Shown here: piece by piece, positions 1 to 64,000 of the stretch
Position numbering within the stretch: position 1 is the stretch's first letter
Layout: every line of letters begins with the position of its first letter
Source: Shewanella fidelis ATCC BAA-318
GTDB lineage: Bacteria > Pseudomonadota > Gammaproteobacteria > Enterobacterales > Shewanellaceae
Assembly (NCBI RefSeq): GCF_000518605.1
Contig: NZ_JADX01000017.1
Location: 62,001-126,000 of the forward strand
Length of the DNA: 64,000 nt
Direction: 5' to 3'
The notes under the pieces: model-generated
Database searches by the model: none
Told to the model about the DNA's origin: nothing
The model's input: only the letters and a program-made list of their open reading frames with translations
Made by a program: the position numbers and the translations under genes

Positions 1-370
1 TGCAGGCACGATTGCTTATCACCAAGGTAATCCACCCGATAAACGTTCTGTTGCTGCGGGTATAAAACGTGGCTTGGATTTTACCGGAATGAAAGCAAGA
101 CAAGTTGAGTTGAACGATTTTAGCCATTTTGACTTAATTCTGGCTGCTGATAAGCAAAACTTACACGACTTACAGCGTATTTGTCCGCCACAGTTTCAAT
201 CTAAGCTAGCATTAATCTTAGACTTTTGTGAATTTGAAGCTGGTATTGAAAATTATGTTGAAGTGCCTGATCCCTATTACGGTGAGGGAGATGGATTTGA
301 GCTGGTATTAGATCTTCTCGATAATAGCTGTAGCCAACTAGTGCAGCGCTTGCAAAGGGGAACGCTTTAA
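1..370 (+). CDS. Low-molecular-weight protein-tyrosine phosphatase, 5' truncated by window edge
   Basis: This is the C-terminal part of a cytosolic LMW-PTP, which removes phosphate from phosphotyrosine. The frame is open from base 2 (AGTIAYHQGNPPDKRS...), so the N-terminal P-loop CX5R lies outside the window. Visible family marks are the YHxG and DxRS segment, 'ARQV', 'FDLILAADKQN' and the C-terminal DPYYG motif, whose Asp is the general acid in this family. The stop TAA is followed directly by a strong terminator. A TTG inside the gene could pass for a start, but the reading frame and homology continue upstream of it. The physiological substrate cannot be told from the sequence. Confidence 0.88.
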   Translation, partial: AGTIAYHQGNPPDKRSVAAGIKRGLDFTGMKARQVELNDFSHFDLILAADKQNLHDLQRICPPQFQSKLALILDFCEFEAGIENYVEVPDPYYGEGDGFELVLDLLDNSCSQLVQRLQRGTL

Positions 371-394
371 CAGCATACAGCATAAGCTTGAAGT

Positions 395-423
395 TAAAAA
401 AGCGCTAATATTAGCGCTTTTTT
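395..423. terminator. Bidirectional intrinsic terminator
   Basis: AAAAAAGCGCTAA is followed, after a very short loop, by TTAGCGCTTTTTT. This GC-core hairpin has A and T tracts on both sides and lies between two convergent genes (the LMW-PTP and the YlqF-type GTPase), so it can serve both. Confidence 0.85.
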
Positions 424-443
424 AATGAGAGAGATGGCATAAA

Positions 444-1382
444 TTAGCTTAAACGCTTACCTGAACGTTTTAGGCGCTCTTGCTCTTTACGCGCTTGCTC
501 TTTAGCCTCTTTTTCTGCCAGCAATCTTGCTACTTCGATTTTTTCGACTTCGGCCATTTCTGGAGTCTCCAGTGACAATTGACCTATGCGTCCTGCGCGA
601 TAGTCGTGGAGTAAGACTTCTGATGCTTTATGCAAATCGATTCGTCCGCCCGGACGCAATGCCCCGCGGTTACGCCCAATAGCCTCAAGCAATTCAATAT
701 CGGTATCTGGCATTTGTTTGATTTTATAGCGCTCGGCAATTTCATTTGGATAAGCCGTTAAGAAATACTCTGCGGCAAACATGGCCACATCTTCATATTC
801 CATAGCTGTGTCTTTAATTGCTCCTGTCACAGCAAGGCGATAACTGCTTTTATCGTTATCTACTTTTGGCCACAAAATACCTGGCGTGTCAGACAATACG
901 ATGCCATTTTTTAAGTTGATACGCTGCTGGGTTTTAGTCACGGCAGGCTCGTTACCTGTTTTGGCGATCATTCTGCCTGCAAGGGTATTGATAATGGTGG
1001 ATTTGCCTACGTTAGGGATCCCCATGATCATGGTGCGAATATCTTTTTCGATTTTGTCGCGACTCGGTACAAATTTACGGCATAAATCTGGAATTTTTTT
1101 AACTTGTCCAGCTTGTAATGTCGTGATTGCCATTGCCTTAACACCTTGTTCTTGTTCAAGGTATTCAATCCAAGCTTGAGTCGTTTTAGGATCGGCTAAG
1201 TCTGATTTATTCAGTAGTTTGATACAAGGCTTGTCACCGCGAAGCTTCTGCACCATAGGGTTTTCACTACTGTAGGGGATCCTCGCATCAAGCACTTCTA
1301 TAACTAGATCGACTTGAGGCATAACCTCTTCAATCTCTTTGCGTGCTTTGTGCATGTGTCCCGGATACCACTGAATTGCCAT
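444..1382 (-). CDS. ylqF: Ribosome biogenesis GTPase YlqF/RbgA family
   Basis: 312 residues, a usual length for the family. It is a circularly permuted GTPase: the G4 motif NKSD (about 58-61) comes before the G1 P-loop GIPNVGKST (about 121-129) and G3 DTPG (165-168). The N-terminal 'IQWYPGHMHKA' segment is typical of YlqF/RbgA. These proteins act in late assembly of the large ribosomal subunit in the cytoplasm. The C-terminus is a basic, Glu/Lys-rich tail (KEAKEQARKEQERLKRSGK), probably for RNA or ribosome contact. The gene stands alone on the minus strand, sharing a bidirectional terminator with its convergent neighbour. Confidence 0.92.
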   Translation of the reverse strand: MAIQWYPGHMHKARKEIEEVMPQVDLVIEVLDARIPYSSENPMVQKLRGDKPCIKLLNKSDLADPKTTQAWIEYLEQEQGVKAMAITTLQAGQVKKIPDLCRKFVPSRDKIEKDIRTMIMGIPNVGKSTIINTLAGRMIAKTGNEPAVTKTQQRINLKNGIVLSDTPGILWPKVDNDKSSYRLAVTGAIKDTAMEYEDVAMFAAEYFLTAYPNEIAERYKIKQMPDTDIELLEAIGRNRGALRPGGRIDLHKASEVLLHDYRAGRIGQLSLETPEMAEVEKIEVARLLAEKEAKEQARKEQERLKRSGKRLS

Positions 1383-1450
1383 GTGTGCGCTCTACTATCA
1401 AATTACATAATTGAAAGGATTTTACCTTGTAATGCTTAAGTTTAACAAAC

Positions 1451-1475
1451 AAAAAGCACCCTAAGGTGCTTTTTG
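1451..1475. terminator. Intrinsic terminator
   Basis: AAAAAGCACC-CTAA-GGTGCTTTTT: a short hairpin with A/T tracts on both sides. It lies just beyond the stop of the minus-strand 2OG-Fe(II) oxygenase gene and before ylqF, so it separates these two transcription units. Confidence 0.8.
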
Positions 1476-1499
1476 GCTGCATATTGGGTATTAATGGTG

Positions 1500-2339
1500 C
1501 TAAATCACGCCTAATTCACGTAGGCGCTCCATTAGGTAGCTATCGGCTGTATATTTGTCTGATAGTTTTACTTGTGGGTTTGGGTGCAGAAAAAGGGGTA
1601 ATGAGATCCTTGATTTACCTTTATCTAGCCCTTCTGGGTTGATGACTCTATGGCTTGTTGACGGGAAGTAACCATTAGATGCTTCTTGTAGCATGTCGCC
1701 AATATTAATAATTAGGTTGCCAAAATCACTTGGCACATCAATCCAAGTGCCATCTTTTAGTTGCACTTGTAGTCCAGGTTCATTTGCAGCAGGTAACACC
1801 GTTAGTAGGTTAATGTCTTCGTGCGCTGCTGCACGGATAGCGCCCATTTCTTCATCGCCTGACATAGGGGGATAATGCAGTACACGCAGCAGCGTTTTTT
1901 GGCTATTTTCAATCATTTTGGGTAGGGCAATTGAAAAGTGCTGTTTTACCTCATCAGGTGAGTGTTGCTCAACCCAATCGAGTAATTCGGCTGCTAAGCG
2001 GTTAGCGGCTTCATAATAAGTAAGGATATTGTCTCTCAACGAGTCAGGTATACGCCCCCAAGGGTACACATGAAAGTACTCCTTAATATCTTTTACGCTA
2101 TGACCTTTTGCCGTTTCTGAAATTTCTGCAGGAAAGAAACCATCCTGTGTTTCAGGTTTGAACAGGTAGTTGCGTTTCTCTTCAGAATTAAAAAATGCCT
2201 GCCATTCACGGTAGATATCTTCTACGAGTTGCTGATTAATAGGGTGGTTGCTTAAAACGCCAAAGCCTGTTTCTCTTAATGAAGTGACAAATTTGCTTGC
2301 TGCATCATTAGCACGATAATCGATAGTTTCTAATGTCAT
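1500..2339 (-). CDS. 2-oxoglutarate/Fe(II)-dependent oxygenase, isopenicillin N synthase-like
   Basis: 279 residues with the non-haem DIOX_N plus 2OG-FeII_Oxy layout. The iron facial triad is visible as H173-x-D175 ('AAHEDINLLTVL') and H230 ('STSHRVINP'). The 2-oxoglutarate-binding R-x-S is at about R244-S246 ('SRISLPLF'). The family performs oxidative chemistry (hydroxylation, ring closure, ethylene formation) in the cytoplasm. The substrate cannot be deduced and there is no biosynthetic cluster around it. It is transcribed alone; a CRP-like palindrome lies about 65-85 bases upstream of the start codon. Isopenicillin synthesis itself is unlikely because no NRPS neighbours are present. Confidence 0.85.
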   Translation of the reverse strand: MTLETIDYRANDAASKFVTSLRETGFGVLSNHPINQQLVEDIYREWQAFFNSEEKRNYLFKPETQDGFFPAEISETAKGHSVKDIKEYFHVYPWGRIPDSLRDNILTYYEAANRLAAELLDWVEQHSPDEVKQHFSIALPKMIENSQKTLLRVLHYPPMSGDEEMGAIRAAAHEDINLLTVLPAANEPGLQVQLKDGTWIDVPSDFGNLIINIGDMLQEASNGYFPSTSHRVINPEGLDKGKSRISLPLFLHPNPQVKLSDKYTADSYLMERLRELGVI

Positions 2340-2402
2340 AGTATTGTTCTTATTATCAAATTTAAGCCAAGTCTAGCGATGTAAAATAGGATGATCAAAC
2401 CT

Positions 2403-2422
2403 AAGTGAGCTTGATCACACTT
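2403..2422. promoter_or_regulatory. Candidate CRP (cAMP receptor protein) binding site
   Basis: AAGTGAGCTTGATCACACTT matches the TGTGA-N6-TCACA consensus at nine of ten core positions (AGTGA instead of TGTGA). It lies in the intergenic region upstream of the minus-strand oxygenase gene, at a distance that suits CRP activation. The rest of this 466-base gap up to msrBA holds AT-rich sequence in which I see no other clear element. No expression data support the site. Confidence 0.45.
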
Positions 2423-2805
2423 GTTATTGTTCGGGTTAGCGAAAGCACTAAAATAATCACTCAATAACTAATTTAATTTTAATCGGTTAACAGATAACGC
2501 TTAGTTAAAAATTAATCAAAACTTGTGAGTCAATTAAGGCTAGTTTTCTGACTTTTGAAATCGTTAACTTTATATTGGCCTAGTTGGTAGTGATAGATGG
2601 GTAAATTGAGATGCTAAGCTAGAGGCTTAAGGTCAACTTACAAGTTCACTAATATAATAAACGGAGTAATCTTGAAAGCTATCTGCAGCGTATAAGGTCT
2701 AGTGTATTGATTTATTCGAGAGCAATCGTCTTGATGATAAAAAAAGCTGATAACAGTTATGATATTGAGCAGAACGGCATAGCGGTATAAGGGGTTGATA
2801 TTTTA

Positions 2806-3723
2806 ATGGGTAAACTTACTGATTTTGAAAAATACGTAATCGAGCAAAAGGGCACTGAGAGACCTTTTAGCGGCGAGTATAACCAGCATGATGCGAAAGG
2901 AGTATATTGCTGTAAGAAGTGTGATGCGCCGCTATATCGCTCTGAAGATAAGTTTAATGCTCATTGTGGTTGGCCAGCTTTTGATGATGAAATTAAAGGT
3001 GCGGTAGCTCGTCATATAGATGCAGATGGTAGCCGTACTGAGATTGTATGTAGTCAATGTGGTGGTCATTTAGGCCATGTTTTTGAAGGTGAATTGTTAA
3101 CGCCGAAAAATGTAAGGCACTGCGTTAATTCTGTATCTATGACGTTTAAGTCAATTGAGCAGGTTGCTGAGAAAATTAGAACTGACTTGGCAACTTTTGG
3201 CGGCGGCTGCTTTTGGTGTATTGAAGCTGTTTTTGCAGCGATTAAAGGTGTGATAAAAGTCACCTCTGGTTATGCGGGAGGGGATAAGCATGATGCTAAC
3301 TATAAAGCGGTTTGTAGTGGCAACACTGCTCATGCCGAAGTGGTACAAATAGAGTTTGATCCTAATGTGGTTAGCTTTGAAACATTATTAGAGGTGTTTT
3401 GGGCGAGTCATGATCCAACAACACTAAATCGTCAGGGTAATGATGTTGGCCCCCAGTATCGCTCGGTGATTTTCATTCATAATGAATCACAATCGGTATC
3501 TGCTAACAACATGATTGATGATTTAACTAAAGTCGGAGCTTGGCCAAATCCGATAGTCACCCAAGTCGTTGCTTATGATGGCTTTTATCCAGCAGAAAAT
3601 TATCATAACGATTATTATGAGTTACATGGCGAGCAGCCTTACTGTCAAATGGTGGTTAAGCCTAAAGTTGATAAGGTGAAGGCGTTGTTTGCTGATAAGT
3701 TAAAAGAGTTATATACCAATTAG
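2806..3723 (+). CDS. msrBA: Methionine sulfoxide reductase MsrB-MsrA fusion
   Basis: 305 residues carrying two reductases that repair R- and S-methionine sulfoxide in oxidised proteins. The MsrB domain is N-terminal (about 1-120), with zinc cysteines CxxC at 36/39 and 82/85 and the catalytic Cys106 in 'RHCVNSVSM'. The MsrA domain follows (about 128-300), with GGCFWC (catalytic Cys135), GYAGG and 'GNTAHAEVVQIEFDP'. No signal peptide is seen, so the protein is cytosolic. The order B then A is the less common fusion order. The last codons and the stop (ACC AAT TAG) fall inside the left end of an interspersed repeat, so the native C-terminus may have been altered slightly. The gene is monocistronic. 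Confidence 0.93.
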   Translation: MGKLTDFEKYVIEQKGTERPFSGEYNQHDAKGVYCCKKCDAPLYRSEDKFNAHCGWPAFDDEIKGAVARHIDADGSRTEIVCSQCGGHLGHVFEGELLTPKNVRHCVNSVSMTFKSIEQVAEKIRTDLATFGGGCFWCIEAVFAAIKGVIKVTSGYAGGDKHDANYKAVCSGNTAHAEVVQIEFDPNVVSFETLLEVFWASHDPTTLNRQGNDVGPQYRSVIFIHNESQSVSANNMIDDLTKVGAWPNPIVTQVVAYDGFYPAENYHNDYYELHGEQPYCQMVVKPKVDKVKALFADKLKELYTN

Positions 3724-3774
3724 TATAAAGATTTGGTCGCTCTGAGTAGAACAACTTCTAATACTAATAGGTAT
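3713..3774. repeat. Short interspersed repeat, copy A (internally deleted form)
   Basis: It begins ATACCAATTAGTATAAAGATTTGGT and ends with the imperfect inverted counterpart ATACTAATAGGTAT. The inner CGCTCTGAGTAGA-CAACT is shared with the longer copy at 27171-27334. It is therefore a shortened member of that family. Its left end overlaps the 3' end of msrBA and contains the stop codon. A further ATACTAATCCGAATGGG at about 3824-3841 may be another fragment of the same kind of element. Confidence 0.75.
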
Positions 3775-3793
3775 TAGGGAGATTAAGCGTAAT

Positions 3794-3820
3794 AAAAAGA
3801 CAGGCATTGCCTGTCTTTTT
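3794..3820. terminator. Bidirectional intrinsic terminator
   Basis: AAAAAGACAGGC-ATT-GCCTGTCTTTTT: a perfect hairpin with A and T tracts, placed between the convergent msrBA and the sulP-family gene. Confidence 0.88.
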
Positions 3821-3854
3821 ATAATACTAATCCGAATGGGTTGTTAAAGTCTGC

Positions 3855-5414
3855 CTACGAATCAAGTTTATCGTCAGCCACTTTATAGTGCGGATCTTCA
3901 ATGAGATTGACTTCAACGAGATCACCAGCCTTATCTAATAACGCTTTACAGTCTTTACTTAGATGGCGTAGGTGTAGGCGTTTGCCTGCGCCAACGTAAC
4001 GCTCTGCGAGTGTGTCAATTGCGTCAAGCGCTGAATGGTCGCAAACTCGTGAGTTTTGGAAATCAACAATCACATCTTGTGGATCTGTTTTTGCGTGAAA
4101 TAGCTCTAAAAACTCAGCTACTGAACCAAAAAACAGTGGGCCATTTAGTTTATACACTTTCCAACCATTTTGATCTTCACTGATCTCTACATTGATATGT
4201 TTTGCATGCTCCCAAGCAAATACCAGGGCTGAAACGATAACACCGACGAATACTGCAAATGCAAGGTCAGTAAATACTGTGACGATAGTAACCAGTACAA
4301 TTACAAAGGCATCGTGCTTAGGGACTTTACGCATCACTTTGAAGCTTGCCCATTCGAAGGTACCTAATACCACCATAAACATCACACCAACAAGTGCTGC
4401 TAGCGGGATCATTTCAATTAACGATGAGCCAAATAAAATGAAGGCCAGTAGGGCAACAGCTGCAGTAATACCGGATAAACGACCACGTCCGCCGGAGTTA
4501 ATATTGATCATTGACTGACCAATCATGGCGCAGCCCCCCATAGCGCCAAAGAAGCCACTTGTAATGTTACCCACACCTTGACCGATACACTCTTTGTTAC
4601 CACGGCCACGAGTTCCAGTCATTTCATCGATGACAGTTAGGGTCAATAGCGATTCAATTAAGCCAACTGCAGCAAGAATGAGCGAGTAAGGTAAAATGAT
4701 ATATAAGGTTTCTAAGCTAAACTCGACCGCTGGAATTGAAAATGTCGGCAGACTACCTGCAATGGTGGCATTTTCATCACCGCTCATCGACTTTAAAAAG
4801 TCCAGTACAGTTCGAGTATCAAGATTTAAGAAAGTCACCAACAAGGTCACGGTAAGAATAGCCGCTAATGATGATGGGATAGCAGTGGTTAATTTAGGTA
4901 AAAATTGAATGATTGCCATAGTCAACGCTACTAGGCCAAGCATTAAAATTAGCTGATCTTGCGGTAGCCAACTCATTACACCATTTGCGTCAGGTGTTTT
5001 AAATTGTCCTAACTGGGCAAGGAAAATAACAATGGCCAAGCCGTTTACAAAGCCAATCATTACAGGGTAAGGCACAATACGAATAAACTTACCCAGTTTG
5101 AACACACCCGCTGAAACTTGAATTAGCCCAGCCAGTACAACAGCTGCAAATAAATACTGCACACCATGTTCGGCTACAAGCGCTACCATCACGACAGCCA
5201 TCGCTCCAGTGGCACCAGAAATCATACCTGGTCGACCGCCAATCAGTGCGGTGATAAGGCCCATGATAAAGGCGGCATATAAACCAACCATAGGCTCAAC
5301 GCCTGCGACGAAGGCGAATGCAACGGCTTCAGGAACCAAAGCAAGGGCGACGGTAAGCCCTGATAGTAAATCAGCCTTATGGCTGGCTGTTTTGTGGCGA
5401 ATAAGATCGAACAT
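3855..5414 (-). CDS. SulP/SLC26-family inorganic anion transporter with STAS domain
   Basis: 519 residues: an N-terminal membrane part (about 1-390) with around ten to twelve hydrophobic segments, and a C-terminal cytoplasmic STAS domain (about 405-505, '[20 protein letters not shown]', '[10 protein letters not shown]'). The SulP signature is visible in '[19 protein letters not shown]' and '[25 protein letters not shown]'. The family moves sulfate, bicarbonate or other anions across the inner membrane. The anion here cannot be read from the sequence, and no carbonic anhydrase or sulfate genes are adjacent. It is a single-gene unit on the minus strand with its promoter probably between 5415 and 5490. 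Confidence 0.9.
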
Positions 5415-5493
5415 TTAACCTCTGTTAAAATATTGTTTAATTGTAAAGGTGTGTTGGCCGCGCATACTAACAAAAATAGCGCAGTTTGAACAT

Positions 5494-5524
5494 AAAAAAG
5501 CCATGCACGAATGCATGGCTTTTA
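5494..5524. terminator. Intrinsic terminator of rne
   Basis: AAAAAAGCCATGCA-CGAA-TGCATGGCTTTT lies 20 bases beyond the stop of rne (minus strand). Read on the minus strand the hairpin is followed by a T tract. Confidence 0.85.
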
Positions 5525-5543
5525 GTTAACTCAACGAACTGTA

Positions 5544-8500
5544 TTAGGTTCGAGCAGTATCAGAGTTCGCGCTGTTTACGACTTTTGGTTTTGCCGCTTC
5601 AGTTGATGCAGAAGCTTGATATTGACGGCCTGCAGGTGTTGCCACGTTTTCACGGCTTTCAACTGATGGTTTAGCCGTTTCAGACATTACCATTGAGCCA
5701 AAGCGGCTGGTTGCTTTCACTGCAGGTTTAGCTGCAACAGCTTGTGCTGGAGTTTCCACTTTTGTGTCAACTTCGACTTTAGCTGGCGCTGGCGCAATTG
5801 CTGCCGGCTTTGCCATAGGCGCTGATGCTGATTTAGTCGCGGTAGTTTCGGCGGTAGCTGGTGCTGCAACTTTAGCTTCAGTCGCTTCTTCAACAACAGG
5901 TGCCTCAACTTTAGCTTCAACAGTTTCAGTAACAACAGGTGCTGCAACTTTAGTTTCAGCAGTTTCAGTAACAACAGGTGCTGCAACTTTAGCTTCAGCT
6001 GTTTCTGTTACCACAGGTGCCTCAACTTTAGCTTCAACAGTTTCAGTTACCACTGGCGCTGCAACTTTAGCTTCAGCAGTTTCAGTTACCACTGGTGCTT
6101 CAACTTTAGCTTCAGCAGTTTCAGTTACCACTGGTGCTTCAACTTTAGCTTCAGCTGTTTCAGTAACAACAAGTGCCTCAACTTTAGCTTCAGCAGTTTC
6201 AGTTGCCACTGGAGCCTTAACTTTAGCTTCAGCAGTTTCAGTTGCCACAGGTGCCTCAACTTTAGCTTCAGCAGTTTCAGTAACAACAGGTGCTTCAACT
6301 TTAGCTTCAGCAGTTTCAGTTACCACAGGTGCCTCAACTTTAGCTTCAGCAGTTTCTGTTTTTGGCATTTGTACAGAAGCAACCTCGATTGGCTCGATTG
6401 CTGTTTCGGCTACGACAACAACAGGCGCTTGAACCTCTTTTGTTGCTGAAGCATCTTCAACTACATTTGGTTCAAATGCAGGAGTTGCATTTGCATCGTT
6501 TTGCTGCGCATCTTCATCACGGCGACGGCGTTGGCCGGCTGCACGTAGATGACGAGGACTGCGACGACTTCTGCGTTGACCATCACGTGGTTCACGCGTT
6601 GTTTCTTCTGTAGCAACTGTATTTTCTGTTGCATTAACAGCAGTGTCAGCTTCTGCTTGAGTGTTAACCTCTGCAGCAACCTTGTCAGTTACTTTTTCAG
6701 CAACTGCTTTTGCTTCTTCTGTCGCTTTAGGTGCAGAAGTTTCAACAACAGTTTGTTCAGCGTTTACATTCTCAACAGTTTCCACTTTAGCTTTTGGCTT
6801 ACGTGGTTGACGTTTAGGTTTTGCTGGCTTCTCATCGTTTGTCGCTTTCACTTGGGCTTGCGCTTCAGTGGCTACGGCATCAGCTTTAACTTCTTCTTGC
6901 TGCTCGTTATTGACACGTACCTTACGGCGCATGTTGCGACGTTGGCGACGTTCGCGTGCAGCCTCTTGCTTTGGCTGATCATTTGATTGTTCAGCTTTAT
7001 TATCTTTACGCGGTTTCTCATTACGAGATTGGCGTTTGGTATTTTCTTCCGCAGAAGAACGATTGTCACTATTGTCGTTACGGTTGTTTTTGCGCTTATC
7101 TTTTGCTTGATCCGCGTTTTCGTTACGGTTACGACGGTTATCGTTGCGACGGTTACTATTGTTGCGACGATTGTTATTGCGACCTTGATTACGGTTGTCT
7201 TTTTCTTGCTTCTTAGGCTCAGGCTTTGGCTCTTCTTTACTACCAAAAAGTGAACTAATCGCTGCTGCGATTTTCGCAAAGAAACCTGGTTCTTCTTTCT
7301 TCGGTGCTGCAGGCTTAGTGTTTTCAGCTAAGGCTTTTTTCGGCGTTGAGAAGCCTTTAAGTGCAGGCTGAGGAGAAGCGGCTCGCTCAAGTTTACGAGG
7401 TTCGTATAACTTAGATTCTTCTTTTTCTAATAGCTTGTAGCTTGACTCACTGATCTCATCATCTTTACGGTGACGAACAACACGATAGTCTGGCGTTGTC
7501 ATGTTAGGATCAGGGATCACATACACTTCAACATTGTGACGCTTTTCAGTGATGCGGATTGCTTTGCGCTTTTCGTTTAGCAAGAAAGCAGCAACATCAA
7601 CAGGTACAACCGCTTCAATTTGAGACGTGTTTTCTTTAATCGCTTCTTCTTCCATTAGACGAAGAATTGATAGCGCTAAAGATTCTGTGCCACGAATCGT
7701 GCCTTGACCATGACAGCGAGGACATAGGTGAGCTGCAGACTCTTCCAATGAAGGGCGAAGACGTTGGCGTGACATTTCCATCAAACCAAAGCGTGAAATG
7801 CGACCCAACTGCACACGAGCGCGGTCATGGTGTACAGCATCTTGCATACGCTTTTCAACTTCACGTTGATGGCGTACTGGCGTCATATCGATAAAGTCGA
7901 TAACAACTAAACCACCTAAGTCGCGTAGACGTAATTGACGAGCAATTTCATCAGCAGCTTCTAGGTTAGTATTTAGCGCCGTTTCTTCGATATCACCGCC
8001 TTTGGTTGCGCGAGCGGAGTTAATATCGATAGAGGTTAATGCTTCTGTTGGATCAATAACAATCGAGCCACCAGACGGTAAACGTACTTCACGTTGGAAA
8101 GCAGACTCAATTTGTGTCTCAATTTGGTAATGAGTGAACAGTGGCACTTCAGCGTCATAACGCTTGATACGTTCAACAAAATCAGGACGTACTAAAGAAA
8201 CGTGCTCTTTTGCTTGTTCATAAATACGTGGGTGATCAATTAAAATCTCGCCTACATCACGACGTAAGTAGTCACGAATGGCGCGAACAATAACATTACT
8301 TTCTTGGTGAATTAGGAAAGGAGCAGGGGCACTTTCAGCAGCTTCTTTAATTGCTGCCCAGTGATGCTGAAGTACTTTTAAGTCCCACTTTAGCTCAGCA
8401 GGATCTTTACCTACACCTGCAGTACGGACAATAAGACCCATACCTTGTGGTACTTCAAGCTCAGCAAGAGCGGCTTTTAGCTCAGTACGCTCATCACCTT

Positions 8501-8930
8501 CGATACGACGTGAAATACCGCCAGCACGAGGGTTATTTGGCATTAGTACTAGGTAAGAACCAGCTAGACTGATAAAGGTTGTTAGCGCAGCACCTTTGTT
8601 GCCACGTTCTTCTTTATCAATTTGAATAATAACTTCTTGGCCTTCTTTTACCACTTCCTTAATGCTAGGTCGGCCTTGGAAAGAGTAACCTTTCGGAAAG
8701 TATTCTCGAGCGATTTCTTTTAGTGGCAGGAAGCCGTGACGCTCAGCACCGTAATCAACGAAAGCCGCTTCAAGAGACGGTTCAACTCGAGTGATGGTAC
8801 CTTTATAGATATTTGCTTTTTTCTGTTCATGACCTGGACTTTCAATATCCAAATCATAAAGTTGTTGCCCATCAACAAGGGCAACGCGCAACTCTTCAGA
8901 TTGAGTCGCATTGATTAACATCCGTTTCAT
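5544..8930 (-). CDS. rne: Ribonuclease E
   Basis: 1128 residues. RNase E is the main endonuclease for mRNA turnover and rRNA/tRNA processing, and its C-terminal half scaffolds the degradosome at the inner membrane. The N-terminal half (1 to about 510) closely follows E. coli, with an S1 domain, the catalytic acids in 'SIDINSA' and '[10 protein letters not shown]', and the Zn-link 'CPRCHGQG'. After it come an amphipathic helix resembling the membrane-targeting segment ('[17 protein letters not shown]', about 546-563), an Arg/Asn-rich region, and a second Arg-rich motif close to E. coli AR2 ('[19 protein letters not shown]', about 785-803). An unusual array of thirteen 13-residue repeats follows. 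The C-terminus is divergent, so the PNPase and enolase sites cannot be assigned. Divergent from rluC, as in E. coli. Confidence 0.97.
5850..6356 (-). repeat. 13 tandem 39-bp units inside rne
   Basis: About thirteen in-frame units encode variants of [13 protein letters not shown] in the disordered C-terminal half of RNase E. Variation between units is mostly V/A, E/A and synonymous changes, and the last two units (ending in [21 protein letters not shown]) are degenerate. The perfect 3n period keeps the frame, so this is a coding minisatellite that could expand or contract. Confidence 0.92.
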
Positions 8931-9100
8931 GATGACGTAATTCTTCTTTATATAAGGTCATCAAACGTTACAAATTTCACTGCATTACGGGCCTAGACTT
9001 ACAATACATAGCCTCACGGCTAGTCTCTAGGCAAGGTGCGCATTAATTGTTAGACGCATTCACTGCGTGTCGCATCCTATTTATGGCTTATTTTTTTATG
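8931..9100 (-). promoter_or_regulatory. Structured 5' leader of rne (rne5-like autoregulatory region)
   Basis: In the minus-strand transcript before rne, GCCTAGA (8991-8997 complement) pairs with TCTAGGC (9026-9032) around an inner hairpin TAGCC-GTGA-GGCTA. A second imperfect hairpin involves GACGCA/TGCGTGTC at 9053-9071. In enterobacteria the rne leader forms stem-loops through which RNase E controls its own mRNA. The position fits that role, but identity to the Rfam rne5 family has not been tested. The full gap to rluC (8931-9529) holds no gene; the distal part should contain both divergent promoters. Confidence 0.55.
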
Positions 9101-9529
9101 TTTACAAAAAACAAGGAATTCGTTGTTAAATGTCAACCAACCCCATAAATTCTTAAATTCTTTCCAGTAATGCCAATTCGAAATGGTAGCGTCTGACGAC
9201 GAGTTAAAATTATTCTTCGAAATTGTGGCGTTTTCAGTAGAGAAACCAGTTGTAAGTTGGGTCTGTGCTTTGATTTAGTCGTGAAGGCAGTTTTTGTGGC
9301 CTTTTTATTGATACAACGACCCGTAAATCAATGATTTACTATCAATGCAAAAACATTTTTAGTCTCATACTGTAACGTTTTACCACGCTAGCTAAGGGAT
9401 ACTTAATCCGTAGAACGCCAGCAATAGCGAGGGAAATATAGCAATAATCAATAAAATCAGCAAATGGAAAGGCACAATTCTTTTGAGTTGTTGTACAATG
9501 CGTGGCAACGAAATATATAACGGCGCAAC

Positions 9530-10489
9530 ATGAATACTCCATCTTCAAAAGCACAGGTTCAAATGGTCACTATTGATGAGGACCACGTTGGACAACGTAT
9601 AGACAATTTTCTTGTTACTAAGCTCAAAGGCGTACCTAAAAGTATGATCTATCGGATCGTGCGTAAAGGGGAGGTACGTGTAAACAAAAAGCGTATCAAG
9701 CCAGAATATAAATTGGCTGAAGGTGATGTTGTACGCGTCCCACCAGTTAGAATATCTGAGAGTGAAGGTAGACCCGGCCCTTCAGCGAAGTTGACCAAAG
9801 TGTCGCAACTTGAAGAGCGGATCCTATTTGAAGACAAATACCTTATCGTATTGAATAAGCCTGCAGGCATTGCGGTTCATGGTGGTAGCGGTGTTGAGTT
9901 TGGTGTTATTGAAGCCATGCGTTCGCTTCGTACCCAACAAAAGTTCTTAGAACTGGTTCACCGTTTAGATAAAGAAACCTCGGGCGTATTACTGATTGCC
10001 AAAAAGCGGAGTGCATTGCGTCATCTGCATGATCAGTTGAGATACAAGAAAATGCAGAAAGATTACATGGCATTAGTTCGCGGTGAATGGCAAGCTCACG
10101 ATAAAGTAGTAAAAGCCCCTTTATTGAAACTGACACTAAAATCCGGTGAACGTATTGTACGTGTCAATAAAGAAGGTAAAGAATCTGAAACTCGTTTTAA
10201 GATCCTTCAGCGTTATAGTGATGCGACATTAGTTCAGGCTAGTCCAGTGACTGGTCGTACCCACCAAATTCGTGTGCATTGTCAATATACTGGGCATCCT
10301 ATTGCATGTGATGAAAAGTACAGTGAGCAAAAGTTCGATGACTCAATGCGAGTGCATGGGCTGAATAGATTATTTTTGCATGCTGCGCAGTTAAAGTTTA
10401 CCCATCCAGAAACTGAAGAAGTGATGCAAGTAAAAGCACCTTTAGACCCAATACTCGAATCAACCTTAAAGAAGTTAAAGAAAGTATGA
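9530..10489 (+). CDS. rluC: 23S rRNA pseudouridine(955/2504/2580) synthase
   Basis: 319 residues, the E. coli RluC length. It has an N-terminal S4 RNA-binding domain (about 20-80, 'QRIDNFLVTKLKGVPKSMIYRIVRKGEVRVN') and a pseudouridine synthase domain with the catalytic Asp147 in 'HRLDKETSGVLLIAKK' and 'GRTHQIRVH' near 245. It isomerises three uridines in the peptidyl-transferase region of 23S rRNA. Placement divergent from rne supports RluC over RluD. The stop overlaps the start of the next gene by ATGA. Confidence 0.95.
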   Translation: MNTPSSKAQVQMVTIDEDHVGQRIDNFLVTKLKGVPKSMIYRIVRKGEVRVNKKRIKPEYKLAEGDVVRVPPVRISESEGRPGPSAKLTKVSQLEERILFEDKYLIVLNKPAGIAVHGGSGVEFGVIEAMRSLRTQQKFLELVHRLDKETSGVLLIAKKRSALRHLHDQLRYKKMQKDYMALVRGEWQAHDKVVKAPLLKLTLKSGERIVRVNKEGKESETRFKILQRYSDATLVQASPVTGRTHQIRVHCQYTGHPIACDEKYSEQKFDDSMRVHGLNRLFLHAAQLKFTHPETEEVMQVKAPLDPILESTLKKLKKV

Positions 10490-11133
10490 AGCCTTACGAA
10501 TTAGTCATTTTTGATTGGGATGGAACCTTAATGGATTCTGTCAGTAAAATTGTTACTTGCATGCAGCAGATGGCCACTGCGGTGTCTATCGAGATCCCAT
10601 CTGAGCAAGCGGTGAGAGATGTTATCGGTCTCTCTATGGAGGAGGCATTTAAGGTGCTTTACCCATTGATGCCAGTTACTGACTTTGGACCAATGATTAA
10701 TTCGTACAAAGATCATTATCTAACACTCAACAAAACCCCAAGTCCGTTGTTTGACGGAAGTGAACTGTTGTTAAATGAACTCAGTTCACGAGACTACCGC
10801 TTAGCAGTTGCTACAGGTAAAGGTAGAAACGGATTGAACCGAGTGCTTAGCGAAACAGGCCTTGGCCGTCACTTTGAGTCGAGCCGATGTGCTGACGAGT
10901 CAAAAAGTAAGCCTAATCCGGACATGATCCTTGAGTTGCTTGAAGAACTGAAAGTTAGCCCCAATCGGGCGCTTATGGTGGGTGACTCGCTACATGATTT
11001 AAATATGGCGAATAATGCTGGTGTTGATGCTGTCGGCGTGAGTTATGGCGCGCATAGTGAAAGTCGCTTACTACAGGCTCGTCCAAAGGCGATTATCCAT
11101 CACCCGACAGAGTTGCTGACTATTTGTAAGTAA
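10486..11133 (+). CDS. HAD-superfamily phosphatase (Gph/PGP-like)
   Basis: 215 residues with all HAD motifs: DWDGTL at about 9-14 (nucleophile Asp9, acid Asp11), the Ser/Thr motif 'VATGKG', the Lys motif in 'SKPNPDMI', and motif IV 'MVGDSLHDLNMA'. The alpha-helical cap after motif I makes it a subfamily IA phosphatase, which usually dephosphorylates small metabolites such as phosphoglycolate. The gene overlaps rluC by four bases (ATGA), so the two are translationally coupled. The substrate is unknown. Confidence 0.88.
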   Translation: MKPYELVIFDWDGTLMDSVSKIVTCMQQMATAVSIEIPSEQAVRDVIGLSMEEAFKVLYPLMPVTDFGPMINSYKDHYLTLNKTPSPLFDGSELLLNELSSRDYRLAVATGKGRNGLNRVLSETGLGRHFESSRCADESKSKPNPDMILELLEELKVSPNRALMVGDSLHDLNMANNAGVDAVGVSYGAHSESRLLQARPKAIIHHPTELLTICK

Positions 11134-11195
11134 AGTGGTTTGATTTAAGGCGCCAGCTAGCGGTGTTTTGCTAGGCACGCAGAGGGATATCTTCT

Positions 11196-12560
11196 TTAAC
11201 CACGGCGGCTGTGCTTTTGCTTGTATTTAAACATTTCATTGTCGGCATGGCTGATCAGCGTTGACGGTTTTGCTGATGTGTCACTGACTAAATGGAAACC
11301 AATACTGGCGCTTACGTCTACCTGTTTACCATCAATGACGAGAGAAGTGCATAATATCTGCTGTAGCTGTTCGCGTAATCGGTGGAGCAAACTTTGTGCG
11401 CTTGACTGCTGCCCTGTACTTGGGAATGTGGTGATCAAAACGAATTCATCACCGCCTATTCGGGCTACAGTGTCATGTTGAGTGCAGTGTTGCGTTAACA
11501 GTTTGGCGATTTCTTTTAAAACGATGTCGCCAACCTGATGACCAAAACTATCATTTATAGATTTAAAATCATCAATATCAATATAGATTATCGCTACTCT
11601 ATTGCTACTATTACTTTGTACCGCAAGTAACTTCTCGAACTGTTGGAACAAAGAGCGCCTATTGGCCAATCCTGTTAGGCTGTCATGATTGGCTAAAAAT
11701 TCAACTCTGTTTTTAGCTTGCTCTAACTCTGTAATATTGTGGGCAGAAACGATTGAACCTTTTACTTTTCCACTGGCGTCGTAATAAGGGTTGTGATGCA
11801 CGTCGAGAAATATAGGTTGAGCTATGTGTGGTGGGTGGATCCAAACTTGGGTTTTTATTTGTTCGCCCGAAAAGCACCTATCCAATAGTGGTTTGATCTG
11901 TTTTTCAAATACTGGCAAACCGTGAAGCTCTACTACTCGTTTACCAATAATCTGCTCCTGAGTTAAATTAAATAGCGTTTCATAACCTTTAGAGACAACA
12001 CGGTAGATATAGTCAGTATCAACAAAAGACATATATTGTTCTGAACTTGAGATCATTTGCTGATGTTGCACTAATTCTTGGCTGATGATGTGACGGTGAT
12101 ATTCAACGCCAATTCGCTGAGCGAGTAACCTAAAAAACTCTTTCGACTTGGTATTTTCTGACTGAGGAAGTGGGTCCAGTACAAAAATGTGCCCAAGTAT
12201 TTCTCCAGACTCATTAACAATCTTCTCTGCTTGGTAGCTATTGGCACCTAGTGATTTGATTAAATGAAAGTCTGGAAAGCGATTTTGCAGGTCTTTATTG
12301 AAAATTAAGTGATACTTTTCTGTGTCTAAATAAACTTGCTCACAAGGAGAGCCTTTTAACTCAAACTGAAAGCTAGGTATACTTTTCTTACCGTCGCAGA
12401 ATGCAATCACTTCGCCGAAGCCTGGTTGATTTGATAGCCGAGCAAAACCGGCCCATCTGCATTGAGTTACCAAAGTTAACGCACTTAGTGCTCGGGTAAA
12501 GAAACGTTCATCGGTATAGGGTGCAGCCAGTAGTGCTAACGCTTCCTCTATGTTGGTCAT
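11196..12560 (-). CDS. Diguanylate cyclase with GAF-like and PAS sensory domains
   Basis: 454 residues. The N-terminal part (about 5-155) looks like a GAF domain, a PAS domain follows (about 160-280, ending in the PAC-like 'GKVKGSIVSAHNITELEQAK'), and a GGDEF domain closes the protein ('HDSLTGLANRRSLF', then the active site GGDEF in 'RIGGDEFVLI'). It should make c-di-GMP from two GTP in the cytoplasm. The inhibitory I-site position before GGDEF reads TQHD rather than RxxD, so product inhibition may be missing. There are no membrane segments and no EAL domain. It is a single gene on the minus strand. Confidence 0.9.
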   Translation of the reverse strand: MTNIEEALALLAAPYTDERFFTRALSALTLVTQCRWAGFARLSNQPGFGEVIAFCDGKKSIPSFQFELKGSPCEQVYLDTEKYHLIFNKDLQNRFPDFHLIKSLGANSYQAEKIVNESGEILGHIFVLDPLPQSENTKSKEFFRLLAQRIGVEYHRHIISQELVQHQQMISSSEQYMSFVDTDYIYRVVSKGYETLFNLTQEQIIGKRVVELHGLPVFEKQIKPLLDRCFSGEQIKTQVWIHPPHIAQPIFLDVHHNPYYDASGKVKGSIVSAHNITELEQAKNRVEFLANHDSLTGLANRRSLFQQFEKLLAVQSNSSNRVAIIYIDIDDFKSINDSFGHQVGDIVLKEIAKLLTQHCTQHDTVARIGGDEFVLITTFPSTGQQSSAQSLLHRLREQLQQILCTSLVIDGKQVDVSASIGFHLVSDTSAKPSTLISHADNEMFKYKQKHSRRG

Positions 12561-12775
12561 AGTCCTTTCTCAACCGTTAAATCAATAAACCTGAAAAGTG
12601 AGCCGTTGTTATTGAGTCATAGTCTTTATGCTGCAAGATTCTCGCTTATGTAGCTATTCCATTTCGCTGAAACCGCAGCTTGATAAGGCTAATTTTAGTT
12701 GAGTAACTATTATTGTGCTGGTAATTTTATTTTTTCTATTTTACCTAGTTGTTTATAGTGATTAAGAGCTGGTTA

Positions 12776-13357
12776 CTACAAGATGGAAACTCCTTGTTTT
12801 TCGAGTAGTTCAATGAGTGATATTAGTGGTAATCCAACGAGTGTATTGGGATCTTTGCCTTCAAGCCTTTCGAACAGTGCGATACCTAACCCTTCACTTT
12901 TAAAGCTACCAGCGCAATAAAAAGGTTGCTCTTTATCAATATAGTTACAGATCTGACTATGACTAAGTGTCTTAAAGTGTACGGTAAAAGGTTCAACGAT
13001 TGCCTCTTGCTTAGCGTTTACGCCATTATGAACTGCGACTCCGGTATAAAAGGTAATCGCTTTGCCGCTTGCAGAGCTTAACTGTTGAATGGCGGTTTCA
13101 CGGTTTAGTGGCTTGCCAATAATTTTTCCATCAATGACGGCTACTTGATCTGAGCCAATCACAATAGAGTCAGGATGCTGTACTAAGCCCGCCGCGGCTT
13201 TACTGTGCGCTAAACGCAACACTAATTCGCGAGGGGACTCATTTGCTAACGGAGTTTCATCTACATCTGGAGAGCAACTGATAAATGCTAGCTGCAGTTT
13301 TTGCAGTAGCTGTTGCCGAAAAGGGGAGGTTGATGCAAGTACAATCTGAGCAGACAT
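12776..13357 (-). CDS. yceF: Maf-family nucleotide pyrophosphatase (YceF type)
   Basis: 193 residues from the ATG at 13357, which gives the usual N-terminus [18 protein letters not shown]. The frame is open for another 41 codons upstream, but that stretch has no Maf homology. Family motifs are '[11 protein letters not shown]' (phosphate-binding S/R), '[18 protein letters not shown]' and '[17 protein letters not shown]'. Maf proteins hydrolyse non-canonical or modified NTPs to NMP and pyrophosphate; YceF of E. coli prefers 7-methyl-GTP. Its place between rluC and yceD-rpmF, as in E. coli, supports YceF over YhdE. Confidence 0.9.
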
Positions 13358-13657
13358 GAAAAGGCCCTGTGCTAGGTAAAAAATAGTCTCAGTGATAATG
13401 AGTTTTTTAATTGTTGTCGTTTTGCTTGTAAGTGGGCAATTATGACCAAAATGAACCGTTAGCGCAAAGCAACTTCTCATCAGCTCGGAATAACCGATTG
13501 AGCGAGCACAATCTAGAATATGACGGAATGTATCAATAATGACTTTAAATTGATGTAAAAGTGACGTATTCAGCGGTGGTACAGCTCCTTAGCTTATCCT
13601 GAACATACATTTTAAGCTTTATGCTCATTATTCTTTGATGCGAAACAGGAGTGCTCT

Positions 13658-13882
13658 ATGTTTAAGTTATGGTTAGCGATCATTGTCATGTTGTCGGTTG
13701 TTGTTCACTTAAGTGGTGATGTCAGTCGTCCCTTCTATCCGACAATCTTGGCGGCTATAGTATTGGGAGCATTAGCACGAGAAGTTATCGCTAAACTTGA
13801 TCATGTGGTGGTTCATTGGGCAGCTGGCGTTTCTAATCATAGTGGCCAGTCAAAACTGGCTGATAATACAGATGCAACATAA
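13658..13882 (+). CDS. Small hydrophobic protein of unknown function
   Basis: 74 residues. Residues 1-19 are hydrophobic (LWLAIIVMLSVVVHL), a second hydrophobic stretch is at about 26-45 (YPTILAAIVLGALAREVI), and the tail is polar. It is probably an inner-membrane protein with two short segments. GGAG is about eight bases before the ATG, which supports translation. The gene lies alone between yceF and the yceD operon. I do not recognise a family. Confidence 0.65.
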   Translation: MFKLWLAIIVMLSVVVHLSGDVSRPFYPTILAAIVLGALAREVIAKLDHVVVHWAAGVSNHSGQSKLADNTDAT

Positions 13883-14050
13883 GCTAAGGGCTATTCTCTT
13901 TTTAGCAATATCGAATTCAAGCTTATAATTGGTCTATCTTTAGTTATAGGCTAAGTCCTAAGAGGGCAGGTTGACGGGGTTATTCATATAAAAGCATCGA
14001 CAGCGCCGATGATTTTACGAACACTTAGATCAATTTGTATGTGAAAATTA

Positions 14051-14080
14051 ATGTCATGACGCTTGCCTTTCTTATATAAT
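14051..14080 (+). promoter_or_regulatory. Candidate sigma-70 promoter for yceD-rpmF
   Basis: A consensus -10 TATAAT (14075-14080) has ATGTCA (4 of 6 to TTGACA) 18 bases upstream, about 100 bases before yceD. The rest of the 301-base gap 13883-14183 shows no gene or other strong element. Confidence 0.5.
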
Positions 14081-14183
14081 GCGGCCACCTAACAACTCAC
14101 TTAGCCGATGAAGTAAGCAATAATTTAATGCAATCATATGAGGGTATTGACTTTGTGGAATTTCACGGTAATATGCGCGCCTT

Positions 14184-14708
14184 ATGCAAACAGTAAAGAT
14201 ACCGGTTTCAATTGATCCCGTTCGCGCTGCCAGTAGCCAAGTTTCTTATAAAGGCATGGTGCCTGGTAAGCAGTTAAAGCGATTAAATGAATTATGTGCC
14301 GGCGACTGTTCTGACGTGGCAGTGTCGATTGAATGCGGCGTAGATATACAGGGGATAGTCTACCTTAACGGGAAGGCTGTGACGGAGCTCACTCTGGATT
14401 GTCAACGTTGTATGACACTATTTACCACTGAGGTTACGGTCGAGTTTAGTTTTGGACTTTGTAAGACTGAAGCTGAAATCGATGAGCTCCCGGATGCGTA
14501 TGAGCCTATTGAGTGCAATGAAATTGGCGAAATTCGTCTACATCAATTGATTGAAGATGAATTGATAATTGCTATGCCTTTGATTGCCATGCATGAGAAT
14601 GAAGATTGTCATCTTGGTAAGCAAGACATAGTTGTAGGCGAGATCGAACCCGCTCAAGAGGAGCGTCCAAATCCGTTTGCAGTGTTAGAAAAACTGAAGA
14701 GCAAGTAA
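14184..14708 (+). CDS. yceD: YceD, DUF177 family, 23S rRNA accumulation protein
   Basis: 174 residues, the usual length. It carries the DUF177 features: 'VSIECGVDIQG' in the middle, then the cysteine pair in 'LDCQRCMTLF' (CxxC), and an acidic second half. YceD/DUF177 proteins are required for normal 23S rRNA levels and are nearly always encoded directly before rpmF, as here (17-base gap). The acidic C-terminus ends in 'ERPNPFAVLEKLKSK', typical of the family. Confidence 0.93.
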   Translation: MQTVKIPVSIDPVRAASSQVSYKGMVPGKQLKRLNELCAGDCSDVAVSIECGVDIQGIVYLNGKAVTELTLDCQRCMTLFTTEVTVEFSFGLCKTEAEIDELPDAYEPIECNEIGEIRLHQLIEDELIIAMPLIAMHENEDCHLGKQDIVVGEIEPAQEERPNPFAVLEKLKSK

Positions 14709-14725
14709 TCTAGGAGACAGGGCCA

Positions 14726-14896
14726 ATGGCTGTACAACAGAATAAAAAATCTCGTTCTAAGCGCGGTATGCGTCGTTCACACGATTCTTTGAGCACAGCT
14801 CAATTATCAGTGGATGCAACGAGTGGTGAACTACACCGTCGTCACAACGTGACTGCGGACGGTTACTACCGTGGTCAAAAGGTTATCAACAAGTAA
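14726..14896 (+). CDS. rpmF: 50S ribosomal protein L32
   Basis: 56 residues, starting [20 protein letters not shown] and ending [11 protein letters not shown], which is plainly L32 of the large ribosomal subunit. GGAG lies about ten bases before the ATG. It sits between yceD and plsX, the classical order linking ribosome and lipid synthesis genes. It is a cysteine-free L32: the CxxC zinc ribbon seen in other bacteria is absent, as in E. coli. Confidence 0.98.
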
Positions 14897-14911
14897 TTTG
14901 TTGACACCCTT

Positions 14912-15940
14912 ATGACAAATCTGACGCTTGCGTTAGATGCGATGGGGGGCGACTTTGGTCCCCGCATCACAGTGCCTGCAACTTTGCAGGCACTTCGCTT
15001 AAACCCCCTCTTAAAAATCGTACTAGTGGGCGATAAAACCCAAATAGACGAACATTTAGCATCTGCCGACCCAGCATTAATACGCCGAATTGAGATTAAA
15101 CATACCACCGAAGTGGTGACTATGTCTGATCGACCTGTGCACGCCTTAAGAAATCGAAAACAAAGCTCTATGCGCTTAGCGATTGAGTTAGTGCGTGATG
15201 GAAAAGCACAAGCTTGCCTGAGCGCGGGTAATACCGGTGCCTTAATGGCCATGTCTAAAGTGCTACTAAAGACCTTACCTGGCATTGACCGTCCGGCGCT
15301 TGTGAGTTGTTTACCAGCGGTGAACAATACTCCGGTTTATCTACTAGACTTAGGCGCGAATGTTTCTTGTGATTCTGAAACGTTATTCCAGTTTGCGGTC
15401 ATGGGATCAGTACTGTGTGAAACAGTCGATAAAACGGTGTCACCCAAGGTTGCATTACTTAATGTGGGCATTGAAGAGATAAAAGGTAATGATCAGGTAC
15501 AGCAAGCTGGTCAACTACTGCAACAAATTCCTCAAATAAACTATACCGGGTTTATTGAAGGTGATGAGATTTACTCTGGTAATGTAGATGTGATTGTCTG
15601 TGATGGTTTTGTTGGAAATATCACCTTAAAAACCTCTGAGGGTATTGCACGTTTATTGGTGCACCAGCTAAAAAAAGGCTTGAGCCAAGGCTTTTTTGTG
15701 CGACTTCTCTCAAAAATCATCGCGCCACGTATACGTTCCTTGTTAAATCAGATGAACCCCGACCACTATAATGGTGCAAGTCTGATAGGATTGCGCGGAA
15801 TTGTAGTAAAAAGTCATGGGTGTGCAGACGAAGCTGCTTTTTTACAAGCAATTAATTTGGCAGCAACTGAAGCACAACGTCGACTCCCGCAGATGATTGA
15901 AGATCGTCTTGAGTCGATTCTTTTAGACATTAATAGCTGA
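14912..15940 (+). CDS. plsX: Phosphate acyltransferase PlsX
   Basis: 342 residues. PlsX makes acyl-phosphate from acyl-ACP and phosphate, feeding glycerolipid synthesis. The N-terminus '[14 protein letters not shown]' is diagnostic, followed by '[12 protein letters not shown]'-like ([15 protein letters not shown], about 99-111) and '[14 protein letters not shown]' (about 230). It is peripheral to the inner membrane. It lies 15 bases after rpmF and 10 bases before fabH, in one operon. Confidence 0.97.
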
Positions 15941-15950
15941 TAAATTCCTT

Positions 15951-16910
15951 ATGCATACAAAAATTCTTGGTACTGGTAGTTATCTGCCCGTGCAAGTGCG
16001 CAGTAATCTCGATCTTGAAAAGATGGTTGAAACAACTGATCAATGGATCGTAGAACGTACTGGTATTTCTGAACGTCGAATCGCTGCAGCAGATGAAACT
16101 GTTGCCACTATGGGATACCAAGCTGCGCTAAAAGCCATTGAGATGGCAGGCATTGACGCATCTGAAATTGATATGATTGTTTGTGGCACCACCAGTGCTA
16201 GCAATGCGTTCCCAGCAGCCGCTTGTGAAATACAAGCCATGCTAGGTATTCATACTATCCCTGCATTTGACATTGCAGCAGCATGTTCTGGTTTTGTTTA
16301 TGCGCTGTCTGTTGCTGACCAATATGTCAAATCAGGCGCAGCAAACAATGTACTCGTTATTGGAGCAGATGTTCTATCACGTTTATGTGAACCTGAAGAT
16401 CGTTCTACTATCATTTTGTTTGGCGACGGCGCTGGTGCTGCAGTCGTAGGCCGCTCAGATGAGCCGGGTATTATTTCTACGCACATCTTTGCTGATGGCC
16501 GTCAAGGTGATTTGCTGAAATGTTCTATTCCACCGCGTAAAGGTGAAACGTCTGAAGCCGTCGGCTACATGACAATGAAAGGCAATGATGTGTTTAAAGT
16601 TGCCGTGACTCAGTTGTCGCATGTTGTGACCGAAACACTGCGTCATAACAATGTTGATAAATCAGAAATTGATTGGTTGGTGCCACATCAGGCGAACTTT
16701 AGGATCATTAAAGCTACGGCTAAAAAGTTAGATATGAGCCTAGATAAGGTTGTACTAACACTCGCCAAACACGGTAATACATCAGCTGCATCTGTGCCGA
16801 TTGCACTTGATGAAGCAGTGAGAGATGGCCGTATTCAGCGCGGACAATTATTGTTACTTGAAGCCTTCGGCGCAGGATTTGCCTGGGGAAGTGCTTTAGT
16901 TCGTTTTTAA
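15951..16910 (+). CDS. fabH: 3-oxoacyl-[acyl-carrier-protein] synthase III
   Basis: 319 residues. FabH starts fatty-acid synthesis by condensing acetyl-CoA with malonyl-ACP. The triad is visible: Cys112 in 'DIAAACSGF', His in 'VPHQANFRI' (about 246) and Asn in 'HGNTSAAS' (about 276). The ACP/CoA-binding '[12 protein letters not shown]' is present near residue 32. Length and position directly after plsX match E. coli. Confidence 0.97.
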
Positions 16911-16963
16911 GTAGCGTTTGAATTTATTTTAAAAAGTACACGCGGATTGAAAGGTAAATAAAT

Positions 16964-17890
16964 ATGGAAAATACGGCTTTTGTATTCCCTGGACAAGGTT
17001 CACAAGCGTTAGGCATGTTAGCTGAGCTTGCGCAGTCTCATGCAATTATCGGTGAAACCTTTGCGCAGGCAAGCAGTGTGCTTGGATATGATTTATGGGA
17101 ATTGGTTCAGCAAGGACCTATTGAAACCCTAAATGAAACAGACAAAACCCAACCAGCTTTATTAGCGGCGAGTGTTGCTATTTACCGCGCATTCTTAGCA
17201 TCAGGCAAAGCGGCACCAAGCGTAATGGCGGGTCATAGTTTAGGTGAGTACTCTGCACTTGTTTGTGCTGGAGTAATTGATTTTGCAGCGGCAATCAAAC
17301 TAGTTGAACTGCGTGGTCAGCTTATGCAGCAAGCCGTACCTGCTGGTACCGGAGCGATGTTTGCCATTATTGGTCTTGATAATGATGCGATCGCTAAAGC
17401 ATGTGAACAAGCATCTGAAGGTGATGTAGTGAGCCCGGTGAACTACAACAGCCCAGGACAAGTTGTTATCGCAGGTGAAAAAGCTGCTGTTGAACGCGCT
17501 GCTGCATTATGTAAAGCTAACGGTGCGAAAATGGCTGTAGCATTACCTGTAAGCGTGCCGTCACACTGCCAACTAATGAAGCCTGCAGCAGATAAGCTGG
17601 CCCTAGCACTAGCCGATATCGAATTTAATACCCCAGCTGTTCAAGTGATTAATAACGTTGATGTAGCAAGCCCTACATCTGCTGAAGAGATTAAAGATGC
17701 ATTAGTTCGTCAACTATACTGCCCAGTACGTTGGTCAGAAACAGTTGAATTTATGGCATCAAATGGTACGACTAATCTGTTTGAAATTGGACCAGGCAAA
17801 GTATTAACCGGTTTAACTAAACGTATTAATCGCTCGCTATCAGCACAAGCTGTAAACGATGAAGCATCATTAACGGCATTGACCGCATAA
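16964..17890 (+). CDS. fabD: Malonyl-CoA-ACP transacylase
   Basis: 308 residues. FabD moves malonyl from CoA to ACP. Visible motifs are the N-terminal 'FVFPGQGSQ', the nucleophile Ser92 in 'GHSLGEYSAL', the Arg in 'VELRGQLMQ', and the catalytic His in 'VPSHCQLM' near 200. It is placed 53 bases after fabH and 9 bases before fabG, in the same operon. Confidence 0.97.
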   Translation: MENTAFVFPGQGSQALGMLAELAQSHAIIGETFAQASSVLGYDLWELVQQGPIETLNETDKTQPALLAASVAIYRAFLASGKAAPSVMAGHSLGEYSALVCAGVIDFAAAIKLVELRGQLMQQAVPAGTGAMFAIIGLDNDAIAKACEQASEGDVVSPVNYNSPGQVVIAGEKAAVERAAALCKANGAKMAVALPVSVPSHCQLMKPAADKLALALADIEFNTPAVQVINNVDVASPTSAEEIKDALVRQLYCPVRWSETVEFMASNGTTNLFEIGPGKVLTGLTKRINRSLSAQAVNDEASLTALTA

Positions 17891-17899
17891 GGAAATTTA

Positions 17900-18646
17900 A
17901 TGAGTATTAGTTTTGATCTGACGGGAAAAGTTGCTCTTGTCACTGGCGCAAGCCGTGGTATTGGCCGCGCAGTTGCAGAAACATTAGTTTCAGCAGGTGC
18001 TGTGGTTATTGGTACAGCAACAAGTGAACGTGGCGCTGAAGCGATTCAAGCTTATTTAGGCGATAAAGGCCATGGTCTTGTTTTAAACGTTACAGATGGC
18101 GACTCAGTTAAAGCCTTGTTTGAAACGATTAAAGAAAAAGCAGGCGATGTTGATATTTTAGTCAACAATGCAGGCATTACCCGTGACAATTTGTTAATGC
18201 GCATGAAAGATGATGAATGGAATGATATCCTAGATACCAACCTAACATCTTTGTTCCGCACTTCAAAAGCGGTTATGAGACCTATGATGAAAAAGCGTCA
18301 AGGGCGCATCATCAATATTGGTTCTGTAGTAGGCACAATGGGCAATGCAGGGCAAACTAACTACTCTGCAGCTAAAGCTGGTTTGATCGGATTTACAAAA
18401 TCTCTTGCAAGAGAGGTTGCATCTCGTCAAATTACAGTTAATGCTATTGCTCCTGGATTTATCCAGACTGATATGACAGATGAGCTGACGGAAGACCAGC
18501 AACAAGCTATTATGTCTCAAGTGCCAATGGAAAGGCTTGGTCAGGCGCAGGAAATTGCTCACGCAGTCCTCTTTTTAGCGTCTGACTCTGCTGCTTACAT
18601 CACTGGGGAAACTCTCCATGTGAATGGCGGCATGTACATGGTTTAA
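17900..18646 (+). CDS. fabG: 3-oxoacyl-ACP reductase
   Basis: 248 residues, a short-chain dehydrogenase. The Rossmann motif 'VTGASRGIG' (about 14-22), 'NNAGITRDN', the catalytic Ser in 'NIGSVVGT', and YxxxK in 'NYSAAKAG' (Tyr about 152) are all present. It reduces 3-oxoacyl-ACP with NADPH in each elongation round. The context between fabD and acpP excludes other SDR roles. Confidence 0.97.
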   Translation: MSISFDLTGKVALVTGASRGIGRAVAETLVSAGAVVIGTATSERGAEAIQAYLGDKGHGLVLNVTDGDSVKALFETIKEKAGDVDILVNNAGITRDNLLMRMKDDEWNDILDTNLTSLFRTSKAVMRPMMKKRQGRIINIGSVVGTMGNAGQTNYSAAKAGLIGFTKSLAREVASRQITVNAIAPGFIQTDMTDELTEDQQQAIMSQVPMERLGQAQEIAHAVLFLASDSAAYITGETLHVNGGMYMV

Positions 18647-18802
18647 AGGGAACGGCAGGCTGTTATCGCCTTAGGGTGATCTGCATCAACTGCAGGCTTG
18701 ATTGTGGTTAGACCACGAAAGTTAAGCTTGCAATGTCTGCCAAATTCAATAAACTACTCGCAATCTTGCGCAAGTGCGTAATTTGAATAGGAAAGAAAAC
18801 TA

Positions 18803-19036
18803 ATGAGCAACATCGAAGAACGTGTAAAGAAAATCATCATCGAGCAACTAGGTGTTAAAGAAGAAGACGTTAAATCAGCAGCATCTTTCGTTGACGATTT
18901 AGGTGCGGATTCTCTAGACACTGTTGAGTTGGTTATGGCTCTAGAAGAAGAGTTTGACACCGAGATCCCTGATGAAGAAGCTGAAAAGATCACTACTGTT
19001 CAAGCAGCGATCGATTACGTTTCTAAGAATCAGTAA
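18803..19036 (+). CDS. acpP: Acyl carrier protein
   Basis: 77 residues, strongly acidic, with the phosphopantetheine site Ser37 in '[11 protein letters not shown]'. It is nearly identical to E. coli AcpP. GGAAAG lies a few bases before the ATG. The 156-base gap after fabG holds the palindrome GTGGT-TAG-ACCAC (18704-18716) and probably an internal promoter, as high AcpP levels need. A terminator follows directly. Confidence 0.98.
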
Positions 19037-19049
19037 TCTAGAATTCTTG

Positions 19050-19080
19050 AAAACAGGCGGCAATTTTGCCGCCTGTTTTT
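19050..19080 (+). terminator. Intrinsic terminator after acpP
   Basis: AAAACAGGCGGC-AATTTT-GCCGCCTGTTTTT: a strong GC hairpin with a T tract, 14 bases after the acpP stop. It separates acpP from fabF. Confidence 0.9.
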
Positions 19081-19282
19081 GTTTCTAGCTGCCGCTGGTT
19101 GAAGTTCATTTTTTGTGTTTGATTTACCCCAAAGTACTTGTTCACCTAAATAAGTACTATTCCAACCAGAACTGGCAAAGCCCTGAGAAATCGCATTCTC
19201 AAATACAGGGTATAGGTATTGGTAGTTCAACTTCTTTGCAGCTATCATAGTTATTCATTTTTATAGTAAAAAAGGTGACCGC

Positions 19283-20521
19283 GTGTCTAAACGTCGAGTA
19301 GTCATAACGGGCTTAGGCTTAGTTAGCCCAGTGGGAAATACAGTCGATTCTTCATGGAAAGCATTGGTTTCTGGCAAGAGTGGTATTGCACCGATAACCA
19401 AGTTTGATGCGAGTGAGTTTACCACCCGTATTAGCGGCTCAGTTAAAGATTTTGATGTTGAGCAGTACATGTCTCGCAAAGACGCCCGTAAAATGGATTT
19501 ATTCATCCAATACGGTATGGCGGCAGGCATTCAAGCTGTTGAAGATTCAGGCCTTGAAATGGATAAACTCGATCCAGCCCGCGTAGGTACTGCTATTGGC
19601 GCTGGTATGGGTGGTATGCCATTGATTGAGCAAAATCATGCTGCACTGCTCAAAGGTGGTCCTCGTAAGATTTCACCATTTTTCGTACCAAGTACCATTA
19701 TCAACATGATTGCAGGTCATTTATCGATAAAGTATGGCATGACAGGCCCTAACTTTGCGGTAACTACGGCTTGTACCACTGGCGTGCACAATATTGGTTT
19801 TGCAGCTCGTACCATTGCCTACGGTGATGCTGACGTAATGATTGCGGGTGGTGCTGAAGATGTTACTTGTCCGCTAGCTGTAGGTGGCTTTGGTTCAGCA
19901 AAAGCGCTTTCAACACGCAATGACGACCCAGAAGCGGCTAGCCGCCCATGGGATAAAGATCGTGATGGCTTCGTTATTGGTGACGGTGCGGGCATTATGG
20001 TTGTTGAAGAATATGAGCATGCAAAAGCACGTGGAGCAACGATTTATGCTGAGCTTGTAGGCTTTGGTATGAGTGGCGACGCATTCCATATGACATCGCC
20101 ACCAAGTGACGGTGCTGGTGCTGCGGCCGCAATGGTTAATGCGATTAACGATGCTAAAGTTGGCCGTGAACAGATCGGTTATATCAATGCGCATGGCACA
20201 TCAACTCCAGCAGGCGACAAAGCTGAAGCTGCAGCCGTGAAGTCTGTATTTGGCGACCATGCATATGACTTACTCGTTAGCTCGACTAAATCTATGACGG
20301 GGCATTTATTGGGTGCAGCCGGTTCTGTTGAAGCAATTATTACTATTCTTGCGCTAAAAGATCAGGTGATCCCGCCGACACTTAACTTAGACAATCCAGA
20401 TGAAGGTTGTGATCTCGACTTTGTGCCGCATACTGCTCGTGATTACACATTTGACTACGGTCTTTGTAACTCATTTGGTTTTGGTGGTACTAACGGCTCA
20501 CTACTTTTCAAAAAAGTATAA
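19283..20521 (+). CDS. fabF: 3-oxoacyl-[acyl-carrier-protein] synthase II
   Basis: 412 residues. FabF elongates acyl-ACP with malonyl-ACP and controls the temperature-dependent step to cis-vaccenate. The active-site Cys164 is in 'VTTACTTG', with His in '[11 protein letters not shown]' and in '[11 protein letters not shown]'. The start codon is GTG, with AAAGGTG a few bases before it. The acpP terminator lies upstream, so fabF probably has its own promoter in the 247-base gap. Confidence 0.97.
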
Positions 20522-20546
20522 TTAGCTCAGTTAACTACACTATTTT

Positions 20547-20570
20547 AAAAGCGCCGAAAGGCGCTTTTTT
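20547..20570 (+). terminator. Intrinsic terminator of fabF
   Basis: AAAAGCGCC-GAAA-GGCGCTTTTTT, 25 bases after the fabF stop. Confidence 0.88.
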
Positions 20571-20760
20571 ATTCGCTATAATAAAGTGAAATCATGAACA
20601 AGTTCACACTATTTTAAGCAAATATTAAAAGTGGATAACCCGAGGATTAACCTTAGTTAATGTGTTAAAAAGCCGCTAGAAAATGTCAACCTTTAGGCAG
20701 ATACTGCCAGCATCTGCTCAACATCGAGCGTTATGCGGATCTTATCTAAGGGACACGAAA

Positions 20761-21129
20761 GTGCTAAATCCAATTGTTATTCCTATTATGCCAATTCTAG
20801 GCATCATCACTGCAAACATTAATGAACTTATTCGTGGTGAATCTGCCGCACGTTTACCTAACTTACAGCTTGGCGTTAAAACATTTAATATGGCTGTTGC
20901 TGCATTTAGTATTGTTTGGTTTGCGTTGCTAATTACCGCTATTGATGTGAGTAATGCTAATAGCGTGCTTGCGGGCATTGAGGTGATGGGTCTATTTCTA
21001 GCAGGTATTGCAGCTTACACATTATTTAATGGCGGTAAGTACTTTGGCGTGACTAGCCAGCTTTGGGTGTATCGTCTTGCTTTACCTATGGTATTAGGTG
21101 GTAGCTTTTTGGTCGGTCAGTTTGGCTAA
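20761..21129 (+). CDS. Membrane protein of unknown function
   Basis: 122 residues from the GTG at 20761, which has AAGGGA about seven bases upstream. The frame stays open to an ATG at 20683, but those 26 extra residues are polar and lack a ribosome site. Four hydrophobic stretches are seen (about 3-22, 41-62, 69-88, 100-118), so it is an inner-membrane protein. I do not recognise the family. It stands alone between fabF and a thioesterase gene. Confidence 0.72.
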   Translation: MLNPIVIPIMPILGIITANINELIRGESAARLPNLQLGVKTFNMAVAAFSIVWFALLITAIDVSNANSVLAGIEVMGLFLAGIAAYTLFNGGKYFGVTSQLWVYRLALPMVLGGSFLVGQFG

Positions 21130-21194
21130 TAGGTGCTGCTGGCACTAATATAACGTAAGATACTTAATCGTTAGCAAATAGACTGAGGTCCAAC

Positions 21195-21695
21195 ATGGCC
21201 GGATTAGAGAGACAGTTAACATTAAGATTTCTTGCAGAGCCTGCAGATGTTAATTTTGGTGGCAAAGTACACGGCGGCGCCGTGATGAAGTGGATTGACT
21301 TAGCTGGCTATGCATGTGCAGCGGGGTGGAGCGGTAAATATTGTATTACCGCTTATGCTGGCGGCATCCGTTTTGTTAAACCTATTCATGTAGGTAATAT
21401 CGTCGAGGTTACAGCTAAAGTGATTTATACAGGCCGTACCTCTATGCACTTAGGAGTTGATGTTAAAGCTGGCGATCCAAAGCATCAAGATCGGCATTTA
21501 ACAACTCACTGTGTGTTAGTGATGGTTGCTGTCGATGATGAAGGTCAGCCGACAGCTGTACCGGATTGGAAGCCGGAGTTACCTGCGGACATTGAATTGC
21601 GAGAATCTGCAATTCGTTTGATGGAGATGCGCAAAAAGATTGGCGCTGAAATGCAAGCACATGTTGATTTGCAGCCATCTTTACAAGTGCCTTAG
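21195..21695 (+). CDS. Acyl-CoA thioesterase, hotdog fold (YciA-like)
   Basis: 166 residues. The hotdog signature 'FGGKVHGGAVMKWIDLAGYACA' (about 16-37) marks the YciA/acyl-CoA hydrolase group, which cleaves acyl-CoA to free acid and CoA in the cytoplasm. 'GIRFVKPIHVGNIVEVTAKV' follows as expected. The C-terminal part (about 130-166) is a helix beyond the core fold. It is monocistronic with a terminator after it. Chain-length preference is unknown. Confidence 0.87.
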   Translation: MAGLERQLTLRFLAEPADVNFGGKVHGGAVMKWIDLAGYACAAGWSGKYCITAYAGGIRFVKPIHVGNIVEVTAKVIYTGRTSMHLGVDVKAGDPKHQDRHLTTHCVLVMVAVDDEGQPTAVPDWKPELPADIELRESAIRLMEMRKKIGAEMQAHVDLQPSLQVP

Positions 21696-21718
21696 CCATA
21701 TTCTTAATAAAGCGATTA

Positions 21719-21744
21719 AAGCCAACCTTTGGGTTGGCTTTTTT
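21719..21744 (+). terminator. Intrinsic terminator
   Basis: AAAGCCAACC-TTT-GGGTTGGCTTTTTT, just after the thioesterase gene. Confidence 0.85.
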
Positions 21745-21828
21745 ATTGGTTTGTGCTGTTTTATTTACCAGCAAGCCTTTAGAATGATTCAAAAATAGCA
21801 ACAACCTCACTCTACAATAGGAAGTCAA

Positions 21829-22701
21829 ATGGCTAAAGTCGCATTTATTGGTCTAGGCGTGATGGGTTATCCCATGGCTGGGCATTTAGTTAAACAGGGT
21901 CATCAAGTTACCGTTTTTAACCGCACTGTTAGTAAAGCCCAGCAGTGGGCGAATGAATATAACGGCGGGTTTGAAGTTACACCTAAAGCCGCAGCAGTAG
22001 GTCAAGATATCGTATTTATGTGCGTAGGCAATGATGATGACTTACGTCAAGTTACCTTAGGTGATACAGGCGTGTTAGCGGGTATGCATGCAGGAAGTAT
22101 TTTGGTGGATCATACAACGGCTTCAGCTGATGTTGCTCGCGAAATCAACCAAGTTGCACAGTCGCTGAATATAGGCTTCATTGATGCACCAGTATCGGGT
22201 GGTCAAGCAGGCGCTGAAAATGGAGTGTTAACTGTAATGGCTGGTGGTGAACAAGCCACATTTGACAGAGCCAAACCTGTGATTGAGTCCTATGCCAGAT
22301 GCGTGGAGCTACTCGGTGACGTAGGAGCAGGCCAGTTAACTAAGATGGTCAATCAGATCTGTATTGCAGGAGTGGTGCAAGGATTATCTGAGGGGTTACA
22401 TTTTGCACGTAGCGCTGGCCTTGATGGTGAAAAAGTCGTTGAGGTGATCAGTAAAGGCGCAGCGCAATCTTGGCAGATGGAAAATCGTTATCAAACCATG
22501 TGGCAAGGGGAGTATAACTTGGGGTTTGCCGTAGACTGGATGCGTAAAGATTTAGGGATCGCCTTAGCTGAAGCACGTCGTAATGGCTCACATTTACCGT
22601 TAACGGCATTGGTCGATCAGTTTTATTCTGAGGTTCAAGCAATTGGTGGTTCGCGCTGGGATACATCTAGCTTGCTTGCCAAGCTTGAAAAGCATCGTTA
22701 A
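21829..22701 (+). CDS. NAD(P)-dependent beta-hydroxyacid dehydrogenase
   Basis: 290 residues of the 3-hydroxyisobutyrate dehydrogenase / tartronate semialdehyde reductase family. The Rossmann motif 'GLGVMGYPMAGHL' (about 7-19) is followed by 'NRT', which suggests NADP preference. The substrate motif 'FIDAPVSGGQAGAENG' (about 117-132) and the catalytic Lys in 'GAGQLTKMVNQ' (about 170) are present. The neighbours give no pathway, so the substrate (succinic semialdehyde, glyoxylate or another) remains open. Confidence 0.88.
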   Translation: MAKVAFIGLGVMGYPMAGHLVKQGHQVTVFNRTVSKAQQWANEYNGGFEVTPKAAAVGQDIVFMCVGNDDDLRQVTLGDTGVLAGMHAGSILVDHTTASADVAREINQVAQSLNIGFIDAPVSGGQAGAENGVLTVMAGGEQATFDRAKPVIESYARCVELLGDVGAGQLTKMVNQICIAGVVQGLSEGLHFARSAGLDGEKVVEVISKGAAQSWQMENRYQTMWQGEYNLGFAVDWMRKDLGIALAEARRNGSHLPLTALVDQFYSEVQAIGGSRWDTSSLLAKLEKHR

Positions 22702-22718
22702 CTATTGTCATTTAAATT

Positions 22719-22745
22719 AAAAAGGACCGCATTGCGGTCCTTTTT
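22719..22745. terminator. Bidirectional intrinsic terminator
   Basis: AAAAAGGACCGC-ATT-GCGGTCCTTTTT between the convergent dehydrogenase and cdd genes. Confidence 0.88.
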
Positions 22746-22770
22746 CGTTTTTGAACTGCTAACTCTAGAG

Positions 22771-23661
22771 TTACTCAGGATCGGCAACGATATGTTCAAG
22801 CTCAATAGGAGCAACACTATGGAGCGCATCCATAGCCGCACCCACAAGAGATACCAAGCCTTTAGATGATTCAATTAATACTGCGCGATTAATTTCACTG
22901 AAGTCTCGGTTATGGCGAGCCATGGTGGATAATGCCATCTGCATAGGTTGCATTGATGGGTTGAAGGCTGCATTTTCAGCATAACGACCGCAATAGGTTG
23001 CGCCGTCTTTAGTTTCTAATACCACTGCAGCGTAATTTTTGGTGTAAGGCGCGTAACTTGAGCTAGCATGATCTAATGCTTCAATCACCATAGGATCATT
23101 AGAGTCTAAGATTAGCTCGTGTTGCTGCTTAGTGAGCAATGGCGTTTCAATGTTAAGATCGCTTGGGCCAAATGCATAAGGAAGGTAGTGCGACAAAGGT
23201 GCCGTGTCTTGCGAAGGTAAATGGATTTTTACTTTACTGCCTTCAACGAGTTCATTGATAAATTGACGACAATGACCGCATGGTGAGGCATTGACTATGA
23301 TGTCTTCAATGACACTTTCACCGCTGAGCCATGCGTGGCTAATGGCACTTTGCTCGGCATGAACAGAATGAAAAAGGGCTTCACCTGGAAGTTCAATATT
23401 CGCGCCCATATAGATATCGCCGCTTTTACCTTTGGCAATCGCACCTACATGGAACTCACTAATAGGGGGCCGTGCTAACGCCGCTGCAATTGGCAGTAAT
23501 GCTAAAAGCAGTTCATCTAATTCCATTTGAGTGGCTTTTTGTAGCTCAGCCAGTTGCTGAGCATCAATATGGCCTGCAAAATCTTTATCAAGCAATGGCA
23601 CGATGGCCGTAGCTAGTGACTCAGGTAACTTAGCTATGCTTTTTAAAAATCTGTCTTGCAT
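22771..23661 (-). CDS. cdd: Cytidine deaminase (homodimeric, E. coli type)
   Basis: 296 residues, the long E. coli-type enzyme with catalytic and pseudo-catalytic halves. It deaminates cytidine and deoxycytidine for pyrimidine salvage. The active-site HAE is at 101-103 ('[10 protein letters not shown]') and the zinc cysteines are C128 and C131 in 'SPCGHCRQF', each offset by one from E. coli. The C-terminal half lacks these residues, as expected. It is a single gene. Confidence 0.96.
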
Positions 23662-23757
23662 ACGCTATTTCCTTTTGTTAACGCTAATGAAATATCATTC
23701 TAATTAGCTTATTGCAGATAGAATGAGGTGGTTGTCGCATTTATTGTAGAACTAAGA

Positions 23758-25170
23758 CTATAGGCTTCTTAAGTAATGACATAGAGCCTGTAACAGTTTT
23801 TGCTTGTTTTCGTCTTGTTCGGTTGCTTCGATTAAGTTCTCTAAACGAATAATATAGTCAGGATCGTTGAGTTTGCTTTGACAAAACTCGCGCCAACGAT
23901 ACTGCTCGGCATCATTGAGCGTTTCTGGGTAGTTACGGGCACGATATCGATATAGCATCTCAGCTAAACGTTCATCATCGAAATCAAGCTCTAATGCTGC
24001 AAGGTTATTAGGCTGAGTATTGCGAATGATTTCAATTTTGGCTTTGTCAGCAGAGCTAAAAAATCCACCACTGTATAGAGCTTGATCTGGATCGACATGA
24101 CTTGAATCGTGTTCAACGTCAAATACAGCTACAAGCTTTTCTCTTAACTCAGGGTGTTGTTTAAGTATTTTGTATTGCTCGCGGGCAAATGCTTTATCAA
24201 TATCCAATCTGGCCGCGTTTTCATCGGTTAAGGTTTTTGCGCCTGCAATAAATGGGCTTTTATTGATATGTAGCTGCTTTAAACCGATAGGTAACTCATC
24301 AGGGGCTAAATCGCTGCGACGAGTGTACATGCGCTCACGGATCTCCTCGACACTAAGTTCAATAAGTGGGCTCACATCCATGGCAAGGTTGACGCATATA
24401 ACCGCATTCTTATTGGTTGAGTGATACGCTACAGGCGCAATAATGGTGGTACAGCCATTTAGTGCACTTATCTTGGAGCTAACATGTACAAGTGGCTTCA
24501 TTTCTAATACGTCAATCAGTTTAGACACTGTTTGTTTTTGCCTAAGACTAAAATAGTAATCAAATAGTTTTGGCTGTACGGTTTTAATGAGCTTGGCCAT
24601 ATCGATAGTCGCGTACACATCTGACATCGCATCATGGGCTTTTTCATGACTTAAGCCGTTGGCAACTGTAAGCTGTTCAAGTTTAAAGCTTGGTGAGCCA
24701 TCTTCTTTTTCTGGCCAGTTAATGCCTTCAGGTCTAAAGGCATAGCAGGCTCGAACTAAGTCAATAATATCCCAGCGGCTATTGCCGTTTTGCCACTCGC
24801 GAGCATACGGGTCGATAAAATTGCGATAAAAGCCATAGCGAGAAACTTCATCGTCAAAACGCAGTGAGTTATAACCCACCACACAGGTTTTAGGTTGGCT
24901 AAATAGGTTATTAACCCTATTCATAAACTCAGCTTCAGGCATGCCTTTTAAGTTAGCCAGTTGCGGGGTGATCCCAGTGATTAGAATTGCTTCTGGTGAC
25001 GGCAAGTAATCATTGGCCAGTTTACAATAAAAGGTTTCTGGCTCGCCGATGATATTAAGATCCATATCGGTGCGGACACCAGCAAACTGAGAAGGTCTAT
25101 CTTTAGCTGGGTTGGCCCCGAAAGTTTCATAATCGTGCCAGAAGAGGGTGGGTTGGTTATTTATGGACAT
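23758..25170 (-). CDS. sbcB: Exodeoxyribonuclease I
   Basis: 470 residues from the ATG at 25170 (MSINNQPTLFWHDYETFG), which aligns with the E. coli start. An in-frame ATG 13 codons upstream is less likely. It digests single-stranded DNA 3' to 5' in recombination and mismatch repair. The DEDDh exonuclease acids are in 'HDYETFG' (near the N-terminus) and 'HDAMSDVYATIDMA' (about 177-190). The SH3-like and helical C-terminal domains follow, ending in 'YRYRARNYPETL' and 'WREFCQ'. It is divergent from rlmA; the 325-base gap between them shows no other gene. Confidence 0.94.
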   Translation of the reverse strand: MSINNQPTLFWHDYETFGANPAKDRPSQFAGVRTDMDLNIIGEPETFYCKLANDYLPSPEAILITGITPQLANLKGMPEAEFMNRVNNLFSQPKTCVVGYNSLRFDDEVSRYGFYRNFIDPYAREWQNGNSRWDIIDLVRACYAFRPEGINWPEKEDGSPSFKLEQLTVANGLSHEKAHDAMSDVYATIDMAKLIKTVQPKLFDYYFSLRQKQTVSKLIDVLEMKPLVHVSSKISALNGCTTIIAPVAYHSTNKNAVICVNLAMDVSPLIELSVEEIRERMYTRRSDLAPDELPIGLKQLHINKSPFIAGAKTLTDENAARLDIDKAFAREQYKILKQHPELREKLVAVFDVEHDSSHVDPDQALYSGGFFSSADKAKIEIIRNTQPNNLAALELDFDDERLAEMLYRYRARNYPETLNDAEQYRWREFCQSKLNDPDYIIRLENLIEATEQDENKQKLLQALCHYLRSL

Positions 25171-25495
25171 ATCTAAAAGGCTATTACGAGCAATAATTGC
25201 AGTCATCATAGCACTGACACGATATAAATGTCTTAGTTTACTTAATATAACTCAACTACTTTGTCGGCGTTTGTAGCAGTTTTATCCGCTGGATCAAAAT
25301 AGGACTAGGCAGTAGAATAGCCGTCCTTTTTTTAGACTTGTTTTTGCAAGTATTAATAGTTCAAGTCAGCGTTTAAACATCATTGAACACTATTAATATA
25401 CTTGGAGTCTTAGTCGTATAAAGTATCACCCGACGAATTCGAAGGGCATGATATAAGTACACACCATATCAAGCTTTTGCTTTGGAGATGTAAAC

Positions 25496-26302
25496 ATGAT
25501 TTACCGTTGCCCTTTATGCCAGCAAGCGTTATCGAAACAAGATAAAACCTGGTGTTGTCCTGCCAATCACAGGTTTGATTGCGCAAAAGAGGGATACGTT
25601 AATCTATTGCCAGTACAAAAGAAGAAGTCTAATGATCCTGGTGATAACAAAGAAATGATGTTCGCTCGGCGTGAGTTTTTGAATAAAGGTTTTTATCAAG
25701 TCCTAAGTGATAAAGTTAATTTGCTTGCCAACGAATATTCGCCAGACGCGAAGTGCGGATTAGATATTGGTTGTGGTGAAGGCTATTATTCAAACCGTTT
25801 AGTTGAAAGCCTACCGCAAGACTTTGCGCTTTATGGTGTTGATATCAGTAAGTCAGCGCTTAAGTATGCAGCTAAGCGTTATCCTAAAATTGCATTTAGC
25901 GTGGCTAGTGCCTTTGATATGCCATTCCCTGATAACAGTTTTGACTTTATGCTTCGCATCTATGCACCTTCATTAGATGAGGAGTTAAAGCGTGTGGTTA
26001 AGTCTGGCGGCACCTTAATAACGGTATGTGCCGGGCCGCGACACCATTTTGCGTTAAAAGAGTTAATATATGATAACCCGAAAGAACACACTGATGCTGC
26101 TTCGCAAATTGACGGCTTTGATCTCGTCCATCAAGAACGGATTTTACAGCAGCTAACGCTGACGGATGAAGACGATATCAGCCACTTTTTGAAGATGACC
26201 CCGTATAACTGGAAATTAACAGAACAACAAAAATTAGCTTTGGCTAAATCAGGTTTTAGTTGTGAGCTCGATTTTAAGGTAGAAGTCTTTAGAGCCCAGT
26301 AA
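25496..26302 (+). CDS. rlmA: 23S rRNA (guanine(745)-N1)-methyltransferase
   Basis: 268 residues. The N-terminal zinc site uses C5, C8, C21 and H25 ('YRCPLCQQAL...CCPANHRFD'). The AdoMet motif I 'CGLDIGCGEGYYS' is near 82-94, followed by 'LYGVDISKSALKYAAKRYP'. The segment 'DCAKEGYVNLLPVQKKKSNDPGD' is characteristic of RlmA/RrmA, which methylates G745 in 23S rRNA helix 35. Length matches E. coli (269). Confidence 0.94.
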   Translation: MIYRCPLCQQALSKQDKTWCCPANHRFDCAKEGYVNLLPVQKKKSNDPGDNKEMMFARREFLNKGFYQVLSDKVNLLANEYSPDAKCGLDIGCGEGYYSNRLVESLPQDFALYGVDISKSALKYAAKRYPKIAFSVASAFDMPFPDNSFDFMLRIYAPSLDEELKRVVKSGGTLITVCAGPRHHFALKELIYDNPKEHTDAASQIDGFDLVHQERILQQLTLTDEDDISHFLKMTPYNWKLTEQQKLALAKSGFSCELDFKVEVFRAQ

Positions 26303-26442
26303 ATCAAAGGCTGCAGCATTGTGGTTGTTTTTAAAGCGGTTGTGAGTGTTAACTAGTCGTTTGTATAAGTGTATTTTTTGATCCAATTAGCAAGCTGTAG
26401 AAATATAAGTAAAAACACCCTAAATTCCGATACGAATGTGTG

Positions 26443-26470
26443 TTGACTTATGATGAGAATGGTTTATAGT
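26443..26470 (+). promoter_or_regulatory. Sigma-70 promoter of the cold-shock gene
   Basis: TTGACT (26443-26448), a 16-base spacer and TATAGT (26465-26470) form a near-consensus promoter. The predicted start near 26477 would give a leader of about 130 bases before the cold-shock gene, in line with the long leaders of cspA-type genes. The rest of the 303-base gap after rlmA shows nothing else clear. Confidence 0.68.
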
Positions 26471-26605
26471 GTTTGCAGCTTGAAGGTTAGGCTTATTTTT
26501 ATGTGTTCAATACGACAATGCTCGTCCTGTTAACATTAAGTAAACCGGCATTTTCCAGCTTTACCGCCGTTAAGGCTTTAATTTATATTTACAGGATTCA
26601 ATATT

Positions 26606-26812
26606 ATGTCTCAAGTTACTGGCGTTGTTAAGTGGTTCAACTCTGATAAAGGTTTCGGATTTATCGAGCAAGAGTCTGGTCCAGACGTATTCGTACACTT
26701 CCGCGCTATCAACTCTGACGGTTTCAAAACTCTTGACGAAGGTCAAAAAGTTTCTTTCACCGTAACTCAAGGTCAAAAAGGCCCACAAGCTGAGAACGTA
26801 ACTGTTATCTAA
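26606..26812 (+). CDS. Cold-shock domain protein (CspA family)
   Basis: 68 residues: one cold-shock domain with RNP1 'KGFGFIEQ' (about 15-22) and RNP2 'VFVHF' (about 29-33). It binds single-stranded RNA and DNA and melts mRNA structure. Similarity is closest to CspC/CspE/CspA; the exact paralogue cannot be set by eye. A long leader and a strong terminator frame it as a single-gene transcript. Codon use is strongly biased, as for a highly expressed gene. Confidence 0.95.
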
Positions 26813-26853
26813 GTTACCAGCTTGGTTAGCACTAGCTAATCATACAGAATTTT

Positions 26854-26886
26854 GAAGAGCCGTGGTTTACCACGGCTCTTTTTTCG
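26854..26886 (+). terminator. Intrinsic terminator of the cold-shock gene
   Basis: GAAGAGCCGTGG-TTTA-CCACGGCTCTTTTTTC, a strong hairpin with a T tract 42 bases after the stop. Confidence 0.9.
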
Positions 26887-26917
26887 TTTTAATCCGTGTA
26901 AATGAATTATTGCCTCA

Positions 26918-27003
26918 ATACCAATTAGTATAAAGATTTGGTCGCCGTTCTTGAGTGCTTTTGGTACTTCTGCGTTAAATCACTGCTTATACTAATTGGT
27001 ATA
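26918..27003. repeat. Short interspersed repeat, copy B
   Basis: It starts ATACCAATTAGTATAAAGATTTGGTCGC and ends GCTTATACTAATTGGTATA, so the ends are inverted repeats (ATACCAATTAGTATA / TATACTAATTGGTAT). Inside, ACTTCTGCGTTAAAT is shared with copy C. It is about 86 bases long, with no coding capacity. Confidence 0.8.
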
Positions 27004-27137
27004 CGCCTTGAGAGACACCTCTTGGCTCTATGCTTTCTCACTTCAATTCCGCTTGCCATAATTATACTAATTTGAAAAATTAGCTCTCAATCTATTGTTC
27101 CTGATGGCGTTGGGTGGGGGGATTGCTTTTATGCAAT

Positions 27138-27165
27138 AAAAAACGACGCATATAGCGCCGTTTTA
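27138..27165. terminator. Terminator-like hairpin in the repeat region
   Basis: AAAACG-A-CGC-ATATA-GCG-C-CGTTTT with flanking A and T tracts, between repeat copies B and C. It could serve the minus-strand ABC operon if readthrough passes copy C, or be a leftover. The mismatch makes it weaker than other hairpins here. Confidence 0.5.
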
Positions 27166-27170
27166 TTGTA

Positions 27171-27335
27171 ATACCAATTAATATAAAGATTTGGTTGCCA
27201 TTCTGGAGCGCTTTCGGCTGCCTACTTCTGCGTTAAATAACTTCACAAGGGAACAACCATTCTTTCAGTTATTCGCCTTGAATTAGTTTGCCAAAATCGC
27301 TCTGAGTAGATCAACTGCTTATACTAATTGGTATA
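27171..27335. repeat. Short interspersed repeat, copy C (longest form)
   Basis: About 165 bases, with the ends ATACCAATTAATATAAAGATTTGGT and GCTTATACTAATTGGTATA in inverted orientation. It holds the full inner sequence, of which copies A (CGCTCTGAGTAGA) and B (ACTTCTGCGTTAAAT) keep different parts. Non-coding; it abuts the 3' end of the ABC ATPase gene. Together with copy B it fills most of the 539-base gap after the cold-shock gene. Confidence 0.8.
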
Positions 27336-27351
27336 AACACAGGCTAAACCG

Positions 27352-28251
27352 TTATGAGAATAACTTCTCCTCTAAAGTACGGCCTTTTAGGATGGCTTTA
27401 TATTGCCAGTTGTTTTGCTTAAACAGCTGTAGCAGTGCTATTTCAATAGCATAGGCTTGTTGGCTATTATGTTTAATTAAAAATTGGTTATTTTCTCTCT
27501 CTTCGACAGCACTAATATCTGCTAATCCCAGTACTGCATTAATTAAAGATGCTGGTGCACATCGTTGCATTGTCACTGTTAAGTAGTCTTCATGCTGGGC
27601 TTCACTCATTGACACCGATTGTTGCAATTGGCCTTGTTCAAGATACAGCACTTGATCACATAACTTTTCCAGTTCATCTAAGTTGTGTGAACTTATAATA
27701 AAGGTGGTTTTAGCTGATAGAGACTTAACTAGTTCGCGGATTTTTTTGGCATTAGCCGGATCTAAACCTGCAGTTGGCTCATCAAGTAGCACCAGCTCTG
27801 GCGAGCCGATGAGTGCTTGCGCTATTGATACGCGCTTTGCCATGCCATGGCTTAAAGACTTTGGCTTGTGTTTTGCGCTATCACTGAGATCGACTAAGTT
27901 AAGCACCCGCAGTGCTTCAGCATTTGCAGCTTTGCTATCAAAACCTTGTAAACTAGCAAAAAAGCTCAGCTGAGTTAAAACATCTAAATTAGGATCGAGC
28001 TGCGCGTCCTGAGGTAATGATGCTATGCGGCCGAGTAGGGCGGCAGAGCCCGGTGGATGACCCAGTAAACTAATTTCGCCAGATGTAGGTTTAATATAGC
28101 CACACAGCAGGCTAAACAAGGTTGTTTTACCGGCTCCGTTTGGACCGACTAATGCGATGGGGTTACCTGCATTAAGGCTAATATCAACTTGTTTCAGTGC
28201 TTGCTTATCACCGTAGGATTTAGACAGTCCTTTGCACGTCACTAAACTCAT
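27352..28251 (-). CDS. ABC transporter ATP-binding protein (ABC-2 exporter type)
   Basis: 299 residues. Walker A is 'GPNGAGKTT' (about 36-44), the signature is 'LSHGMAKRVSIAQAL' (LSxGM rather than LSGGQ), Walker B is 'ELVLLDEPTAGLDP', and the switch His is in 'FIISSHNLDEL'. The about 90-residue C-terminal extension is usual in ABC-2-type ATPases of the CcmA/NosF/YxlF kind. It overlaps the upstream permease gene by ATGA, so the pair forms one exporter. The substrate is unknown. Confidence 0.9.
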   Translation of the reverse strand: MSLVTCKGLSKSYGDKQALKQVDISLNAGNPIALVGPNGAGKTTLFSLLCGYIKPTSGEISLLGHPPGSAALLGRIASLPQDAQLDPNLDVLTQLSFFASLQGFDSKAANAEALRVLNLVDLSDSAKHKPKSLSHGMAKRVSIAQALIGSPELVLLDEPTAGLDPANAKKIRELVKSLSAKTTFIISSHNLDELEKLCDQVLYLEQGQLQQSVSMSEAQHEDYLTVTMQRCAPASLINAVLGLADISAVEERENNQFLIKHNSQQAYAIEIALLQLFKQNNWQYKAILKGRTLEEKLFS

Positions 28252-29084
28252 AGCGCACTCCTATTAATATACAATTTACCGGCAAATAGTAAGGCGCAGG
28301 CTTGAATGAGTGCGATAGGTGCGTACATAAAGCTTTGTAGACCTTGTGTGTTAATCATGAGTGAGATCTGAGAACCCGGCAATAGCCATTTTAACACATT
28401 AATAATAGGCAAGTAGCTATTAATAATGGCAATGGTGATAGACATGGCTGCCCAAACAAGAATTGCATAAATAGTGGCTTGTCGTGCCGAGCTTGCATAA
28501 AGCGACAAAATAGCCATAAGAGCAGTGTAGGGTAATAGCACTATGATTAAGTTTATACTGACAATGAGGCCTGAATAGAGAGCCGGTAATAACAAGCTGG
28601 TTTCCCTGCTTACTGCAAGTACGATAGTTGCAATAACAGTGAGGCACAATAGTAAACTTTGCAGCAGCATGTGGCCTATAAAGCGGCCAAAGAACAAGCT
28701 GTCTCTTCCTACTCGCTGAGTTAAAAATCTAAGGGTGCCACGGGCTTTATCGCTAGCAAATTGATCAGCTGAAACAAATATACTGAAAAGCGGGAACAGA
28801 TATAGTGCAGCAATCCAATAAACCGCAAGCTCTGCAACCGGCCACTCAAATAGCTCGCTCACAGCGTTGATGCCAAAAAAGCCTTCTATAACGGTTCTAA
28901 AATCTGGATTAATTAAAAAAGTAGAAGCACCACTAATTGGATAGAGTAATATCAGCATCCAGACCAGTGAAAATGCAATTAGCGCTATTAGCCCACGAGG
29001 GTTAAATAGCATTTTTTTGACTTCAAATTGGGCGAGTAATAGCGTGTTTTTAATCGTGCTATTCGCCTGAGGGTTATTTTCCAA
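28248..29084 (-). CDS. ABC-2 type transporter permease
   Basis: 278 residues with six hydrophobic segments (about 31-50, 108-126, 147-170, 176-197, 203-226 and 250-270). The segment 'FVSADQFASDKARGTLRFLTQRVGRDSLFFGRFIGHM' is typical of ABC-2 permeases, which place this cytoplasmic EKxxGTL-like loop between membrane segments. It is an inner-membrane partner of the following ATPase. There are no neighbouring genes that reveal the cargo. Confidence 0.87.
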   Translation of the reverse strand: MENNPQANSTIKNTLLLAQFEVKKMLFNPRGLIALIAFSLVWMLILLYPISGASTFLINPDFRTVIEGFFGINAVSELFEWPVAELAVYWIAALYLFPLFSIFVSADQFASDKARGTLRFLTQRVGRDSLFFGRFIGHMLLQSLLLCLTVIATIVLAVSRETSLLLPALYSGLIVSINLIIVLLPYTALMAILSLYASSARQATIYAILVWAAMSITIAIINSYLPIINVLKWLLPGSQISLMINTQGLQSFMYAPIALIQACALLFAGKLYINRSAL

Positions 29085-29175
29085 ACTAATCCCTTATGAT
29101 TGAATGATTAAGTTGGCTTAGGTTAACACCGTTTTTGCATTAGGGTTAACCTAACTTGTTAACGGATGTTTGTAT

Positions 29176-29838
29176 CTACTTAAGTAGCTCTTTTAGTTGC
29201 GCCTTTAGCTCAGCAACTTCTTGTTCCAGTGTTTGTACTCGACGTATGAGCTCTAGTTGATCTGTGTGCTGTGAACCACTATTTAAATCTTGAGAATTTA
29301 CCTGCAGTGGGACACTGTTTTGTTGTTCGATGTTAGAAGGAGGCGTTAGAAGTTCACGATAGCGTGCTTCACGTTTGCCAGGCTCTTTAGCAAGTAGCAT
29401 TACGAGAGGTGATTCACGCTGTTGTAGTTTGCGTAAGGTTGCTTCCGCTTCGGCTACATCGTTAAATTCATATAGGCGATTGCTGCGGGTTCTTAATTCT
29501 CCGGGCGTTTGTGGGCCTCGCAATAGTAATAAGCAAATAATGGCGAGTTCGTCAGGCTTAAGTTGAAGATCACTAAACTCAGTATTACAGAATCGATGCT
29601 TGTACTTGATGACTCGGCTACCAAAACCTGATTGATCGGAGATGAGTCGTTTTTTAGCGAGACCATCTAAGGTGTTTTGCACCTCAGATTCACTCAGGCT
29701 AAGCACTGGTTCGCGGCTGGTTTTTTGATTGCAGCCAGAGGTTAAACTGTTTAAAGAAAGGGGATATTGTTCTGGAGTGGTGATCTCCTTTTCCAGCAGG
29801 ACACCGATAACACGCGCTTCAAGTGGAGTGAGTTCCAT
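29176..29838 (-). CDS. yceH: YceH, UPF0502/DUF480 family
   Basis: 220 residues. The start '[32 protein letters not shown]' and '[20 protein letters not shown]' identify the DUF480 family, which has two winged-helix domains (about 1-85 and 90-170). A C-terminal coiled coil (about 195-219, '[23 protein letters not shown]') follows. The biochemical role is not established; the fold suggests DNA binding or a structural role. Transcribed alone or with the ABC pair (91-base gap). Confidence 0.92.
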
Positions 29839-29956
29839 ATTAACCTCTTAATAAAAAAGCATGACTTTGTTATAACAGAGCCATGCTTTATTGCAAAGAA
29901 GCTTTAAGATTGTTTTTTAGGTAATTGATTGGTTTATAAGCAATTACCCATAGATT

Positions 29957-30790
29957 TTAATCTTCTAAGCGAATGCCGTCAGTTGTGATGGTGATTTGCT
30001 TATTCTTATATAAGCCGCCAATACTCTTTTTAAAGGCTTTTTTACTCATAGATAATTGCGAGTAAATCACTTCTGCATCAGTCTTATCGTTAAGCGGTAA
30101 GAAGCCACCGGCTTGCTTTAGCTTAATCATGATAGCAACAGCGTGTTTATCAAGCTCTGATTTGGCACCTTTTTGTAAGATAAGGTCAATCTTACCATCT
30201 GTTCTAACGCGCTTAATGAAGCCTTTGACTTTTTGACCAAAGCTTAAGCGAGTGTAAACTTCATTTTTATACAATACGCCCCAGTGGCTATTGTTGATAA
30301 TGGCTTTGTAGCCAAGATCTGTTGAGCCACCAATGATCAAGTTGACTTCTTGGTCATTGCGGAACTTTGGTTCAGTTAAATCGAGGAACTTTTCAACCTT
30401 AGAAGAAGCAACAATACGATCATCTACATGGCTAGTATAAATGTAAACTAGGTATGACTTACCCACTTCGATTTCACGGTGCTGCTCACCAAAAGGCAAC
30501 AGTAGATCTTTATCGAGTCCCCAATCTAGAAATGCGCCATATGGACCATTGGCTTTTGCTTCTAAATAGGCAAATTCACCTACTTGCGCGTATGGTCGGC
30601 GAGTAGTGGCAATCACCATGTCCTCTGAATCTAAATAAAGAAACACATTAACCATATCTCCGACTTGGCAGTCTTTTGGAACGGCTTTGCGAGGAAGGAG
30701 GACCTGGCCCATTTCTTTAGCGTCTAAATAGACACCAAAATCAACTTGTTTGACGACTTCGAGCTTACAGGTTTTACCTATCTGGATCAT
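29957..30790 (-). CDS. S1-domain RNA-binding protein, CvfB/YitL family
   Basis: 277 residues. It contains S1-like modules at about 1-65, 70-135 and 145-215 ('GKTCKLEVVKQVDFGVYLDA', 'GPYGAFLDWGLDKDLLLPFGEQ', 'FGQKVKGFIKRVRTDGKIDLIL') and a C-terminal winged helix (about 220-277, 'SKKAFKKSIGGLYKNKQITI'). This is the CvfB layout; CvfB of Staphylococcus binds RNA and affects virulence gene expression. In this organism the role is likely general RNA binding. It is a single gene. Confidence 0.87.
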   Translation of the reverse strand: MIQIGKTCKLEVVKQVDFGVYLDAKEMGQVLLPRKAVPKDCQVGDMVNVFLYLDSEDMVIATTRRPYAQVGEFAYLEAKANGPYGAFLDWGLDKDLLLPFGEQHREIEVGKSYLVYIYTSHVDDRIVASSKVEKFLDLTEPKFRNDQEVNLIIGGSTDLGYKAIINNSHWGVLYKNEVYTRLSFGQKVKGFIKRVRTDGKIDLILQKGAKSELDKHAVAIMIKLKQAGGFLPLNDKTDAEVIYSQLSMSKKAFKKSIGGLYKNKQITITTDGIRLED

Positions 30791-31217
30791 GATGTTCTCT
30801 ACTTTTAAAACAGTAACGATTAGTTTCTGCTGCGATTATAGTGGAAAACATCTTAATAAGCTTTAGCCCTTTGAAACTAATGCGCAAAACTCAGCAAATT
30901 TCTGTAAGCAAAAGCAGGCAAATATCACGGTTTTAGTGATAATGAAGACAGATTGTTACTAGGCTATTATCGGCTGATAATTAATTCGCAATTAATTGAC
31001 CTTTTAGGGGCTGATTTTTATTGCAATCTGCTGTGTCTCAAGGTTTAATTGCGCCGCAAAAAATTCCGAGAGAAAAGTGTGTCGTTTGTAGGCTTATTCT
31101 TGAGTGAATACACCGTACTGCGGTTAAGCAATGGTTGAAGTCACAAATTAGATTTTTATGGATTTGCTTTTACATGCTAGGTTTAAAGGCATGGCTTTTT
31201 TCGTTACCATGAAAATC

Positions 31218-31341
31218 AAAGCGCCAATACAGTTAGCAGCGCTTTAAGAAAATTGATACTCCTAGTCGACATCAGAAGTGTTTTTGAGTATTAATTGAAT
31301 TAGTTTGTACTTTTGTAGCTAAATCAGAGCGTATCTGATTT
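31218..31341. promoter_or_regulatory. Inverted repeats in the speA upstream region
   Basis: Two perfect inverted repeats lie before speA: AAAGCGC...GCGCTTT (31218-31245) and AAATCAGA-GCGTA-TCTGATTT (31321-31341). The second ends 75 bases before the speA ATG and could form a leader hairpin or bind a regulator. The rest of the 626-base gap (30791-31416) contains no gene that I can support. Confidence 0.4.
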
Positions 31342-31416
31342 TAACATTCGCAAGTTAGCTAAGACCATTAAGGTATTAGCAACTTATTTGAATAAAATAG
31401 ACAGGTTAGGACAAAT

Positions 31417-33330
31417 ATGAGCAATTGGTCTATTGATGATGCACGCGCAAGTTATAACGTAAATCACTGGAGCCAAGGACTTTACGGTATTAGCGATGAC
31501 GGTGAGGTGACAGTGTCACCGGATCCTAGCCGCCCAGACTGTAAAATTGGTTTGAACGAAATGGCGAAGGATATGGTTAAGTCAGGCGTGGCTTTACCCG
31601 TATTAGTGCGTTTCCCGCAAATTTTGCATCATAGAGTAAATAGCCTTTGTCAGGCATTTAATCAGGCAATTCAAAAGTATCAATACGAAAATGATTACTT
31701 ACTTGTATACCCGATTAAAGTTAACCAACAGCAAACGGTTGTTGAAGAGATCTTAGCTAGCCAAGTCTCAAAAGAGGTGCCGCAGTTAGGTTTAGAAGCC
31801 GGTAGTAAGCCAGAATTGATGGCTGTATTGGCGATGGCGCAAAAGGCCAGCTCTGTCATTATTTGTAATGGCTACAAAGATAAAGAATATATTCGCCTTG
31901 CTTTAATCGGTGAAAAGCTAGGTCACAAGGTTTATATCGTTCTTGAGAAGATGTCAGAACTCAAGGTCGTGCTTGAACAAGCAAAAGAACTTGGTGTAAC
32001 ACCACGTCTTGGCTTGCGTGTGCGTTTAGCATTCCAAGGTAAGGGTAAATGGCAGGCAAGTGGTGGTGAGAAATCTAAGTTTGGCTTAAGTGCTGCTCAG
32101 GTTCTGCAAGTGATTAATTCACTTAAACAAGAAGATATGCTTGATTCGCTAGAGTTATTGCATTTCCACTTAGGTTCGCAAATTGCCAATATTCGCGATA
32201 TCCGTCAAGGTGTGAGTGAAGCTGGTCGATTCTATTGTGAGCTAATGAAGCTTGGCGCAAACGTTAAATGTTTTGACGTGGGTGGTGGCTTAGCGGTTGA
32301 TTATGATGGTACGCGTAGCCAAAGTAGTCACTCTATGAACTACGGCCTAACAGAGTACGCCAACAACATCGTTAGTGTATTGACTGACATGTGTAAAGAG
32401 TACGAACAGCCGATGCCGAGAATCATCTCTGAATCTGGTCGTTACTTAACTGCACATCACGCAGTACTATTGACAGATGTAATTGGTACAGAAGCCTACA
32501 AGCCTGAAGATATTCAGCCGCCAGCAGAAGATGCACCGCAGCTGTTACATAATATGTGGCAGTCTTGGGTAGAAGTGAGTGGTAAAGCTGATCAACGTGC
32601 ATTGATTGAGATTTTCCATGATTGTCAAAGCGATTTGGCAGAAGCGCACTCATTATTTGCTGTTGGACAACTTGGTTTAGCTGAGCGCGCATGGGCAGAG
32701 CAGGTTAACTTGCGTGTATGTTACGAATTACAAGGTAGCATGAGCTCTAAGTATCGTTTCCACCGTCCAATTATTGATGAATTGAATGAGAAACTAGCAG
32801 ACAAGTTCTTTGTTAACTTCTCGTTGTTCCAATCATTACCAGATGCGTGGGGTATCGATCAGGTATTCCCTGTCATGCCACTTTCAGGTCTAGATAAGAA
32901 GCCTGAAAGCCGTGCGGTAATGCTTGATATCACCTGTGACTCAGATGGTACAGTTGATCAATATGTTGAAGGCCAAGGTATTGAAACAACATTGCCAGTA
33001 CCAGCATGGACTCAAGAAAGCCCATATTTAATTGGCTTCTTCTTAGTCGGTGCATATCAAGAAATTTTGGGTGATATGCATAACTTGTTTGGTGATACTA
33101 ACTCAGCGGTTGTTCGTTTAGATGATGACGCGCGTACTAATGTTGAGTCGGTTCTTGCAGGTGATACCGTTGCTGACGTTTTACGTTATGTAAACTTAGA
33201 TGCAGTATCATTTATGCGTACTTATGAAGAGCTAGTGAACAAGCATATTGCCGAAGATGAACGTGCTAATATTCTTGAAGAACTACAACTAGGTCTGAAA
33301 GGTTATACCTACCTAGAAGATTTTTCGTAG
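31417..33330 (+). CDS. speA: Biosynthetic arginine decarboxylase
   Basis: 637 residues. SpeA decarboxylates arginine to agmatine, the first step to putrescine. The PLP lysine is K101 in 'VYPIKVNQQ', and '[15 protein letters not shown]' and '[13 protein letters not shown]' (about 287-299) are typical alanine-racemase-fold decarboxylase motifs. The catalytic Cys region near the C-terminus shows 'LDITCDSDG'. The length fits the SpeA family (E. coli 658). It is followed by an AdoMet decarboxylase and agmatinase, which makes a polyamine cluster. Confidence 0.96.
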
Positions 33331-33482
33331 GTCGGTAAATCAGCCATATCATCATGGCGTTAAAAGTGTTGTTATAGCCAGCTTTGAGTTCGCTCTTAGC
33401 TGGTTTTATTTTTAAATTGCGTTGATGGATTGTATACAAGTATCAGTTAACAAACATAGCTAGCTTTAGGGGCTTCGATTCG

Positions 33483-34403
33483 ATGTTTTTTGAAGGTTCA
33501 GAAAAGAAATTAGTTTTGCAACTCCACCCCAGTGCCCCGTCATTAAGAGCGTATCCACGTGGCTTTTGGCAACAGGCATTAGCGATGGCAGATGCCGCTA
33601 TTTTATCGGATCTCAGTAATGCATATTGTGATGCCTATGTATTAAGTGAATCAAGCATGTTTGTATGGCAACATAAGTTGCTATTAATTACCTGCGGTAA
33701 AACACGTTTAATTGATACTGTTGCGTTTATCATTGAAAAAATCGGCGCAGGCCTTATATCAGAATTAAATTATCAGCGTAAAAGTGAGTTCTCACCGCAT
33801 CTACAAGCTACGCGCTTTGAAGATGATGTAGAGTTGTTGAAGGCGCTCGTCCCCGGTACGGCTTATCGTATCGGTCATTTAGATAGCCATCATCATTACC
33901 TTTATAGTGCAGCAGGCGTAACTAAGCAGGCTCAAAGTGCTTGTTTGTTGATGTATCATATTGAAGGTGAGGCTGCGCAATATTTACGCAGTGCTGAGCA
34001 AGAAAGTAGTTATATACGCCGACTACTCAATTTAGATCGTTTGCTACCACAATTTGAGTTCGACGATCACCTGTTTCAGCCCTGTGGATATTCAATCAAT
34101 GGATTGTTTGAAGATAAATTTTTGACCATACATATCACGCCTCAAGAGCAAAGCTCTTACGTGAGTGTCGAAACAAACGTGAACTTTTTACAATATCCGT
34201 TCAATATTTTTGCTGAGTTACTCAAAGTATTGAACCCCAGCAGTTGGGACATCATTGGGCTGAATATGCCAATAGATCACACAGGCTTTCTTTCAAATAG
34301 AAGGGTAGCAAGTTGTGATCTACAGTTAAACCAGCTAAATGATTTTAATTACTATCACTATATTCAGGCTGAAAGCGAAACCTTAATAGCCGAAGTACTG
34401 TGA
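33483..34403 (+). CDS. S-adenosylmethionine decarboxylase proenzyme, eukaryote-type
   Basis: 306 residues resembling eukaryotic AdoMet decarboxylase (class II), not E. coli SpeD. The N-terminus 'FFEGSEKKL' matches the conserved FFEG-E of the human enzyme. 'YVLSESSMF' (52-60) is the self-cleavage site, where Ser57 would become the pyruvoyl group; Cys71 lies in 'ITCGKT'. 'CGYSINGL' (Ser202) and 'TIHITPQ' (His215) are the processing residues, followed by 'SYVSVETN'. Human HITPE has Gln here instead of Glu. It makes decarboxylated AdoMet for spermidine. It lies between speA and speB, with short gaps. Confidence 0.92.
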   Translation: MFFEGSEKKLVLQLHPSAPSLRAYPRGFWQQALAMADAAILSDLSNAYCDAYVLSESSMFVWQHKLLLITCGKTRLIDTVAFIIEKIGAGLISELNYQRKSEFSPHLQATRFEDDVELLKALVPGTAYRIGHLDSHHHYLYSAAGVTKQAQSACLLMYHIEGEAAQYLRSAEQESSYIRRLLNLDRLLPQFEFDDHLFQPCGYSINGLFEDKFLTIHITPQEQSSYVSVETNVNFLQYPFNIFAELLKVLNPSSWDIIGLNMPIDHTGFLSNRRVASCDLQLNQLNDFNYYHYIQAESETLIAEVL

Positions 34404-34427
34404 CTCTAGACATTTTATGGAGTATTT

Positions 34428-35357
34428 ATGACCACTATTGCAGATAAGCCAGATTATTCGCTTTATTCAAATGCATTTGGTTACTTAAGACAACCGCTAG
34501 ACTTTAAACCTCTTGAAGGCGATGCGGATGTAGTGGTTTTAGGCTTACCATTTGATATGGCAACGACAGGCCGTTCAGGTGGCCGTATGGGCCCTGGTGC
34601 TATTCGTAACGCATCAGTAAACCTAGCGTGGGAAGAAACACGCTGGCCGTATCAGTTTAAGCTAAGTGAACATATTAAAGTTGTTGATGCAGGTGATCTT
34701 GTTTACAACTGTGGCGACTCAGCTGACTTTACTCAGCGAGTTGAAGATTTCGCAACCAAGATTCTTGAAGCTGATAAGGCAATGCTAAGTTTTGGTGGTG
34801 ATCACTTCGTTACCTTGCCACTATTACGCGCTCACTATAAAAAGCACGGTAAAATGGCTTTACTTCATTTTGATGCGCACACAGATACCTATAGCCAAGG
34901 CAGTAAGTACGATCATGGTACAATGTTCTACCATGCACCAAACGAAGGCATTATTGCTGCTGAAAACTCAATTCAAGTGGGTATTCGTACAGAGTACGAT
35001 ACTGCGAATCACCTGTTTGAAGTGATTGACGCCGCAGCCGCTAATGAAATGACTGCTGATGAGATCGTTGCCCAGATCCGTAAGCGCGTAGGTGATATGC
35101 CGCTATACGTAACATTTGATATCGACTGCTTAGACCCTGCGTTCGCACCAGGTACTGGTACGCCAGTGTGTGGTGGCTTAACCAGCGATAAAGCAATGAA
35201 GATTATTCGTGGCCTTAAAGGCATGAAGATTGTCGGTATGGACGTTGTTGAAGTTGCACCTGCATATGATAGCGCTGAGATCACTGCACTTGCTGGCGCA
35301 ACATTAGGCCTAGAGATGTTGCACGTTTGGGCTGAATCAAACGGCAAAATCAAATAA
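34428..35357 (+). CDS. speB: Agmatinase
   Basis: 309 residues of the arginase/agmatinase family. The binuclear Mn ligands are in 'GGDHFVT' , '[11 protein letters not shown]' and '[22 protein letters not shown]'. It hydrolyses agmatine to putrescine and urea, using the product of SpeA encoded upstream. A terminator follows its end, so the unit is speA, the AdoMet decarboxylase, and speB. The N-terminal '[22 protein letters not shown]' is typical of agmatinases. Confidence 0.96.
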
Positions 35358-35448
35358 TCTTATTTGATAGATTGCGATAGTCATCTCGCCTACATGAGAG
35401 AAACGATGAGTTAAAAGTTTCACGCTATAGGTCTAAGATTGTTATGAT

Positions 35449-35480
35449 AAAAGAAGCACTGTTTTAGTGCTTCTTTTTTT
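35449..35480 (+). terminator. Intrinsic terminator after speB
   Basis: AAAAGAAGCACT-GTTTT-AGTGCTTCTTTTTTT, about 90 bases after the speB stop and directly before pdxH. Confidence 0.85.
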
Positions 35481-35504
35481 ATGCCGTTTTGCAAGGGATC
35501 TAAG

Positions 35505-36143
35505 ATGTCAAATATTAGCGATATTAGACGAGAATACACGTTAGGTGAGTTACATAGTGAAGATGTACCGAGTGACCCTATGGTGTTATTTAATGCGTGG
35601 CTTGAGGTTGTTCGCGAATCCAACATACAAGATCCAACTGCTATGTCAGTGGCGACAGTTGATGAAAATGGTCAGCCTTTTCAACGTATTGTACTTTTAA
35701 AGCGTTTTGATGATAACGGTTTTGTGTTTTTCACGAATTTGGAAAGCCGTAAAGCACAGCATATTACGCATAATGCCCAAGTCAGTATTTTATTTCCTTG
35801 GCATAGTTTAGAAAAGCAGGTTGCGGTTACAGGTGTTGCAGAGCCTTTGTCAAAAGCAGAGGTGATTAAATACTTTATGAGTCGCCCTAAAGAGAGCCAA
35901 ATCGCAGCCTGGGTTTCAAAGCAATCCAGCCCAATTAGTGCTCGTCAGGCATTAGAGTCTAAGTTTGCAGAGATGAAAGCCAAATTTGCTAAAGGTGACG
36001 TGCCATTGCCAAAGTTTTGGGGCGGCTATTTAGTGCGACCTAAAAGTATTGAGTTTTGGCAAGGAGGTGAGCATCGCCTGCACGATCGTTTTATCTACAC
36101 TAAAGTGGAAGATACTTGGCAACATAGCCGGTTAGCCCCTTAG
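35505..36143 (+). CDS. pdxH: Pyridoxine/pyridoxamine 5'-phosphate oxidase
   Basis: 212 residues from the ATG at 35505, which has AAGGGATC upstream. The frame is open 8 codons further, into the speB terminator, so that start is rejected. PdxH oxidises PNP and PMP to PLP with FMN. Visible motifs are '[24 protein letters not shown]', '[16 protein letters not shown]' and the C-terminal '[13 protein letters not shown]', which carries the substrate Arg and His. PLP is the cofactor of SpeA, but no co-regulation is seen. Confidence 0.95.
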
Positions 36144-36187
36144 TTTATCTCCTTTTTAAGCTGTAGATGTATAAACAGCCAATAGAC

Positions 36188-36217
36188 TAAAACCGCACAA
36201 TAATGCGGTTTTTTTGT
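36188..36217 (+). terminator. Intrinsic terminator of pdxH
   Basis: AAAACCGCA-CAATAA-TGCGGTTTTTTT about 45 bases after the pdxH stop. Confidence 0.85.
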
Positions 36218-36373
36218 ATGAGTCATTTAGCTAGATAGATGAATTTGCCCTAATATAAATAAAGAAATATTAGCTTCTACTGTAAAAAGTGCTTTCAGCA
36301 TTTGCTAAGCATGGTAAATTAGTTCTAGCTTAACTGTTGAAATACATGACTATCTGAATATGAGGGAACGAAC

Positions 36374-36949
36374 ATGAAAGGTATTATCACGGGGTTACTT
36401 TTGCTGCCTTTGTCATTAATGGCTTCGGCACAGCCATGGAAAGTGGATAGCGATAGTTCAAATGTAAGTTTCATCTCTATCAAAAAAGGTGATATCGCTG
36501 AAGTTCATCATTTTAAATCTATGGCTGGCACATTTGATGATAAAGGCCAATTTAGCTTCTCTGTAGCCTTAGCCAGCGTAGCGACCAATATTGAGATCCG
36601 CGATGAGCGTATGACGTCGCTATTATTCGAGGTTGATAAGTACCCTAAATTGACACTGACTGCGTCTGTAGACCCTAACTTGGTCAAAGATCTTGCTGTT
36701 GGTTCAGTTAAAGTCGCTACCATTGATGCCGAAGTTGATTTACATGGCGAAAAACAACAGATGGCGTTTACAGTCAGCATTGCTAAGTTGTCTGACACAC
36801 ACTTATTGGTTGCGAGTGTGGCACCAGTGATTGTTAATGCAAATAGTTTTGGTTTAACTGCTGGCGTAGAAAAGCTTCGTGAAATAGCCGGCCTTTCCGC
36901 GATCAGTAAAGCTGTACCTGTTACTTTTAGTTTAAATTTAACAAAGTAA
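36374..36949 (+). CDS. YceI-family periplasmic protein
   Basis: 191 residues with an N-terminal signal peptide (hydrophobic 6-18, cleavage probably after 'MASA'). The mature part is a lipocalin-like YceI domain: 'WKVDSDSSNVSFISIKKGDIAEVHHFKSMAGTF', then 'VATNIEIRDERMTSLLFEV' and 'VDLHGEKQQMAFTVSI'. YceI proteins bind isoprenoid chains in the periplasm; the ligand here is unknown. It is a single gene, with GAGGGAACG before the ATG and a terminator after. Confidence 0.9.
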   Translation: MKGIITGLLLLPLSLMASAQPWKVDSDSSNVSFISIKKGDIAEVHHFKSMAGTFDDKGQFSFSVALASVATNIEIRDERMTSLLFEVDKYPKLTLTASVDPNLVKDLAVGSVKVATIDAEVDLHGEKQQMAFTVSIAKLSDTHLLVASVAPVIVNANSFGLTAGVEKLREIAGLSAISKAVPVTFSLNLTK

Positions 36950-36994
36950 AATTTTGCTTCAATTATCACAAAAGACGTAGTCGTTAGATATCTC

Positions 36995-37026
36995 AAGGCC
37001 TTGCCACTATTTGGTGAGGCCTTTTT
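36995..37026 (+). terminator. Probable intrinsic terminator after the yceI-like gene
   Basis: AAGGCCTTGCCA-CTATT-TGGTGAGGCCTTTTT: outer stem AAGGCCT/AGGCCTT with an inner mismatch, followed by a T tract. Confidence 0.75.
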
Positions 37027-37236
37027 GCTGAACTGCAACCCTAGATCAAGCGCTTATGCAGATAGGAACACTTGCGTAATTTTTAGCTAAAGCTATTTAT
37101 AACCAGTAGCTTAACTAATGAACTGCAATTTCAATTGAGTAAAAACTCAGATAAGATTCATCTTACTATCAATAATAAGATTGTCTGTGCTTTAACAGCT
37201 TCAATCATGTACACATTTATGTGTTTTAGGTTTTGT

Positions 37237-37581
37237 ATGGTTACCGATAAAGACGGGTATATTCACCTGATCCAATATTTGACTGAGCATTTAGATATAT
37301 TTGCTAACTCTCAGCAACAAAGCGCCACTGACGCTACAGTTATGGAGTTATTCGAAGAGCAACTTGCTGCACAAATTATAATGGTTTGTGGACAAAATCC
37401 TTCGCTTACATTTGCGCAGCGTAACTTAGTTATTCGTGAGGTGGATTCTATTGTGTACGACTTAGAAGAGATTTTAGCGCGGGTAGCTTCTCAAAAAGCG
37501 ACGGCGGAACAAACATTATTCATTACAGAGTTTTCTTGCTTGATAAAGAATTTGTTTGACCAAGAGATCAGTAATTTTTAG
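37237..37581 (+). CDS. Small protein of unknown function
   Basis: 114 residues from the ATG at 37237 (MVTDKDGYIHLIQYL), which has AGGT six to nine bases before it. The frame is open upstream to a TTG at 37135 and ATGs at 37207 and 37219, so the start is uncertain. It is acidic and predicted mostly helical, without a signal peptide or membrane segment. No family is recognised. It lies between two transcription units with no operon partner. Confidence 0.6.
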   Translation: MVTDKDGYIHLIQYLTEHLDIFANSQQQSATDATVMELFEEQLAAQIIMVCGQNPSLTFAQRNLVIREVDSIVYDLEEILARVASQKATAEQTLFITEFSCLIKNLFDQEISNF

Positions 37582-37788
37582 CGGTACCTCAGTCATTACC
37601 ATGTCACAGCCAGGTTGTGTGTGACTGAGTCGCAGACAAAATAATGAAGACTAATATTTAAACATATCAATAAAGCCGCTTGTCGGGCATCAACAGCCTT
37701 TTATATTTGCTTACAGTATTTCCTCTCTAAGCGCTTGTTGCTTGTTAAATTAAAGCCTAGTGTTGCAAAATCGACAGAGGAGATTGCA

Positions 37789-38085
37789 ATGCGGAGTTGG
37801 CTAAACAAATCTCAGAATACACGGCACATGTTTGTCTATTGTTGCTTACTGGTGTTTTGGTTTTGCTTAAGGCTGTTTAGTCTGCACTCATTTGATCTTG
37901 GGTGGGGATTTTTCCCATTGGTGATATCTTTACCTTTTGTGCCCTTTATTCTTGTTTGGCTTGCGATACAGTTTTATCGTCATTTACGTCAGCTAATGTT
38001 CGGCATCACGAGCTGGTGGCACTATTGCCATTGTGTTTGTACTGCAGGTTTATTCATATTGTTAGTTGCTAATTTTTTGATATGA
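37789..38085 (+). CDS. Small membrane protein of unknown function
   Basis: 98 residues from the ATG at 37789, preceded by a strong ribosome site AGAGGAG. Three hydrophobic segments (about 15-32, 38-58, 76-96) are rich in Trp, Phe and Cys. It is an inner-membrane protein with no family I can name. The frame is open 18 codons upstream to a TTG, which is less likely given the ribosome site. Confidence 0.68.
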   Translation: MRSWLNKSQNTRHMFVYCCLLVFWFCLRLFSLHSFDLGWGFFPLVISLPFVPFILVWLAIQFYRHLRQLMFGITSWWHYCHCVCTAGLFILLVANFLI

Positions 38086-38210
38086 GTTCAATCTTGTGCC
38101 AGCATTTGTTCAGCTTGACTGTGTCATAGTTGCACTTTATTCACCTACAAATCTTGTTATTATATCGGCGATATAAACGATATAAATCATCAAATTATTA
38201 GAGGTTTCCG

Positions 38211-39086
38211 ATGTTGAAAAAACTAGGCCTAAGTTTATTAATCCTGACGTCTTCGTTTTCAGTGATTGCAAATGAAAAAGCCGTGATTGGCGCAACCGCC
38301 AAGATGTCTGTAGCCCATGCGGAACTGTCTTATGTTGCCCGTATTGATACTGGGGCGGTAAACACCTCTTTGCATGCTTATGACATTGTTGTTGAAGGCG
38401 GTAACGCTAAAAATATGAAAGACAATGTTGGAAAAATGGTGTCTTTTACTACAGAAAACAATGCTGGTGAATCTAAGCGTTTAACTGCAAAAATCGTTAA
38501 AACCTCTACAGTGAGTAACTCACAGGGGACTGAAACTCGCTATATGGTTGATTTAGATGTTGGCTTTAAAGGCAAGGAGCGTAAAGTCAGGGTTAATCTT
38601 CGAGACCGTAGCCATATGGATTATAAGTTGCTTATTGGCCGGAATTGGTTGAAAGGGCGCTATGTCGTAGATGTGTCAGAAAAGAAAATTATTGGGCCGA
38701 CAGCCCCTATTAGCGTTGTTGAATCAGGTTTAATTTTTAAAACTCGCATTGATACCGGTGCCGTAGAAAATTCACTGCATGCGCTTGATATAAAGATAGA
38801 TAATGAAGATCCTGATATGGAAAAGAATGTCGGCAAGATTATTCACTTTACCACCGAAAATGAGAAAGGTGAGTCACATGTCGTTAAGTCACGGATCGTA
38901 GAAACATCGTTGATCCGAAATGCTCAAGGCAGTGAGATCCGCTATATGGTAGAGCTTAATATCGGTGAACCAGGGCAAGAATATAAAGTAAAAGTTAACT
39001 TACGTGACAGAAGCAAAATGTCTTATAAATTACTGATTGGTCGTAACTGGCTACAGGGGCATTATATCGTTGATGTGTCTCGTTAG
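38211..39086 (+). CDS. Secreted tandem retropepsin-like protein (RimK-associated Zn_protease/DUF785 type)
   Basis: 291 residues with a signal peptide (cleavage near 'VIANE', residue 20-22). Two homologous domains follow: about 23-155 and 160-291. Each has the aspartic-protease-like DTGA (Asp46 and Asp181, 'RIDTGAV-NSLHA') and ends in 'VNLRDRS-M-YKLLIGRNWL'. This family (Pfam Zn_protease, PF05618, now viewed as retropepsin-like) normally has one domain that would pair with another chain. Here both halves lie in one secreted polypeptide. Proteolysis is not proven; the substrate is unknown. A strong terminator follows. Confidence 0.82.
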   Translation: MLKKLGLSLLILTSSFSVIANEKAVIGATAKMSVAHAELSYVARIDTGAVNTSLHAYDIVVEGGNAKNMKDNVGKMVSFTTENNAGESKRLTAKIVKTSTVSNSQGTETRYMVDLDVGFKGKERKVRVNLRDRSHMDYKLLIGRNWLKGRYVVDVSEKKIIGPTAPISVVESGLIFKTRIDTGAVENSLHALDIKIDNEDPDMEKNVGKIIHFTTENEKGESHVVKSRIVETSLIRNAQGSEIRYMVELNIGEPGQEYKVKVNLRDRSKMSYKLLIGRNWLQGHYIVDVSR

Positions 39087-39136
39087 TTTTTTAGATAAAG
39101 TGACTATCTAAATGTTATTTATCTGAGTTCTTAACC

Positions 39137-39171
39137 AAAAGCGCCGCACTCATTGATGCGGCGCTTTTTTG
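39137..39171. terminator. Bidirectional intrinsic terminator
   Basis: AAAAGCGCCGCA-CTCATTGA-TGCGGCGCTTTTTT between the convergent retropepsin-like and sensor genes. Confidence 0.9.
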
Positions 39172-39174
39172 TGG

Positions 39175-41751
39175 TTAACAGTTAGCAAGGTGGTATTTCT
39201 GAAGCGTTGTATAGCCGGTGTCAGGGGAGAGTGTTGATATGATTAGCTCGCCATTGAATTCGCTTTTCAACCAAATAGACAGTGCTGAAAGTGTGCCTGT
39301 AACTTCATTTATTTTTAGTGTGTTATGTATTTTTTTGAGTTGTTCGTCAGATAAGCGTCGGCCATTATCTCTTAATTCCATGGTGATCATTTCAGCGGTT
39401 TTATCTAATTTAACTTCAATTTTATTTTGCTCTGACTGTTGATAGAAAGCGTCATTTATTGTGTTGCTTATTGCGCGATAAAAAATCAATAAAAAGTGCC
39501 AGTGGACACCATCCACGATAAGTCTTTTATCACTTTTTATGGTTAAGTTTATATTTTTACTTATCAATTTCGGTTGCAGTAAAGCAACGATATGCTCGAG
39601 CAATAACACTAAATCGATGGGTTTTGCGAGATAGTCTTGAGCTGAAAATAGATATTCTAAATGGCGGAGCCTTTCAGTTTGTGCTGCCAGTGCATGATTA
39701 AATTCTAGCGGATCCAGTTCTCCTGTCGTTAAGCGATAGGCACTTGCTGCTAAATCATCCTGTTTTCTAAATATAGGTTTGACGATTGCAGCGACTAAAG
39801 AAGGGTACAGGGCTTGATTTTCAACTTTAACTCTTTCAAAGTTCACCGCTCGGTTTGATTCCGATTTTGCTTGATTAGATTCATTTAACAAGCGGCGATT
39901 TGTTTGCTCGAGTTTTTCGATAAATCGTATATTTTCTGAGGTTTCTTGCCTAAGAATTTCAAACTGGGCCTTTTTCTTTAGCTCTAACGCTTTAGTTGCA
40001 CTGATATCAAAGGCAATTGTCCCCACTGAAGTAACCTGACCTTGTTCATCTAGGATAGGGAATTTAGTCACTAAATAGGTATGTTGCTTGTCTTTGCTTG
40101 GAAATGTTTGTTCATAGCTTAATTCAATTTTGGTGTTGATAACGTACTGATCATTTTTACTATTAAGCTGAGCAATCTCTTTTGGCATCACTAAGTGGGT
40201 TTTACTTCCTAATATATTTTCTCTATTACGCCCCAGAGTTTGACAGAACTGGTCGTTAACGAGTGTAAATGTGCCATTGATATCATTGATGAAAATCAAG
40301 TTGTGCGCTGAATTAAGAACAGTATTCAACTGTTCTTTCTTTTCTTTTAGCTCCATTTGAGCTTGTTGTTGCACATCTAATTGTTGCTCGAGTGCAAGGT
40401 TAGTTGCATCTAAACTGGCTAACGCAATCTCTAATTGACGTGTGCGAGAGCTGAAGGCTTTAGCAAGCATGCCTATTTCATCATTGCGCTGAGTCGCTTC
40501 TAGTTCTACCTTTGCTGGATTACTGTCGTTTAATGCACGTACCATGCGACTTATGGGGGTAATAAATAGTTTATTTTGCATCACAAATAACAGCATTAAC
40601 GCAAGAATTTGAATGATAACCAGGTAAAAACCGACAGAGTTAGCTAAAGCCTGGCTACTTTGAGTGATGGCCGATATTGGCGTCACCAGCACGATTTTCC
40701 AATAAGTGCTAGGCATCAGAAAGACTGTAACCAACACCGGTTCGTTAAGTTTTGGATCATTGCTTAATTGCAGGCTCGCAATAACCTCAACTTGTTCGAG
40801 TTTGTTGTTAGCATTTTGGTTGATCAGTGCAATGAGTTTATCGCGCTCATTAGCCGGCGCATTAGCAATAACGTCTGCTAATTGTTGATTGCTATAGGCC
40901 TTGTTACTGTTGGCTTTTTTGATGAACTCTTGATCTATAGTTGCAAGTTGCATTTGCAGTTGATTGAAGTCTGGGTGCTTTTTGGCGAACTCAGCAAAAG
41001 GTAAGAACAACTCATGGCTGTTGGCTATACCGTTATCATCTTCAAGCTCAGGGTAAGACAACAGGCGATTTTGTTGGTCAAGTGCAAACACATAGCCGCC
41101 TTGACTTTCGGTTGCTGTTTTCAAAAAGCTATCGATACTTGATAAGGCTACATCTACTGTCGATACGCCAATAAACTTGTGATTTGACCACATAGGTACA
41201 GATGCGGTCAGCATGGCATTATTTGTATAGGGATCGACATAGGATTTTGACCAATAAGTAGTATCAGTCGGGTAATACCTTGCAGGTAGATACCAATCTG
41301 CTTCAAAGTACGTTGAAGTGGACTTATCGTTATAGTCGTCCACTTTCATTAATTGGCCGCTATTATTTCTAGACCAAAAATAACTATTCTTCTGTTTTGC
41401 TGAATTAAAACTATATGGCTCGGGCCAAATACCACCGCCAAGCAGCACATGTTGTTGGTCTGATTGTTCTAGTATTGCAGGCACTATAGTATCAAGTTGA
41501 AAGGGGGAGCTTTGATAGCTCTCTCCCACAGCGCCTAAAGATACTGCAAGGTTTTCGATACGATTGGTTTTTTGTTGTAATTTAGCAATTATCGTATTGC
41601 CAAGGTTGATGCTTAAGGATGTTTGGTTGTCGATTAATCTATCTTGTTCGATAGATTTAATGAACCAGATACTTGCAATAATAATGACCGCTGCAACAAA
41701 CAGTTGAATGAACATAAACTGTATAGGCAAGCTTGAGCGCCAGTTTGTCAA
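39175..41751 (-). CDS. Membrane sensor protein: Cache, HAMP, PAS and degenerate histidine-kinase ATPase
   Basis: 858 residues. TM1 is at about 11-30, a periplasmic double-Cache region runs to about 355 ('YFEADWYLPARYYPTDTTYWSKSYVDPYTNNAMLTASVPMW'-type segment, key residues at about 155-200), and TM2 lies at about 365-388. HAMP follows (about 388-440), then a coiled coil, and a PAS domain (about 478-590). The C-terminal about 120 residues resemble an HATPase with an N-box-like 'RAISNTINDAF' and 'ELRDNGRRL', but no clear H-box and no GLGL lid motif. It may be an inactive kinase or signal through another route. The ligand is probably a small molecule. Single gene. Confidence 0.78.
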   Translation of the reverse strand: MTNWRSSLPIQFMFIQLFVAAVIIIASIWFIKSIEQDRLIDNQTSLSINLGNTIIAKLQQKTNRIENLAVSLGAVGESYQSSPFQLDTIVPAILEQSDQQHVLLGGGIWPEPYSFNSAKQKNSYFWSRNNSGQLMKVDDYNDKSTSTYFEADWYLPARYYPTDTTYWSKSYVDPYTNNAMLTASVPMWSNHKFIGVSTVDVALSSIDSFLKTATESQGGYVFALDQQNRLLSYPELEDDNGIANSHELFLPFAEFAKKHPDFNQLQMQLATIDQEFIKKANSNKAYSNQQLADVIANAPANERDKLIALINQNANNKLEQVEVIASLQLSNDPKLNEPVLVTVFLMPSTYWKIVLVTPISAITQSSQALANSVGFYLVIIQILALMLLFVMQNKLFITPISRMVRALNDSNPAKVELEATQRNDEIGMLAKAFSSRTRQLEIALASLDATNLALEQQLDVQQQAQMELKEKKEQLNTVLNSAHNLIFINDINGTFTLVNDQFCQTLGRNRENILGSKTHLVMPKEIAQLNSKNDQYVINTKIELSYEQTFPSKDKQHTYLVTKFPILDEQGQVTSVGTIAFDISATKALELKKKAQFEILRQETSENIRFIEKLEQTNRRLLNESNQAKSESNRAVNFERVKVENQALYPSLVAAIVKPIFRKQDDLAASAYRLTTGELDPLEFNHALAAQTERLRHLEYLFSAQDYLAKPIDLVLLLEHIVALLQPKLISKNINLTIKSDKRLIVDGVHWHFLLIFYRAISNTINDAFYQQSEQNKIEVKLDKTAEMITMELRDNGRRLSDEQLKKIHNTLKINEVTGTLSALSIWLKSEFNGELIISTLSPDTGYTTLQKYHLANC

Positions 41752-41852
41752 TTCTTGGGTCTCCCACAGATAAATAGCTTAATCAAATGTTTACTCTATG
41801 CTGTTGTCGGTCTTGATATGGTTTGAAGCGTTAAAGCGCTATTTCAGGGTCA

Positions 41853-41880
41853 ATTTGATGCCTCGAGGTAACCATCAAAT
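41853..41880. promoter_or_regulatory. Perfect 8-bp inverted repeat upstream of the sensor gene
   Basis: ATTTGATG-N12-CATCAAAT lies about 100 bases before the minus-strand sensor gene start and might be an operator. The rest of this 469-base gap (41752-42220), up to the chemoreceptor terminator, holds nothing I can support. Confidence 0.3.
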
Positions 41881-42174
41881 AAGTATACAATTCTTGTTAT
41901 TTTTTTGTAAAACAAACTTTGCCAAAGATACATAAAGAGACAATTTACACATGTTTGCAAAAGGACTGCCATTGCTAGTGTTTATTTTCAATGGTGGCTA
42001 ACAACTAAGTGACTTCGTGATAGTTTTGCTTAAGCTGTGCGAACAGTCTTTGCTGTGACAGTAAAGACGAATGGGCACTCGATGGAGTTTGAGATTGTGA
42101 GCTGATGGTGTGTTAGATCACCAGCAGCAGAAATTGATTGAATCGCTACAATTTCAGCTACAAGGCAGAGAATA

Positions 42175-42203
42175 GAAAAAAGCAGCCTAAGCTGCTTTTT
42201 TTG
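42175..42203 (-). terminator. Intrinsic terminator of the chemoreceptor gene
   Basis: AAAAAAGCAGC-CTAA-GCTGCTTTTTTT: read on the minus strand it follows the stop of the methyl-accepting protein by about 18 bases. Confidence 0.85.
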
Positions 42204-42220
42204 AGAGGCTAAATTGTTAG

Positions 42221-43717
42221 CTAAATTTTCAGGCCAATTAGCAATTGATCGAGTTGTTCTGTTGTCGCGTGCAGTTCATCACATCCTGATACCGACTGAT
42301 TAGCAGATTGTTCAACATGCTGTGATTGACTGCGAATATCCATTAAATTGGTTGCGATTTCATTGGCGACTGCTGATTGCTCTTCTGCAGAAGTCGCAAT
42401 TAACACGCTCATTTCATATACTTTCGCGCTATGGTGAGCAATCCCTTCTAAATCTTTACCCGTATCGAGTACATGCTTTTTGCCTTCTTCTGCTTTGTCT
42501 ACTGTACGGCTCATAACGAGCTTTAAGTTACGGGCTCCTGATTGTAATGCTTCAATCATGGTTTTAATTTCAACTGTTGCGGCTTGAGTGCGTCCGGCTA
42601 AGGTACGAACTTCATCTGCTACGACAGCAAAACCACGTCCTTGTTCTCCGGCCCTTGCAGCTTCAATGGCCGCATTTAAAGCGAGTAGGTTTGTTTGCTC
42701 TGAAATCGCATTAATTGTGGTCACGACTTCGTCAATTTTAGCGGCATTATCGTTAAGATGGTTTACTGCTTCAGATGCATCAGCGATTTCATTTGAAAGA
42801 CCGCCGATTGCATCGACGGTAATAGCGATATCTCGAGAGCCGGCATCAACTTGTACGTTTGCTTCCTGAGTTTCCGTTGATGATAGCTCAGCATTACGAG
42901 CCACTTCGGTTACTGCTGCGGTCATTTGCTCCATTGCTGTGGCTAATGAGTCGATATGCTGGCGCTGGTCAACCGCTAAAGATTGTCCCTCTTTTGCGGT
43001 ATTTCTAAACTCTTGTACAACATTGCGTATTTGGTGATTGGCGTTGGTCATTTCGCTAACCAATTTATGCTGCCGCTCAACAAGCGTGTCGATGCTTATG
43101 GCTAAAACGCTGAATTCATCTTTAACCTCAAAGAAGTTTAGGCGTCCGGTTAAATCGCCATCAGCTGCCTTTTTTAGCGCCATAACATTGGTGTACAACG
43201 CGCCACCAACAAAGGTTGAAATATAATAGCTGCTAATAAGAATGATACCAATTAACAAGGTTAAAATGAGGTATGTCATATACTCATTATGGGCTTGGTT
43301 CTGTTGCGCTGAAGTGAGCTTGGTGATGAGGCCGTTATTGCCTATGCGACTTGTATTTTCAACACTCTCTCCTAAAACTTGCGTTTCGCCGCCGTGACTT
43401 GCAATGCTAGTTAATTGACGTGGCGCAGACTGCTGATGACTGACGCTTACTGTACCTTGCAGCGCTTTTAAGAAAGCTTGCTGCTGATCTTGAGGCACAA
43501 ATTGATATGCAGTATTGAGGGTGCTATTTAACGTTTGGTTAAAATTCTCGGTTTGGGTAATCTGGCTTGTAAGTAAGTTTTGTTTGTAATTAGCGTTAAG
43601 TAACACCGCTAAGCTTAGTAATGTAACAATAGGGACGATAGCTAAAACAGCAAATTTAGCCCTAAGTGTCATGTGAATAAGGTATTTATCGACCCAGCGG
43701 AACTTAACTTCTTTCAT
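42221..43717 (-). CDS. Methyl-accepting chemotaxis protein
   Basis: 498 residues. TM1 is at about 22-43, a short periplasmic part at about 44-145, and TM2 at about 146-170. HAMP follows (about 170-225) and then the long signalling coiled coil with the conserved hairpin tip '[40 protein letters not shown]' core (about 345-384). It passes ligand information to CheA/CheW. The periplasmic part is small and not a standard Cache or four-helix domain that I can name; the stimulus is unknown. No pentapeptide for CheR is seen at the C-terminus. Confidence 0.94.
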
Positions 43718-44062
43718 AATGTTCTCTTATTAAAATCACAGCCTATTTTAGTTATCGGACATTGTAGAGGTTTCTTAAACAATTTTTCACAAGCTTGAAC
43801 TGTACGACTCATTTTTAAACAGTTGCTTGGTTAACATATTGAATATAAAGATATCTGTATTCATAGTTGATATAACTGTTTGGTGTTAAATTTAATCTTT
43901 TTGTGGTTTTTTCAAGCGATTGATCTTGGGCTGATGAATTGTTGGCCTGATTTTATTTGCAGCTTAGGTTGAAAATCGATTGCAATGCCTTGTATAAGGA
44001 CTAAACAAAATAGGCAGTTAGCAACAAAAAAGCTGAATTAGTCCTAGTCAAATCTAGCTGTC

Positions 44063-44125
44063 TAACGTAAAATTTTAGTCTTTTTCTATTTTCACAAAGA
44101 AAATACGTTAGCCCAAAAGTCGTAG
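44063..44125 (+). promoter_or_regulatory. Possible pheS leader: inverted repeat enclosing a Phe-codon run
   Basis: TAACGTA (44063-44069) and TACGTTA (44104-44110) form an inverted repeat about 45 bases before pheS. Between them the codons GTC TTT TTC TAT TTT (VFFYF) resemble the FFFYF of the E. coli PheM leader peptide. In this frame, however, the stop TAA is at 44063-44065 and no ATG, GTG or TTG follows before the run (only ATT at 44072). So a translated leader is not supported; the structure may be a remnant or chance. The rest of the gap 43718-44155 shows no gene. Confidence 0.3.
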
Positions 44126-45139
<1,014 letters not shown>

Positions 45140-45155
45140 ACGGAGCTGTAATAGC

Positions 45156-47543
45156 ATGAAATTTAGCGAATCTTGGCTTCGTGAGTGGGTTAATCCAAGT
45201 GTTAGCCGCGAAGAATTATCACACCAAATCACTATGGCGGGTCTTGAAGTTGATGGCGTTGAGCCAGTAGCTGCAGACTTTAGCGGCGTGATTGTTGGTG
45301 AAGTGGTTGAATGTGGTCAGCACCCAGATGCTGACAAACTACGCGTGACTAAAATCAATGTTGGCGGTGAAGAGCTTATCGACATCGTTTGTGGCGCTGC
45401 AAACTGTCGTTTAGGCCTTAAAGTTGCTGTTGCTATGGTCGGTGCTGTACTGCCTGGTGATTTCAAAATTAAGAAAGCTAAACTGCGCGGTCAGCCTTCA
45501 TTTGGCATGTTGTGTTCGTTTGGCGAGCTAGGTGTGGATATCGAAAGCGATGGCATCATTGAATTGCCATTAGATGCACCTGTGGGCCAAGACGTACGTG
45601 AGTACTTAGATCTAAACGACGCTGTCATCGACGTTGATTTAACGGCTAACCGTGCAGATTGTTTAGGTATGGCTGGTCTTGCTCGTGAAGTGGGCGTTCT
45701 TAACCGTCAAGCGGTTACAGAGCCTACTTGGGAAGCTGTATCGGCAACTATCGCTGATGAAGTGAGTATTGATGTTCAAGAGCCACAAGAGTGTGGTCGT
45801 TACTTGGGCCGTGTGATTAAAAATGTCAACGTTAAAGCGGAAACACCACTATGGATGCAAGAAAAACTGCGCCGTAGCGGTATTCGCTCTATCGACCCCA
45901 TTGTTGACATCACTAACTACGTATTAGTTGAATTCGGTCAACCAATGCACGCTTTTGACTTAGCGAAGTTAGATGGTGGTATTCAAGTTCGTAAGCCTAA
46001 CGGCGAAGAAAAGCTCACTTTACTTGATGGTAATGAAATCACCATTCCTGCAGATATGTTGATTATTGCAGATCAGGCTAAGCCATTAGCCCTTGCTGGT
46101 GTATTTGGTGGTGAATATAGCGGTGTAACTGCTGAGACAACAGATATTCTTCTAGAATGTGCATTCTTCGCACCTTTAGCTATCTTAGGTAAAGCGCGTA
46201 AGATTGGTCTGCATACTGATTCATCGCACCGCTTTGAGCGTGGTGTAGACCCAGAGCTGCAACAAAAAGTGATGGATCGTGCAAGCCGCCTTGTACTTGA
46301 TATTTGTGGTGGTGAAGCCGGTCCAGTTGTTGAAGTTAAGTCTGACGAACACTTACCAAAGCCTGCACAAATCCTATTACGTCGCAGCAAGCTTGATAAG
46401 ACGCTAGGCCATCACATTGAAGATAACGATGTGACTGAAATCCTAGAGCGTTTAGGCTTTACTGTTGCAGTGAGTGAAGGGCTGTGGAATGTCACCACAG
46501 CCACTTACCGCTTCGATATGGCAATTGAAGAAGATTTAATCGAAGAAGTTGCCCGTATTTACGGTTACAACAATATTCCAAATATTGCGCCGGTTGCGCA
46601 ATTAAGTATGTCTGATCATAAAGAATCAAACATTAACATCAAGCGCGTGCGCAGTATGTTGGTTGCTCGTGGATTCCAAGAAGCGGTGACTTATAGCTTT
46701 GTTGATCCTAAGCAGCAAGAGTTGATTCATCCAGGTGCAGAAGCAATGATCCTACCGAATCCTATTTCGGTAGAGATGTCAGCAATGCGTCTGTCTATGT
46801 TTACCGGTCTATTGACAGCTGTGGGTTATAACCAAAGCCGTCAACAAAACCGTGTCAGACTATTTGAAACAGGTTTACGTTTTGTACCAAATGAAGCTGC
46901 AGAGTCAGGTGTGTCACAACAGCCTATGCTTGCTGCAGTTATTGCGGGTAATCAAAACGATGAGCATTGGACAATGGAGTCAAAAACAGTTGATTTCTTT
47001 GACCTGAAAGGTGACTTAGAAGCGGTCATCGGTTTAACCGCAGCTGACACTGAATTTAGTTTCAGAGCTGCAACTCATCCAGCTTTACATCCGGGGCAAT
47101 GCGCTGAAATCTTAAGAGATGATCGCGTAATTGGTATCATAGGTACGGTTCATCCGAGCCTAGAAAAGCCATTTGGCCTAAACGGAAAAACAATTATTTT
47201 CGAGCTAGAATTAGACGCTTTATTGCATGCTAATTTGCCGCTAGCCCAGACTGTATCTAAGTTTCCAGCAAACCGTCGTGATATCGCCATCGTTGTAGAT
47301 GACGCTATTTCAGCCGATGATGTTGTAAAATTGATAAGAAAAGTTGGCGAAAATCAGTTGGTTGGCATAAACTTGTTCGATGTATACCGAGGTAAAGGTG
47401 TAGAGGAAGGCAAAAAGAGCCTTGCAATAGCACTCTTATTACAAGATAACGCTCGTACTCTGGAAGAGAAAGAGATCGCAGAGATGGTAGATGTAGTGGT
47501 TTCTGCTCTGAAGGACGAGTTCAACGCATCGTTGAGGGACTAA
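45156..47543 (+). CDS. pheT: Phenylalanine-tRNA ligase beta subunit
   Basis: 795 residues, the E. coli length. Domains in order are an OB-fold tRNA-binding region (about 40-150, '[24 protein letters not shown]'), the B3/B4 editing domain (about 200-375), the B5 domain (about 400-475), the catalytic-like core (about 480-690) and the C-terminal anticodon-binding FDX-ACB domain (about 700-795, '[16 protein letters not shown]'). It edits Tyr-tRNA-Phe and binds tRNA. It lies 16 bases after pheS and 4 bases before ihfA. Confidence 0.97.
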
Positions 47544-47547
47544 AAGT

Positions 47548-47844
47548 ATGGCACTTACCAAAGCCGAAATGGCAGAACATCTTTTTGAAACGCTAGGTAT
47601 CAACAAGAGAGTAGCGAAAGAGATGGTAGAGACGTTTTTCGAAGAAATTCGTCAAGCTCTTGAAAGTGGTGAGCAGGTCAAGCTATCTGGCTTTGGCAAC
47701 TTTGACCTGAGGGACAAGAATCAAAGACCGGGAAGGAACCCAAAGACGGGAGAAGATATCCCAATTTCGGCACGTCGTGTTGTGACGTTCCGACCAGGAC
47801 AGAAGCTGAAAAGCCGTGTCGAAGAGGCTAACGCAAAGAAGTAA
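47548..47844 (+). CDS. ihfA: Integration host factor alpha subunit
   Basis: 98 residues of the HU/IHF family. The start '[21 protein letters not shown]' and the DNA-bending arm '[14 protein letters not shown]' with its intercalating Pro (about 65) mark IhfA. It pairs with IhfB to bend DNA by nearly 180 degrees. It follows pheT by four bases, as in E. coli, and is followed by a terminator. Confidence 0.97.
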
Positions 47845-47864
47845 TTGCTTTAGTGTCGTAATGA

Positions 47865-47893
47865 AGAGGCCACTCAATAGAGTGGCTTTTTCT
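47865..47893 (+). terminator. Intrinsic terminator of pheST-ihfA
   Basis: GAGGCCACTC-AATA-GAGTGGCTTTTTC about 20 bases after the ihfA stop. Confidence 0.8.
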
Positions 47894-47921
47894 GTTGTTA
47901 ACTTGCAGTAGAGGTTTGCTT

Positions 47922-48860
47922 TTGTCTAGAAAGCCAAAGTATTTTGACCGACGTTTTAATGTTAGCTTGTTACACCCTAAATACTGGCTAACTTGGGTCG
48001 CGATTTTAGTGCTGGTGGTATTTGGTCTAATGCCTGCGTGGCTGCGTGATCCAATAGCCAAAGTGTTAGCAAAGTTAGTGATGAAGATAGCGACGAAACC
48101 TATCAAGGTTGCGCGAGCTAATTTAACAACTTGTTTTCCTGAAAAATCTAAAGATGAAATCGACGCGTTAGTTAAAGATAACGTTGAAAATTTCGTCATG
48201 ATCCTCTTGGCACAATCAGAACTGATGCTCAAATCTCGTAAGCATATGAGGCGCAGAGTTCAGTTACATGGTTATGAGCATGTTGAGCAAGCCAGAGCCG
48301 CCGGGCAACCGGTAATTTTTATCATGCCGCATGTTTGGGGCATTGAATATGCAGGCTTACGTTTAAACTTAGATCTGCCTATGGTTTCAATGGCTAAAGC
48401 GCATAAAAACGGTTTATTTAACTGGTTTAATAATCGCATGCGCAGTTCGCAAGGCGGTAACATATATATGCGTGAAGCGGGTATTCGTGCTTTGCTAAGT
48501 GAGCTAAAGCAAGATAACAGCTTTTTTTATTTACCAGATGAAGACTTAGGCCGCGATAAAAGCGTATTTGCGCCATTTTTAGGGACAACTAAAGCGACAT
48601 TACCTGTGGTTGGGCGTTTAGCTCAAGCGGGCAATGCGCAAGTAATGCCGGTGAAAATTGGCTATGATCAAGCAAAACGTCATTTTGATTTAACCGTGAT
48701 GCCAGCGATTGATCCTGAAACTATGCAGGGCAAAGAGAATGAAGCGATTGCGCTAAACAAAGCGGTAGAGCAGGTGATTTTAGCTTACCCAGAGCAATAT
48801 ATGTGGTTCTTACGGGTGTTAAAGACTCGCCCAGAGGGTGAGCCATCTATTTATCATTAA
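47922..48860 (+). CDS. Lipid A late acyltransferase (LpxL/LpxM family)
   Basis: 312 residues from a TTG at 47922, chosen because GAGG lies six to ten bases upstream and the sequence 'SRKPKYFDRRF' then fits the usual N-terminus. No ATG precedes the conserved part. One N-terminal membrane segment (about 25-45) anchors it to the inner membrane. The catalytic HX4(D/E) is 'HVWGIE' (about 137-142), followed by 'LPDEDLGRDKSVFAPFLG' and 'TLPVVGRLAQ'. It adds a secondary acyl chain to lipid A; Shewanella has several paralogues, and LpxM is more likely than LpxL by the motif and length. Confidence 0.9.
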   Translation: MSRKPKYFDRRFNVSLLHPKYWLTWVAILVLVVFGLMPAWLRDPIAKVLAKLVMKIATKPIKVARANLTTCFPEKSKDEIDALVKDNVENFVMILLAQSELMLKSRKHMRRRVQLHGYEHVEQARAAGQPVIFIMPHVWGIEYAGLRLNLDLPMVSMAKAHKNGLFNWFNNRMRSSQGGNIYMREAGIRALLSELKQDNSFFYLPDEDLGRDKSVFAPFLGTTKATLPVVGRLAQAGNAQVMPVKIGYDQAKRHFDLTVMPAIDPETMQGKENEAIALNKAVEQVILAYPEQYMWFLRVLKTRPEGEPSIYH

Positions 48861-48904
48861 GCTTCTGCGGCGCGATTAGAATCCTCAGTGCCATAGAGAA
48901 GTAA

Positions 48905-48938
48905 CAAAAAAGCCGCAATCTTGATTGCGGCTTTTTAT
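48905..48938. terminator. Bidirectional intrinsic terminator
   Basis: AAAAAAGCCGCAATC-TT-GATTGCGGCTTTTT between the convergent acyltransferase and purC. Confidence 0.9.
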
Positions 48939-48958
48939 TGAGCATTAGCGCTAGGTAA

Positions 48959-50062
48959 CTAAACGATCAACTGGTACTCATCACGCAAGATATCGATGAT
49001 CTCTTGTTTTGGGTTCTCGCTGATGGTTAGCTTTTCACCAATGATTTTCTCTGCAATACCGACATAGGTATTAGAGATATCCATCATTACTGATTCTGGT
49101 AGCTTATTGTCTGCAGCTAGGGCGAAACGTTCTTCCATGCGGTTCTTGTTTAGCAAGATATCTGGATCCGGGAAGTGGTTTAATAACCATTGACGGAAAC
49201 CTTCTTTAGACTGCTCGATGATTTTGCCATCACGGTGCGATGAGCCGTCCCAAATACGAGAGCTATCAGGAGTACCAACTTCATCCATATAGATAAGCTT
49301 TTCGTTGCCAGCAGCATCATTGACGTAGCCAAATTCAAACTTAGTATCAACGAAAATCTGATCGTGTTGCGCTAAAGCGTCGCTGATCACGTCGAAACCT
49401 TCTTTCAACAGCTTTTCGTATAGGTCAATATCAGCAAGACTACTAAAGTTGAATCCATCAACATGGCGCTCAATGTCGCTGCGTGATACGTTAACATCAT
49501 CCGCTTCAGGTACGCCTTCAAGCCCTGTTAATACACCTTTGGTTGAAGGAGTGATTAATAGTTCAGGAAGCTTTTGATCTTTTTCTAAGCCCTCAGGAAT
49601 AGTAATACCACAGAACTCGCGCTCACCTTTAGTGTAAGAGCGCCACATAGAACCGGTAATATATTGACGAGCAATTGCTTCAATCATTACAGGACGGGCT
49701 TTCTGTACAATCCAAACTAACGGATGTGGGATATCTAAAATATGGCTGTCGGCTAAACCTTTTTCTTTAAAAAGCTTGAACCAGTGGTTAGAAATAGCGT
49801 TTAACGCGGTTCCTTTACCTGGTACGCCATTAAGACCGTTTTCACCTTGCCATACACAGTCAAATGCTGAAATACGGTCGCTGATCACCATAATTGCAAG
49901 TGGAGCATCGGCAGGGACATCGTAACCTTTGTCTTTAATTAACCGAGCACTATCTTCTTCGGTTAACCAGTAAACACTGCGAACTTTACCTGAATGTACA
50001 GGCTTGTTAGTACGAATTGGAAGGTTGTCATTTACGACTAAAACTTTATCTGCAAGATTCAT
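48959..50062 (-). CDS. purC: Phosphoribosylaminoimidazole-succinocarboxamide synthase (long form)
   Basis: 367 residues from the ATG at 50062 ([33 protein letters not shown]). An in-frame ATG 27 codons upstream gives an unlikely Leu/Cys-rich extension. It joins aspartate to CAIR with ATP in purine synthesis. Visible motifs are '[10 protein letters not shown]' (ATP site), '[11 protein letters not shown]', '[14 protein letters not shown]' and '[11 protein letters not shown]', then '[12 protein letters not shown]'. It is much longer than E. coli PurC (237) and close in layout to the yeast Ade1-type enzyme. Single gene; no PurR box seen. Confidence 0.93.
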
Positions 50063-50235
50063 AGGGCACACTTTTATTATTGAGAAGCTTAATTTTAGTG
50101 GCGCAGATTGTAACAGAAGATCTAGAGCGCAACACCCTAGCAATAACAGTTTTATACAATTTAAAAACAGTGTTTTCTATTGTGTAAAATGGCCATTAAT
50201 CATGACGCGAAATTGATATATTCTGCTGGGAAAGG

Positions 50236-51015
50236 CTATTGATACCGAGTAATTATCGCTTCAAGTTTTCCAGTGGCTTTCATAATAACAATTTGATCAT
50301 CAATCCAGTCTATCATTGCTTGGTCGACATCATCACCATAGGCGAGATGAATGTTCAGTGATGGGGTGATATGAGCAATGTCTGTGTATTTAAATGCACT
50401 TTGGTCAATATTGTGCTGTTTGATGGCATAGCGTATGCGGCTTTCCATCTCTATGAACACATCGCCTCGGCTATTTTTTAAGGCATTTAATGCGCTTTGA
50501 TGGCTATTTGACTCAACTTTATTAATCTTGCCGCTTGCGATATAAGGCGTGAGTCCCGGGTAATCAAAGCCTTTCAGGAGAATGACTCGTTTACCTAACA
50601 AATCGTTGATGCTTGCATAATGCTGAGTATCATTGTTTCTTTGTACTAAAAGGTGGCTAGCGCGAAATAATGCTTGTTTAGATAAGCGGTCATTTTGATC
50701 TCTAATGCCGGTATTCTTGCGCCATAACGGTGAGCCGTAGCTAATCCAGTTTGTGTAGGTTTGCTTTTCTATTTCGTGCGCATAGCGCTTGTATGGCATG
50801 ACATGGGTGGTAAATGTAAACGGCTTTTTGCTAGCGAGTTGGTTAATGACGTCACTAATAATTCCTGAGTTAAATTGATGGTCAGCAGTATTGATTTGAA
50901 ACGGCTCTGCCTGATTAGCAATCATTAAATAGGTGAGGTGATGTGCTCTTGCCTGCAGCGACATAATACACAGAAGCAAGATTGTAATATTAATGAAGCT
51001 ATTGATGAGTTTCAT
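50236..51015 (-). CDS. Periplasmic solute-binding protein, family 3-like
   Basis: 259 residues with a signal peptide (hydrophobic about 8-20, cleavage after 'ARA'). The rest resembles SBP_bac_3: 'PFQINTADHQFNSGIISDVINQLASK' near the start, 'LLGKRVILLKGFDYPGL' and 'ALKNSRGDVFIEMESRIRYAI' in the middle. No permease or ATPase gene is adjacent, so it may be an orphan binding protein or sensory partner, common in Shewanella and Vibrio. Ligand unknown. Confidence 0.82.
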   Translation of the reverse strand: MKLINSFINITILLLCIMSLQARAHHLTYLMIANQAEPFQINTADHQFNSGIISDVINQLASKKPFTFTTHVMPYKRYAHEIEKQTYTNWISYGSPLWRKNTGIRDQNDRLSKQALFRASHLLVQRNNDTQHYASINDLLGKRVILLKGFDYPGLTPYIASGKINKVESNSHQSALNALKNSRGDVFIEMESRIRYAIKQHNIDQSAFKYTDIAHITPSLNIHLAYGDDVDQAMIDWIDDQIVIMKATGKLEAIITRYQ

Positions 51016-51413
51016 ATTGATATCACTAATTTTAATTGAACATGAGTAAAAATGAGTTACTGAATGATAGCGCTAACTCATGAATAAAAAGTACTTACTA
51101 AAAACTATGCTTAAAAATGACCATGCAATTTAAAATGCAAATTTATGCTAGCGTATTGTTTAGGTAAATGCACTTGTTTTTTAAAGAGTAATTTTGTAGG
51201 AAACTTTATGTGTCAGTAGTTTTTTTTATCGCTTTTTGTTTGAATATTGAAGTATAAACTAGTGAAGTTCGCTATTTTTCTAGGTCTTGATAGATGATAT
51301 TCACAGTTATTTGGATAAGAGCCTTATAAGACAATCCAATAGATTAATGGACGGTATTGTCGCGGTTGATTGTATATAACGGCATTAGTCGCGAACTATT
51401 TGAGATGGGTATT

Positions 51414-51453
51414 ATGCATAGTTAAGCAAATAGTGCTTTGCTTAACTATGCAT
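51414..51453. repeat. Perfect 17-bp inverted repeat hairpin
   Basis: ATGCATAGTTAAGCAAA, six bases (TAGTGC), then the exact reverse complement TTTGCTTAACTATGCAT. No T tract follows on either strand, so it is not a usual terminator. It lies in the 575-base gap between the solute-binding protein gene and hisIE. Confidence 0.85.
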
Positions 51454-51513
51454 GAGTTTAATTGAGTATGAGTTTAACTAGGCATGAGCTTTACTACATA
51501 CTGAGTTTAGTCA
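51450..51513. repeat. Four degenerate 16-nt tandem units
   Basis: GCATGAGTTTAATTGA, GTATGAGTTTAACTAG, GCATGAGCTTTACTAC and ATACTGAGTTTAGTCA follow each other without a gap. The first unit begins within the right arm of the hairpin at 51414-51453. No coding capacity; the rest of the gap (51016-51413 and 51514-51590) is AT-rich and shows nothing else. Confidence 0.65.
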
Positions 51514-51590
51514 TTGGCAGTTTTACCTAACCTAATAACTATTACCCAAAATTGTGGGCTGATAGCTGCCTTGGACTAGCCGGTAAAGGC

Positions 51591-52232
51591 TCATTTAGTT
51601 TGGTTATGTCTTTTCATCAAGTTAAGGTTAATGTCTTGCATGCTCAGTAGCTGATCTTCTAGTAAAACCAATAAGTGATAGATAAGATCAGAGGCTTCAT
51701 CGATGAGCTCTGCTTTGTCATTCGTGGCCGCAGCAAGAGCGGTTTCTAAACCTTCCTCACCAACTTTTTGTGCGATTCGCTTAGTTCCGCGTTCGAATAG
51801 CTGTGCTGTATAGCTAGAGCTTGCATCTTGACCTTTACGCTCTCGTATGAGTGTGCTGAGGTTATCAATAAAACTGTGAGCATTGCCGTCAGCCCAACAG
51901 CTTTCAGTGCCTTTGTGGCAAGTCGGTCCGTTAGGGAGCACTTGCACTAATAAGCTATCATTATCACAGTCTTTATCGATAGCCACTAAGTTTAAGGTAT
52001 TGCCGGATGACTCACCTTTAGTCCAAAGTCTTTGCTTACTGCGACTGTAAAACGTTACTTGTTTGCTTGATAAGGTTTTATCTAATGCAGCTTGATCCAT
52101 ATAGCCTAACATCAGCACCTTACCAGTTAGGTGGTTTTGTACTATAGCTGGGATTAACCCACCTGTTTTATCCCAATCAAGCTGACTGACTATCTCGGCA
52201 TCGCGATTTATTTGTTGCGTATATGTGCTCAT
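51591..52232 (-). CDS. hisI: Phosphoribosyl-AMP cyclohydrolase / phosphoribosyl-ATP pyrophosphatase
   Basis: 213 residues, a bifunctional HisIE. The N-terminal HisI part (about 1-115) has '[22 protein letters not shown]' and the zinc/metal site in '[13 protein letters not shown]' with '[12 protein letters not shown]'. The C-terminal HisE part (about 120-213) has '[20 protein letters not shown]' and '[13 protein letters not shown]'. It performs steps 2 and 3 of histidine synthesis and is the last gene of the operon. Confidence 0.96.
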
Positions 52233-52263
52233 ATTTGTTCCTTAAATTTTGTAAACGCTTCAG

Positions 52264-53037
52264 TTAAATGCGAACAGCAATATTGTTATTTCTGAGGTAG
52301 CGCTTTAGATCTTGTATGTCGATAATACCTTTGTGAAACACACTAGCTGCAAGAGCAGCGTCGACATTTGCCTTAGCGAAAACATCTTTAAAGTGCTCCA
52401 TTGTGCCGGCTCCGCCGGAAGCGATTAACGGTACATCACATATGGCTCGTATCATAGATAATTGCTTAATGTCATAGCCTTGCCTTACACCATCTTGGTT
52501 CATAACATTAAGTACAATTTCACCGCAGCCTTGTTTTTGCACTTCTTCAACCCAGTCTTGGGTGTACCATTGAGTGTCTTTAGTTGCTGCTTCATCACCA
52601 GTAAATTGCTTGACTTTGTAGCTGTTTGTCGCCGCGTCATAATAAGAGTCAATACCTATTACAATGCACTGGCGGCCAAACTCATCTTGTAAGCGGGCAA
52701 TCAGGCTTGGATCGGATAGCGCTGGTGAATTAATCGAGATTTTATCAGCACCAAACGCCAGCTTTTCTCGTGCTTGTTCTATGCTTCTTATGCCACCTGC
52801 GACACAAAATGGAATATCAATTCGTTCGGCCACGCGACTTACCCAGGATTTATCTATCACTCTATCGTGAGCGCTAGCGGTAATGTCATAAAACACTAAT
52901 TCATCAGCACATTCTTCTGCATAGCGCTGGGCGAGGGGAACGATATCACCTACGATCTCGTGATTACGAAATTGCACACCTTTAACCACTTTGGCGTCTT
53001 TTACATCAAGGCAAGGGACTATGCGTTTGGCCAGCAT
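52264..53037 (-). CDS. hisF: Imidazole glycerol phosphate synthase cyclase subunit
   Basis: 257 residues, a TIM barrel. The start '[23 protein letters not shown]' holds catalytic Asp11, and Asp at about 130 lies in 'VIGIDSYY'. Phosphate loops are 'CVAGGIRS' and '[12 protein letters not shown]'. With HisH it makes IGP and AICAR from PRFAR. It overlaps hisA by 19 bases, showing tight coupling. Confidence 0.97.
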
Positions 53038-53756
53038 GAGATTGCCTCCTCAACATTGAATTGATTAATCAAGAGCGCTTTGCCGATGATAATGCCGCTG
53101 GCGCCACTTTGTTTTACTGCGTTAACATCATCTAAGGTGGCAATGCCACCAGAAGCTTGCCATAAGATCTCTGGGTAGCACTCTGCGATTTCTTGATATA
53201 ACTGATTATTCGCACCTTGAAGCGTGCCATCTCGGCTAATATCTGTGACTAGCGCGTGTTTTAGGCCAACTGACTTAAACTCCTCAACTAATGACTCTAA
53301 GCTTTTACCCCCGCCAGTTTGCCAGCCTGATACCGCGACAATTTTCTCTCCTTGCTCATTGATATTGACATCAAGAGCAAGACAGATGGCATCGGCGCCA
53401 TATTTTTCAAACCAGCTTTTGACTAACTGCGGCTCTTTTACGGCCAATGAGCCAATGACCACGCGACTAACACCAATTTCTAATAACTCATTTAGCTGAG
53501 TTTCAGTGCGAACTCCACCACCAACTTGAATAGGCGTGTCTAACTTACTCACTAGGTTAGCAATAAGTTCCGTTTGTCTTTTCGTTGGGTCCTTTGCACC
53601 GGTAAGGTCAACAATATGCAGTAACTTTGCACCTTGTGCTTGGTATGACTTTAGTTGCTCAAGTGGACTGAGGCTAAATGTGGTTTGTTGTGCATAGTCA
53701 CCTTGATACAGGCGAACGACTTGTCCATCGATGAGATCGATTGCTGGAATAATCAT
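53019..53756 (-). CDS. hisA: ProFAR isomerase
   Basis: 245 residues, a TIM barrel related to HisF. The catalytic Asp8 is in '[20 protein letters not shown]' and a second Asp in '[12 protein letters not shown]' (about 169). Phosphate loops are 'QVGGGVRTE' and '[12 protein letters not shown]'. It performs the Amadori rearrangement of ProFAR. The start overlaps the hisH stop by ATGA. Confidence 0.97.
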
Positions 53757-54463
53757 AGTAAATCCTTATTAACAGGCATCGCCGCAGTTGCCGCAAAGGT
53801 GTCTTTCGTCATATTGAGGAAGTTTTTAAGCATGGTCGCGCCTGCTTGACTACTTTTTTCAGGGTGGAACTGCAAACCGATAAAGTTATCTTTTGCGATG
53901 GCGGCACTAAAGCCTTCACCGTGCTCTGCCGCAGCAATAGTGAACTCGCTTATCGGGGCACGATAACTGTGAACAAAGTACACGTAGCTGCCCTGAGAGA
54001 CGCCGTTAAAAATAGGGTGTGCTGAAGGGGTTATTTGATTCCAGCCCATGTGAGGTTGCGGTAAGCCTTTACTATCGAGCAGCTCAATTTCTGTGTCGAT
54101 AATCCCTAAACACTGACAATCTTGTGTTGAATTGCCGCGCTCTTTTGATGAGCGAGTTAGCATTTGCATACCTAAACACACACCAAGTACAGGTTGCTTG
54201 AGTGACGGTATGATCTCGATGAGGCCTTTGCTTTGTAATGCTGTCATTGCAGCTTTGGCTGTACCTACACCGGGTAAAATAACTCTTTCAGCGCTTTTGA
54301 TAAGCTCAATGTCATCACTAACAAATAAGCACTCTCGCTCAAGATCTGTCATTAATCGTTCAACTGCATAGCGTACAGAGCTTAAATTGGCACAACCAGT
54401 ATCAATAATGACGGTATTACCTACGATTGCAGTTCGAGCCGGATCTGTCGTTATTTGGTTCAT
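53753..54463 (-). CDS. hisH: Imidazole glycerol phosphate synthase glutaminase subunit
   Basis: 236 residues, a class I glutamine amidotransferase that feeds ammonia to HisF. The nucleophile Cys is in '[11 protein letters not shown]' (about 95), the His-Glu pair in '[10 protein letters not shown]' (near 200). The start at 54463 overlaps the hisB stop by ATGA, which supports it. This gives an N-terminal extension of about 17 residues before '[13 protein letters not shown]' and a protein longer than E. coli HisH (196). Confidence 0.94.
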
Positions 54464-55539
54464 AGCACCCCTTTACTTGACGGCAATGCGTCCCCTTCAA
54501 TTTTTACTGCTTGTCTTAATGTACGGCCAAGCACCTTAAATAGACTTTCTACTTTGTGATGATCATTATCGCCTTGGGTGCTGATATGCAGGGTGCAGCG
54601 AAGGCCATCAGCAAATGAACGGAAAAAGTGTGGCACCATTTCAGTGGCCATTTGGCCAACGAGTTCACGTTCAAAGTTGCCATCAAACTTAATAAATGGC
54701 CGCCCAGATAAGTCTAATAGACAGCTTGCGCTGGCTTCATCCATAGGGATCGCTTGTTCAAACGCATTGCCAAATCGGGCAATACCACGCTTATCGCCTA
54801 GGGCTTGACGCAGTGCATCACCAATTGCTAATGCGGTATCTTCAACGCTGTGGTGGTCATCGATTTCAAGGTCACCATCAACCTTAACATCCATCTTAAA
54901 ATTACCGTGGGTGGAGATCTGCTCTAACATGTGGTCGAAAAAACCTATGCCAGTAGCGATCTGACCTTTGTCACTTGAGTCCAAGTCTACAGTGACACAA
55001 ATATCTGTTTCTTTAGTGGTACGAACTACGCTAGCGCTGCGATTTTTATTGAGTAGTTTGGCGGCAATGGCGTTCCAGTTCAGGGTTTCAGGGTTATATT
55101 GCAGGCCTTCGATCCCCATTGCGTCGGCAAGCCCCATATCTGTTTCACGATCGCCAATGACTGCAGACTGAGTAAAATCAATCTTTCCAGATGTCAGGTA
55201 CTCTTTTACCAGTCCCAGTTTAGGTTTACGGCAACTGCAATTTTCATCATCAAAGTGAGGACAAATAAGCACATCATCAAACAGTACGCCCTGGCTGTTA
55301 AAGATCTGCATCATCATGTTTTGTGGTGCATCAAAATCATTTTTGGGAAACGAAGGAGTGCCAAGGCCATCTTGATTGCTGACCATAACTAAACGATAAC
55401 CAGCGTTTTGTAGCTTTAATAACGTAGGGATCACGTTTGGTTCAAATACCAATTTGGCTAAGCTATCGACCTGTTTATCGGTAATAGGCTCTTCGATTAA
55501 TGTGCCATCACGGTCGATAAATAAAATTTTCTGTTTCAT
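54460..55539 (-). CDS. hisB: Histidinol-phosphatase / imidazoleglycerol-phosphate dehydratase
   Basis: 359 residues, bifunctional as in enterobacteria. The N-terminal HAD-type phosphatase (about 1-165) has 'FIDRDGTL' and the zinc-binding '[15 protein letters not shown]'. The dehydratase (about 167-359) has '[16 protein letters not shown]', '[14 protein letters not shown]' and the second Mn motif '[13 protein letters not shown]'. It performs steps 6 and 8 of histidine synthesis. Confidence 0.97.
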
Positions 55540-55600
55540 TTTAGGTATACCTTTCAGACTGTAGCTTATTAATTTTAAGTATTTGTTATTTAATGTTTTT

Positions 55601-56671
55601 CTATTTAGTTTGGCTTAATAGGTCAATTAAATAGTCAGTTTGTGCCTTATTGGTAAAGCTAAAGCGGATGGCTTGGCTAAGGCGTGGATCACTATAAGCG
55701 CGAGCAATGACGCCTGCGGCAGTTAACTTTTGCTGAACAGCGGCTACATCGTCAAATTCTGCTAGTACATAATTGCCATAAGGGGTAACGACCTTGGCAC
55801 CATATTGACGTAGTGCGTCGGCTAAACGTGCTCCTTGTGACTTCATGTCGGCAACTTGTTTCCCCATGGTTAATAGCCCTTGTTGACTCAGGGCATTAAC
55901 GGCAACTTCGCTGACCGGAAGGGGAACCGGGTAGGGCGCAATAACGCGCATACACATCTCGATAATATCCGGGTTTGCCAGCAGAAATCCGCAGCGCGCA
56001 CCAGCTAGGGCAAAGGCTTTAGACAGGGTACGCAGCACGACTAGATTATTAGTACTAGCGACCAAGTCGGCGACACTGTACTCTGGGCTAAATTCGATAT
56101 AAGCCTCATCAACCACCACAATGGCATCGCGACAGCGGTTAATCACTTCAACAATCCGCTCTCTAGGGATCACACTCCCGGTAGGGTTATTCGGGTTGCA
56201 GATGAAAATCAGTTTAGCGTCGGCAACTTGGCTAAGATAATCACTGGGTAATTGAAAATCTTCTGTGAGCAATAGCGCTTTTACCTCAACATTAAAGGTT
56301 TTAGCGCTGATAGCATACATGCCGTATGTGGGCCCGAAGGTGGCAATGCTATCAGTAGCAGCAATGCAAAAGGTTCTAATAAGTAGCTCAATAGCTTCAT
56401 CTGCACCGCGGCTACTAATAATGCACTCTTTTGCTACGCCGCTATATTGGCTATAAGCGTTGATTAACTCCGGCGGCTGACATTCAGGATAGCGATTTAA
56501 GTTGTCTATCTCACTGTTATTAAACGGTGATTCATTGGCATTGATCCAAATATCTCCTTGACCACCAATGCGCCGTGCGGATTGATAAACTTGCAGTTCA
56601 AGTAATTCAGGTCTAGCCAAACGTTGAGCAAGATTTGATTGAGTATTGCTAGTTAGCTTGCTGTTTTCCAT
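55601..56671 (-). CDS. hisC: Histidinol-phosphate aminotransferase
   Basis: 356 residues from the ATG at 56671; a GTG directly before it is also possible. The hisD stop and this start overlap as TGATG, so translation is coupled. The PLP lysine is in '[17 protein letters not shown]' (about 210-226), with 'NPNNPTGS' and '[10 protein letters not shown]' before it. It converts imidazole acetol phosphate to histidinol phosphate. A 61-base gap separates it from hisB. Confidence 0.96.
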
Positions 56672-58017
56672 CACGCTTCCACCTTGCTTGCTTTTTGCTC
56701 GTTTTGCTCGTCAGTTGCAGGCTCGCTGGCAGTTAAACTGGCCAACCTAATCGCGACTGCATTCTTATGCGCGTCAAGCTGCTCAGCACTTGCTAGGGTC
56801 ATCACGCATTGGCCTAAGTTTTTTAAGCCATCTGCGCTGAGTTCTTGTACGGTAAAACGGCGACTAAAATCAGCCAGCGATAAGCTAGACACGGTTTTAC
56901 TGTATCCGTAGGTCGGTAGGACGTGATTGGTACCAGAAGCATAATCGCCGACAGACTCAGGGGTGTAAGCCCCTAGAAACACTGAGCCTGCTGCGCGGAT
57001 CTTCGGCAAAATATCTCGTGGTTGCTCTGTCTGGATGATTAAGTGTTCAGGCCCATATTGATTCGACACCCTTGCAGCACTATCCATATCTTCGACAATG
57101 ATAGTGCGGCTGCACTCAAGAGCTTGTTTAGCCGTTTGTGCTCGAGACAGTTTGCCGAGTTGATCATTAAGTGCTTGGTTGACTTCCTCCGCTAATTTAA
57201 TGCAATCAGTAACAAGCATCACTTGCGAGTCTGCGCCGTGTTCAGCTTGGGACAAGAGATCGGCTGCAACGAAGCTTGGATTTGCTTGTTTATCTGCGAT
57301 GACAAGTACTTCTGACGGTCCCGCTGGCATATCAATACTGACAGTGCAGCGGTTATCTTGGCTTACCGCGCGCTTAGCTTCGGTTACAAAGCGATTTCCT
57401 GGGCCAAATATTTTGTCAACCTGAGGCACAGTTTGCGTACCAAAGGCGAGTGCTGCAATCGCTTGTGCCCCACCAACTTGATAAATCTCTTCAATACCGC
57501 ATTCTGTTGCAGCGTAAATTATCGCATCATTAATTGGCGGTGGACTGAGCAACACTCGTTTACTGCAGCCAGCAATTTTTGCAGGGGTGGCAAGCATCAG
57601 TACCGTTGAAATAAGAGGCGCGGTACCGCCTGGAATATAAAGGCCAACGCGCTCAATGGGTTCACTTCTTAGCTCACAACGGATCCCTGTTTGAGTTTCT
57701 ACCGCAAGGTTTGTTTGGATCTGTGCACGGTGAAAACAGTCGATATTATTTTTTGCCTGCGCAATAGCTTGCTTTAGCTCGTCCGTGACATTAGCGCAAG
57801 CTTGTGCGATTTGAGGCTTAGATAACGCAATACTGTCAAGTTCAATGCCGTCAAATTCACGGCTGAATTGGCGTAGTGCGTTATCACCATCATTAACAAC
57901 GCTATTAATGATAGTTGCAACACTCTGCTCAAGGCTATTGTCGCCAATGAGCGGTGAGCGCTTTAGCGCATCTGCTTGCTCTTTTGATGAAAGTGCTTGC
58001 CAATTAAGGATCTGCAT
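56671..58017 (-). CDS. hisD: Histidinol dehydrogenase
   Basis: 448 residues. HisD oxidises histidinol to histidine in two NAD-dependent steps, using zinc. The family signature is visible in 'IDMPAGPSEVLVIADKQANPSFVAADLLSQAEHG' parts (about 235-268). The catalytic Glu-His pair is in 'NQYGPEHLIIQ' and the C-terminal zinc His in 'ASGTNHVLPTYG'. A Glu/Lys-rich tail of about 15 residues follows the conserved core. The gene is 3 bases after hisG. Confidence 0.97.
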   Translation of the reverse strand: MQILNWQALSSKEQADALKRSPLIGDNSLEQSVATIINSVVNDGDNALRQFSREFDGIELDSIALSKPQIAQACANVTDELKQAIAQAKNNIDCFHRAQIQTNLAVETQTGIRCELRSEPIERVGLYIPGGTAPLISTVLMLATPAKIAGCSKRVLLSPPPINDAIIYAATECGIEEIYQVGGAQAIAALAFGTQTVPQVDKIFGPGNRFVTEAKRAVSQDNRCTVSIDMPAGPSEVLVIADKQANPSFVAADLLSQAEHGADSQVMLVTDCIKLAEEVNQALNDQLGKLSRAQTAKQALECSRTIIVEDMDSAARVSNQYGPEHLIIQTEQPRDILPKIRAAGSVFLGAYTPESVGDYASGTNHVLPTYGYSKTVSSLSLADFSRRFTVQELSADGLKNLGQCVMTLASAEQLDAHKNAVAIRLASLTASEPATDEQNEQKASKVEA

Positions 58018-58020
58018 GAC

Positions 58021-58920
58021 TTACCCCATCATTTTTTCAATAGGCATAACCAAAATAGAGCTAGCACCGAGTTGAGTGAGTTGCTCCATTGTGTCCCAGA
58101 ACAGATCTTCTGTACTAACGGCGTGTATCGCGACGCGATTAGTATCATCATTGAGTGGTAACACGGTTGGATTTTCTGCTCCTGGTAGCAATGCCACGAT
58201 TTGCTCAAGGGTTTCAGTTGGCGCGTGTAGTAGAATATATTTGCTTTCTTTGGCGCGAACTACGCCATTGATCCGAGACAAGATTTTATTAATTAGTGCT
58301 TGTTTTGCATCGGGCTGTGATTGAGTTGATTGAATGATGCAGGCCATTGAGCGATAGATCACTTCGGTTTCATATAGGCCATTAGCTTCTAATGTGGCAC
58401 CCGTTGAAACCAGATCACAAATACCATCAGATAGACCTGCTCGTGGAGCGACCTCAACTGAGCCCTTTAACATACAGTCACGGTAGTTGATGCCTTTCTC
58501 TTGCATGTAGCGGCGTAACAAATTTGGGTATGAAGTTGCGATTCTAAGCCCTTCAAGTGATGATGCATCTTGGTAGTCAAATTCATTGGGGACAGCAAGT
58601 GATAAGCGACATGCACCAAAATCAAGCTCGCGTAACTTCACGCAGTCAGCTGGCTTACCAAGGGTTTGACGTTCAATTTGCTCCTCTTCCAAGACGTTTT
58701 CGCCAATAATACCTAGGTCAACGACCCCATCCATAACAAGCCCTGGAATATCATCATCGCGGACACGTAAGAGATCGATTGGCATGTTGTCTGAGTGAGC
58801 GATCAGGCGCTGCTCATTAACATTAAACTTAACCCCACAACTTTTTAGCAGCTTTTGTGATTCTTTTGAAAGACGCCCAGATTTTTGAATCGCGATACGT
58901 AATCTTGTTGACTCTGACAT
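58021..58920 (-). CDS. hisG: ATP phosphoribosyltransferase (long form)
   Basis: 299 residues, the long HisG with its own C-terminal ACT-like regulatory domain (about 225-299), so it should be feedback-inhibited by histidine without HisZ. The PRPP loop is '[16 protein letters not shown]' (about 167-182) and the N-terminus '[16 protein letters not shown]' is typical. It is the first structural gene, downstream of the leader and attenuator. Confidence 0.97.
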
Positions 58921-58980
58921 GGAATATTCCTTACTCGTTAATTTAAAAATTCTTATAAAACAAATTGTTAAGATAAAACT

Positions 58981-59013
58981 AAAAAACCCTTGGAATTCCT
59001 TCCAAGGGTTTTT
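58981..59013 (-). terminator. Attenuator terminator of the his operon
   Basis: AAAAAACCCTTGGAA-TTCC-TTCCAAGGGTTTTT between hisL and hisG. Read on the minus strand the stem ends in a run of T. A competing upstream stem uses CCGCCGGAAGG / CCTCCGGCAG (59030-59056). This is the classical ribosome-controlled his attenuator layout. Confidence 0.9.
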
Positions 59014-59071
59014 GATATTTTTAAATCAACCGCCGGAAGGAAATAGCCCTCCGGCAGTAAGCTTCCGAAGG

Positions 59072-59119
59072 CTACCGCATATGGTGGTGATGATGGATAG
59101 TGTTCAAAAGCTGTGTCAT
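59072..59119 (-). CDS. hisL: Histidine operon leader peptide
   Basis: 15 residues, MTQLLNTIHHHHHMR, with five consecutive His codons (CAT CAT CAC CAC CAT). It lies about 150 bases before hisG and upstream of the alternative stems and the terminator. When charged tRNA-His is scarce the ribosome stalls at the His codons and readthrough into hisG follows. GAGAGA at about 59130 upstream can serve as ribosome site. Confidence 0.92.
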   Translation of the reverse strand: MTQLLNTIHHHHHMR

Positions 59120-59181
59120 GTTCTTGTCTCTCTTTGTTTATCCTGTTGGATAACATCATTGGAAATCACTGCCATAAAATG

Positions 59182-59260
59182 TGATTGCAGCGCTTAAGAT
59201 AGGTCATTTGCTAACCTGTTATTTAAACTAATCAGTTTTAAAAATGATTGCAAGCGCTTA
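59182..59260. repeat. Two copies of TGATTGCA(A)GCGCTTA upstream of the his operon
   Basis: TGATTGCAGCGCTTA (59182-59196) and TGATTGCAAGCGCTTA (59245-59260) are direct repeats 63 bases apart between the divergent his operon and yoaA. They contain a partial palindrome AAGCGCTT. They may be regulator sites for either gene. The remaining part of the gap, 59261-59474, shows no other gene. Confidence 0.45.
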
Positions 59261-59474
59261 TTTTGGCAGATGAGTAAACTTCATCTAAATGTCATTTTTG
59301 GCAGATTGAGTGGCAATCTTGCTGTGGCTTATATGAGGGTTGTTCTTAAAAATAAACAATGCTGTGTTTTACTTGTGAGCTTAAAGCGGTTGTCAGCCAA
59401 AACAAAAGTTAATTTTATGATGGTAATTAAGATAGACTTGCGCACTAAAGGTGAGGTGCTTCTTACACGTAAGC

Positions 59475-61427
59475 ATGTTTATACAAAAGGTTCGTGACTT
59501 CTTGAACGCAAAATTAACCCAACACGTTAGCGCTGCATTTTCTAGCCAAGGTGTATTAGCTCAATCGATAACAGGTTTTAACCGCCGTGAGGTACAGGTT
59601 GAAATGGCTGAGGCTGTAGCAAATGCTATTGATAAAAAAGCCAACTTGGTCGTAGAGGCAGGCACAGGTGTGGGGAAAACCTTTGCTTATCTGATCCCCG
59701 CTTTACTGAGCGGTAAACAAGTCATTGTCAGTACCGGCAGTAAGAACCTTCAAGAGCAGTTATTTTACAAAGACTTACCTGCATTGTTGGATATGTTTGG
59801 CTTAACCCCAAAAGTGGCGTTGCTAAAGGGGCGTAATAATTATCTATGCCAGCACTTAATGGAAAAAGAGCTAGCGGGTGCCAGTTCCATGGATACGCAA
59901 GTTCTTGACGATTTGCTGCGGATTAACCAATGGGCAGGTCAAACAACAGATGGCGATATTGGTGGCTTAACCGCGGTATCAGAAAACTCCGCCGCGATCC
60001 CGTTAATCGTTAGTGCTAAAGAGACCTGTATTGGTCAACGTTGTGACTTTTATGACGAATGTTTTACTCGTAAGGCGCGCAACAAAGCAAAAGATGCACG
60101 GGTCATCGTTGTTAACCATCATCTATTTCTCGCTGACCGAATTTTAAAAGAGACGGGATTTGCCGAGCTTTTACCCGACTCTGATGTCGTGGTTTTTGAT
60201 GAAGCACATCTGCTTCCTGATATTGCCGTGACTTATTTTGGTCAACAATGTGCCACGCGACAATTGGCGGACATATTTAATAAGCTGATTGAAATCTATC
60301 GGTTTCAGCTTAGAGATGCTAAGCAAATTGAGTTACTAAGTGGCCGTTGCGCAGCATTACTAAACCAATGGCAACAAGCTTTATATCAAATAGGCGATAG
60401 TGATTGGCGTCGTTTACAGTCAAATAAGGCACTTTCGATATTGTCTTGGGACTTAGTTAAAGAGATTAATGCACTGCAAAGTGTGTTAACTGGTCATGTA
60501 GGGCGCAGTGATGAACTTGATGACGCACTAGAAAAGTTGACGGTTCTTGCGAATAAACTCGAACTATTTTTCTTATGTGAGAACAATCAAGCCGCTTACA
60601 CTATTGATTATGGTCATCGCTATTTGGTGCTAAGAATTGCACCTATCAATGTTGCCAACGAATGTCGCAAGCTTTTTGAGCCGAATGTTGCATGGATCTT
60701 TACTTCTGCAACCCTGCAGATCAACCGCGATCTCAGTTTGTTTACGCAACAACTGGGTTTAAATCAGTGCCAAGAGATGTTGTTACTTAGTCCATTTGAC
60801 TATCAAAATAACGCATTATTTTGTGTGCCTCGGCATTTAGCCAGTGTGAATAACCATAATGCAGCATTAACTCAATTTGTTGATGTGTGTGTAAAGGCCG
60901 TCAATGCTGCAAAGGGGCGCACTTTTATTTTGTTTACCAGTCACAGAATGCTCAATGCCGTGGCGCCGCTATTGCAGCGTCGGGTGAGTTATCCATTATT
61001 GGTACAGGGACAGGCAGGTAAACAGAGCTTATTGAAGAAGTATCGCCAATTAGGCAATGCGGTATTGCTCGGTACTGGCGCATTTTGGGAAGGGGTTGAC
61101 GTGCGCGGTAGGCTGCTGAGCTGTGTGATTATCGATAAACTGCCATTTATATCACCTGACGATAACTTGTTTCGCGCGCGTAGTGAGAGTATTGAGCGTG
61201 CAGGTAAAGATCCCTTTGCCGAGATCTCGTTGCCACAAGCTGTTATTACTCTTAATCAAGGTGTTGGGCGTTTGATCCGCGATGAGAAAGATAAGGGCGT
61301 ACTTATTCTGTGCGACAATCGTATTGTTAATAAACCTTATGGTCAGGCATTTTTAAACTCATTACCTCCTATGGCGAGAACGCGAGATTTAAATAAAGCT
61401 ACTGCGTTTTTAGAACAAATTAAGTAA
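59475..61427 (+). CDS. yoaA: ATP-dependent DNA helicase, DinG/XPD family (YoaA-like)
   Basis: 650 residues from the ATG at 59475; a GTG at 59451 is also possible as neither has a strong ribosome site. Motif I is 'VVEAGTGVGKTFAYL', motif II is DEAH in 'VVFDEAHLL', and motif VI is 'QGVGRLIRD'. Four cysteines for an iron-sulfur cluster are seen around 'NNYLCQHL' and 'CIGQRCDFYDEC'. The length and the start 'GFNRREVQVEMAEAVANAI' fit YoaA better than DinG. YoaA works with HolC to aid stalled replication forks. Confidence 0.92.
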   Translation: MFIQKVRDFLNAKLTQHVSAAFSSQGVLAQSITGFNRREVQVEMAEAVANAIDKKANLVVEAGTGVGKTFAYLIPALLSGKQVIVSTGSKNLQEQLFYKDLPALLDMFGLTPKVALLKGRNNYLCQHLMEKELAGASSMDTQVLDDLLRINQWAGQTTDGDIGGLTAVSENSAAIPLIVSAKETCIGQRCDFYDECFTRKARNKAKDARVIVVNHHLFLADRILKETGFAELLPDSDVVVFDEAHLLPDIAVTYFGQQCATRQLADIFNKLIEIYRFQLRDAKQIELLSGRCAALLNQWQQALYQIGDSDWRRLQSNKALSILSWDLVKEINALQSVLTGHVGRSDELDDALEKLTVLANKLELFFLCENNQAAYTIDYGHRYLVLRIAPINVANECRKLFEPNVAWIFTSATLQINRDLSLFTQQLGLNQCQEMLLLSPFDYQNNALFCVPRHLASVNNHNAALTQFVDVCVKAVNAAKGRTFILFTSHRMLNAVAPLLQRRVSYPLLVQGQAGKQSLLKKYRQLGNAVLLGTGAFWEGVDVRGRLLSCVIIDKLPFISPDDNLFRARSESIERAGKDPFAEISLPQAVITLNQGVGRLIRDEKDKGVLILCDNRIVNKPYGQAFLNSLPPMARTRDLNKATAFLEQIK

Positions 61428-61845
61428 TGATTAGAATGGTTAAATATACTGCGCAAAGTAGTATTAGCGCCAAGATACAGCGGCGTCGATAGGTTAAGCC
61501 TTGTGAGTTAAGTAAGCTAGGAAACAGTAAAAAATTTAACGGATTGAATAGCGTTTTGTAGCTAATTATTGCAATTCCCGGTTGGCGACCTCGGTATAAC
61601 ATTTTAGAAAAGTAATATAAGAATCGAAACAGTAACGTTGGAAAACTGACATAGATGAGCAAAGTTAATGTCAGTTCTACTGTCATTTCATACTCTGATA
61701 AGGTTAAGTTTTGTGCTTTTTGCCAAGCTTCTTCTAAGTTATTAGAAAACCAAACTAAAATAAATGCAGTCATGATAAGCGAGAAAACAACGAACAGCAT
61801 TGAATAGCGAAATAAACGAAACCAATTTATGGTGATATGTCGCAT
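61420..61845 (-). CDS. Membrane protein of unknown function
   Basis: 141 residues. Hydrophobic segments are seen at about 12-32, 57-80 and 117-140, with a weaker one near 95-108. It is an inner-membrane protein. It overlaps the end of the convergent yoaA gene by eight bases. No family is recognised. Confidence 0.7.
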   Translation of the reverse strand: MRHITINWFRLFRYSMLFVVFSLIMTAFILVWFSNNLEEAWQKAQNLTLSEYEMTVELTLTLLIYVSFPTLLFRFLYYFSKMLYRGRQPGIAIISYKTLFNPLNFLLFPSLLNSQGLTYRRRCILALILLCAVYLTILIIT

Positions 61846-62032
61846 CTTTACCCCTAAAGTCGGTTTTAGTTAGAGCATAGTTTAAGCCTAGAGGAATTTT
61901 GTCTTTAAGCTTGGTTAATTTTACAGAGGTTTGTTGTTTTGCTGAGGGCTTATTGGCTAGATCGCTATTATTAGTACTTGGCTTAGGCTAAGTTGGCAAA
62001 TTTGAGCTTAATTCTTTGCTTTAACTTAAGGT

Positions 62033-62038
62033 ATAATC
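62033..62038 (+). promoter_or_regulatory. Consensus -10 box before tsaB
   Basis: TATAAT in 'AAGGTATAATCGCCGC', about 170 bases before tsaB. The -35 is weak (TTAATT, 18 bases upstream). The rest of the 364-base gap 61846-62209 has no gene that I can support. Confidence 0.4.
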
Positions 62039-62209
62039 GCCGCATTAACTTTTGTCTTTGTCTTGCATGTTCATTGTGTACTTTTGGCAAGGGCATAGCA
62101 CAAAAGCATACGTCTACAATTGTATTAGCGTTTAAACAAGGCTTGTTTGTATTGCCTTTAACGCCTGCAGGTTCTGTATGTGTAAATAGAGATTTTGGTA
62201 ACCAATTAA

Positions 62210-62926
62210 ATGACTGATACAAGTAAAAAAGCGATTTCACTGAGTATTTTAGCACTTGATACTTGCACCGAGTCTTGCTCTGCAGCGGCAAGCCATAATG
62301 GCGAAGTATACAGTGAGCAAGCTGATGCGCCTCGTGAGCATAGCCAACGTTTGTTGCCTATGGTTAAATCTGTTTTGGCTCAAGCGGATCTCAAGCTTAA
62401 AGATGTCGATGTAATTGCTTATGGTAGAGGGCCAGGCAGCTTTACCGGTATACGAATTTGTACCAGCATCACCCAAGGTTTGGCATTAGGGCAGGAGTTA
62501 CCAGTGATAGGCATTTCAACACTGGCAGCGATGGCGCAATCAGCTATTGATGATGGTGCTAAGCAGGTCTTAGCAGCCATAGATGCACGTATGGGTGAGG
62601 TGTACTGGGGGCAATATATTGCTGTTGACGGTATCGCAACACTAGTGAATGACGAAGTTGTTAGTGCACCGGAGTCAATCGTATTAAGTTTAGATGTTGA
62701 GCAGTCAATTACAGCCTGTGGCACAGGTTTTGATGCTTTCCCACAACTGCTTGAGCTGAGCGATACCATGGTTATTAACGAAAAAGCTAAGTTTCCTGAA
62801 GCGAAATATATGCTAGCTTTAGCTCAAGATGGTGTTAATAAAGGCCTAAGCACAAGTGTTGATGATTTAGCACCTGTGTATCTTCGAGATACTGTTACTT
62901 GGCAAAAGTTGCCAGGTAGAGAATAA
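62210..62926 (+). CDS. tsaB: tRNA threonylcarbamoyladenosine biosynthesis protein TsaB
   Basis: 238 residues of the ASKHA fold. 'SILALDTCTESCSAAASHNGEVY' at the N-terminus and 'VIAYGRGPGSFTGIRICTSITQGLA' (about 67-91) identify TsaB (YeaZ). It binds TsaD and TsaE and is needed for the t6A37 modification of ANN-decoding tRNAs. The gene neighbours a small unknown gene downstream; yoaA-tsaB proximity also occurs in E. coli. Confidence 0.95.
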   Translation: MTDTSKKAISLSILALDTCTESCSAAASHNGEVYSEQADAPREHSQRLLPMVKSVLAQADLKLKDVDVIAYGRGPGSFTGIRICTSITQGLALGQELPVIGISTLAAMAQSAIDDGAKQVLAAIDARMGEVYWGQYIAVDGIATLVNDEVVSAPESIVLSLDVEQSITACGTGFDAFPQLLELSDTMVINEKAKFPEAKYMLALAQDGVNKGLSTSVDDLAPVYLRDTVTWQKLPGRE

Positions 62927-63045
62927 ATGACGACAACGAGTGAGTAACAATAACTGACTCACTTAAAGATAGATGATGGCTTATTAATGTTAGCAATAAG
63001 CCATCAATTTATGATTAGGTGTTAGGCGACATTAAGGATGATTGA

Positions 63046-63357
63046 ATGCAGGTTAATTCGAGTCACTTAACAACGGCTCAATCCACGACCAAAATAGACG
63101 TTAATAAGTCTATTAGCCATGTTGGCGCAAACGCTGCCGATAGTGTCGAACCGTTGCTGCCAGTTACCGCACAGTCGTTAACCATTGATGCTTACCATGA
63201 AGATGAACAGGCCCTGCAGTCCAGACTCGGTGCCCATGTTGAATACGAAAACAACACGGCAGGGCATAGGGGGGCGGTGGCTGAATACCTTCTGCATCAG
63301 CATGCTGCTAAGCGAGAGGAGATCCAGCAAATGGTGGGCATAGACACTTATGCTTAA
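63046..63357 (+). CDS. Small protein of unknown function
   Basis: 103 residues, polar, without signal peptide or membrane segments. The C-terminal part 'GAVAEYLLHQHAAKREEIQQMVGIDTYA' is predicted helical and resembles the end of small uncharacterised proteins I remember from Shewanella and Vibrio. The stop overlaps the start of the next gene by eight bases, so the two are probably cotranslated. No function can be given. Confidence 0.72.
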   Translation: MQVNSSHLTTAQSTTKIDVNKSISHVGANAADSVEPLLPVTAQSLTIDAYHEDEQALQSRLGAHVEYENNTAGHRGAVAEYLLHQHAAKREEIQQMVGIDTYA

Positions 63358-64000
63358 ATCTAATCAGACCCTTAATTCGTCCTCTCCTTCAGGCGCTCCC
63401 AGCCGAACTCGTTTCTTAATAGAATTATTCCTCGCGTTTATCGTCACTCGAATACCTTTTATCAGTGTGCCTTTTAAATGGCTTGAGAGCTATTTCCATG
63501 AGCTTTCACATGCTTTAGCGACCGTTTTCTCTGGTGGCGTTGTTAGTCACATTGCGCTCTTTCCTAACGGAGCTGGTTTGTGTTTTAGTCAAGGTGGCTG
63601 GCCTATGCTTATAGGTTTTGCAGGTTATTTTGGCGCAGCACTTTGGGGATATTTAATTTTCATGTTCGCCACTTGGCCAAAAGGGATCCGCTTTAGCTTT
63701 GCCGTGCTCGGTGGTGCAGTCGTACTAACAATATTATTGTGGGGACGAGATCTATTAACTGTAGCTATCCTCGTGTGTTTAGCAGTGTTGTTTTTATTAC
63801 CTTTAAAGCTGCAACAAAATCGACTATTAGCGAGTTTTTTACGTGTTATGGCATTAATGATAGTCCTGAACGCACTCGCGAGTCCTATGGTATTACTGGG
63901 TCTAGAGGGACAAGGTGACGCTAACATGTTAGCCAGTGTCAGCTGGTTACCGGCATGGTTCTGGGTGGGGCTATGGTTATCAACTAGTGCGGCTATGCTA
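63350..64000 (+). CDS. M50B-type membrane metallopeptidase, truncated by window edge
   Basis: The first 217 residues are in the window and the frame is open at the end. The zinc motif HELSH (HExxH) is at about 54-58 in 'WLESYFHELSHALATVFSGG'. Several hydrophobic segments (about 23-45, 88-110, 118-150, 160-180, 195-217) follow. This is the M50B-like group (compare Pfam PF13398), integral membrane zinc proteins without known substrate. It overlaps the previous gene by eight bases. Confidence 0.8.
   Translation, partial: MLKSNQTLNSSSPSGAPSRTRFLIELFLAFIVTRIPFISVPFKWLESYFHELSHALATVFSGGVVSHIALFPNGAGLCFSQGGWPMLIGFAGYFGAALWGYLIFMFATWPKGIRFSFAVLGGAVVLTILLWGRDLLTVAILVCLAVLFLLPLKLQQNRLLASFLRVMALMIVLNALASPMVLLGLEGQGDANMLASVSWLPAWFWVGLWLSTSAAML

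Follow-up and report, generated by a model that had tools for sequence, protein, structure and literature searches.

Class 2 (eukaryote-type) AdoMet decarboxylases (AdoMetDC) are not confined to eukaryotes. A passage of PMC10407285, with reference to Li et al. 2019 (Biochem J 476:2579), describes the class 2 AdoMetDC of some bacteria as being of eukaryotic source. The headline, a class 2 enzyme in bacteria, is already published, and the gene described here, amd of Shewanella fidelis, is a further case. In the work of Li et al. the bacterial enzymes were reportedly active, and some are said to go together with a membrane/spermidine-synthase fusion and DUF350, with spermidine absent. A related system is a PspA-CesT/Tir operon with a 7TM-spermidine-synthase fusion, for which a section of PMC11237479 suggests aminopropylation of other substrates. 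For Shewanella gene clusters, the legend to Fig. 4 of PMC12283126 names ADC, SpeD, SpeE and agmatinase.

The amd gene and its product

The window analyzed here is a 64,000-nucleotide stretch of the S. fidelis ATCC BAA-318 genome. Within it, amd (33483..34403, plus strand, as are all features given below) is an open reading frame of 306 amino acids with an ATG start and no internal stop. It begins 152 bp downstream of speA (31417..33330), which encodes a biosynthetic arginine decarboxylase (NCBIfam NF003763, 898 bits; TIGR01273, 867 bits), and ends 24 bp upstream of speB (34428..35357), which encodes an agmatinase (NCBIfam NF002564, 469 bits; TIGR01230, 289 bits).

The amd protein matches Pfam PF01536 with 190.1 bits (E 7e-56), well over the curated cut-off of 22.2, and amd is the single PF01536 gene of the genome. 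TIGR00535 covers residues 3–256 but, at 132 bits, stays under the 233.15 bits set as its equivalog cut-off; this is an NCBI annotation model and no definition of class 2. Human AdoMetDC was the top match among solved structures (E 3e-29). An AlphaFold2 model, for which 40 bacterial sequences were aligned (mean pLDDT 89.6, pTM 0.90), superposed on human AdoMetDC over 292 residues (Z 34.6, rmsd 2.4, 28% identity) and on potato AdoMetDC 1mhm with Z 22.9 (identity 20–21%). Model residues within 146–286 also matched the class 1b SpeD structures 2iii, 1vr7, 1tlu and 1tmi (Z 8.7–9.2). This likeness of the C-terminal half to the small class 1b SpeD is expected of a class 2 enzyme, and together with the whole-length human match it describes, in the model, a single chain of two SpeD-like units. 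In another genome, the C-terminal half of the class 2 AdoMetDC (G187:C60:5670-5879) matched the class 1 SpeD model PF02675 weakly (21.5 bits), which may be a remnant in the sequence of an origin from two units; this match, below the cut-off and inside amd, was not scored as SpeD.

An earlier note on this DNA had listed the motifs FFEG-E, LSESSMF with Glu56-Ser57, Cys71, HITP and SYVSVETN, and all are present. The conserved Ser and His that it placed at 202 and 215 are present as well, although their numbers were off by two. Glu56-Ser57 (33648..33653; human Glu67-Ser68) is the predicted self-cleavage site and pyruvoyl source, with cleavage deduced from the family. Cys71 (33693..33695) aligns with human Cys82, Ser204 (34092..34094) with human Ser229 and His217 (34131..34133) with human His243. 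The five human positions E67, S68, C82, S229 and H243 are invariant in the bacterial relatives (116 of 116 rows). In the human enzyme Cys82 has a catalytic role, and Ser229 and His243 have processing roles; PDB 1jl0 is the H243A ester intermediate. PF01536, the predicted fold and the conserved active site bear out the eukaryote-type assignment of the earlier note and confirm the frame as a class 2 AdoMetDC proenzyme, for which self-cleavage and AdoMet decarboxylation are predicted from the family.

The nearest named relatives of the locus are Shewanella; toward S. pneumatophori the identity is 84% for amd, 98.7% for speA and 99.0% for speB. PF01536 carriers made up 52 of 247 genomes in a sample of the order, including 18/18 of the same genus. 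A sample of the class held a single match in 369 genomes, our own, and one of the phylum held ten in 398: our own, four of the same genus, four of the same order and one from another class, in which amd lies beside speE. This spread fits a patchy gene and does not establish a direction of transfer. Among the best 80 of 103 loci, the named carriers were Shewanella, Parashewanella, Ferrimonas, Paraferrimonas, Endozoicomonas, Marinomonas, Grimontia and a few others. We rejected a recent transfer into the species because the Shewanella rows (with Parashewanella) are one starred set of 62 in the gene tree and because the speA-amd order is common to relatives. The tree contained one eukaryotic row (human), on a long branch flagged by the tool.

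Missing SpeE and the membrane-fused aminopropyltransferase

A search of the genome (4.80 Mb, completeness 100) for speE and a second SpeD, as the earlier note had proposed, found neither over cut-off. The top TIGR00417 match reached 105.5 bits against the curated 249.55, a second one 37 bits in a 258-aa frame, and PF02675 (class 1a/1b SpeD) gave no match at E 0.001. Of the canonical SpeD + SpeE spermidine module, SpeE is thus lacking. That the nearest spermidine synthase gene lies outside the window, as had been remarked, is true but understates the matter, with canonical SpeE missing genome-wide. The carboxynorspermidine route was rejected because nspC scored 32 bits against a cut-off of 409, and glutathionylspermidine use because PF03738 had no match in the genome.

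The leading aminopropyltransferase candidate is the top TIGR00417 match itself, a 585-aa protein that combines a membrane part at its N-terminus with a PF01564 domain (110 bits) and that NCBIfam PRK03612 (polyamine aminopropyltransferase) matches with 665 bits. Its neighbors are PspA, DUF350, DUF2170 and a DUF4178-like gene. The whole cluster (L113:4212-11147, G000:C3) comprises an ion channel, a 109-aa protein, the DUF4178-like gene, PspA, DUF2170, the membrane-fused aminopropyltransferase and DUF350, as well as a 319-aa lipoprotein-like protein.

We followed the co-occurrence of these genes in the 247 genomes of the order sample. A PF01564 match of 89–138 bits in an open frame of 566–620 aa was counted as the membrane enzyme and one of at least 150 bits as canonical SpeE, with matches listed down to about 53 bits. 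Amd occurred in 52 genomes and SpeD over the cut-off in 55, never both. Among the matches listed, a decarboxylase accompanied the counted membrane enzyme in 68/68 genomes (amd in 46, SpeD in 22), and all 52 amd genomes had the membrane enzyme (46) or canonical SpeE (14), eight of them both. Within the genus, amd and the membrane enzyme were found together in 18/18 genomes, five of which also had SpeE. Many carriers are close kin, so a Fisher value for this co-occurrence overstates the evidence. Three genomes were exceptions: G024 and G046 have canonical SpeE without a decarboxylase, and G059 has SpeD without a counted aminopropyltransferase. Left uncounted were weaker matches of 55–59 bits in 516–541-aa frames (G086, G156, G180 and G201, genomes without amd or SpeD), one partial match (60 bits) in a frame of 574 aa from G215, which has SpeD, and 509–521-aa frames in G016, G041 and G096.

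When the named amd genomes were searched at E 1e-20, 49/50 had an aminopropyltransferase (41 of membrane type, nine canonical, one both). The remaining one (L082/G278) carries amd with no aminopropyltransferase at this threshold, and the start of its amd is missing from the ORF, possibly an assembly problem. In G049, G118, G131 and eight other genomes of family f2, the membrane-fused aminopropyltransferase and a short SpeD homolog (frame of roughly 107 aa) are separated by a few hundred bases; the genome of the window lacks such a direct physical linkage.

These data bear on ordinary spermidine synthesis, in which the membrane-fused aminopropyltransferase would replace SpeE and convert putrescine from SpeA and SpeB to spermidine. 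The place of amd between speA and speB agrees with this, as do the equivalog label of PRK03612 and the decarboxylase in every counted membrane-enzyme genome. Yet five of the 18 same-genus genomes keep SpeE beside the membrane enzyme, suggesting that one cannot simply stand in for the other, and in the work of Li et al. the fusion reportedly failed to substitute for spermidine synthase in a deletion strain. We consider this explanation unlikely; amd probably feeds the membrane enzyme rather than spermidine synthesis. The earlier note had read spermidine synthesis from the position beside speA and speB. This lacks support here, as canonical SpeE is absent and, in the part of PMC12283126 on S. 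oneidensis, putrescine accumulates as the sole polyamine; it may well hold in SpeE-bearing Shewanella.

Putrescine pocket and evolutionary rate of amd

The human HITPE motif reads HITPQ in the amd protein, as had been noted, with Gln221 (34143..34145) at the position of human Glu247, which PMC3686867 has among its AdoMet-binding residues. The suggestion that this Gln might alter processing or putrescine activation does not single it out: the position is Gln in 79, Glu in 25, His in three and Ser in three of 110 counted relatives, and Gln is common in both SpeE groups (37/43 SpeE-bearing, 42/67 SpeE-less). Gln221 was rejected as a special feature, being commonplace in the family, and an effect peculiar to it is unlikely at an AdoMet contact.

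The putrescine site differs more. A table of human putrescine contacts in PMC3686867 has Glu15, Asp174 and Thr176; Glu178 was assigned to the site from the PDB titles of the D174N, E178Q and E256Q mutants. In the alignments, Val11 (33513..33515) replaces human Glu15, and AQSAC 150–154 (33930..33944) stands for human Asp174-x-Thr176-x-Glu178, so that Ala150, Ser152 and Cys154 take the three positions. From the human-type acidic set (Glu15, Asp174, Glu178, Glu256), Glu230 (human Glu256) is all that is retained. Judged from these alignments, the loss bearing on putrescine activation sits in the Glu15/Asp174/Thr176/Glu178 pocket, away from Gln221.

Position 15 is Glu in 43/43 SpeE-bearing and 50/67 SpeE-less relatives, and positions 174 and 178 are both acidic in 42/43 against 20/67. 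The sole SpeE-bearing exception without the pocket is L045, a MAG. Parsimony gave three changes of the pocket state, eight at position 174 and five for SpeE, hence few independent origins, and an independent-pairs test of SpeE against the pocket found four pairs only and no significance. That pocket loss tracks the absence of SpeE is suggestive, not proven. Nor is pocket loss proof of a different acceptor, because plants make spermidine with a class 2 AdoMetDC although they are without the putrescine site. The missing plant site is given in a passage of PMC3686867. From the pattern we predict that putrescine has ceased to stimulate the enzymes of those SpeE-less species in which the pocket is worn. 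Another group of class 2 homologs (L149-L169, families f11 and f12; frames of 267–308 aa) comes from genomes without canonical SpeE and has Glu at human position 247, with an acidic residue absent at 178.

To compare rates, we fixed the tree topology to that of speA+speB for 41 rows from Shewanella and Parashewanella. L045 was scored SpeE-less here (9-kb locus without speE) and SpeE-bearing in the pocket count (match on another contig of the MAG). The ratio of amd to speA+speB branch length was 1.88 on 19 SpeE-bearing and 6.98 on 53 SpeE-less branches, about 3.7-fold higher. In three bins of matched divergence the pairwise ratios stayed apart, being at most 2.54 between SpeE-bearing and at least 2.91 between SpeE-less rows. 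The effect repeated with the clade of the window left out (medians of 1.93 over 59 pairs and 4.58 over nine pairs, respectively). Between the window and S. pneumatophori, amd has dN 0.096 and dS 0.609; the dN/dS of about 0.16 indicates that the gene is still under selection. In the literature searched on bacterial class 2 AdoMetDC, within which Li et al. 2019 did not fall, we did not find pocket loss with a rate shift after SpeE loss; this combination in SpeE-less Shewanella looks new.

Fast evolution could be slow decay. Amd would then be a fading relic, weakly maintained after speE was lost and on its way out, with the faster SpeE-less branches and the vanished pocket residues as its marks. 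The invariant processing and catalytic positions, the open frame with its low dN/dS and the retention of amd throughout the sampled genus (18/18) speak against this, and we regard it as very improbable. Equally small is the chance that amd has acquired a new decarboxylase activity, for instance on arginine or ornithine, like bacterial class 1b SpeD homologs, a precedent described in part of PMC10407285. Such a shift would suit the fast evolution and the Glu247 to Gln exchange in the AdoMet site. Gln is, however, also usual in the SpeE-bearing relatives; the position of human Phe223 is Phe in 116/116 rows and that of Phe7 is Phe or Tyr in 114/116; an arginine decarboxylase already adjoins amd; and an aminopropyltransferase is present in 52/52 amd genomes of the order sample.

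Proposed role of amd and comparison with known systems

Our preferred explanation, which we hold to be fairly likely, is that amd encodes a self-processing AdoMetDC in a lineage that has lost SpeE, that its putrescine pocket has been lost and that its product is used by the membrane aminopropyltransferase with a candidate acceptor other than putrescine. Amd was inherited within Shewanella, probably out of an ancestral speE-speA-amd-speB cluster. The products of its neighbors speA and speB make putrescine. After a putative loss of speE in the lineage of the window, amd would have been retained because its decarboxylated AdoMet serves the 585-aa membrane-fused aminopropyltransferase, which probably acts on an acceptor other than free putrescine. 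With putrescine supply and spermidine synthesis no longer coupled, AdoMetDC may have lost the activation pocket and evolved fast while keeping its processing and catalytic residues; it would still cleave itself and decarboxylate AdoMet, independently of putrescine. We counted against this explanation that a passage of PMC12979288 has Shewanella among the bacteria with an aspartate-semialdehyde spermidine route.

More tentatively, and with somewhat less than even confidence, we suggest that repeated SpeE loss frees AdoMetDC from putrescine control, whereupon the pocket is worn and the enzyme re-tuned as a dedicated aminopropyl donor to a membrane-stress (PspA) modification system. If true, the evolution of amd would record how decarboxylated AdoMet came to be used independently of polyamines. 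The central question is what the membrane-fused aminopropyltransferase modifies, and Shewanella with and without SpeE offer a natural experiment. The locus also illustrates that operon position by itself can mislead on function.

Compared with the PspA-CesT/Tir operon outlined in PMC11237479, the genome has a similar cluster of PspA, DUF2170, the fusion, DUF350 and a DUF4178-like gene; here it lies on contig C3 and amd on C11, and the two are linked by co-occurrence alone. With the bacterial class 2 AdoMetDC of Li et al. 2019, as cited in the portion of PMC10407285 mentioned above, amd shares the protein class, and it differs in that the S. fidelis genome is without SpeE. The potato enzyme has the same fold, and the putrescine site is missing in plants too. 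From human class 2 AdoMetDC (PDB 1jl0/1msv) the amd protein differs in its length (306 aa against 334 aa for the chain of 1jl0), in the exchange of Glu247 for Gln and in the replacement of Glu15, Asp174, Thr176 and Glu178; the two share the Pfam family, the full-length fold, the cleavage motif and the conserved Cys, Ser and His.
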